From Selenomonadaceae bacterium (GTDB lineage Bacteria; Bacillota; Negativicutes; Selenomonadales; Selenomonadaceae): a stretch of DNA of 35,669 nt. Below are positions 1-35,669 of this stretch, piece by piece. Position 1 is the first letter of the stretch. The number at the start of each line of letters is the position of its first letter. A program made the translations under genes and the position numbers. The notes below the pieces were generated by a model. That model was not told the origin of the DNA. It saw only the letters and a list, made by a program, of their open reading frames with translations, and did not search any database. The stretch spans positions 1 through 35,669 of the forward strand of contig JAFZIV010000033.1 of assembly GCA_017554235.1 (NCBI GenBank), read 5' to 3'.

Positions 1-245
1 CCCCAAACATTGACAAAAATATACCTAGTGTCTAAAATGTACCTATCAGCGAGAACCAAGCTGAATAAAAAAGTTTTAATACCGGTGGCTCGCCGGGAAT
101 TCACGACTGTGGAGTGTTAAATAAACGTTAGTAGGTAAGCCGAGAACGGACACGATGAAGCAGTAAGACAGAATCGCGAGGTCTGTCCGATTCATCTTGA
201 CATGGACACAAAGGACTTTTGTCTACATGTGACTATGTTTTAAGT
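1..245 (+). mobile_element. Group II intron fragment (domains I-III), 3' truncated
   Basis: No protein is encoded here. The stretch around 85-235 has the look of the catalytic RNA of a bacterial group II intron: a CCGG..CCGG hairpin near 82-96, a conserved-looking segment at 110-150, a long nested stem (GATGAA paired with TTCATC, inner GACAG with CTGTC) resembling domain III, and a hairpin at about 200-230 (CATG..CATG) resembling the base of domain IV. Sequence and order match my memory of such introns; this is recognition, not an alignment. No intron-encoded reverse transcriptase, domain V or domain VI follows, so the copy is truncated near 245. A second intron of similar type begins at 35539 in the same orientation. 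The first 80 bases may also be intron domain I but are less recognisable. Confidence 0.55.
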
Positions 246-342
246 AGCAGCAGCAGTGTCAATGGATTAATTTTATATCGTTCAGGACGTTGGAAAAAAT
301 TTCTACTTGATAATATTAAATTAAATTTTTTCCTGCAAACTT

Positions 343-381
343 AAAAATCCTCCTCCGCTTTGGAAGAGGATAATTTTTTTT
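343..381 (-). terminator. Bidirectional terminator downstream of htpX
   Basis: ATCCTC..GAGGAT stem with an extra inner pairing (CC/GG) and a short GCTTT loop, flanked by a run of eight T on the + strand and by TTTTT on the - strand. It lies 23 bases after the htpX stop codon and can end htpX transcripts. Confidence 0.7.
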
Positions 382-403
382 GCAAAGTTTAATTGAAAAA
401 TTT

Positions 404-1294
404 TTACGCGGGAAGTCCAAGTACTGCCGCTTGTTCACGAAGGCGTGTAATTCTGTCTTCGGTGTCAGGGTGCGTTGAGAAGAGTCCTTTTAAAAATTTT
501 GTTGTACCGTCAAAAGGATTGATGATGAACATATGCGCGGTAGCTGTACTGGCATGTTCAATCGGTGCGCCTTGCAAAGTGTATCGTTCAATTTTCTGAA
601 GTGCACTTGCCAAATAATTTGGGTTGCCGCAAATTTCTCCGCCAGTTTTATCGGCGTCATATTCGCGTGAACGTGAAATTGCCATTTGGATAATTGAAGC
701 GGCAAGCGGTGCAATAATTATGGCGGCAATCATTCCAACAAAACCGCCGTTATCGTCGTCATCGCGAGTTCCGAAAATCGCGCCCCATTGCACGATACTT
801 CCAATCATTGAAATAACTCCTGCCATTGCGGCGGCGATTGTTCCGATTAAAATATCGCGGTGTTTGACGTGTGCCAATTCGTGACCAAGTACTCCGGAAA
901 GTTCGTTGTAGTCGAGATTTTTCATAATTCCTGTTGTCACGGCAACGGCGGCGTGTTCAGGATTTCTGCCCGTCGCAAAAGCGTTAGGAATTTCGCTATC
1001 AATAACATAAACACGCGGCATAGGCAATGCAGCCTTCTGCGTGAGATTTTTTACGATACCGTAAAGTTGTGGTGCGTCTGATTCGGAAATTTCACGAGCA
1101 TTATACATACTCAAAACTATTGAGTCACTTTTCCAGTAAGAGAAAAAATTCATCCCAACCGAAATTGCCAGCATAACAATTGCGCCGGTACTTCCTCCGA
1201 TAAGTTGACCGACCGCGACCATTATTCCCGTCATCAACGCCATTAATATTGCTGTCTTAAAAATATTCACGGTTAATCCCTCCGTTATCTTCAT
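404..1294 (-). CDS. htpX: HtpX-type membrane zinc metalloprotease (peptidase M48)
   Basis: Degrades misfolded or damaged membrane proteins at the cytoplasmic membrane. The chosen start (ATG at 1294, 296 aa) gives the usual HtpX N-terminus with two membrane segments at about residues 11-30 and 33-52. The zinc motif HELAH is at 138-142, two further hydrophobic segments lie at about 150-172 and 185-205, and the third zinc ligand is the Glu of SREYDAD (residue 211). An open frame continues 34 codons upstream of this ATG, but that part is not HtpX-like. AAAGGA lies 13 bases before the ATG, a slightly long spacing. The gene is alone on its strand with a hairpin terminator downstream. Family assignment is secure; the start is likely but not certain. 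Confidence 0.93.
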   Translation of the reverse strand: MKITEGLTVNIFKTAILMALMTGIMVAVGQLIGGSTGAIVMLAISVGMNFFSYWKSDSIVLSMYNAREISESDAPQLYGIVKNLTQKAALPMPRVYVIDSEIPNAFATGRNPEHAAVAVTTGIMKNLDYNELSGVLGHELAHVKHRDILIGTIAAAMAGVISMIGSIVQWGAIFGTRDDDDNGGFVGMIAAIIIAPLAASIIQMAISRSREYDADKTGGEICGNPNYLASALQKIERYTLQGAPIEHASTATAHMFIINPFDGTTKFLKGLFSTHPDTEDRITRLREQAAVLGLPA

Positions 1295-1825
1295 TATAAA
1301 TTCATTATCCTTTATAGTTGCGTTTGTTATAGTCAAACACATTTGAGAGGATAAACTCTCCGGCGTACTACACACCTCTATACGATTGTATAACAAAATC
1401 CCACTTTCGCGGAATCTGCCACTTTCGGACTACTTTTAACTTCTACTACAACCACCTTTCAGAAAAAATAGTCTGTCCCCCGACTCTACGTCAAAGTTGC
1501 CGTTCCATAATGTTATAGTGTCTTGCCCGAATCGAGCTATAATTTTGATTCACTGATAACGGAACTGAAAACTAAGCTTCAGCCACATCCTTCTTGGTGG
1601 TCTGTCATTCCTGAATCTTAAGTCGGTCAACATATAGAATACCATAAATGCCTATTTTTGGCTATAAAATTTCAATCCAAATATAATACGCTGTATTTTG
1701 TCAAACATTAAATTTTCCTTAAAATTTTTAATCCCAACTTAATTAATGCTCCTTGAAATATGGAAAATCATACGGTATAATTCAATCGCTGAAATTTTCA
1801 ACTTATTTTGTGGGGAGGTTTTTTG
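1295..1825. other. Noncoding gap, possible IS relic
   Basis: No convincing gene in 530 bases. At 1401-1432 the octamer CCACTTTC occurs twice with 10 bases between copies. Read on the - strand this looks like the repeated ends of IS21-family elements (recognition only, low confidence). The following 200 bases read on the - strand contain short broken open stretches that I cannot assign. Near 1685-1697 there is a small palindrome (AATAC-GCT-GTATT) just before the fruK promoter, a possible operator. The htpX promoter must lie in this gap, but I could not choose one. Confidence 0.35.
1698..1725 (+). promoter_or_regulatory. Probable fruK promoter
   Basis: TTGTCA (1698-1703), 16-base spacer, TAAAAT (1720-1725), about 100 bases before the fruK start. 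A 5-bp inverted repeat (AATAC/GTATT) lies immediately upstream and could bind a sugar-responsive repressor; that role is inference. Confidence 0.4.
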
Positions 1826-2734
1826 ATGATTTACACGGTAACTTTCAATCCTGCGATTGATTATATTATTCGTCTTGACAATTTTGAGACGGGCAAAATT
1901 AATCGCGTGACTTACGAGCAAGTACTCGGCGGCGGTAAGGGAATTAACGTTTCAATCGTGCTTGGCAACTTGGGACATAAGTCAACGGCGTTAGGTTTCC
2001 TTGCAGGCTTTACCGGCGAAGAAATTAAACGTCAACTTCGTACCTTCAACGCGGCTGATGATTTTGTACAACTCGACGAAGGTTTTTCGCGCATTAACGT
2101 AAAAGCTAAAGCCGATGTCGAAACTGAAATTAACGGTCAAGGTCCGAAAATCAGTGACGCTAAACGCGATGAACTTTTTGCAAAACTTGCCAAACTCGGC
2201 GAAGGCGATACTTTAGTTTTGTCAGGTTCAATTCCCAACACTTTGCCCGACGATATGTACGAAAGGACACTTGAGCCGTTACAAAATAAGGGCATTAGAA
2301 TTGTTGTCGACGCTGAAAAAGGTTTGCTCCTTAAAGTTTTGAAATTCCGTCCTTGGCTGATTAAACCCAATAATCATGAACTCGGCGATATGTTCGGTGT
2401 AAAACTTAAGACAAATGAAGAAATTGTCGAATATGCTAAAAAGTTGCAGGAAAAAGGCGCACGCAACGTTTTAATTTCAATGGCTGGCGACGGTGCAATT
2501 TTGTTGACGGAAGACGGAAAAGATTATTTTTCACCCGCTCCGAAAGGCAAATTGGTTAATTCGATTGGCGCAGGCGACTCAATGGTTGCAGGATTTATCG
2601 CTGGTTATAACGAATCAAACGGCGATTATCTTAAAGCTTTCCACATGGGTCTTGCTACAGGTTCGGCATCAGCATTTTCTGAAAATCTTGCGACACGTCC
2701 TGAAGTCGAAGCTCTGTTAAAGACACTCGAATAA
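1826..2734 (+). CDS. fruK: 1-phosphofructokinase (PfkB family)
   Basis: Phosphorylates fructose 1-phosphate, the product of the fructose PTS, to fructose 1,6-bisphosphate in the cytoplasm. The 302-residue protein has the PfkB-family pattern: N-terminal TFNPAIDYII, the first signature around GGGKGIN (35-41), and the ATP/catalytic motif NSIGAGDS near 245-252 with the predicted base Asp251. The start is ATG 1826, preceded by GGGGAGG at 1812-1817; an in-frame TTG at 1808 is upstream of the ribosome site and is rejected. PTS genes follow on the same strand, which fixes the substrate as fructose 1-phosphate rather than tagatose 6-phosphate, though that is inference from context. Confidence 0.93.
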   Translation: MIYTVTFNPAIDYIIRLDNFETGKINRVTYEQVLGGGKGINVSIVLGNLGHKSTALGFLAGFTGEEIKRQLRTFNAADDFVQLDEGFSRINVKAKADVETEINGQGPKISDAKRDELFAKLAKLGEGDTLVLSGSIPNTLPDDMYERTLEPLQNKGIRIVVDAEKGLLLKVLKFRPWLIKPNNHELGDMFGVKLKTNEEIVEYAKKLQEKGARNVLISMAGDGAILLTEDGKDYFSPAPKGKLVNSIGAGDSMVAGFIAGYNESNGDYLKAFHMGLATGSASAFSENLATRPEVEALLKTLE

Positions 2735-2751
2735 AATTTTGTAGTTATCTG

Positions 2752-2815
2752 CTTACGTGTAATGTGCGGTGCGTAGTGAATAATTACGCATTACGCATTA
2801 CGCATTGCGCATTAT
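2752..2815. repeat. Intergenic heptamer-repeat hairpin element
   Basis: From 2783 the sequence repeats every 7 bases (unit CATTACG, last copy CATTGCG). The right side (2799-2814) is an imperfect inverted copy of the left side (2760-2775), 13 of 16 positions matching, so the RNA would fold into a long hairpin. It fills most of the gap between fruK and the IIA-IIB gene. Similar 7-periodic hairpins occur at 4148, 5639, 23482 and 24348. Confidence 0.75.
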
Positions 2816-2831
2816 CTCAAAGGTGATTACA

Positions 2832-3710
2832 GTGAAAATTACAAACTTCATTTCAAAAAAATCCATAGCACTCAACGTTCATCCTGCAGATAAGCATGAA
2901 GCCATCGATATGCTGATTGATTTGCTGATGACGGCAGGAGCTATTAAGGACAAAGAAGTTGTACGCCGCGACGTTTTGTCAAGAGAGGCGCAGGGTTCGA
3001 CGGGACTCGCAAACGGATTAGCCACCCCGCACGCGCAGAATGCCGCCGTTAAAAAAGCGTCAATCTCTCTGATAACTGTTCCTGACGGCGTAAACTTCGA
3101 TTCGATTGACGGTAAACCTGCGCGGTTGATAGTTTTGTTGGCGGCACCGATTAAAGCCGGAGATGCCGCAATGACTGAAATGGGTCGTCTTGCCGTAATT
3201 TTGATGGACGAAGACTTTAGAGAATTGCTCATCAAGGCGAAGTCTGCCGACGAAGTTATTAAAATTATCGACGCTAAAGAAGCCGAGCGCAAAAAATCTG
3301 AAACGCCTGAAAAACAAATTTCGGCGGGACAAAAAATTATTGCGGTTACGGCTTGTCCTACAGGTATATCCTCTTCATTTATGGCGCGTGAAGCGTTGAA
3401 AAATGCCGCAGAAAAATTAGGAATTAATCTTCGCGTTGAAGTTCACGGCGCGGCGGGTGTCTACCATGCACTTACCGACGAGGAAATTAAAAACGCTGAT
3501 GCCGTAATTATCGCTGCAAGTAAAAAAGTTCCGCTGTCACGTTTCGACGGCAAGCCTATGCTTTCAACGTCAGTCGGTACAGGTATTCGCAAGCCTGAAC
3601 AACTTTTTGATAGACTTAAAGCAGGACAGGCGCAAGTCTTTCATGCCACCGAAGACGATGAGCCTTTCAGTTCCAAGCTTTATAAAAAAATCATGAGTAT
3701 TTTCTCATAA
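2832..3710 (+). CDS. Fructose-type PTS IIA-IIB protein lacking IIC
   Basis: Two phosphotransfer domains of the fructose PTS. The start is GTG 2832, preceded by AAAGGTG at 2819-2825 (292 aa); the open frame extends upstream but only into the heptamer repeat. The IIA domain (about 1-150) carries the expected phospho-His in LATPHA (His67). The IIB domain (about 166-265) carries the phospho-Cys in ACPTGI (Cys175). Two features differ from the full-length homologue at 5729: the residues after the Cys are SSFMA instead of HTFMA, and the protein stops at SSKLYKKIMSIFS, where the homologue continues into the membrane domain. It could phosphorylate a IIC supplied in trans, or be a truncated, diverged copy. 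It follows fruK, probably in one operon. Confidence 0.85.
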   Translation: MKITNFISKKSIALNVHPADKHEAIDMLIDLLMTAGAIKDKEVVRRDVLSREAQGSTGLANGLATPHAQNAAVKKASISLITVPDGVNFDSIDGKPARLIVLLAAPIKAGDAAMTEMGRLAVILMDEDFRELLIKAKSADEVIKIIDAKEAERKKSETPEKQISAGQKIIAVTACPTGISSSFMAREALKNAAEKLGINLRVEVHGAAGVYHALTDEEIKNADAVIIAASKKVPLSRFDGKPMLSTSVGTGIRKPEQLFDRLKAGQAQVFHATEDDEPFSSKLYKKIMSIFS

Positions 3711-3711
3711 T

Positions 3712-4131
3712 GTGGAAAGGAAGGTTTTAAATGTTAAAGTTCTCTACCCCCCCCGTGACATAGTGTCAGGATTCAAAACCATTGCAAAGATTTTCGTTTT
3801 GACTGCGGCAATTGTGTTGGTTACCAATGCTTCTACGTTCGCGTTTAGTTCCCAGCGTTATTCGTTTGGTCTTCTCAATCATACGGGAAAGACCATTACG
3901 GAAATTTGGGTATCTCCCAGCAGTTCTGTCGGAAAAAATGAGATCTGTGGATTTACAGGCTTTGTTAAAACTGGAGAATCTGACTTTGTTTCTTTTGACT
4001 CTCCCGGTACTTCGGAATGTGCTTTTCGCGTAATGTTCAGTGACGGTAGCGATTATACGTATGCCAAAGTAAATGTTTCTAAAATTGATTTTTTAACTTT
4101 AAACCATGACGGTACCATAGACTATAACTAA
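3712..4131 (+). CDS. Small secreted protein, member 1 (frame set by a C8 tract)
   Basis: Function unknown. It has a signal peptide (hydrophobic stretch FVLTAAIVLVTNAS, predicted cleavage near FAFS) and a mature domain of about 95 residues starting SSQRYSFGLLNHTGKTI, shared with the next three genes and probably beta-rich. The start is problematic. As sequenced, the open frame begins at GTG 3712, directly at the stop of the preceding gene and with no ribosome site. A good site (GGAAAGGAAGG, 3714-3724) precedes ATG 3731, but that ATG is in another frame and stops after ten codons. Between them lies a run of eight C (3747-3754); nine C would join ATG 3731 in frame to the signal peptide. It may be off, phase-variable or affected by a sequencing error. 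Confidence 0.75.
   Translation: MERKVLNVKVLYPPRDIVSGFKTIAKIFVLTAAIVLVTNASTFAFSSQRYSFGLLNHTGKTITEIWVSPSSSVGKNEICGFTGFVKTGESDFVSFDSPGTSECAFRVMFSDGSDYTYAKVNVSKIDFLTLNHDGTIDYN
3747..3754. repeat. C8 homopolymer, candidate phase-variation tract
   Basis: Eight consecutive C within an AT-rich region, 16 bases after ATG 3731. With eight C the ATG frame ends at TAG; with seven it ends at TGA; with nine it runs into the secreted protein. Poly-C slippage is an established phase-variation mechanism in other bacteria; here it is inferred. Confidence 0.5.
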
Positions 4132-4147
4132 GCATAGTCGCAATTAG

Positions 4148-4209
4148 TAAGTGAAAGTCGATAAGTGAAGGTGGCAGAAAAAATTTTCTGAACTTATCGC
4201 TTTTCAAAG
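4148..4209. repeat. Intergenic heptamer-repeat hairpin element
   Basis: Four consecutive 7-mers (TAAGTGA, AAGTCGA, TAAGTGA, AGGTGGC; 4148-4175). GATAAGT (4160-4166) pairs with ACTTATC (4192-4198), extended by TGAAA (4152-4156) pairing with TTTCA just after. Same style as the element at 2752 but with a different unit sequence. Confidence 0.55.
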
Positions 4210-4258
4210 ACAAAATTCGTAATTAATCTGATTTGTTTTTTGAAAGGAATGTTTAGTT

Positions 4259-4630
4259 ATGGCAAAGTATCTTAGTGTATTGTTTGTTACGGCGGCTTTG
4301 TTGGTGTCGTCAATCGTCCCTGCTTATGCGATGAGTTCCCAGCGTTATTCGTTCGCAGTTCTTAACAAAACAGGCAAGACTATCAGGGGCATTTTCGTAA
4401 GTCCTTCTATGGGTTTTGATGGTGACGAAAGCGTAGGCTCTACCGATACGGTTAAATCTGGTGAATCAACGTATGTATCTTTTGACGTTATTGAAGGCGC
4501 AAAAAAATATAATCTCCGTGTAGTTTTTACCGACGGCGATGCAACTTATTATAACAACGTCAATGCTGCCAATACCGATTGGATAACTCTTAAATCCGGC
4601 GGTAGATTTTCATATGATTTTGAGATGTAG
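4259..4630 (+). CDS. Small secreted protein, member 2
   Basis: Unknown function, 123 aa. The signal peptide covers about residues 1-24 (hydrophobic VLFVTAALLVSS, cleavage expected after AYA). The mature part begins SSQRYSFAVLNKTGKTI, nearly the same as member 1, and includes VSPS and a later LRVVFTDG motif, as in the other members. Start ATG 4259 has GAAAGGA 10 bases upstream. It lies in the same direction between two PTS genes. Likely exported across the inner membrane; whether it reaches the surface cannot be seen. There are no Cys residues, no enzyme-like motif and no lipobox. Confidence 0.85.
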   Translation: MAKYLSVLFVTAALLVSSIVPAYAMSSQRYSFAVLNKTGKTIRGIFVSPSMGFDGDESVGSTDTVKSGESTYVSFDVIEGAKKYNLRVVFTDGDATYYNNVNAANTDWITLKSGGRFSYDFEM

Positions 4631-4740
4631 AGTACCAGCAAAGCGAGTTAATTAAAAAGATTATGAGTTTTTCTCATAAAATCCGTGTAATGCGGCAAGT
4701 TGGTTGTTCATTTAGTGTTTTTAGGAAAGGGTGTTTTGTA

Positions 4741-5094
4741 ATGACAAAGTCACTTCGTATTTTTGTGTTGACGGTAGCGTTGATGTTAGCCGCCAGCGTC
4801 CCGGCTTTGGCTGAGACGGTTGACTTCGTACTTGTCAATAACACTGGATCGGCAATTTTTAACGTCTACATCGCGCCTAGCGAATCTGATCAGTGGGGCG
4901 AGGACGTTCTCGGGGACAGCGGAACAATTTCTGCGGGTGAGTCGCACACGATGAGAGGCGGAGATTCCGACGTACGTTACTGGGACATAAGAGTTGTGTT
5001 TGATAATGAAGTTTATTACGATCTTCAAAATATCGATCTCTTCACAGTCAGTCGCATTATCGTAAATGCTGATGGTACGTACAATTATCAATGA
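4741..5094 (+). CDS. Small secreted protein, member 3
   Basis: Unknown function, 117 aa, from ATG 4741 with AGGAAAGGG at 4723-4731. The open frame extends to 4663, but the extra 26 codons have no ribosome site and come before the signal peptide. Signal peptide at about 1-25 (IFVLTVALMLAAS, cleavage after ALA). The mature part reads VDFVLVNNTGSAIFNVYIAPSES and later YWDIRVVFDN, aligning with members 1, 2 and 4. This member has the WGEDVLG motif that I associate with a widespread uncharacterised family of small secreted proteins (recognition, not a search). A TTATGAG-TTTTT-CTCATAA hairpin lies upstream at 4662-4680, resembling one at the stop of the IIA-IIB gene. Confidence 0.87.
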   Translation: MTKSLRIFVLTVALMLAASVPALAETVDFVLVNNTGSAIFNVYIAPSESDQWGEDVLGDSGTISAGESHTMRGGDSDVRYWDIRVVFDNEVYYDLQNIDLFTVSRIIVNADGTYNYQ

Positions 5095-5141
5095 TAGAAA
5101 AACAATTTGTAAATCTTTGGCTGATATTCAGAGGATGTGCT

Positions 5142-5256
5142 AGCGGGCGGTGCGACTGTTAATAAACTTATGCCCGCTCCTCTTTTGAGGGAAATTAACT
5201 GAAAGGCGGTGAAGAGCGCGGATTTCTCCCCACAACTAAAAGGGGATTCGCCGCGC
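5142..5256 (+). promoter_or_regulatory. Structured leader before secreted protein 4
   Basis: Three hairpins in a row. AGCGGGC (5142-5148) pairs with GCCCGCT (5172-5178). CCTC-TTTT-GAGG spans 5179-5190. GCGCGG (5216-5221) pairs with CCGCGC (5251-5256), enclosing TCCCC/GGGGA (5227-5231 with 5242-5246). The last ends seven bases before the ATG at 5264, with no ordinary Shine-Dalgarno after it, so translation may depend on RNA structure. The first could instead end transcription of the previous gene, but it lacks a T run. Confidence 0.4.
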
Positions 5257-5263
5257 AGGTTTT

Positions 5264-5626
5264 ATGAAAAATTTCAAAGTAATCCCTATTCTCGCGTTGA
5301 CTTTCCTTTTTGTATGTGGAGTAGTCAGCGCAGTTTCTGCCAAAAGTGATTTCCGGATTCACAATGAAACCCGTTACACTATGACGCGAATTTACGTCTG
5401 TCCTAATGGCAGAAGTTATTCTTCACAACAAAACAGTCATGCCATCCCAAGCGGCAAAACTTTTGTATTGGGTAATCTCCCTGTAAGCAGAAGTGATAAA
5501 TACTGGAATATCAAGATAGTTCTTTCCAACGGCAAAAGTTACGAGTGGAAGAAAGAAAATCTTTATTCCCACGATGATATGACGATTTACTTCAAAGGCT
5601 CAAGAATTTATGCCGATTGGAATTAA
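5264..5626 (+). CDS. Small secreted protein, member 4
   Basis: Unknown function, 120 aa. Signal peptide at about 1-26 (IPILALTFLFVCGVVSA, cleavage near VSA). The mature domain follows the family layout (FRIHNETRYTMTRIYVCPNG, then KYWNIKIVLSNGKSYEW) but is the most diverged and is rich in Lys/Arg. It contains one mature-part Cys (in YVCPNG) where the others have Ser or Ala. No good ribosome site precedes the ATG; a GC-rich hairpin ends seven bases before it. It is the last of four family members lying between the two PTS genes. Confidence 0.83.
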   Translation: MKNFKVIPILALTFLFVCGVVSAVSAKSDFRIHNETRYTMTRIYVCPNGRSYSSQQNSHAIPSGKTFVLGNLPVSRSDKYWNIKIVLSNGKSYEWKKENLYSHDDMTIYFKGSRIYADWN

Positions 5627-5638
5627 TTTTGCTTAAAT

Positions 5639-5691
5639 CGACGGTTAATTGCTGATAACTAGCCACTGATATTCGGCAATTAAATTCGTCG
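5639..5691. repeat. Intergenic heptamer-repeat hairpin element
   Basis: TTAATTGC (5645-5652) pairs perfectly with GCAATTAA (5676-5683), and outer CGACG (5639-5643) with CGTCG (5687-5691). The loop holds three 7-mers, CTGATAA, CTAGCCA, CTGATAT (5652-5672). It sits between secreted protein 4 and the fructose permease gene. Confidence 0.6.
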
Positions 5692-5728
5692 TTAAGAAAT
5701 AAAAAATTTTATGAAGGGAAGTGATTTG

Positions 5729-7654
5729 GTGCGAGTTACTGATTTACTCAAAAATGCGAGTATTGATCTTGGTGCTAAAGTCAAAGACAAGCCGGACGCC
5801 ATATCGCATCTTGTCGACCTTATGGAAAAAGGCGGCAACATCAAAAACAAGGCGCAGTACTTGAAAGACGTACAGGCGCGTGAAGCGTCAGGTACAACAG
5901 GACTTGGTGACGGAATTGCAACACCACACGCAAAATCCGGCGGCGTAAAAGCGGCAGGTTTAGCGGCAATGACCATTCCTGAAGGTATTGACTTCCAATC
6001 AATGGATGGCAATCCCGCGCGACTGTTTTTCTTAATCGCGGCACCAGACGGCGGCAACGACGAACACTTAATGATTTTGTCGAAGCTTGCCACAATGGTA
6101 ATGGATCCTGATTTTAAGGAAGCACTTATCAAGGCAAAATCTAAAGAGGAATTTTTAAAGATTATCGACGACAAGGAAGACGGAAAATTCCAAGCACCTG
6201 ACAGCGGCAATGCAGCACCTGTTGCGGCGGCGGATCATATTCAAATCCTTGCAGTCACGGCTTGCCCGACGGGTATTGCACATACCTTTATGGCGGCTGA
6301 AAGTCTTGAGCAACACGCCAAGAAACGTGGAATTTCAATTAAAGTTGAGACGAACGGTTCAGGCGGTGCTAAAAATGTTTTGACGGCGGACGAAATTGCT
6401 AAGGCAGACGGAATCATTGTAGCGGCTGATAAAAACGTTGCAATGGCGCGTTTCGACGGCAAGCACGTTGTCATTACGAAAGTTGCTGACGGTATCAACA
6501 AGGCTGATGATCTTATTGACCGCGCACTTAGCGGCTCTGCACCTATTTACCACGCAAAGGCGGGCGACAGTGCAGGAGACGAAGGCGGCGGAGGCGGTAC
6601 TGATGAAAGCATCGGGCGTCAAGTTTACAAGCACTTGATGAACGGCGTATCTCATATGTTGCCTTTCGTTATCGGCGGCGGTATCTTAATTGCAATTTCA
6701 TTCTTGATTGACGGTTTCTCCGTTGACCTTAATGCTTTGCCTGCAGAAGAAAGAAGCAAATTTGGTTCGATAACTCCTGCGGCAGCAGTATTTATGGGAA
6801 TTGGCGGCGCGTCATTCGGCTTTATGTTGCCGGTACTTGCAGGTTTTATTGCAATGTCTATTGCAGACCGTCCCGCATTAGCGGCAGGTTTCGTAGGCGG
6901 TGCACTGTCAGCGGCTAACGGTTCAGGTTTCTTGGGCGCATTATTGGCAGGCTTTATCGCAGGTTTCCTTCTTAACTTCCTGAAAAAATTCCTTAGTTTC
7001 TTGCCAGCGTCACTTGAAGGTACAAAGCCAATTCTGTTTTATCCGTTACTCGGCGTATTCTTAATCGGCTTAATTTGTAATTTTGTAATCGGTCCTCCTG
7101 TTTCAGCTGTCAACGCTTGGCTGATTGACACGCTTGGAAATATGGATCCGTCAGCTAAAGTTTTAATGGGTGCCGTCGTCGCAGGTATGATGGCTGTTGA
7201 TATGGGCGGTCCTTTGAACAAGGCGGCTTATGTTACGGGCGTCGGACTTTTGGCAAGCGGTAACTACTATGTTATGGCGGCTGTTATGGCGGGCGGTATG
7301 GTTCCTCCGCTGGCTATCGCCATTTCATCAATTTTCTTTAAGAGCAAATTCACGAAGAATGAACAAAAGACCGCTCCCACCAATGTTATTATGGGTATGT
7401 CGTTCATTACTGAAGGTGCAATACCTTTTGCGGCGGGTGATCCGCTCCATGTTATTCCTTCCTGCGTTATCGGTTCTGCTATCACAGGCGCAATGGTTAT
7501 GTTCTTTGACTGTACGCTGATGGCACCTCACGGAGGAATTTTTGTTGTACCGACTATCGGTAATCCTTTAGGCTATTTAATTGCCATCGCCGCAGGTTCG
7601 ATTGTTGGTGCAGTTGTTCTCGGCTTGATTAGGAAGCCGCGTCCTCAGGACTAA
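5729..7654 (+). CDS. fruA: Fructose PTS permease IIABC
   Basis: Imports fructose and phosphorylates it at C1 using phosphate relayed from HPr. The 641-residue protein has IIA at about 1-150 with phospho-His67 (GIATPHA), a short linker, IIB at about 172-270 with phospho-Cys179 (ACPTGIAHTFMA), a glycine-rich linker (GDEGGGGGTDE), then the IIC membrane domain from about 295 to the end with many hydrophobic segments. The start is taken as GTG 5729 with AAGGGAAGTGA just upstream; the in-frame ATG 5711 would place that ribosome site inside the gene. Its product feeds FruK, encoded 3 kb upstream. The T-rich hairpin at 7711 ends it. Confidence 0.94.
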   Translation: MRVTDLLKNASIDLGAKVKDKPDAISHLVDLMEKGGNIKNKAQYLKDVQAREASGTTGLGDGIATPHAKSGGVKAAGLAAMTIPEGIDFQSMDGNPARLFFLIAAPDGGNDEHLMILSKLATMVMDPDFKEALIKAKSKEEFLKIIDDKEDGKFQAPDSGNAAPVAAADHIQILAVTACPTGIAHTFMAAESLEQHAKKRGISIKVETNGSGGAKNVLTADEIAKADGIIVAADKNVAMARFDGKHVVITKVADGINKADDLIDRALSGSAPIYHAKAGDSAGDEGGGGGTDESIGRQVYKHLMNGVSHMLPFVIGGGILIAISFLIDGFSVDLNALPAEERSKFGSITPAAAVFMGIGGASFGFMLPVLAGFIAMSIADRPALAAGFVGGALSAANGSGFLGALLAGFIAGFLLNFLKKFLSFLPASLEGTKPILFYPLLGVFLIGLICNFVIGPPVSAVNAWLIDTLGNMDPSAKVLMGAVVAGMMAVDMGGPLNKAAYVTGVGLLASGNYYVMAAVMAGGMVPPLAIAISSIFFKSKFTKNEQKTAPTNVIMGMSFITEGAIPFAAGDPLHVIPSCVIGSAITGAMVMFFDCTLMAPHGGIFVVPTIGNPLGYLIAIAAGSIVGAVVLGLIRKPRPQD

Positions 7655-7710
7655 TTTTTTGGTTGTGTAAGTCACTTGCCACCGACTTGCACTTTGACGT
7701 ATAGATTTTT

Positions 7711-7738
7711 TCCGCGTTCACTGCGCGGGATTTTTTTT
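7711..7738 (+). terminator. Terminator of fruA
   Basis: CCGCG (7712-7716) pairs with CGCGG (7724-7728), followed by eight T (7731-7738). Confidence 0.75.
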
Positions 7739-7743
7739 GCACT

Positions 7744-7780
7744 AAAAAAGCCCCTAACGGTTTAGGAGCTTAATTTTTTT
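7744..7780 (-). terminator. Terminator of clpX (bidirectional)
   Basis: AAGCCCCTAA (7748-7757) pairs with TTAGGAGCTT (7762-7771). On the - strand it is followed by TTTTTT; on the + strand by TTTTTTT, so it also serves the fruA side. Confidence 0.8.
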
Positions 7781-7794
7781 CGTTCGTTTAAAAA

Positions 7795-9027
7795 TTATTT
7801 CTTGCTAACCTTTACAACTGGTTCTTTATTTAAAAGTACGTCATCTTTTGTAATTGTGCAAACAGTACTTCCGCCGACTGACGGAATTTCAAACATAATA
7901 TTGCGCATAATTCTTTCAAGTATGGAACGCAGACCGCGTGCGCCTGTGTTACGTTGAATTGCCTCCCGCGCAATTAGTCTTAACGCCTCATCTTCAAAGA
8001 CCAGTTTAGCGTCGTCCATCTTCATAAGCTTTTTATATTGCTTAATCAGCGCGTTTTTGGGCTTTGTCAAAATGTCTACAAGCGCATCTTCGTTGAGTTC
8101 GTCAAGCGTTACGATAATCGGCAAGCGTCCTACAAATTCAGGAATAAGCCCGACGTTAAGCAAATCGTCCGGCATAACTTCACGCAAAAGTTTACTAACG
8201 TCTTTATCATGTTTGGAAGGTTGAGAAGTCCCGAAACCTAACTTGCTACCGTGCAGACGTTTTTCAATAACTTTATCAAGCTCATTGAATGCGCCGCCGC
8301 AAATAAAAAGTACATTCTTCGTATTGAAAGAAACCATTGCGGGCATAGGTTGATGATGATTGCCGGGAACGGGAACGTTGACGTTAGAACCTTCAATAAT
8401 TTTCAGAAGTGCCTGTTGTACTCCCTCGCCTGAAATATCGCGCGTCGTTCCGGCTTTACGCGCAATTTTATCAATCTCATCAATGTAAACAATGCCGCGT
8501 TCAGCTCGAATTATATCGCCGTTAGCGGCTTGAATCAGCGATGCAAGTATATCTTCAACGTCCTCACCGACATAGCCCGCTTCCGTCAAGGAATTTGCGT
8601 CGACAATCGTAAGCGGCACATTTAAAATTTTCGCCAACGTCTGCGCTAAAAGAGTTTTTCCGCTACCCGTCGGACCAATCATTAAGATATTAGATTTTTG
8701 AAGTTCAACTTCATCTTTCTTAGTTTTCGGCTGACCGATTCGTTTATAGTGATTGTAAACGGCAACAGACAAAGTTTTCTTAGCTTCCGCTTGTCCGATA
8801 ACGTATTGGTCGAGAATTGAGCAAATAGTTTTTGGTTTAGGAAGATTTTCCGCGCTGATTAAATCTTCGCCTTTATCTTCGGTGTCTAAAATTTCCGTGC
8901 AAAGTTTAATGCACCCGTCACAAATATAGACGCCGTCGGGTCCTGCGACAAGCCTTTCAACTTGACTGTCCGGCTTGCCGCAAAATGAACATTTGTAAAC
9001 TTTGGGATGACTCCCCAATTTTAACAA
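7795..9027 (-). CDS. clpX: ATP-dependent Clp protease unfoldase ClpX
   Basis: AAA+ unfoldase that feeds substrates to ClpP. 410 aa with TTG start at 9027 (AAAGGATGTGA upstream). N-terminal zinc-binding domain with Cys13, Cys16, Cys36, Cys39; Walker A GPTGSGKT at 118-125; Walker B IVYIDEID near 179-186. The ClpP-docking loop reads LGF (in SKLGFGTS) where most ClpX have IGF, a conservative change. It is the last gene of tig-clpP-(double zinc finger)-clpX on the - strand. The first 85 bases of the gene are strongly similar to the start of the neighbouring double zinc-finger gene, including the same TTG start and the first ten residues, [10 protein letters not shown]. Confidence 0.97.
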
Positions 9028-9069
9028 ATCTTGTCACATCCTTTAGGAATAGAAGGATTTTTTCACTGA

Positions 9070-9471
9070 TTAAATTTTAGGATTTACGGTATCTTCTAAA
9101 ACTTCCAGACACAATTTAGTACACTTGCCACAAATGCAAACATTGTTTGAACCTGCGACAAGCTTTTCAACTTGACTTTCAGATTTTCCGCAAAACGAAC
9201 ATTTACAAACTTTCGTAGTACTTTTTAATTTAGGTTCGGAGTACTTTTGCGAATGATTAAAACTTGACTGCCATAAATCGTTATCCTTTTCTGAAGTTGC
9301 TGTAAGATTTTCGTCGTTAAGTTTTACATTTAAAAGTTCTGCGACCAGTTTAACGCACCTGTCACAAATATAGATGTCGTCGGGTCCTGCGACAAGTTTT
9401 TCAACTTGACTAGCGTCTTTGCCGCAAAACGAACACTGATAAACTTTGGGATGACTTCCTAATTTTAACAA
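9070..9471 (-). CDS. Orphan protein with two ClpX-type zinc-binding domains
   Basis: 133 aa made of two copies of the ClpX N-terminal C4 zinc-binding domain and nothing else: copy 1 has Cys13, Cys16, Cys36, Cys39; copy 2 has Cys91, Cys94, Cys114, Cys117. A Ser/Lys/Glu-rich linker (about 50-86) joins them. No AAA+ motor, Walker motif or membrane segment is present. TTG start at 9471 with GGAGTGA overlapping the clpP stop, 15 bases away. In ClpX this domain dimerises and recruits adaptors and some substrates (established for the E. coli family), so this protein could pair with ClpX, compete for adaptors or present substrates; that is inference. Copy 1 closely resembles clpX at DNA level and probably arose by duplication. 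I know of no named family of this layout. Confidence 0.88.
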   Translation of the reverse strand: MLKLGSHPKVYQCSFCGKDASQVEKLVAGPDDIYICDRCVKLVAELLNVKLNDENLTATSEKDNDLWQSSFNHSQKYSEPKLKSTTKVCKCSFCGKSESQVEKLVAGSNNVCICGKCTKLCLEVLEDTVNPKI

Positions 9472-9486
9472 GGCGCGTCACTCCAA

Positions 9487-10092
9487 TTAATTATCAGCAT
9501 CATTATTGACGGGACGGCTTACAACGTCATCAATCAAGCCGTAATCTTTAGCGTCCTGCGCAGTCATAAAGTTATCGCGTTCGGTATCAGCGACAACTTT
9601 TTCGCGCGGCTGTCCCGTATGTCTGCAAAGAATATCGTTGCCGACTTCGCGAAGTCTTAAAATTTCACGCGCTTGAATTTGAATATCAGTTGATTGTCCG
9701 CTTGCACCGCCCAAAGGTTGATGAATCATAATTCTTGCGAGCGGCAGTGCAAAACGTTTACCCTTAGTACCTGCGGTTAAAAGCAGTGAACCCATACTTG
9801 CCGCCTGTCCAATGCAAATTGTTGAAACGTCGGGCTTGATATACTGCATTGTATCGTAAATCGCAAGCCCGGCCGTTACAACGCCGCCGGGACTGTTAAT
9901 GTACAAGTGAATATCTTTATCGGGGTCTTCAGATTCAAGGAAAAGCATTTGCGCGACGATTGAGTTTGCAACGTCATCAGTAATAGGTCCGCCCAAAAAA
10001 ATTATTCTGTCTTTCAAAAGGCGTGAATATATATCGTAAGCTCTTTCGCCGTAACCTGTTTTTTCAATTACCATCGGAACATAATATGCCAT
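9487..10092 (-). CDS. clpP: ATP-dependent Clp protease proteolytic subunit
   Basis: Serine protease that forms the tetradecameric chamber of ClpXP. 201 aa, the normal family length. The catalytic triad is visible: Ser99 in GQAASMGS, His124 in IMIHQPLGG, Asp173 in TERDNFM. Start ATG 10092 with GAGGTGAC upstream. Lies between trigger factor and the double zinc-finger gene on the same strand, so folding, targeting and degradation genes are cotranscribed in part. Confidence 0.97.
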
Positions 10093-10141
10093 AGTGTCAC
10101 CTCATCAATTAGTTTAAGTTTTAGTCCTAACTAGCAAACAC

Positions 10142-10178
10142 GCGATTAGAAGTTAGGTTATTAGCCGCTTCCAATCGC
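10142..10178. repeat. Intergenic hairpin, possibly a heptamer element
   Basis: GCGATT-A-GAA (10142-10151) pairs with TTC-C-AATCGC (10169-10178) in the tig-clpP gap. A 7-base spacing of TTA is seen across GCGATTA/GAAGTTA but is weaker than in the other elements. There is no T run, so it is not an obvious terminator. Confidence 0.4.
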
Positions 10179-10208
10179 TGTTAAAAATTTCAGCTTATAT
10201 AGAATTTA

Positions 10209-11654
10209 CTAAGAATCCGCGTTTTTGTCAACCGCTGATTCAACTTTTTCTTCAACGTCTGCAGATTTTTTATCCGCAACTTTTTCTTCAACATTCGCAA
10301 CTTTTTCGTCTGAAGTTTTATCTTCCGTCGAAGTTTCTGCAACTGCCGTATCGGAATTTTCCGCGCCCGCCATGTTGTCAAAAATAAACTGCATAGCTTT
10401 TTGATGACGAATATTTGACATTACGGTTTGAATTTGCCCATTATCTTTTAACGCCTTAACAATCTGCTTGGGCGTTGCACGGTAAAGGCTTGCCATACGC
10501 GCAATCTCCATATTAATATCAACGTCTGCAACTTCGATATTTTCAAGGCGTCCGACTTCTTCCAACATGAGATCCATGCGCAAATTTTTCTCGGCATCTT
10601 CGCGATAATCTTCACGAAGTTCATCAATCGTCCTGCCGCTACCCGCAAGATAAATTTCTAAATTCATTCCCTGCGCCTGCAAAGTTGCGTCAAGTTCATC
10701 AATCATAAGTTGTACGCGATTGTCAATCATAACCGGCGGAATATCGACTTTCATATTGTCAATAGCCTGTTGGACAACTGCTTCACGCTGTTTAACGAGT
10801 GCGTCACGTTCGTTCATAACTTCCAAATTCATTCGGATGCTTTTTTTGTATTCGTCGACGCTTTCAAACTTGCTGACTTTCTTAACAAATTCGTCATTAA
10901 GTTCAGGCAAAACTTTATGTTTAATGCTGTTAATTTTGCAATGGAAGACAGCGGGCTTTTCTGCAAGGTCTTTTGCGTGATAACCTTCAGGGAAAGTTAC
11001 TTTAACATCTTTTTCCTCGCCGACCTTCAAGCCGATAAGTTGTTCTTCAAAATTCTCAATGAAAGTATGCGAACCAATTTCAAGCGGACGATCTTTGCCT
11101 TCACCGCCGGCAAATTTTTCACCGTTGACAGTTCCGAGATAATCAAGCGTTATGAAATCGCCTTCGGCAACCGTATCGCCCTCTGCCGCAACGACCATTT
11201 CAGCATTATTTTCAAGGATATGTTTAATTTGTTTTTCAACGGCTTCATCGGTAACGGGTTCAACAACTTTTTCTGCTTCAAGTCCCTTGTATTCGCCGAG
11301 TTCGACTTTGGGATAGGGAGTATAAGTCAGCGTGAAAACGAAGTCTTTTCCTTCCTCTAAGGTAACAATATCAGGTTTCATTTCGGTCACGGGTACATAA
11401 GTCATCGTCTTCAAAACGTCATTTGCACCCTTGCGAATCAAAATTTCTGACGCCTCGTCCAAAATCGCGCCCTTACCAAAATACTGCTCCAAAATTTTTA
11501 CCGGCGGAACTTTTCCCTTACGAAATCCCGGGATACTTACGCGACTTGCAAGCTGTTTGCAAGCTTGTCCCTTTGTCTTTTCAAGCTCTGCCGCGTCAAA
11601 AGTTATCGTAGCCTCGCTTTCGTAATTATCTATGCTTTTCATAGTAATTTGCAT
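10209..11654 (-). CDS. tig: Trigger factor
   Basis: Ribosome-bound chaperone and peptidyl-prolyl isomerase that receives nascent chains. 481 aa: N-terminal ribosome-binding domain with FRKGKVPP near 44-51, FKBP-like isomerase domain at about 160-245 (GDFITLDYLGTVNGEKF onward), then the helical chaperone domain. After about residue 430 there is a Glu/Lys/Asp-rich low-complexity tail with repeated EEKVADK-like units that ordinary trigger factors lack, giving some extra length. Start ATG 11654 has GGGAGG 12 bases before it; a second in-frame Met follows four residues later. First gene of the clp cluster, and the tail may be disordered. Confidence 0.96.
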   Translation of the reverse strand: MQITMKSIDNYESEATITFDAAELEKTKGQACKQLASRVSIPGFRKGKVPPVKILEQYFGKGAILDEASEILIRKGANDVLKTMTYVPVTEMKPDIVTLEEGKDFVFTLTYTPYPKVELGEYKGLEAEKVVEPVTDEAVEKQIKHILENNAEMVVAAEGDTVAEGDFITLDYLGTVNGEKFAGGEGKDRPLEIGSHTFIENFEEQLIGLKVGEEKDVKVTFPEGYHAKDLAEKPAVFHCKINSIKHKVLPELNDEFVKKVSKFESVDEYKKSIRMNLEVMNERDALVKQREAVVQQAIDNMKVDIPPVMIDNRVQLMIDELDATLQAQGMNLEIYLAGSGRTIDELREDYREDAEKNLRMDLMLEEVGRLENIEVADVDINMEIARMASLYRATPKQIVKALKDNGQIQTVMSNIRHQKAMQFIFDNMAGAENSDTAVAETSTEDKTSDEKVANVEEKVADKKSADVEEKVESAVDKNADS

Positions 11655-11699
11655 ATTCCAAAATAACCTCCCGTTTATAATAATTACGGCACAAGGCGA

Positions 11700-11728
11700 A
11701 TCATAACACAGTGGCTAAAAAAAAACAA
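11700..11728 (-). promoter_or_regulatory. Probable tig promoter
   Basis: On the - strand: TTGTTT (11728-11723), 17-base spacer, TATGAT (11705-11700), 45 bases before the tig start. Confidence 0.45.
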
Positions 11729-11808
11729 TACTTTAAAAACGTCAAACTTTAAAATCTTTTCGCTACTTTTAACTGCAATTCACTGAATCTGATTTCCGCG
11801 TATTGCGA

Positions 11809-11837
11809 TTGACAATTATTTTTTTAATTGATAAACT
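11809..11837 (+). promoter_or_regulatory. Probable promoter of the Ctp protease gene
   Basis: Consensus TTGACA (11809-11814), 17-base spacer, TAAACT (11832-11837), 75 bases before the ATG. Confidence 0.6.
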
Positions 11838-11911
11838 ATAAATTTGAAAATGGAAAAAAGCAAAATTAGCTTTACGATTTCCATTAAATTTTATGACAAC
11901 AAGGAATTTTA

Positions 11912-13081
11912 ATGAAGAAAAAAATATTTTTTATTATGGTGATAACGGCGTTTGTAAGTTCTGCGCTTACTATCACGGGTCTTTGTATGCTTTTTAATAT
12001 CGACATACAGGGCGCAATAAATCTTGGGCGGTTACTTTCGGCAATGCGTTTCATTGAGGCGCAATACGTTCAAGATGTCGACAAAGATAAACTTATCAGC
12101 GGTGCTATCAGCGGTATGGTACGCTCCTTAGGAGATCCTCACTCCATTTATCTTGAACCAAAACTTTATAGTCAACTTAAGGCAGATACAAGCGGCACTT
12201 TCGGCGGCATAGGCGTCTACATGAATTTTAAGGATAACGGCGTACAAATTCTTAATGTCATTCCCGACGGACCGGGCGATAAAGCCGGCTTAAAGACCGG
12301 TGATTCAATTCTTGCTGTCAATTCTCAACCTGTCAGCGAAATTGAATACGGTGAAGTTGCTTTAAAGATTCGCGGCGAAATTGGGACGCCTGTTGAACTT
12401 TTAATTCATCGCGAAGGCGAAGAGGATAAAACTTACACCATTACACGCGAAATTATAAAAGTTCAAACCGTTTCAAGTAAAATGCTCGACGATAAACTTG
12501 GCTACATAAGAATTTCAAATTTTAGCGAAAACACCGGCAAAGAGTTTAAAGCCGCGCTTGAGGGACTTGAAAACGAAAATATGAAGGGGCTGATTCTTGA
12601 CCTTAGACAGAATCCCGGCGGCGTAATTACAAGTTGCGTCGAAGTTGCACGGGAAATTGTTCCTAAAGGTCCGATTGTTTCAGTAATTCAACGCGACGGT
12701 ACAAAGGAAGTTTACACATCCGATTTAGAAAAGCCTAAGTTCCCAATCGTCGTGTTGCTTGACCAAAACAGCGCGAGTGCTTCCGAACTTTTATCAGGTG
12801 CTTTGCAGGATACGAAAGCGGCGGTTATAGTCGGCACGAAGTCTTACGGTAAAGGTTCTGTGCAAACTGTGATTCCTATGTTCCGTGATGACGGTTTGAA
12901 ATTGACGATTGCGAAATATTACACGCCGAACGGTCGAAGTATTGACGGCGTGGGAATTATCCCTGACGTTGAGGTTAAACTTGAAAATCCTCTGCCGATG
13001 ACACGCGAACTTGATACTAATGCCGATAATGACGCGCAACTACGTAAAGCTGAAGAAATTTTGAACGAAAAAATTTCTTGA
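11912..13081 (+). CDS. C-terminal processing protease (peptidase S41, CtpA/CtpB type)
   Basis: Periplasmic or surface-side serine protease that cleaves near protein C-termini. 389 aa: N-terminal membrane anchor or signal segment (about 5-28), a region with GMVRSLGDPHS (68-77), PDZ domain at about 92-165 with GGIGV, and the S41 domain to about 360. The catalytic Ser is in NSASASE (286-292) and the Lys in SYGKGS (Lys314). Start ATG 11912 with AAGGAA upstream. A consensus promoter lies before it and a strong terminator after it, so it is probably monocistronic. The usual S41 length and motifs are intact. Confidence 0.94.
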   Translation: MKKKIFFIMVITAFVSSALTITGLCMLFNIDIQGAINLGRLLSAMRFIEAQYVQDVDKDKLISGAISGMVRSLGDPHSIYLEPKLYSQLKADTSGTFGGIGVYMNFKDNGVQILNVIPDGPGDKAGLKTGDSILAVNSQPVSEIEYGEVALKIRGEIGTPVELLIHREGEEDKTYTITREIIKVQTVSSKMLDDKLGYIRISNFSENTGKEFKAALEGLENENMKGLILDLRQNPGGVITSCVEVAREIVPKGPIVSVIQRDGTKEVYTSDLEKPKFPIVVLLDQNSASASELLSGALQDTKAAVIVGTKSYGKGSVQTVIPMFRDDGLKLTIAKYYTPNGRSIDGVGIIPDVEVKLENPLPMTRELDTNADNDAQLRKAEEILNEKIS

Positions 13082-13091
13082 AATAAAATTT

Positions 13092-13122
13092 TCTCCGTTG
13101 ATAAGGCGGAGATTTTTTTTTT
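13092..13122 (+). terminator. Terminator of the Ctp gene
   Basis: TCTCCG (13092-13097) pairs with CGGAGA (13107-13112), followed by ten T. Confidence 0.85.
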
Positions 13123-13255
13123 GCAAATTTTTATACACCTTGACGAAATTTTATAATCATATTTTTTTCATTATATTGTGATAAACTTTTTAATTTAGAA
13201 AGGAGGGCAATTAAAATTTTTTAAATTGGTTAATTTTTTTCAGGAGGTGAATTTT

Positions 13256-14524
13256 GTGGATAAGGTAATGAAATTTTTTATCACGTTGACATTGGTAATT
13301 GCCGGCGGTGCGCTCTTCAAATGGTTAAGTCCGCTGTTGGCAGAATTTATTACTGTAGAATTTTTTCAAATGGACACGGGTATTTTTCGCCTGACGCTCG
13401 CAAATTTAATTGGTATAATAATTGGTGCGTCACTTGGCGGTATCGCGGGGTGGCTCGTGTCGCCGTTTTTTATTCGTAAATTGGGCAGCTTTACTGCGTT
13501 TGTTGAAAAGCAACTTAGTAAAATGCCGATTAACGATGTTGTCGCCGGAGCTGTCGGTCTGGCATTGGGACTTATAATTGCAAATTTATTGGGCAACGCC
13601 TTTTCCCGCATACCTGTCGTTGGTGATTACATTCCGATAATTTTTAGTATAGTTTTCGGTTATCTCGGAATACATTTGACGATAAAAAAGCGTAAGGAAA
13701 TTTCGTCCGCCTTCGACTTTATGACGCGGCTTAAGGAAATTTTGAAGGCTCGTGAAGCTGAACGCGCCGCCAAGAAAAATGCTGAACGTGATGCTGAAGA
13801 AATTGTAAAAACTTCTGAAGTTAAAGCCGACACTGTACCCGTTGAAGATTCGACGAATAAGCCGCCGGAAGATGCTCGTCCGAAAGTTAGTTTGGTGAAA
13901 GTTAAGAAGGATAAAACTCCTGCGCAGAATCCAAATTATAAACTTCTCGACACGAATGTTATCATTGACGGACGCATTGCAGATATTTGTAGGACGGGAT
14001 TTTTGGAAGGCAAACTTTTGATTCCTGTGTTTGTGTTGGAGGAACTTCAATATATCGCTGATTCTTCGGACAGTCTGCGCAGAGTTCGCGGGCGTCGAGG
14101 GCTTGACGTTCTGCAAAATATTCGTGAAGATGAAAGTTTAGAAGTTGAAGTTATGAACATTGACTTTGAGGATATTCACGGCGTCGACTCTAAGCTTGTG
14201 CGGCTCGCTCAAAAAGTCAAGGGCAAAATTATCACGAATGACTACAACCTAAATAAGGTGGCACAACTGCGCGGCGTCGAAGTGCTAAACATAAATGATT
14301 TGTCCAACGCCGTTAAGCCTGTAGTTATTCCGGGCGAAACGATGAAAGTTCAAGTTGTGCGCGACGGTAAAGAGCCGGGACAAGGTGTCGCCTACCTTGA
14401 AGATGGCACAATGATTGTTATCGAAAACGGTCACAGATATTTAAGCAGGACAATTTCGGTTGAGGTAACGTCGGCTTTGCAAACTTCCGCAGGCAGAATG
14501 ATTTTTGCTAAACCGCGAGCTTAA
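13256..14524 (+). CDS. YacL-like membrane PIN/TRAM-domain protein
   Basis: Predicted membrane-anchored nuclease-like protein; the cellular role of this family is not settled. 422 aa from GTG 13256, with AGGAGGTGA at 13242-13250; the upstream extension to 13226 is rejected. Membrane segments at about 8-24, 48-72, 94-113 and 124-143. A charged Lys/Glu/Ala linker (150-220) leads to a PIN domain (about 228-345, first acidic residue Asp232 in LLDTNVIIDGR, and later TNDYNLNKVA) and a TRAM domain (about 352-410). The final 20 codons (14453-14512) are repeated at the 3' end of the next gene. Similar in layout to B. subtilis YacL, from memory. Confidence 0.9.
   Translation: MDKVMKFFITLTLVIAGGALFKWLSPLLAEFITVEFFQMDTGIFRLTLANLIGIIIGASLGGIAGWLVSPFFIRKLGSFTAFVEKQLSKMPINDVVAGAVGLALGLIIANLLGNAFSRIPVVGDYIPIIFSIVFGYLGIHLTIKKRKEISSAFDFMTRLKEILKAREAERAAKKNAERDAEEIVKTSEVKADTVPVEDSTNKPPEDARPKVSLVKVKKDKTPAQNPNYKLLDTNVIIDGRIADICRTGFLEGKLLIPVFVLEELQYIADSSDSLRRVRGRRGLDVLQNIREDESLEVEVMNIDFEDIHGVDSKLVRLAQKVKGKIITNDYNLNKVAQLRGVEVLNINDLSNAVKPVVIPGETMKVQVVRDGKEPGQGVAYLEDGTMIVIENGHRYLSRTISVEVTSALQTSAGRMIFAKPRA
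14453..14512 (+). repeat. Direct repeat copy A (3' end of the yacL-like gene)
   Basis: 60 bases matching 19216-19275 at 54 positions by eye. It encodes ISVEVTSALQTSAGRMIFAK here. Copy B encodes the same peptide with three changes, in the corresponding frame. Confidence 0.85.
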
Positions 14525-14548
14525 GCCGAAAAAATATTTTTAATCGCT

Positions 14549-14577
14549 AACCCTTTTTCAGAAGGGTTATTTTTTTA
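14549..14577 (+). terminator. Terminator of the yacL-like gene
   Basis: AACCCTT (14549-14555) pairs with AAGGGTT (14562-14568), followed by a T run. Confidence 0.85.
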
Positions 14578-14676
14578 AAGTAAATCTGCTAAAATATTAT
14601 TCTGACGATAAAAGTTTGAGAATTTTTTAACGATAAAATTGGTAGTTGATTTTTTATGAGGAAAGGGGTTTTTTAT

Positions 14677-17600
14677 ATGAAAAATTTTAATTTCGACCTT
14701 CAGCGGTTTAAAGATTTTAACAATACGGTTTCTGGAGTTGTCATAACGGGAACTGCGAACAGTGATTCAATTTCAAACGGTAAGTACAGTTATTCTTCTA
14801 TCGGCTCAAACGTGACGATTAACGCACTTGGCGGCAATGATTCCATTGATAATTATGCTTCAAATGTAACTATAAGCGGCGGAGCAGGCAACGATTACAT
14901 TGAAAATATTGAAGGCGAGAAAGCAACGATAAGCGGAGGTGACGGCAATGATACAATCCGTAATATCTTAGCAAAAGGAACAACGATAAACGGTGGCACG
15001 GGTGACGATAAAATTTCCAATTATTATGGCAAAAACGTAACAATAAGTGGCGGAGAAGGTAACGATTCCATTGAAAATTGGGGTGACAGCGTAACGATAA
15101 GTGGTGGATCTGGCGATGACACTATCTATATTGATATGTACCATTCAGTAGCAAGTGTTTACGAATACAATACAGGTGATGGCAATGATGTTATTCTTGG
15201 ATTTAAATCTAACGACACATTGCTTATCAACGGTACTCGTAAAAAAATCACAAAAGAAAATGACGGTGACATAATCATAGGTGTCGGCAGTAATGCTATT
15301 ACCATTAAGAATTACATGATGTATAATTACACAAGTGACACAGTGATAATCGGTACTGCCTATGCTGATTCAATTTCCAATTCTTATTCTGGCTCAAATG
15401 TGACGATAAGTGGCGGAACAGGCGATGATACTATTTACAATTATTGCGACAACGTGACGATAAGCGGCGGTGATGGCAACGATAGAATTTACAATAATAG
15501 CTCAAAAAAAGTAACGATAAACGGTGGCACGGGTGACGATTACATTTCCAATAATGGCGATAAAGTAACGATAAGCGGCGGCACTGGTGATGATACAATT
15601 TCTCTTTCAATTTCCGCTTCTCTTAGCTTTATTGAGTATGCAAAAGGAGACGGAAACGACCTCGTTCAAGGCTTCCAAGATAGCGACACGTTGATAATCA
15701 GCGGCACAACTTACAGCACCGCAAAGAGTGGCAGCGACGTAATTGTTACTGCGGGTTCAGGCAAAATTACATTGCAGGACGCGGCTACCCTTTCAAATTT
15801 AAATATACAAGGTGCTTTTTCAGAAAATAATTCGGGCGGTGGAGTTAATGTCCTCAATAATCTTTCAAATGTTCTAATTAGCGGTACTGATAAAGCCGAT
15901 TCTATTTGGAACAATGCCGGCGTTAATAACGTTACCATTAATGCCTACGCAGGTAATGATACAATTAAATCTTGGGGCAGTTACAATTACATTGATGCAG
16001 GTTCTGATGACGATTACATTTTCCATTTTCCTGCAAACTCGACCATTCACGCCGGTACAGGTAATGATACCGTTTCGCTTTACAGTTCCTCCTCCGCAGG
16101 CGATGTTATCACTTATACCAGTGGCGACGGCAACGACCTTATTCAAAGTTTTAAAACTAAAGACACGTTGATTATCAGCGGCACGACTTACAGCACATCT
16201 AAAAGTGGCAACGACGTAATTGTTACGGCAGGTTCAGGAAAAATTACTTTGGAAGGCGCGGCTAGCCTTTCGTCGATAAAAATCAAAGGAACTGTCGGCG
16301 GCGGTAGTGATACAGGTTCGAGCGGTAAAGATACGACTCCCAGCGGCAAGAATATCAGCAACTCAAAAGCAAGTACTTTGATAACCGGCACGGCATACAA
16401 TGACACGATTAAAAATTCATCCGCGCAGGTTACCATTCAAGGCGGCGACGGTAAAGATAAAATTTCGCTGACCAGTGCGGCTAAAAACAACGTCATAATT
16501 GGCGGAGCGGGTAACGATTCAATATATAGCAGTGTAACAAGCGGTGTACTTTACAAATACGCAAAAGGAGACGGCAACGATTATATCAAAGGTTGGACTG
16601 CTAAAGATACGTTGTCAATCATAGGCGGCGCGTATAAAACTTCCACGACAGGAAACGATGTTTTAGTCAGCATAACAGGCGGAGAAAAAATAACTCTTGC
16701 AGGGGCAAAGAGTAAAACTATTAATATCAATCCTTCGTCAAGTTCAACGGTATCGTCAAGCGGCAAGAATATCAGCAACTCAAAGGCAAGCACTCTTGTA
16801 ACTGGTACGGCTTACGCTGACACGATTAAAAATACTGCCGCGCAGGTTACCATTCAAGGCGGCGACGGTAAAGATAAAATTTCTCTTTCCAGTGCGGCTA
16901 AAAATAACGTCATAATCGGCGGAGCTGGTAACGATTCGATATATAGCAGTGTTACAAGCGGCGTATTGTACAGTTATGCGAAAGGTGACGGCAACGATTA
17001 TATTAAGGGCTGGACGGCTAAAGACACGCTGACTATTACCGGCGGCGCGTATAAAACTTCCACGACAGGAAACGATGTTTTAGTCAGCATAACAGGCGGC
17101 GAAAAAATTACTCTTGCCGGTGCTAAAGGTAAGACGGTTAATATCAATCCCTCTTCGACTACTACGGTATCGTCAAGCGGCAAAAATATCAGCAACTCAA
17201 AGGCTAGCTCTCTTGTAACGGGAACAGCTTATAACGACACTATCAAAAATACAGCCGCGCAGGTTACCCTTCAAGGCGGCGATGGCAAAGATAAAATTTC
17301 GCTGACCAGTGCGGCAACGAAGAATGTGATAATCGGCGGAGCTGGTAACGATTCGATATATAGCAGTGTAACAAGCGGTGTACTTTACAGTTATGCGAAA
17401 GGTGACGGCAACGATTACATTAAGGGTTGGACTGCTAAAGATACGTTGACTATTACAGGCGGCGATTACAAAACTTCTGTATCCGGCAGTAATGTCATTG
17501 TCAGCATAACGGGCGGAGAAAAAATTACGCTTGTCGGAGCGAAGGGCAAAACCTTAAATATCAATCCTTCGCCGGTTGATGATTTAGATGTCGTCGGAAC

Positions 17601-19287
17601 GTCGGGCGATGATAAAATTAACAATGTGCTTGCAGGTGCAACAATCAGCGCGATTGCCGGAAATGATTCCATAACCAATAGCGGCGCGAATGTTTACATA
17701 GATGGCGGCGCAGGTACAGATAAAATTACAATCACAAGTTCGGCTAATAAAAATACCGTCAAGGGCGGCAAAGGTAACGACACAATTTACAGTAGCAATG
17801 AAAATGTAATGTACCTGTACGCTTCAGGAGACGGCAACGATGTTATTCACGGCTTTGGAACTTCCACACTTAATATCACGTCGGGCAGTCTTGGTAGCGC
17901 GTCGGTAAATGGCGATGACGTTATCTTAAAAGTCGGTTCTTATACAATTACTTTGAAAGATCAAGTCGATTCAGAGATAAATTACAAAGTTGGAAGTGGT
18001 TCTGTAAAGTCAACCGTTGTAAGTTCGGAAAATGAACTTATTAAAGAAGGCACAGACATCGCGGATAATCTGCCGAATAACACGAATCAAGCTACTATAA
18101 GCGGTCTTGGCGGTTCAGATAAAATCACCAATTCCGGCAACAGCGTTTCGATTTCCGGCGGCGCAGGACACGATACAATAAGTAATTTCGGAACAGACGT
18201 TACTATTAGAGGTGACGCCGGTAACGATAGTATAATTACAAGCAACAGCGGCACATTCATTGACGGCGGTGCTGACAATGATACCATAAGATTGACAGAA
18301 GATGTTTTTAACGCGACAATTAAAGGCGGTACCGGTAATGATGTTATTCACCTTAACGATAACCCACAACTGATACAGTACAAAAAAGGTGACGGTAAGG
18401 ATACAATTTTTGGATTTAGTGATGGCGATTCCGTTAGTGTAACATCAGGAAAAATTCGTGATGATTACGGAGATAACGGCTCAAATACTGTTTTCTACAT
18501 TGATGATGGAACGAACAATGCGATAATCTTTAGAAACACTTCAAAGGAAAATTTCCAGATTGAGAATAACGTAATAACGTTTTCTGAGTCACGAATAATA
18601 ACCCTTAGTGGTTATACGGATAAACCGGATAATAAATCAAACAGTATTTCATTAGCGGTAATAAAGGCACTTGGCGGTAATGACACGATTAAAAATACAG
18701 GTAGCCTCGTTACAATTTATGGCGGCGAGGGCAACGATAAAATCAGCTTGGGCAGCAGTGCAGAAAATAACACGATATACGGCGGATTGGGTAACGATAC
18801 CATTTACAGTAATGGTAAAGGAAATTGTATTAAATACGCGGCTGGAGACGGCAACGATACCATTTATAGCTTTAGCGGGACAGATTATATAGAGATAACG
18901 AATGGACAAATTGTCTCAGTAGTTTCTGATTTATCTGATAAGAAGTTCTACATTAACGATAAAACGCATTTCATAACAGTTAAAGACGGTACGTCAAAGA
19001 ATTTCAAAATCGAAGATAATGTAATTAGTTTGGAACAAGGTTCGGATTTTTCATCAATGATTGATAACACGTCAGATATAAGTTATCTTTTTGCGGACAA
19101 CAATTTCGAGACTGGCGAATTGCAAATTGATTCCATAACCGAGATTAGCGACATAAACTACAGCGTAGGTAAGCTTGAAAATGCAGAGATTGTCAGCAGT
19201 GTCACTAACGATAAAATTTCAGTAGAGGTAACGTCGGCTTTGCCAACTTCCGCAAACAGAATGATTTTTGATAAATCGAACAAGTAG
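14677..19287 (+). CDS. Large RTX-like calcium-binding repeat protein
   Basis: Probably a secreted or surface protein of 1536 aa, exact role unknown. The N-terminus MKNFNFDLQRF has no signal peptide but resembles the start of many Selenomonadales repeat proteins (recognition). Most of the chain is beta-roll sequence with many GGxGxDxI nonapeptides (for example GGAGNDYI and GGDGNDTI), the signature of haemolysin-type Ca2+-binding repeats typical of type I secretion substrates. Residues about 556-970 hold three near-identical 139-aa units. The last 20 residues before the end duplicate the C-terminus of the upstream YacL-like protein. ATG 14677 has GAGGAAAGGGG upstream; an in-frame ATG 14656 is rejected because it precedes that site. 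No transporter gene is nearby. Confidence 0.85.
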   Translation: MKNFNFDLQRFKDFNNTVSGVVITGTANSDSISNGKYSYSSIGSNVTINALGGNDSIDNYASNVTISGGAGNDYIENIEGEKATISGGDGNDTIRNILAKGTTINGGTGDDKISNYYGKNVTISGGEGNDSIENWGDSVTISGGSGDDTIYIDMYHSVASVYEYNTGDGNDVILGFKSNDTLLINGTRKKITKENDGDIIIGVGSNAITIKNYMMYNYTSDTVIIGTAYADSISNSYSGSNVTISGGTGDDTIYNYCDNVTISGGDGNDRIYNNSSKKVTINGGTGDDYISNNGDKVTISGGTGDDTISLSISASLSFIEYAKGDGNDLVQGFQDSDTLIISGTTYSTAKSGSDVIVTAGSGKITLQDAATLSNLNIQGAFSENNSGGGVNVLNNLSNVLISGTDKADSIWNNAGVNNVTINAYAGNDTIKSWGSYNYIDAGSDDDYIFHFPANSTIHAGTGNDTVSLYSSSSAGDVITYTSGDGNDLIQSFKTKDTLIISGTTYSTSKSGNDVIVTAGSGKITLEGAASLSSIKIKGTVGGGSDTGSSGKDTTPSGKNISNSKASTLITGTAYNDTIKNSSAQVTIQGGDGKDKISLTSAAKNNVIIGGAGNDSIYSSVTSGVLYKYAKGDGNDYIKGWTAKDTLSIIGGAYKTSTTGNDVLVSITGGEKITLAGAKSKTININPSSSSTVSSSGKNISNSKASTLVTGTAYADTIKNTAAQVTIQGGDGKDKISLSSAAKNNVIIGGAGNDSIYSSVTSGVLYSYAKGDGNDYIKGWTAKDTLTITGGAYKTSTTGNDVLVSITGGEKITLAGAKGKTVNINPSSTTTVSSSGKNISNSKASSLVTGTAYNDTIKNTAAQVTLQGGDGKDKISLTSAATKNVIIGGAGNDSIYSSVTSGVLYSYAKGDGNDYIKGWTAKDTLTITGGDYKTSVSGSNVIVSITGGEKITLVGAKGKTLNINPSPVDDLDVVGTSGDDKINNVLAGATISAIAGNDSITNSGANVYIDGGAGTDKITITSSANKNTVKGGKGNDTIYSSNENVMYLYASGDGNDVIHGFGTSTLNITSGSLGSASVNGDDVILKVGSYTITLKDQVDSEINYKVGSGSVKSTVVSSENELIKEGTDIADNLPNNTNQATISGLGGSDKITNSGNSVSISGGAGHDTISNFGTDVTIRGDAGNDSIITSNSGTFIDGGADNDTIRLTEDVFNATIKGGTGNDVIHLNDNPQLIQYKKGDGKDTIFGFSDGDSVSVTSGKIRDDYGDNGSNTVFYIDDGTNNAIIFRNTSKENFQIENNVITFSESRIITLSGYTDKPDNKSNSISLAVIKALGGNDTIKNTGSLVTIYGGEGNDKISLGSSAENNTIYGGLGNDTIYSNGKGNCIKYAAGDGNDTIYSFSGTDYIEITNGQIVSVVSDLSDKKFYINDKTHFITVKDGTSKNFKIEDNVISLEQGSDFSSMIDNTSDISYLFADNNFETGELQIDSITEISDINYSVGKLENAEIVSSVTNDKISVEVTSALPTSANRMIFDKSNK
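16342..17592 (+). repeat. Three tandem 417-bp repeats inside the RTX-like gene
   Basis: Units begin at 16342, 16759 and 17176, exactly 417 bases (139 codons) apart, each starting with codons for SGKNISNSKAS. The copies are nearly identical at protein level; the third diverges near its end. In-frame recombination could change copy number without breaking the gene. Confidence 0.9.
19216..19275 (+). repeat. Direct repeat copy B (3' end of the RTX-like gene)
   Basis: Matches 14453-14512 at 54 of 60 positions by eye, in the corresponding reading frame. The two copies are 4763 bases apart and bracket the RTX-like gene. Confidence 0.85.
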
Positions 19288-19345
19288 CATAAAAATTTTT
19301 TAGTCAACCCCTTTCATTGATAAAATTTAACAACTACCATTTAAA

Positions 19346-19388
19346 AACTGAGATAAACAGCAACTTGTCATCTCGGTTTAATTTTTTT
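19346..19388 (+). terminator. Terminator of the RTX-like gene
   Basis: AACTGAGAT (19346-19354) pairs with ATCTCGGTT (19370-19378, one G-T pair), followed by TTTTTTT. Confidence 0.8.
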
Positions 19389-19413
19389 GAATTACGCTGA
19401 AAAATTTTATTTG

Positions 19414-19443
19414 TTTACAAGGCAAAATTTTTTGTGCTATAAT
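19414..19443 (+). promoter_or_regulatory. Probable lon promoter
   Basis: TTTACA (19414-19419), 18-base spacer, consensus TATAAT (19438-19443), about 80 bases before the lon start. No CIRCE-type inverted repeat was seen nearby. Confidence 0.6.
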
Positions 19444-19522
19444 TGCGCCAAAATTTTTTGACTTAAATAAAACGTAAACTGAAAGTTAGACGAAAAGATT
19501 TTTATAGGTGGTGAAAAAAAGT

Positions 19523-21844
19523 ATGACGAATATAATTGAAACAGTGAGTCTTCCGCTTGTACCTCTGCGCGGCGTAACTGTTTTTCCAAATATGATAATG
19601 CACCTTGACATTGGGCGAGAAAATTCCATTAACGCATTGGAAGCGGCAATGGTTGCTGACAGAAGAGTTTTTTTAATCGCACAAAGAGAGGCTGACGACG
19701 ATAACCCGACGCAAGAAGATTTATATACAATCGGAACTCTTGCCGAAATTCGACAGATTATAAAAATTCCCGACGGTAATGTTAGAGTTTTAGTTGAAGG
19801 CGTTAATCGCGCAGTGATGACTGATTACCGCGAATTTGAAAATTATGCTGAAGCTGATATTGAAGTTCACGAAGACGCTTGGAAAGATTCTCTGCAACTT
19901 GAAGCACTCGTCAAAGGTGTTGTCCATGAGTTTGAAGAGTGGGTTAAACTTAGCAAGCGTATTCCCGCCGAAACTTTTATTGCAGTCACAATTCTTGAAG
20001 ATATTGGACGACTTGCAGATTTAATTACAAGTCATTTGAATTTAAAATTGGAGTCGCGACAGGAACTGTTAGAGGCACTTGACGTTGAAGACAGGCTTGA
20101 AAAATTATATGCGATTTTAGCGCGTGAACTTGAAGTACTTCAAATGGAAGTGCAAATCAATCAGCGAGTGCGCGGGCAGATTGAAAAAATTCAGAAGGAT
20201 AGTTATCTGCGCGAACAGTTACGGGCGATTCATAAAGAATTGGGCGAAGATGAAGACGTTTCTGAAACTTCGGCGGAATATCGTAAAAAGTTGGATGAAG
20301 GCGATTACCCCGACGAAGTTCGCGAGATTGTCCTAAAAGAACTTAGTAGAATGGAACGCTTGCCGACAATGGCGCAGGAGTCCGGCGTAATTCGCACCTA
20401 CATTGAATGGCTTTTTGATTTACCGTGGAGAATTTCTACCGAAGATTCCAACGACATTGTGAAGGCGACGAAAATTTTGGACGCGGATCATTACGGCTTG
20501 GAAAAAGTTAAGGATCGCATTTTAGATTTTCTTGCCGTAAAAGTTTTGACGAAAGATAAACCTGCTCCAATTTTGTGTTTGGTAGGACCGCCCGGCGTAG
20601 GTAAAACTTCTTTGGCGTCCAGTGTCGCTAAGGCTATGGATAGAAAATTTATTCGTGCGTCACTCGGCGGCATACGTGACGAGGCGGAAATTCGCGGGCA
20701 TCGTAGAACTTATGTAGGCGCAATGCCCGGACGAATTATTCAAGGTATTAAAAAAGCTGGCGCAAATAATCCAGTCTTCCTTCTTGATGAAGTTGATAAA
20801 CTCGGCAAAGACGGATACAGCGGCGATCCTTCGTCGGCGTTGCTTGAAGTACTCGACCCTGAACAGAATAACACTTTCACTGACCATTACATTGATACGG
20901 CGTTTGATTTATCCCGCGTGCTGTGGATTGTTACGGCGAATAATCTTTCGACGATTCCAAAACCGTTACGTGACAGAATGGAAGTTATAACTTTATCGAG
21001 TTATACCGAGCATGAAAAATTAGAAATTGCTAAACGTTATTTGACTAAGCGGCAAAAAGAAAATAACGGCTTGAAGACAGGAGATTTGGTTTTCGCTAAA
21101 GGCGTTTTGCAAGAAATTATTTCCGAATATACGCGCGAAGCAGGCGTCCGTGAACTGGAAAGAATTATCGGGCGTGCTTGTCGAAAGGCGGCGCGAAAAA
21201 TCGTTGAAGGTCACGAAGGCACTGTTTACGTTACGAAAAAAAATCTGCGCGACTTTTTAGGGCGTCCTAAATATCTTCAGAATAAAGCCGAAAAGCAACC
21301 GCAAATTGGCGTATCAACGGGCATGGCGTGGACGGAAGTCGGCGGTGATATTTTACCAACTGAAGCGATTATTCTTAAAGGTAAAGGCAAACTTTTATTG
21401 ACGGGACATTTGGGCGACGTTATGCAGGAGTCCGCGCAGGCTGGTTTGACTTACATTAGGAGTCGCAGTGACTTAATGCAACTTGACGATGATTTTTATG
21501 AGAAAAATGATATTCACGTTCATGTGCCTGAAGGTGCTGTGCCGAAAGACGGACCAAGCGCGGGTATAACGATGGCAACGGCAATGATTTCTGCTTTGAC
21601 AAAAAGAAAAGTTCGCAGTGATGTTGCAATGACAGGTGAAATTACTCTGCGCGGAAATGTTTTGCCGATTGGCGGACTTAAAGAAAAAGTTCTTGCCGCG
21701 TATCGTGAGGGTATGAAGACAATTATTTTGCCAAAAGAAAATGAACGTGATATTGAGGACATTCCCGAAACTGTCCGCGAAAAATTAGAATTTGTACCCG
21801 TTGAGCATATGGACGAAGTTTTAAAGACAGCTTTGTTGCCATAA
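19523..21844 (+). CDS. lon: ATP-dependent Lon protease
   Basis: Cytoplasmic AAA+ protease for misfolded and regulatory proteins. 773 aa from ATG 19523 with AGGTGGTG nine bases upstream; the in-frame GTGs at 19508 and 19511 overlap that site and are rejected. LON substrate-binding domain at about 8-205, coiled region, AAA+ module with Walker A GPPGVGKT (355-362) and Walker B VFLLDEVD (418-425), and the protease domain with catalytic Ser679 (PKDGPSAG) and Lys720 (GGLKEK). Standard bacterial LonA layout and length. It is 7.9 kb from tig on the opposite strand, not in the clp operon. Confidence 0.97.
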
Positions 21845-21877
21845 AATTTTTTCCGTAAATATTGATGGCTAAAACTG

Positions 21878-21913
21878 AAAAATCCTTCTCAAAATTAATT
21901 GAAAAGGATTTTT
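21878..21913. terminator. Bidirectional terminator between lon and cheB
   Basis: AAAAATCCTTCTC (21878-21890) pairs with GAAAAGGATTTTT (21901-21913). It is followed by T runs in both directions and lies between converging genes. Confidence 0.7.
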
Positions 21914-21925
21914 CTAATATTGATA

Positions 21926-21962
21926 ACTTCTTTCTAAAATTTAGGAAGGAGTTTTATTTTTA
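21926..21962 (+). terminator. Second hairpin between lon and cheB
   Basis: AACTTCTTTC-TAAA pairs imperfectly with TTTA-GGAAGGAGTT around 21926-21953, then TTTATTTTT. A weaker back-up terminator for lon. Confidence 0.45.
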
Positions 21963-21969
21963 GCGAAAA

Positions 21970-22557
21970 TTAGTTGTTGAATTTTTTTACAGTATTCATA
22001 ATGGCGAGTGCCATTGAGTCAAGGGGTATTTGCATATCAACTGCGCCGGCATTAAAAGCAGCTTTTGGCATACCGTATACGACGGACGTTGCCTCATCTT
22101 GTCCAAGCGTTGGTGAACCTTTTTGTTTCATTTCAAGAAGTCCTTCCGTGCCGTCATGTCCTATGCCTGTGAGAATTACGCCGAGTGCTTCCGCGCCCAC
22201 CAATTCGGCAACAGATTTAAAAAGTACGTCAACTGCAGGGCGGCATGAATGAACGGGCGGAGCTACGAAACAACGTATTTGCAAACCACCTTCGCGATTC
22301 CTGCGTAATTCCATATGTAGTCCGCCGGGTGCTATGTAAACGTGATTTGGCAACACCAGTTCTCCGTGTTCGCCCTCTTTGACTGTCAGCAAACTTTCTC
22401 TATCTAAGCGGTCTGCAAGTGACTTTGAAAATTTTGGTGGAATGTGTTGTACTATGACAATCGGCGGGATTGGCGGCATTAATTTTGGAATTACTCTTGC
22501 CAGAGCTTCCGTACCGCCTGTTGATGATCCTATTGCTATTAAACTTATCTTACTCAT
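21970..22557 (-). CDS. Stand-alone CheB-type methylesterase domain
   Basis: Predicted protein-glutamate methylesterase/glutamine deamidase. 195 aa covering only the CheB catalytic domain: Ser12 in GSSTGG, His38 in VQHIP, Asp135 in GIGHDGTEG. The response-regulator domain found at the N-terminus of ordinary CheB is absent, so phosphorylation control is not encoded in this protein. Start ATG 22557 with AAAAGG upstream. No chemoreceptor, CheR or CheA gene is in the window, so its target is unknown; stand-alone esterase domains also occur fused to or beside other signalling proteins. Motifs are intact, so the enzyme is probably active. Confidence 0.88.
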   Translation of the reverse strand: MSKISLIAIGSSTGGTEALARVIPKLMPPIPPIVIVQHIPPKFSKSLADRLDRESLLTVKEGEHGELVLPNHVYIAPGGLHMELRRNREGGLQIRCFVAPPVHSCRPAVDVLFKSVAELVGAEALGVILTGIGHDGTEGLLEMKQKGSPTLGQDEATSVVYGMPKAAFNAGAVDMQIPLDSMALAIMNTVKKFNN

Positions 22558-22776
22558 GATAAATTCGACCTTTTAAATTAAATTTTTTTAACCTCCTGCT
22601 AATTTGATTCTTCCAAATAAAAAAATTTCCTGCAAAAAAATTTTCCCACAACTAAGATTGACGGAAAATTTTAAAATTAATTTGCCTGAACCGTTTTAAG
22701 AAATTTAGTACTAGACAAAAAAAAATATTTATGGTAGTTTTACAATAAAAACATTCAATTTGAAAGTTGGTGTAGC

Positions 22777-23484
22777 GTGAATTTTACTTGGGATATAGTT
22801 TTACAGGCGGCGCAGGACGATTTAGAATCGGGAGATTTATTTTTCAAACCTGCTGAAAGTTTTAGCCCGTACTACGAGCAGTCTTTCAAGAATATCAATC
22901 AGCGGCACATCAAAAATAAAGACGTTGAAATAAATCCGCTCTACAGATTTTCGTCAATATTTGAATACGCATTGCACCCCGACGTTAGGGATTTAATTTT
23001 CAGAAACCAACAAAATTTTATCAATTACTATTTTGATTTAAATATCCACATTTTGACGGAAATTGATTTATGTCACGGAATGACTAAGCGCGAATTTTAT
23101 GTCCGCAAAATTCGGCAAGAGATGTTAGACGGAATTTTCGGCGAACCTGCGCGGGAAGGTATAATGCAACTCAAAAAGGATAAACAGCTTGCGGTTGCCG
23201 ATGAACTTTTGTGCGTCATGGAAACGGGGTCAAGCGTCCGTTCTTTCTGCCACATTATGAAACAAATTTTCAAGGGCTGTATCATTTATCAGAGTATCGC
23301 TCATCCGCAAAGGCTTTACGTCTACATTGGTAGGGAACGTGACGAGCAACTTCAAAAGCAATGGCGTATGATTCGAGAAACTTTTTTGCCGATTGATATT
23401 GAAGTTCGCGAATTTTGGGCGAATCATTTTGGAATAATGGACATTGATGAGACGATGAGAATTGACGCTATTGCGATTTTTTAG
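22777..23484 (+). CDS. Uncharacterised protein of a Firmicutes tail-like locus (1)
   Basis: 235 aa, mostly alpha-helical by composition, no signal peptide or membrane segment. The layout (N-terminal NFTWDIVLQAAQDDL, a central INPLYRFSSIF block, TKREFYVRKI, a TGSSVRSF block, and the ending EFWANHFGIMDIDETM) resembles a family I associate with phage-tail-like contractile injection loci of Clostridia, where database entries sometimes carry misleading names. That is memory, not a search. Start GTG 22777 has only a weak ribosome site (AAAGTTGG). The stop codon is the first base triplet of a heptamer hairpin that separates it from the next gene. A minor alternative is a stand-alone unknown protein. 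Confidence 0.72.
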   Translation: MNFTWDIVLQAAQDDLESGDLFFKPAESFSPYYEQSFKNINQRHIKNKDVEINPLYRFSSIFEYALHPDVRDLIFRNQQNFINYYFDLNIHILTEIDLCHGMTKREFYVRKIRQEMLDGIFGEPAREGIMQLKKDKQLAVADELLCVMETGSSVRSFCHIMKQIFKGCIIYQSIAHPQRLYVYIGRERDEQLQKQWRMIRETFLPIDIEVREFWANHFGIMDIDETMRIDAIAIF

Positions 23485-23538
23485 TTAATAGTGAGTAGTA
23501 AATAGTGAATAGTAGTCAGTTAAAAATACTATTAACTA
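23482..23538. repeat. Intergenic heptamer-repeat hairpin element
   Basis: Six consecutive 7-mers (TAGTTAA, TAGTGAG, TAGTAAA, TAGTGAA, TAGTAGT, CAGTTAA; 23482-23523). The first 11 bases (23482-23492) are a perfect inverted repeat of 23528-23538. The upstream stop codon is the first three bases, and the next gene's ribosome site follows directly. Confidence 0.75.
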
Positions 23539-23554
23539 AAAAGGAGAAATTATC

Positions 23555-24328
23555 TTGAACGAACAAAAATATCCGCAGTTTGAACGATTACACGTTTTGA
23601 GGACGGAGGCACTTTGCAGTATTCGCGACCGTGCCTTTGATATTTTTCCGCTGTTTATGGAAAATTACAGCGAAGGAATTGTAAGCGGTTGTCTTCCGAT
23701 TGCAACGCCGGACACGATTACCGTAGGCAGGGGAATGATTCTCCACAACAATTTTTTTTATCTGCTTAACGAACCGATGAGCATTGAATACGCGCCGACC
23801 GAAGAATATATGATGTTGAAGATAATCTTTGAGCCGGAACTCGAAACAGAGAATTTTATTCAGCGCGACGTGAATTTGATTTTAACTCACGATATGGACT
23901 TGGCGGAAAACGAAATTGAGATTTGCCGCTTTAAATTGAAAAAGGGCGCGGTACTTCGTGCAAACTACACTGATTTTTTTGATAGAGCAACGGAATTTGA
24001 TACGATTAATACAATCAATGTTCCCTACGCCGCAATAGGCGGGCAAACTCTTTCATCTGAAATTCTTGGTGCTTTTGCTACGGAAGCCAAAGATTTTGAA
24101 TTGAGTACTATGGATTTTCAATTTTGCTTTAGCGTTTTAAGTGGACGCAGAATCAGTGCCGCGCAGATTTCTCTTTACATTGAACACCGCTTGAAAACGG
24201 AAATATCTAATCCCACGAATCAAACTTTGTACGATAATTTATGCTTGATTCTTCGCGAAATTAAAAACGGCAAACGCCGCGAGATTACCGGGACGCGTCG
24301 CCGCCGTCGTGAAATTATGCTTGATTAG
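23555..24328 (+). CDS. Uncharacterised protein of a Firmicutes tail-like locus (2)
   Basis: 257 aa, TTG start at 23555 with AAAAGGAG upstream. The N-terminal half is beta-rich (FERLHVLRTEALCSIRD, then GIVSGCLPIATPDTITVGRG, then NNFFYLLNEP). In my memory this is the layout of a partner protein that lies next to the family of the preceding gene in Clostridial phage-tail-like loci, where it may be a baseplate or fibre-like part. The C-terminus is basic (RRRRRE). No catalytic motif, signal or membrane segment is seen. Probably cotranscribed with the preceding gene. Confidence 0.7.
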   Translation: MNEQKYPQFERLHVLRTEALCSIRDRAFDIFPLFMENYSEGIVSGCLPIATPDTITVGRGMILHNNFFYLLNEPMSIEYAPTEEYMMLKIIFEPELETENFIQRDVNLILTHDMDLAENEIEICRFKLKKGAVLRANYTDFFDRATEFDTINTINVPYAAIGGQTLSSEILGAFATEAKDFELSTMDFQFCFSVLSGRRISAAQISLYIEHRLKTEISNPTNQTLYDNLCLILREIKNGKRREITGTRRRRREIMLD

Positions 24329-24347
24329 TGGATAAAGCTTAGGAAAA

Positions 24348-24406
24348 AACCTTAAACCTTAGAGCTAATTAAGAATTACTGACCACTGACCACTGATTAC
24401 TGACCA
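24348..24406. repeat. Heptamer-repeat element overlapping a gene end
   Basis: Two copies of AACCTTA (24348-24361), then CTGACCA, CTGACCA, CTGATTA, CTGACCA (24379-24406), all on a 7-base period. The second block is read on the - strand as the last codons of the 193-aa gene. Confidence 0.65.
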
Positions 24407-24950
24407 CTTTTCCCTTAAACATTAAATCAATTTTTTCTAAAATTATTCCGATTGGTTGACGCCGCAGTATACATTCTGCCGCCTCCAACGATACCAGCCA
24501 AATATCTGCCGCCGGTAATTTGCAATGAGCAACTCTCTTTTCGGCAAGCGGTTCATATTTTAAAATCAACTTCACGGGCTTGCCTTGAATCAATTTTGTT
24601 TCGTCGCTTACGGCGTCAGTTATCGGCAAGTACGGTAACCAATACAACGGCGTTGCATTTCTATCAACGTTACGAGTAGCGTAAAGTTGCACGCCTTTGA
24701 ATTGTAATTCCGGCTCTAAATATCTGAACAATGAATGAAAATTGTCGTGTATTAAAAATGTCGGCTCGAAAAGAAAATCACACTCAACAAATTTTCCGCC
24801 GTATTCGTAATACGCAACCGCGTCTTCAACTTCGACAAAAGATTTTTCGTCCGTGAAGTATGGATATTTTTTTCTGTTAAACCCTTTCGCGTCTGAAATG
24901 CTCGGCGCGTCGGGGTCTTTTTTTATCCAGAACCATTCAGTTGTAACCAT
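24369..24950 (-). CDS. Immunity- or partner-like protein of the 589-aa protein
   Basis: 193 aa, no signal or membrane segment. Acidic and aromatic in composition, with LIHDNFHSLFRYL in the middle and a C-terminal half (ADIWLVSLEAAECILRRQPIG). The pattern is reminiscent of families that act as immunity or accessory proteins for secreted toxins; this is a weak impression, not an identification. Its ATG overlaps the TAA of the upstream 589-aa gene by one base (TAATG), so translation is coupled and the products are probably used together. The last 12 residues (VVSNQWSVVSNS) are encoded by heptamer repeat DNA, so the original end was probably near residue 180. Confidence 0.72.
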   Translation of the reverse strand: MVTTEWFWIKKDPDAPSISDAKGFNRKKYPYFTDEKSFVEVEDAVAYYEYGGKFVECDFLFEPTFLIHDNFHSLFRYLEPELQFKGVQLYATRNVDRNATPLYWLPYLPITDAVSDETKLIQGKPVKLILKYEPLAEKRVAHCKLPAADIWLVSLEAAECILRRQPIGIILEKIDLMFKGKVVSNQWSVVSNS

Positions 24951-26719
24951 TAAGAATCACCGTGAGTCTTTTTATTCGCGGCGGAACTTATTAAGCTGTT
25001 TAAATCTGTGCTACTGAACAAATTTTCTGTAGCATGGTTAGCCGATGAATTAGCAGGAGGTGTAGGCGGATTGTTATCGTTGGACGATGGGTCTTTCTTT
25101 TTTTCTTCTTTCAACTTCTGATATTTCTGGTCAATAGATAAATTATTATAGTCCTTCTCTTTCATTTTAGGAGGATCACCTACAATATTTTCCTTATACT
25201 TATTTTCCAAGGCGTTAAATTCTTTCTTGGACTTTTCTAACATTTCAAGTTTGGCAGCAGTATCACCCTTGTTATAGTTCTTTTCCGTTGCGGGATCTAA
25301 TTTAATCAAAGGTAAATACGTGTTTTGCATATCATCAAAATATTTAGCCTTTTTCAACATATCAAGTTGCGTCATGGTATCTGCTTTAGCGTATTTATCT
25401 GCCAGTGCGGGGTCTGCTTGAATCAAAGGCAAATATTTTTTCTCCATATCTGCAATTTGTTTCTTTGCATTTTCATCTTTATAATAATCGCGTTCCTGCT
25501 CTTCCATTTCTTTGGTGATTGCGGATCTGTCACGCGATTTTTTGGAAGCCTCTTTCAACAGGTCATATTTTTCCTCATCGGACGCCTCGAGATATTTTTT
25601 ATATTTATCGGGATCTTTCTGAATAATTGCAAGATACATTTTTTCCATTTGTGCAAGCGGAATAGCCTCTTTAGTGTCAACGCCCTTTTGAATGCGTTCG
25701 TTGACATTTTTGTTGACGTTATTGATTTCATCTGTCCAAGTTTTTACGTCTTTAGGATTCTTCATAACATTTGACGCACTATTGGCTACATTACCCGCAC
25801 TTGACGCCGTATCAAAGCCGTATTTAACCCAACGCGTTGCCGCCGTTTCACCCGTGAATTTTTCGACAGTTTCGGTAACAGTTTTTCCTACTGCACCTAC
25901 TGCAGCAACCGCCGCTCCGACACCTGCAACCACTTTTGCAGCTTTCTCTAATTTGTCACCAATACTTTTTATTAACGGAATTTCTTCATGGCCTAATCCT
26001 TTAACCTTAAAGGCTTCATTTGAGTCAACTTTTTCGATAAGCGACAATTCAAAAGTTCCAAATTCGCCTTCCGTATAATCTTCGGTATAACTGTCGACGT
26101 AAACTTTTTTTGCAGTTATTACGCGAAAATCTCCCGCCTTCGTGAGAACCGATACAACAATTCCGCGATAAAAATGTTCCTCTTTGTCATCTTCAGGACG
26201 TACGCTTGCCCATTGTGACAACAGCAAAGTATCGCGAATTTTATTTTCATCTGTTGCCAATCCTACCATGCTTTTTGCATTGCCCATAATATCGTCTTCT
26301 TTAAGTGGCAAATACAAATTTCCTTTGATGTCAATTTTGATAACACGAACTTTACTGATATTTTTTGACTGAACTGACATTGACATATTTCCTTGCAAAG
26401 ACGCAGGACGTCCCATAATACGTCCTAAAGCACCTAATGATTTTGATTTTTCTTGTGTTAATTTTTCTGTTACTACTTCCTTCGTGATATATGAAACACT
26501 TACAGATTGTATAACGTCATCGCCGCCGCCGTTTTTGTCAATCAAAATATCGGGATTAGCTGCATCTCCGTCAATTCCAGCACCACGTGCTGCTTTTGCC
26601 ATTTTCTCAACTTGACCTACCGTAGAGTCTAACATTGCCTGCAATCTTCCGGCGGCTTTTTGTGGTTCAATGTCAGGCATTTTGTCTGGGTCTTTCCAAA
26701 TTCTAATTTCGTACTGCAT
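24950..26719 (-). CDS. 589-aa tail- or effector-like protein with four internal repeats
   Basis: Function unknown. Residues about 70-235 form a beta-rich domain whose end (YVDSYTEDYTEGEFGTFELS) reminds me of phage tail or Hcp-like proteins in Clostridial contractile loci. A short glycine/alanine-rich hydrophobic stretch follows at about 262-282. Then come four degenerate helical repeats beginning EKMYLAIIQKDP, EKKYLPLIQADP, QNTYLPLIKLDP and ENKYKENIVGDP, spaced about 45-65 residues, and a Pro/Asn/Ser-rich tail. No signal peptide. Start ATG 26719 with AGGAGCAGTGA upstream. The overlapping downstream gene suggests a two-component effector and partner. Alternatives: a structural tail protein or an adhesin-like protein. 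Confidence 0.75.
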   Translation of the reverse strand: MQYEIRIWKDPDKMPDIEPQKAAGRLQAMLDSTVGQVEKMAKAARGAGIDGDAANPDILIDKNGGGDDVIQSVSVSYITKEVVTEKLTQEKSKSLGALGRIMGRPASLQGNMSMSVQSKNISKVRVIKIDIKGNLYLPLKEDDIMGNAKSMVGLATDENKIRDTLLLSQWASVRPEDDKEEHFYRGIVVSVLTKAGDFRVITAKKVYVDSYTEDYTEGEFGTFELSLIEKVDSNEAFKVKGLGHEEIPLIKSIGDKLEKAAKVVAGVGAAVAAVGAVGKTVTETVEKFTGETAATRWVKYGFDTASSAGNVANSASNVMKNPKDVKTWTDEINNVNKNVNERIQKGVDTKEAIPLAQMEKMYLAIIQKDPDKYKKYLEASDEEKYDLLKEASKKSRDRSAITKEMEEQERDYYKDENAKKQIADMEKKYLPLIQADPALADKYAKADTMTQLDMLKKAKYFDDMQNTYLPLIKLDPATEKNYNKGDTAAKLEMLEKSKKEFNALENKYKENIVGDPPKMKEKDYNNLSIDQKYQKLKEEKKKDPSSNDNNPPTPPANSSANHATENLFSSTDLNSLISSAANKKTHGDS

Positions 26720-26903
26720 AAAAGTTCACTGCTCCTGTAAAAAAATAAGTTTATCATTAATCTATTTCAAATTTTCTTCACGTATTGCCATTTTAATTTA
26801 TTTGTTTTTATATATTATACTTGATAACTAAAAAAATATTAAGGGCTTAAAAAAAATTTTTTCCCTCGTGAAAGTTTTTCTCAAAAATAATCTTTCTTAG
26901 TCA

Positions 26904-26933
26904 TTGCTAATTTGAGAAAGGTTGTGTTATAAT
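26904..26933 (+). promoter_or_regulatory. Probable promoter of the TAXI gene
   Basis: TTGCTA (26904-26909), 18-base spacer, TATAAT (26928-26933), about 40 bases before the ATG. CTTTCT (26892-26897) and AGAAAG (26915-26920) form an inverted repeat over the -35 region, a possible operator. Confidence 0.5.
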
Positions 26934-26972
26934 TTGTTTGAAAATTTCTGTATTTTTAAAGGAGTGGTTTAA

Positions 26973-27938
26973 ATGAGTCCCGGAAAAATTTTTAAAAGAG
27001 TAGCTACGTTATGTTTAGCACTCGCAGTAGCAGTCGGAGTAGCCGGTTGCGGTGGTAGCGGTGATTCCGGCGAAAAATTTATACACATAGCTACCGGTGG
27101 CACGGCGGGTACGTATTACCCGATAGGTAATTCGATCGCAGACCTTATCACCAGAGACGTTAAAGATGTCAGTGCCAGTGCGCAAAGTACCGGCGCGTCC
27201 GTCGCCAATATCAATATGCTTGCAAGCGGACAAGTTGAAATGGCGATTGTCCAAAATGATATTGCTTACTATGCTTTAAACGGCACTGAACTTTTTGATA
27301 AGAAAGTAGACAATCTGCGCGGAATTGCATCGCTTTATCCCGAGACTTGCCAATTTGTAACGCTTGACGGTTCAGGAATTAATTCAATTTCTGACTTGAG
27401 AGATAAACGCGTTGCGGTAGGTGCGCAAGGTAGCGGAGTCGAAGGAAACGTCCGCCAAATTCTTAAAGTTTATGGAATGACTTATGATGATATTAGTCCG
27501 CAATTTCTTTCATTTGCTGAAGCGGCAGATGCACTTCGTGACGGTACGGTTGATGCTGCTTGCTTGACTGCCGGCTATCCTACGGCGTCTGTTCAAAATA
27601 TTGCGTCACAAAAATCTATTCGTTTAATTCCGCTTGATTCAGATAAAATTGATGCACTGATTGCGGAGTATCCTTTCTACACACGCACGACAATTCCCGC
27701 GAATACTTATCAAGGATTTAGTGCGGAAGTTCCCACCGTAAGCGTTATGGCAATTCTTGTAGCTACCGATAAACTTGACGCGCAACTTGGTTACGACATT
27801 ACGAAGGCTATGTTTGCACGCGGCGAAAAACTTTCGGCGGCTCATTCGGTAGGTAAATTGATTAAGAAAGAAACTGCCTTGAATGGGATGAACTTCATTA
27901 AGATGAACGAAGGCGCGGAAAAATTCTTGAAAGAATAA
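26973..27938 (+). CDS. TAXI-family solute-binding lipoprotein (TRAP type)
   Basis: Predicted extracytoplasmic binding protein of a TRAP transporter of the TAXI class. 321 aa with a lipoprotein signal peptide; the lipobox VAGC gives lipidated Cys26. The mature N-terminus IHIATGGTAGTYYPIG is the typical TAXI sequence, followed by ASAQSTGASVANI and MAIVQNDI. Start ATG 26973 with AAAGGAG upstream. Ligands of this family include small carboxylates or amino acids, but none can be read from the sequence. The membrane subunit that such a protein needs is not adjacent on either side, so it is either encoded elsewhere or shared. Followed by a terminator at 27982. Confidence 0.9.
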   Translation: MSPGKIFKRVATLCLALAVAVGVAGCGGSGDSGEKFIHIATGGTAGTYYPIGNSIADLITRDVKDVSASAQSTGASVANINMLASGQVEMAIVQNDIAYYALNGTELFDKKVDNLRGIASLYPETCQFVTLDGSGINSISDLRDKRVAVGAQGSGVEGNVRQILKVYGMTYDDISPQFLSFAEAADALRDGTVDAACLTAGYPTASVQNIASQKSIRLIPLDSDKIDALIAEYPFYTRTTIPANTYQGFSAEVPTVSVMAILVATDKLDAQLGYDITKAMFARGEKLSAAHSVGKLIKKETALNGMNFIKMNEGAEKFLKE

Positions 27939-27981
27939 TCGCGAAGATTTTTTAAGGCGTAACATATAGAAATTATAACTT

Positions 27982-28009
27982 GCAAGCCTCCTGACGGGGG
28001 GGCTTTTTT
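27982..28009 (+). terminator. Terminator of the TAXI gene
   Basis: AAGCCTCC pairs with GGGGGGCTT (27984-28004, one G-T pair), followed by TTTTTT, just before the glycosyltransferase ribosome site. Confidence 0.75.
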
Positions 28010-28024
28010 GTTGGAAGTGAAAAG

Positions 28025-29152
28025 ATGAAGATTGCAATTTTTGAAAACATTATGACAGCAGGCGGTCACGAAGTCGAGTTTGACAGAATTTTAGTTGAGG
28101 AACTTTCCGCGCTTGGTCACGACATAAAATTTTATGTGCCGGAAAATTTTATTTTTCGATTTAATTACAATGTTCCCGTTACAAAACTTTCGGGCGACGC
28201 GGTTGTTTACAATACTTCACGCGGTATTAGAAAAATTGTTGCGTCAATTAAGCGTGAAATTAATCGTCAACGTTGGTACAGTCAACTTTACGCCGCGCAA
28301 AAGGATTTTGATGCGCTGATTGTGCCGACTTCAACTTACAGATACTTACGCGCTCTTAATCACAGCGAATTAAAAAAAATTTCCGTGCCGATGATTTTTA
28401 TTTTGCACGGAATAAATCCTAAGGATAAATCAAATTTTCTAGAAGTAGCCGAAAAACTTTTGCCTTATCCCAATGTTAAACTTTGCGTAATTACTTTAGC
28501 TGAAAATATTTTTTCATTGCAACTTCCAAATATTTTCCCAATGTATCCGCCTACTTATATAGCGCGAGATATAAAAAATTTTGTACACAAGCGCAATGAT
28601 GTGTTTACGATAGGATTTTATGGACAATATAGGCGCGAAAAAAATCTGCGCGACTTGCTTGATGTTTTTGTCAACCAAAGCTATAAACGCAAAGTTCGTA
28701 TGATTGTGCAGGGATCGACGATTCACGAAGAAGACGCCGCAGATTTTGAAAATATCATCGCACAGTATAAAAATTTTGACAGTTTAACCTTTATCCACAA
28801 AGGATTAATAGGTGCTGAATGGCAACAAGCAATTATGGACGCTGATGCCTTGCTTATGCCGTATTCTTCACCACGATATAAATATACTTTGAGCGGAATG
28901 CTTTTTACAGCGATTGGTTTTAAAAAGCCTGTAATTGCGTCCAATGACATTCATCCTGAACTTTGGCAGAAATTTAAAATTGGTGAAACTTTTGAAAGTG
29001 GAAACCTTCACGGACTTGATAAAGCATTGAAAATTCTTATCGATGACTTTGACGAAAATATTTCAACCTACGAAAAAAATTTGGACGAAGCTGCCGAAAT
29101 TTTTTCACCACAAAATTTTGCCCGTAATTTGCTTAAGTTAATTCAATCGTGA
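28025..29152 (+). CDS. Glycosyltransferase, GT-B fold, family 4-like
   Basis: Probably transfers a sugar to a surface glycan; donor and acceptor cannot be told. 375 aa, start ATG 28025 with GGAAGTGA upstream. The N-terminal domain starts MKIAIFENIMTAGGHEVEF (first Rossmann-like strand); the C-terminal domain begins near residue 195 with FTIGFYGQYRREKNL, continues through QGSTIHEED and the segment ADALLMPYSS..YTLSGMLFTA, which is the nucleotide-sugar region of GT4-like enzymes, and ends with a helix. No membrane segment. Its 3' end overlaps the convergent kptA gene by 15 bases. Confidence 0.8.
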   Translation: MKIAIFENIMTAGGHEVEFDRILVEELSALGHDIKFYVPENFIFRFNYNVPVTKLSGDAVVYNTSRGIRKIVASIKREINRQRWYSQLYAAQKDFDALIVPTSTYRYLRALNHSELKKISVPMIFILHGINPKDKSNFLEVAEKLLPYPNVKLCVITLAENIFSLQLPNIFPMYPPTYIARDIKNFVHKRNDVFTIGFYGQYRREKNLRDLLDVFVNQSYKRKVRMIVQGSTIHEEDAADFENIIAQYKNFDSLTFIHKGLIGAEWQQAIMDADALLMPYSSPRYKYTLSGMLFTAIGFKKPVIASNDIHPELWQKFKIGETFESGNLHGLDKALKILIDDFDENISTYEKNLDEAAEIFSPQNFARNLLKLIQS

Positions 29153-29683
29153 AAAATATTTTGGTGGAACAATTTCAGTAAGCCACACGCCATTTTTAGA
29201 TTGAAAAAATTTATAACCGTCTTCGTGCATAACCTGCGCGGAAATTTTATAAATTACGGAATTACCTTTACGACGTGCGGCAACTTTTTGAGCAGTCTCA
29301 ATATCGGCGGATAAGTGAACGTAAAGCCGCGTCCCTTTCAAAATTCCCTGCGCGTCAATAGAATTTGCATTTCGTTCAATCGTGCCGTGATACAGAAATT
29401 TTGGCGGAATTTTTTCTTCCAATTCAACATCAACTTTTACGGAATGACCTTGATTGGCGCGAATTTTTGTTTTATCTTCGTTGAAAGAAAATCTCTGCTT
29501 ATCATTTTCGCGGACAACTTTTTCAAGCGCAGCAAATGTAAGACGCCGCCCGCAACTGTTAATTCCTTTCAACAATTCTTCAACGTCCGCCCAACCGTTT
29601 TCATCCAAATTTATTCCTACGGTCTCCGGCTTATGACGCAGAATCAGTGAAAGAAACTTGCTCAAATTTTTATCATTATTCAT
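29138..29683 (-). CDS. kptA: RNA 2'-phosphotransferase (KptA/Tpt1 family)
   Basis: Transfers the 2'-phosphate of a tRNA splice junction to NAD+, a reaction needed for tRNA splicing in eukaryotes; bacterial homologues are widespread, but their natural substrate is unclear. 181 aa, the usual length. The N-terminal winged-helix half has SLILRHKPETVG (Arg16-His17), and the NAD-binding half has IRANQGHSV (Arg75), FLYHGT (near 98) and RLYVHLS, all family motifs. It follows the oxidoreductase gene by eight bases on the same strand and ends inside the convergent glycosyltransferase gene. Weak ribosome site. Confidence 0.93.
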   Translation of the reverse strand: MNNDKNLSKFLSLILRHKPETVGINLDENGWADVEELLKGINSCGRRLTFAALEKVVRENDKQRFSFNEDKTKIRANQGHSVKVDVELEEKIPPKFLYHGTIERNANSIDAQGILKGTRLYVHLSADIETAQKVAARRKGNSVIYKISAQVMHEDGYKFFQSKNGVWLTEIVPPKYFSRLN

Positions 29684-29691
29684 TTTTAAAT

Positions 29692-30927
29692 TTAATTGTC
29701 AGTTTTCTTTGCCTTAAGATATTCATCTATAGCCTTTGCAACCCGCTTAGAATAGTTTACGGCAAGCACGACATTTTTAGACCCGATAACAACATCACCT
29801 GAAGCGAAAACGCCTTCCCTTGAAGTCCTGCCATCTTCATCAGTAACAATCAAGCCCTTTTCGCTGACTTGCAAATCGTGTGTCGTGCTTACAATTCTAT
29901 CTTTAGGACCTTGACTTATGGCAATAATCGTACTGTCAGCAGGCATAAGTACAGGTTCTTCCTCACGAATCAAATTGCCGTCTTCGTCATAAATGCGCGG
30001 CGTAAATATTGGACCTTCCTCCGTAAATTCTTTTATAGCCATACCCTGTTGAATTTCAATTCCGTCAACTGCCGCGTAATCTAATTCGCGTTGACTTGCC
30101 GCAATTCTTTGACGGCGTGCGTAAAGTGTAACGTGACGAACACCGCTTCTTACAACAGTTCTTGCTACGTCGATAGCCGAATTGCCCGCGCCGATAATCG
30201 CTACATTGTTGCCTAAGTCGTAAGCTTCAGGATTGCGCAGATAATCAACCGCAAAATGAACATTACCTAAAGATTCGCCTTTGCAACCCGTTCTGTTCGG
30301 ACGCCAAACACCTGTTCCGATAAATACCGCGTCATAACCGTCATTGAAAAGATCGTCGAGGTGTAACGCGCCGCCTATTGCCGTATTCGGACGAAAATGT
30401 ATTCCCATTTCGCGCAGTTTAGTTTGATAGCGGTCAATGATATTTCTCGGCAAACGAAACGCGGGAATACCGTAACGCATCATGCCGCCAATTTTGTCCA
30501 TACGTTCAAAAACTGTAATGCGATGTCCAAGCTCCGCCAACTTAACGGCAATAGTTATTCCGGCAGGTCCTGAACCGATTATCGCAACTTTCTGCCCTGT
30601 GTCGGGTGCTTTTTCCAAAACAATTCTGTCGAAGTAAGAATCAGAAATGTAATTCTCAATGTTGGGAATTTGCACAGCCGCGCCTTCTTTACGTCTGCCC
30701 TGAATGCAATTTCCTTCGCACTGATTTTCGTGATCGCAGACAAGCGAACAAACTATAGACAACGGATTATTATCAAACAACATTTTCCCCGCTTCTTGCG
30801 TCTTGCCATCAAGGAAAAGTCGAATCATTTCGGGGACATTGGTTTTTATCGGGCAACCTTTCAACTGACAAAGAGGTTTTTTACACTGCAGACAACGCCG
30901 CGCTTCATTAATAACGTGCATAGCCAT
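29692..30927 (-). CDS. GltD/PreT-type Fe-S flavin oxidoreductase subunit
   Basis: NAD(P)H- and FAD-binding subunit with an iron-sulfur N-terminus. 411 aa. Two Cys clusters: Cys12, Cys15, Cys20, Cys25 and Cys60, Cys64, Cys70, Cys74. An FAD-binding Rossmann motif VAIIGSGPAGIT lies near 114-124 and a second nucleotide motif, VAIIGAGNSAID, near 248-258. Homologues are the small subunit of glutamate synthase, PreT of dihydropyrimidine dehydrogenase, and NfnB/SudA-like subunits. No large glutamate synthase subunit or partner gene is adjacent, so I cannot choose between them. Start ATG 30927 with AAGGGAG upstream. Likely cotranscribed with kptA. Confidence 0.85.
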   Translation of the reverse strand: MAMHVINEARRCLQCKKPLCQLKGCPIKTNVPEMIRLFLDGKTQEAGKMLFDNNPLSIVCSLVCDHENQCEGNCIQGRRKEGAAVQIPNIENYISDSYFDRIVLEKAPDTGQKVAIIGSGPAGITIAVKLAELGHRITVFERMDKIGGMMRYGIPAFRLPRNIIDRYQTKLREMGIHFRPNTAIGGALHLDDLFNDGYDAVFIGTGVWRPNRTGCKGESLGNVHFAVDYLRNPEAYDLGNNVAIIGAGNSAIDVARTVVRSGVRHVTLYARRQRIAASQRELDYAAVDGIEIQQGMAIKEFTEEGPIFTPRIYDEDGNLIREEEPVLMPADSTIIAISQGPKDRIVSTTHDLQVSEKGLIVTDEDGRTSREGVFASGDVVIGSKNVVLAVNYSKRVAKAIDEYLKAKKTDN

Positions 30928-31053
30928 TCTAAAATTTCTCCCTTCAAATTTTTTATTCCTAAATGATTCTAAAAAAATTTTCTTATACCTTCACAAGCCG
31001 AAAAATTTTTTCAATGAATTTTAATGGTACAAGCGTTTTGGCGGCTAAAAAAC

Positions 31054-31082
31054 TTGACGAAGGTAAATTAAAACATTAAAAT
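31054..31082 (+). promoter_or_regulatory. Probable rpoC promoter
   Basis: TTGACG (31054-31059), 17-base spacer, TAAAAT (31077-31082), 84 bases before the rpoC start. No rpoB precedes, so rpoC needs its own promoter. Confidence 0.6.
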
Positions 31083-31095
31083 ACTTAGACGCAAT

Positions 31096-31123
31096 CGGCG
31101 GGGAAGATTTCCGCCGTAAAAAA
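31096..31123 (+). promoter_or_regulatory. Hairpin in the rpoC leader (terminator/attenuator-like)
   Basis: CGGCGG (31096-31101) pairs with CCGCCG (31111-31116), extended inward by two G-T pairs and one A-T pair around an AGA loop, 9 pairs in all. An A/T-rich run (TAAAAAATTTTT) follows. It lies between the promoter and the rpoC start, so it could control readthrough into rpoC or protect the message; which of these is inference. Confidence 0.45.
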
Positions 31124-31165
31124 TTTTTATTGGTATACAAAATTTACTTATAGAAAGGGAATATT

Positions 31166-34100
31166 ATGCTTGACGTGAATGTTTTCGATTCAATGCGCGT
31201 GGGACTTGCCTCGCCGGAAAAAATCCGCGAATGGTCGCACGGAGAAGTTAAAAAGCCCGAGACGATTAATTATCGTACGCTTAAGCCGGAGCGTGACGGG
31301 CTTTTCTGTGAGCGCATTTTTGGACCGACTCGCGATTGGGAATGCCATTGCGGAAAATATAAGCGCGTCCGTGACAAGGGCGTAATTTGCGATCGTTGCG
31401 GCGTCGAAGTCACTCGTGCTAAAGTTCGTCGTGAGCGTATGGGACACATTGAACTTGCCGCGCCTGTTTCGCATATTTGGTACTTCAAAGGGATTCCCAG
31501 CCGCATGGGTTTAATTCTTGACATTTCGCCGCGCAATTTGGAGAAGGTTCTCTACTTCGCGTCGTACATTGTCCTTGAAGCTCCCGAAAATGTTATCGTA
31601 AATGACAAGTCCGAAAAGAAGATTGAGAAAAAGCAACTCCTTAACGAAACCGAATACCGTATGGCTTGCGAAAGATACGGCAGAAGAAATTTTAAAGTCG
31701 GTATGGGCGCGGAGGCTATTCAATATCTCCTTAAGGAACTTGACCTTGACGAAATGAGTCAGCAACTGCGCGAGGAACTTAAAACTGCCGCAAGTCAAAA
31801 ACGTATTCGTGCGATTCGTCGTCTTGAAGTTGTCGAGGCTTTCCGTAAATCCGGCAACCGTCCCGAGTGGATGATTATGGAAGTTATCCCCGTCATTCCG
31901 CCTGAACTTCGTCCTATGGTTCAGCTTGACGGCGGCAGATTTGCGACGAGTGATTTAAATGATTTATACCGCCGCGTTATCAACCGTAACAATCGCTTGA
32001 AGAGACTTTTAAATCTTGAAGCACCTGACATTATCGTCCGCAATGAAAAGCGTATGTTGCAGGAAGCGGTTGACGCGTTGATTGATAACGGTAGGCGCGG
32101 GCGTCCTGTTACAGGTCCCGGCAATCGTGCGTTAAAATCTCTTAGCGATATGTTGAAGGGTAAGCAGGGACGTTTCCGCCAAAACCTTTTAGGTAAACGC
32201 GTTGACTATTCCGGACGTTCAGTTATCGTCGTAGGTCCTGAATTGAAGTTGCACCAATGCGGCTTGCCTAAAGAAATGGCGTTGGAACTTTTTAAGCCCT
32301 TCGTTATGAAAAAACTTTCTGCTGACGGCAACACGACGATTAAAGCCGCTAAGCGTAAAGTTGAGCGTTCAGAGCCGATTGTTTGGGAAGTTTTAGAAGA
32401 AGTTATCAAGGAACATCCCGTACTTTTAAACCGTGCGCCGACACTTCACAGATTAGGTATTCAAGCCTTCGAGCCTGTATTGACGGAAGGACGCGCCCTT
32501 CGACTTCACCCGCTTGCCTGTACAGCTTACAACGCAGACTTTGACGGCGACCAAATGGCAATTCACCTTCCGCTTAGCGCAGAGGCACAAGCTGAAGCCC
32601 GTGTACTTATGCTTGCCGCGAATCATATTCTTGCGCCTAAAGACGGTAAACCTATAATCGTTCCTACGCAGGACATGGTTTTGGGTACTTACTATATGAC
32701 GACGGTAAGACCGAAGGCTAAGGGCGAAGGAAAAATTGTTACAGGCATTGAAGAAGCGTTAATGGCGCAAAAGCAAGGTGTTCTTGACCTGCAAGCGGAA
32801 ATTACTGCGCGAATGAATGTTGAGGAACTGCCCGCCAATGTTCGCAAAGAAATTCCAAGCGGTTACGTGCTTGTCAAAACTTCTTTGGGCAGAATGATTT
32901 TCAATGAAAAACTTAAACCTAGTCTGCGCTACTGCAAAAAGCTTGATGACGGCAGCTGGCAATACGGCAAGGTTATGAATAAAAAAGAGTTGGGCAAACT
33001 TGTAGCCGCGTGTTTCGATGAATTTGGCGCAACGGTTACGGCTGAAGTTATCGACGAAGTTAAAAATCTCGGCTATCATCATGCTTGCCTTGCAGGTATG
33101 ACGGTTGCAATTTCCGACGTTATTGTACCGCCGAAGAAGAAAGATATTATTGCCGAAACTAAGAAAAAAGTTGAGCGCGTCGAAAAACAATTCCGTCAAG
33201 GCTTGCTGTCCGATGAGGAACGCTATCAAAAAGTTGTAGATTTTTGGAATAAAGCTACAGAAGATGTTGCCGATGCGATGATGGAAAATATGGATCCCTT
33301 CAACCCAATATTTATGATGGCGGACAGCGGCGCACGTGGTAATAAACAACAGATGCGTCAGCTTGCCGGTATGCGCGGGTTAATGGCTGATCCTTCAGGA
33401 AAAATTATTGACTTGCCGATAACTGCGAATTTCCGCGAAGGCTTAAGCGTTTCGGACTACTTCATTTCCAGTCACGGTGCGCGAAAAGGTTTGGCTGATA
33501 CGGCTTTACGTACTGCTGACTCGGGATATTTGACGCGCAGATTGGTTGACGTTGCGCAAGATGTAATTGTTCGCGAAGAAGATTGCGACGTTTCGACAAT
33601 TAATCTTAAATTGGAACGTGCCTTGCTTGCCGATGAAACTTTTGACGCGATAGAAATTTTGCGCGATTCTTTGCTGGGAAGAATTTTAGCTAAAGACATT
33701 ATTAACGAAGAGCTTGGGGAAGTTGTCATAGCGCGTGATACGGTTTTGGACGACAAGAGCTTAGAAAAAATTGGTGAACTTGGCGTTGAAACTGTTACAC
33801 TGCGCGGCAGAAGTTTAACTTCTCCCAATTCTGCAAGTCATTCATTGGTGCATGAAACAATCATTTTGGGAACGCGTGACGAAAGTAAACGTGAGGAAAT
33901 TCGTCATGAGTTCATACACGAAATTTTAGACAAAGAACTTGCTAAGCCTGTCGAACTTTACTACGACACTTACGAAGAGGGCGAACACCTTACCCACGAA
34001 ATGATTGAAGAGTTGCTTGACAGCGACATTGGAGAAATTTTTGTACGCAATAACACTGTACGCGGCATTGAAGTTGAAGCGATAACAGAAGGCACGGGCG

Positions 34101-35197
34101 TCATTGAATCTCTTGAAGACAGAATTTTAGGGCGTCATTTAGCGGAAGATATTTTCGACGCGGACGGAAATAAAGTTGCCGCTATCAATGATATGATTGA
34201 TAAAAATCTTGCCAAAAAGATTGTCGAGGTTAAAACGGCGGCGGGTAATCCTAAAGTTAAAATTCGTAGCGTATTAACTTGTAAATCTCAATTCGGCGTT
34301 TGCATAAAATGTTACGGACGTGACTTGGCGAATCAAGCACCTGTTGAAGTCGGCGAGGCTGTAGGAATTATTGCCGCGCAATCTATCGGTGAACCCGGTA
34401 CGCAGTTGACGATGAGAACTTTCCACACGGGCGGCGTTGCCGGTGATGATATTACTCAAGGTCTGCCGCGTGTCGAGGAACTTTTTGAGGCGCGTAAACC
34501 GAAACACAATGCGATTATCGCTGAAGTTGACGGCGAAGTTTTCATGGGCGTCAATGAAAAGAATGACTTGCCGCAAATTACGATTAAGCCGGAAATTGGT
34601 AACCCGCGTGAATATACCATTCCGTTCACTTCGCGCAGATTGGTTGAAGAAGGCGATACTGTAACGGCGGGACAACCTTTGACTGAAGGCGCGAAAAATC
34701 CTCATGATATTTTACGTGTCTGCGGTCTTAAGGAGACGCAACGTTATCTTGTCTACGAAGTTCAGAAAGTTTACAAGTCGCAGGGTGTTGAGATTAACGA
34801 CAAGCATATCGAAGTTATTGTCCGTCAAATGTTGCACAAAGTTAAGATTGAAGAATCAGGCGCGACAGAATTTTTGCCGGGCGAATTTGTAGACATAAAT
34901 GTTTTTGAAGCGGCGAATACAAAGGCGATTGAAGCAGGTAAAATGCCCGCCGTTGCCAAGCCGATTCTGTTGGGAATTACGAAGGCGTCATTGGCAACTG
35001 ATTCATTCTTAAGCGCGGCAAGTTTCCAAGAGACTACGAAAGTTTTAACGGACGCGGCGATTAAGGGAAAAGTTGATCCGCTGATTGGCTTGAAAGAAAA
35101 TGTTATCATCGGCAAACTTATTCCTGCGGGTACGGGTATGTCGCGCTATCGTGACTTAGAAGTTGTCGACCTTGCTGCTAATGAATCTGACATGTAA
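31166..35197 (+). CDS. rpoC: RNA polymerase beta' subunit
   Basis: Catalytic subunit of RNA polymerase. 1343 aa, start ATG 31166 with AAAGGGA upstream. The N-terminal zinc site has Cys60, Cys62, Cys75 and Cys78. The catalytic Mg motif [11 protein letters not shown] is near residue 455. The second zinc site ([11 protein letters not shown]) is near 1040, and the trigger-loop region ([16 protein letters not shown]) follows. The protein is about 140 residues longer than B. subtilis RpoC (about 1199). Much of the extra length lies between residues about 830 and 1030, where the block [14 protein letters not shown] recurs as [14 protein letters not shown] about 150 residues later, suggesting an internal duplication. 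rpoB is absent upstream, replaced by a divergent oxidoreductase gene, which is unusual. Confidence 0.98.
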
Positions 35198-35225
35198 TTT
35201 TGTAGCTTAATTGAGGTGAAAAATT

Positions 35226-35538
35226 TTGCGGCTTTACATTGCCGAAAAGCCGAGTATGGCACGGGAAATTGCCGCGTGTTTGAAAAATCCAAAGCAAGGT
35301 AAAGGTTACATTGAAACGGATGGCGGAGTTGTGACGTGGCTTTTTGGTCACGTCCTCCGTCAAGTTGAACCTGATGCTTACGACGCGAAATATAAAATTT
35401 GGCGGCTTGAAGACCTTCCTATTGTTCCGCAAATTTGGAAGTTGGAAGTTGAGCCGAAAGCCGCCGAACAATTTAATGTTGTCAAAAATCTTATTCGTAA
35501 AGCTGATGAAATTGTTCACGCAGGAGACCCCGACCGCG
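35226..35538 (+). CDS. topB: DNA topoisomerase III, 5' exon (interrupted by group II intron)
   Basis: Type IA topoisomerase, N-terminal part only. TTG start at 35226 with GAGGTGA (35213-35219); 28 bases after rpoC. The protein begins with the Toprim motif LYIAEKPSMA, continues through WLFGHVLRQ and EIVHAGDPDR, then is cut at the first base of the codon after GDPDR, where the family has Glu (GDPDREGQ). From 35539 the DNA is group II intron. Splicing would restore the reading frame; without it only about 104 residues plus a short intron-encoded tail (ending at 35576) are made. The downstream exon is outside the window. Confidence 0.85.
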
Positions 35539-35669
35539 GTGCGACTTGTTCAGTAATGAAAAGTTACTGCGCCTAACAAAGGCGAACTGATAATTTGAAG
35601 AGTGGAAAGAAGGAGTAACGCCCTGAAACGCTCTACCTAATACTCCGACTGGCGGGTAACCGTCAGAAG
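35539..35669 (+). mobile_element. Group II intron, 5' end (domain I), incomplete
   Basis: Starts with the group II 5' consensus GTGCGAC at 35539. Local folds fit domain I: CAGTAA/TTACTG (35551-35569), GGAGT/ACTCC (about 35611-35648), and CTGGCGG-GTAA-CCGTCAG near 35649-35667. The orientation matches topB transcription, as required for splicing. The remaining domains, the reverse transcriptase and the 3' exon lie beyond the window edge. The insertion sits in the Toprim DxD motif of topB. Confidence 0.8.

Follow-up and report, generated by a model that had tools for sequence, protein, structure and literature searches.

Introduction

Among the closest described relatives of the protein reported here is the N-terminal zinc-binding domain (ZBD) of ClpX (zf-C4_ClpX, PF06689; solved as 1ovx and 2ds5-2ds8). 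According to two reports, this domain can form dimers by itself and serves as the docking site for adaptors and trigger factor (PMC9035409, PMC7804408), and the second also describes ClpX mixtures with fewer ZBD dimers, in which lambda O was degraded faster, up to a point. Free ZBD inhibits RssB-dependent turnover of sigmaS by ClpXP in vitro and cross-links as a dimer, as stated in a third report (PMC7226468), and isolated ZBD binds XB-peptide fusions with a KD of 35-82 nM in a fourth (PMC12373786). Cyanobacterial sigma factors carry zf-C4_ClpX as an accessory domain, according to one further report.

The window analysed here, that is, the whole stretch of 35,669 nucleotides, contains an ORF, called dz, whose product belongs to the same family as the ClpX domain and shares its zinc ligands and its leader (phmmer 2.7e-9 against 1ovx). 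Unlike ClpX, dz carries two copies of the domain in one chain, lacks the AAA+ module and is encoded by a separate gene. McsA, a small zinc protein whose gene lies with that of a Clp ATPase in the ctsR operon, contains a UVR motif and acts on McsB/ClpC. Both McsA and dz are small zinc proteins encoded with a Clp ATPase; the UVR motif is absent from dz, in which Pfam recognizes zf-C4_ClpX alone at E 0.001. Viral proteins of phrog_6797, 12435, 5259 and 20296 resemble dz in matching the ClpX zinc domain, in short profiles, but they contain one domain with other flanking parts, whereas the window copies group with host ClpX. Tandem proteins in the phylum of Olsenella (loci L208, L209, L210 and L211) share with dz two zf-C4_ClpX domains and the absence of AAA+. 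In contrast to dz, they do not lie beside clpX in the stretches examined, and the linkers of L210 and L211 are shorter than that of dz.

Results

Structure of the dz locus

The genes on the minus strand are arranged in the order tig, clpP, dz, clpX, with the following features.

9070-9471, minus strand: double zinc-domain ORF (dz), 133 aa, TTG start; ORF and Pfam
9439-9471, minus strand: dz leader of 11 residues, same in ClpX; translation and blastn
9328-9438, minus strand: zinc domain 1 (d1), CSFC...CDRC; zf-C4_ClpX, 62.6 bits
9205-9327, minus strand: polar linker separating both Pfam matches; translation and Pfam
9094-9204, minus strand: zinc domain 2 (d2), CSFC...CGKC; zf-C4_ClpX, 54.7 bits
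7795-9027, minus strand: clpX, 410 aa, zinc domain at 8884-8994 and AAA+ module; Pfam
9487-10092, minus strand: clpP, directly upstream of dz; named by eye from the translation
10209-11654, minus strand: tig (trigger factor), upstream of clpP; named by eye from the translation
7748-7771, minus strand: terminator-like stem and T-run downstream of clpX, where the operon may end; consensus scan only

The gap between clpP and dz is 15 bp and that between dz and clpX is 42 bp; judged from this spacing, clpP, dz and clpX are probably cotranscribed. The consensus scan placed a weak terminator-like site within dz (9395-9377, minus strand), a motif that occurs again within clpX (8951-8933), as well as several promoter-like sites on the minus strand around dz. 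Over both strands, the scan gave 8 terminator-like sites against 5.5 expected and 16 promoter-like sites against 9.1 expected.

Pfam recognized zf-C4_ClpX alone in dz, in two stretches (whole protein E 2.6e-31, 107.6 bits), and no AAA family. Within the genome from which the window comes (2.27 Mb, 94% complete), the domain was matched three times, once in clpX (E 1.5e-19) and twice in dz (d1, 1.0e-16; d2, 2.9e-14), all above the curated Pfam cut-off of 27 bits. Both C4 motifs of dz are complete, with four Cys ligands per domain and eight in total. Against the ClpX equivalog models TIGR00382 and NF003745, dz scored 64.7 and 68.4 bits, below their cut-offs of 370.75 and 359. Lacking both such scores and the AAA+ module, dz is not a full-length ClpX; it is a free-standing tandem of two zf-C4_ClpX domains. 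These results bear out the sequence-only reading of this DNA, which had described a free-standing double ClpX zinc-domain protein between clpP and clpX, with all eight Cys present and the AAA+ module absent.

Several other features were recorded in the window. A lon gene, named by eye, lies about 10 kb from clpX on the opposite strand (19508-21844, plus strand). A 1543-aa ORF (14656-19287, plus strand) contains many GGxGNDxI-type repeats, with FNFDLQRF near its start. RAGATH-18 RNA was matched at 106-166 (plus strand, 68.2 bits). At 35582-35669 (plus strand; Rfam RF02004, 75.2 bits) a group II intron begins, which the end of the window truncates. The ORF right before this intron (35226-35576) appears by eye to be the front of a topoisomerase III gene.

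Recurrence within the genus

The zf-C4_ClpX domain was found in 62 of the 66 genomes of the genus that were searched, and more than once in three of the 66: three matches each in the window genome and in G024, and two in G064. All three carriers have the extra ORF placed between clpP and clpX. Whether such proteins recur at this site had been raised as a question by the sequence-only reading; an extra ClpX-type domain occurs there in 2 of the 65 other genomes of the genus. The extra ORF of G024 (127 aa) has two ClpX-type domains. That of G064 (125 aa) has one, together with a second CxxC...CxxC domain which is unrecognised by Pfam and in NCBIfam weakly resembles YacG (E 0.0004, a score below the model's cut-off). 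The placement between clpP and clpX was seen in this genus alone. An assembly or chance artefact was considered and dismissed, because the copies have diverged from clpX and both G024 and G064 have similar genes in the corresponding position.

The clpX region was taken from the 62 genomes with a match (the window and 61 loci). A clpP match lies upstream of clpX in 59 of them, and more than one ClpX-type motif is present in the three carriers alone. In the 56 other loci that have clpP, 13-447 bp separate the end of its match from the clpX start. No zinc-domain remnant was seen by eye, in three frames, in the clpP-clpX gap of 12 of these 56 loci or in 500 bp upstream in the three loci without clpP. 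The extra domain is absent from L082, L110, L111 and L114, the four nearest relatives of the window. Altogether, 63 of the 66 genomes, four of which also have no clpX match, are without it, and its function, if any, is therefore dispensable.

Some of the loci differ in other ways. In G024, lon (by eye) follows clpX (L066, 8683-11019). The clpP-clpX gap of L081 (G023) holds a different ORF, which by eye resembles a four-helix S23-type protein, and the gaps of L110, L111, L116, L119, L120 and L123 contain translated pieces that look similar by eye, perhaps a dispersed intergenic repeat.

The conservation of individual residues was compared at 14 positions that are at least 95% invariant in 62 ClpX proteins of the genus. 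Of these, d1 keeps 13 and d2 keeps 12; the domains of G024 keep 11 and 13, and the ClpX-type domain of G064 keeps all 14. In d1, a Cys outside the ligand set is changed to Val, and in d2 Tyr is changed to Cys and Asp to Gly. As d2 is without the invariant Tyr and Asp, docking in the manner of ClpX may fail.

Origin of the copies

In blastn comparison with the clpX 5' end, d1 shows 83% DNA identity over 141 bp from the start codon and d2 71% over 177 bp. The d1 protein is 67% identical to the domain of its own ClpX, its best match among the 67 other domains compared, in agreement with the closeness to the ClpX N-terminus that had been claimed. The leader is identical in dz and ClpX, as had also been noticed, but it has 11 residues, not ten.

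A protein tree was built from 67 zinc domains over 51 columns, with the divergent second domain of G064 left out. The d1 and d2 domains of the window grouped with the window's own ClpX domain (98/99.9), and placement of the five extra ClpX-type domains in one clade was rejected (p-AU 0.0124). In a ClpX tree without the zinc domain, which has many weak forks, the three carriers are scattered. Since the extra domains do not form one clade and the window pair goes with its own ClpX, it is more probable that copies arose locally several times (or were converted) than that they descend from a single old gene. A single orthologous gene with many losses is disfavoured by the same test, but the alignment has 51 columns, branches are long and gene conversion mimics this outcome. 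Independent partial duplications of clpX appear the best fit, although the same picture would result if clpX had converted an older copy. It is probably clpX that was duplicated to give dz, and of the origin suggested by the sequence-only reading the derivation from the local clpX stands.

The order of events within dz was also considered. In the protein tree d1 and d2 pair with each other (96/84), and the codon model described below prefers the same arrangement; the DNA tree is poorly resolved, with end branches of 0.21 (d1) and 0.54 (d2). At synonymous sites d1 is nearest to clpX (dS 0.49), and dS between d1 and d2 is 1.4. In G024 it is d2, not d1, that lies nearer to ClpX.

Selection on the copies

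A codon model (GY94 with two branch classes, the ClpX tree as backbone) was written for this analysis. On the best of four topologies, ((d1,d2),ClpX), w was 0.30 for the window copies versus 0.054 for ClpX; w = 1 was rejected (p = 0.0007), and so was equality with ClpX (p = 0.0008). The log-likelihoods of the other three topologies were 6.9 to 8.4 lower. With d1 joined to ClpX (8.4 lower), w = 1 was not rejected (p 0.067), nor was it with d2 outside the clade (6.9 lower; p 0.26); with the d1+d2 pair outside the clade it was rejected (p 0.0066). The G024 copies gave w 0.27 (p 0.019 versus w = 1; p 0.18 versus equality with ClpX), and the G064 copy gave w 0.64 (p 0.53 and p 0.15, respectively). 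In a neutral simulation of one domain, frame and Cys were both kept in 1.0% of cases at 0.3 changes per site and in 0.14% at 0.5. A pairwise dN/dS of 0.46 for d1 versus ClpX was set aside, because this value mixes both branches. Taken together, the codon model gives moderate support for constraint on the window copies, which depends on the topology. The sequence-only reading had named the lack of any relative with intact Cys, or decay of the ORF, as what would speak against it; relatives with intact Cys exist, and dz is free of signs of decay.

Free-standing ClpX zinc domains elsewhere

A survey of the class covered 380 genomes, 363 with a match and 13 with more than one. Eleven of these 13 (G000 and G024 aside) were rescanned, together with two genomes with short frames. 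In G247, G249 and G258, which belong to another genus of the same family, a stand-alone frame of 130-132 aa with one ClpX zinc domain was found elsewhere in the genome, and in G252 the domain is split over two frames. The second matches of G215, G288 and G354 fall below the cut-off, and G240 apparently has one clpX, interrupted where contigs end. Additional ClpX paralogues, diverged but of full length, were seen in G120 (L144) and G131 (L146, L151, L153 and L154), four of them in the latter.

With a profile of the three double proteins, 398 sampled genomes of the phylum yielded no other tandem among the matches listed, in which dz scored 204 bits, its own clpX 80 and the next match 68.5. Among the matches listed, six genomes of the phylum had a second one (G000 and G249 aside): a single-domain frame without AAA+ in four, a second ClpX in one and a single Pfam match in one. 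From the genome contig collection, 42 loci were obtained; 41 were classed by pattern, all as AAA+ ClpX, and L026 is unclassed. For dz, 10 records came from the phage collection and 5 from the plasmid collection, and the matches in all 15 span 201 bases at most.

Tandem forms were encountered in the phylum of Olsenella, to which L024 belongs, where 114 of 119 sampled genomes had a ClpX zinc-domain match. At least four of the 119 (G779, G793, G787 and G808) have tandem ClpX zinc domains without AAA+ according to Pfam, a lower bound that rests on eight stretches from seven genomes. A further match lies in a clpX-sized frame on another contig in G779, G787 and G808, and none in G793. Tandem frames of 99 aa (L210, 1702-1998, plus strand; L211, about 1964-2260, minus strand) in two genomes have a cysteine desulfurase and an A-type Fe-S carrier nearby (neighbours named by eye). 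In a 349-aa frame (L209, 1237-2283, plus strand), two ClpX zinc domains come after a Clp_N domain, again without AAA+.

Among 26 loci on viral contigs, some of which may be host DNA, 12 encode a stand-alone single ClpX zinc domain and 12 an AAA+ ClpX, and two are unclassed (L179 and L191); tandem ClpX zinc domains were absent from the 24 classed loci. At least four PHROGs (6797, 12435, 5259 and 20296; profiles of 65-121 positions) are short families with the ClpX zinc domain; one of them bears the label protease, and no role is given for the rest. In L172, L189 and L213 the zinc domain is joined to a C-terminal helix-turn-helix-like part (PHROG match for L172; the others by eye).

In a literature search that covered few subscription papers, the titles and abstracts among the matches listed made no mention of a free-standing ClpX zinc domain. 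The sequence-only reading knew of no described family with the layout of dz. This statement has to be narrowed, in view of the single stand-alone forms on viral contigs, in three genomes of another genus of the family and in four of the six rescanned genomes of the phylum, and of the tandems in the Olsenella phylum. The dz layout is real, local and rarely conserved, and its placement is unusual; free-standing ClpX zinc domains as such are already known.

Discussion

A plausible reading, which we prefer tentatively, is that dz, encoded in the same operon, may mimic the N-terminal docking domain of ClpX and so tune the docking of adaptors. The clpP-dz-clpX message would be translated to give dz at a level near that of ClpX, and dz would fold as two zinc domains. 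Since the ClpX domain naturally dimerises, two arrangements are conceivable for the covalent pair: its halves would join into a preformed docking dimer, or they would associate with zinc domains of ClpX. In both cases dz would act in trans on the docking of adaptors and substrates. As a soluble decoy, dz would draw adaptors (or trigger factor) off ClpX, and as a partner it would leave fewer free ClpX dimers on the ring. The expected outcome is a tuned substrate choice of ClpXP, with adaptor-independent degradation untouched. Doubled forms recur, both here and in another phylum; the linkage of two domains may therefore be important, as would suit a domain working as a dimer. To our knowledge, no adaptor has been described for this organism.

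Alternatively, dz might itself be an adaptor, with one zinc domain pairing with ClpX and the more diverged one binding a client for ClpXP. The unequal divergence of the two domains, d1 being near ClpX and d2 without two invariant residues, is consistent with such a role, and the different CxxC...CxxC domain in the second half of the G064 protein is what a one-dock, one-grip design predicts. However, no client of dz is known, and in G024 d2 is the nearer to ClpX, so that the domains do not divide the work in a constant way in the three carriers; we regard an adaptor as rather improbable. It is also conceivable, and in our view unlikely, that the 5' ends of clpX in this genus keep duplicating locally and that the copies linger without use. 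Their rarity (3 of 66 genomes), their apparently separate origins and the faster protein change of the window copies than of ClpX (w 0.30 versus 0.054, p = 0.0008) would all agree with idle by-products, as would the fact that w = 1 was not rejected on two of the four topologies or for G064. Yet each of the five ClpX-type copies has an intact ORF and all its Cys, a combination seldom kept in the neutral simulation; the argument from intact copies is in turn weakened because a search by profile and Cys pattern favours them.

A connection with phages was weighed as well, in which dz would be a zinc-domain decoy taken from, or directed against, phage proteins that use ClpXP. In its favour, small proteins with a free-standing ClpX zinc domain are encoded at 12 of 26 viral-contig loci and are represented in at least four PHROGs. 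Against this, the window domains group with host ClpX, no phage gene was recognized by eye among the neighbouring ORFs, and the best PHROG, phrog_6797, is not covered whole, its best stretch (56-102 of 107) being the zinc part alone. It seems, then, very improbable that dz is of phage origin or anti-phage in function.

Under the docking-domain mimic that we prefer, a broader and doubtful conjecture may be put forward: in one genus, and always in the same position, the clpX 5' end would have become a separate double-zinc gene on two or perhaps three occasions at the least count of two, because a covalent docking pair produced in amounts like those of ClpX is a useful rheostat for adaptor-dependent proteolysis, and phages would use the same trick with single domains. 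The mimic itself is testable with purified parts, since one adaptor pathway is already known to be inhibited by isolated zinc domain (PMC7226468). If dz does act in this way, the docking domain of ClpXP would have given rise to a regulator of the machine, encoded in its own operon, and this would suggest why free ClpX zinc domains persist in bacteria and phages.
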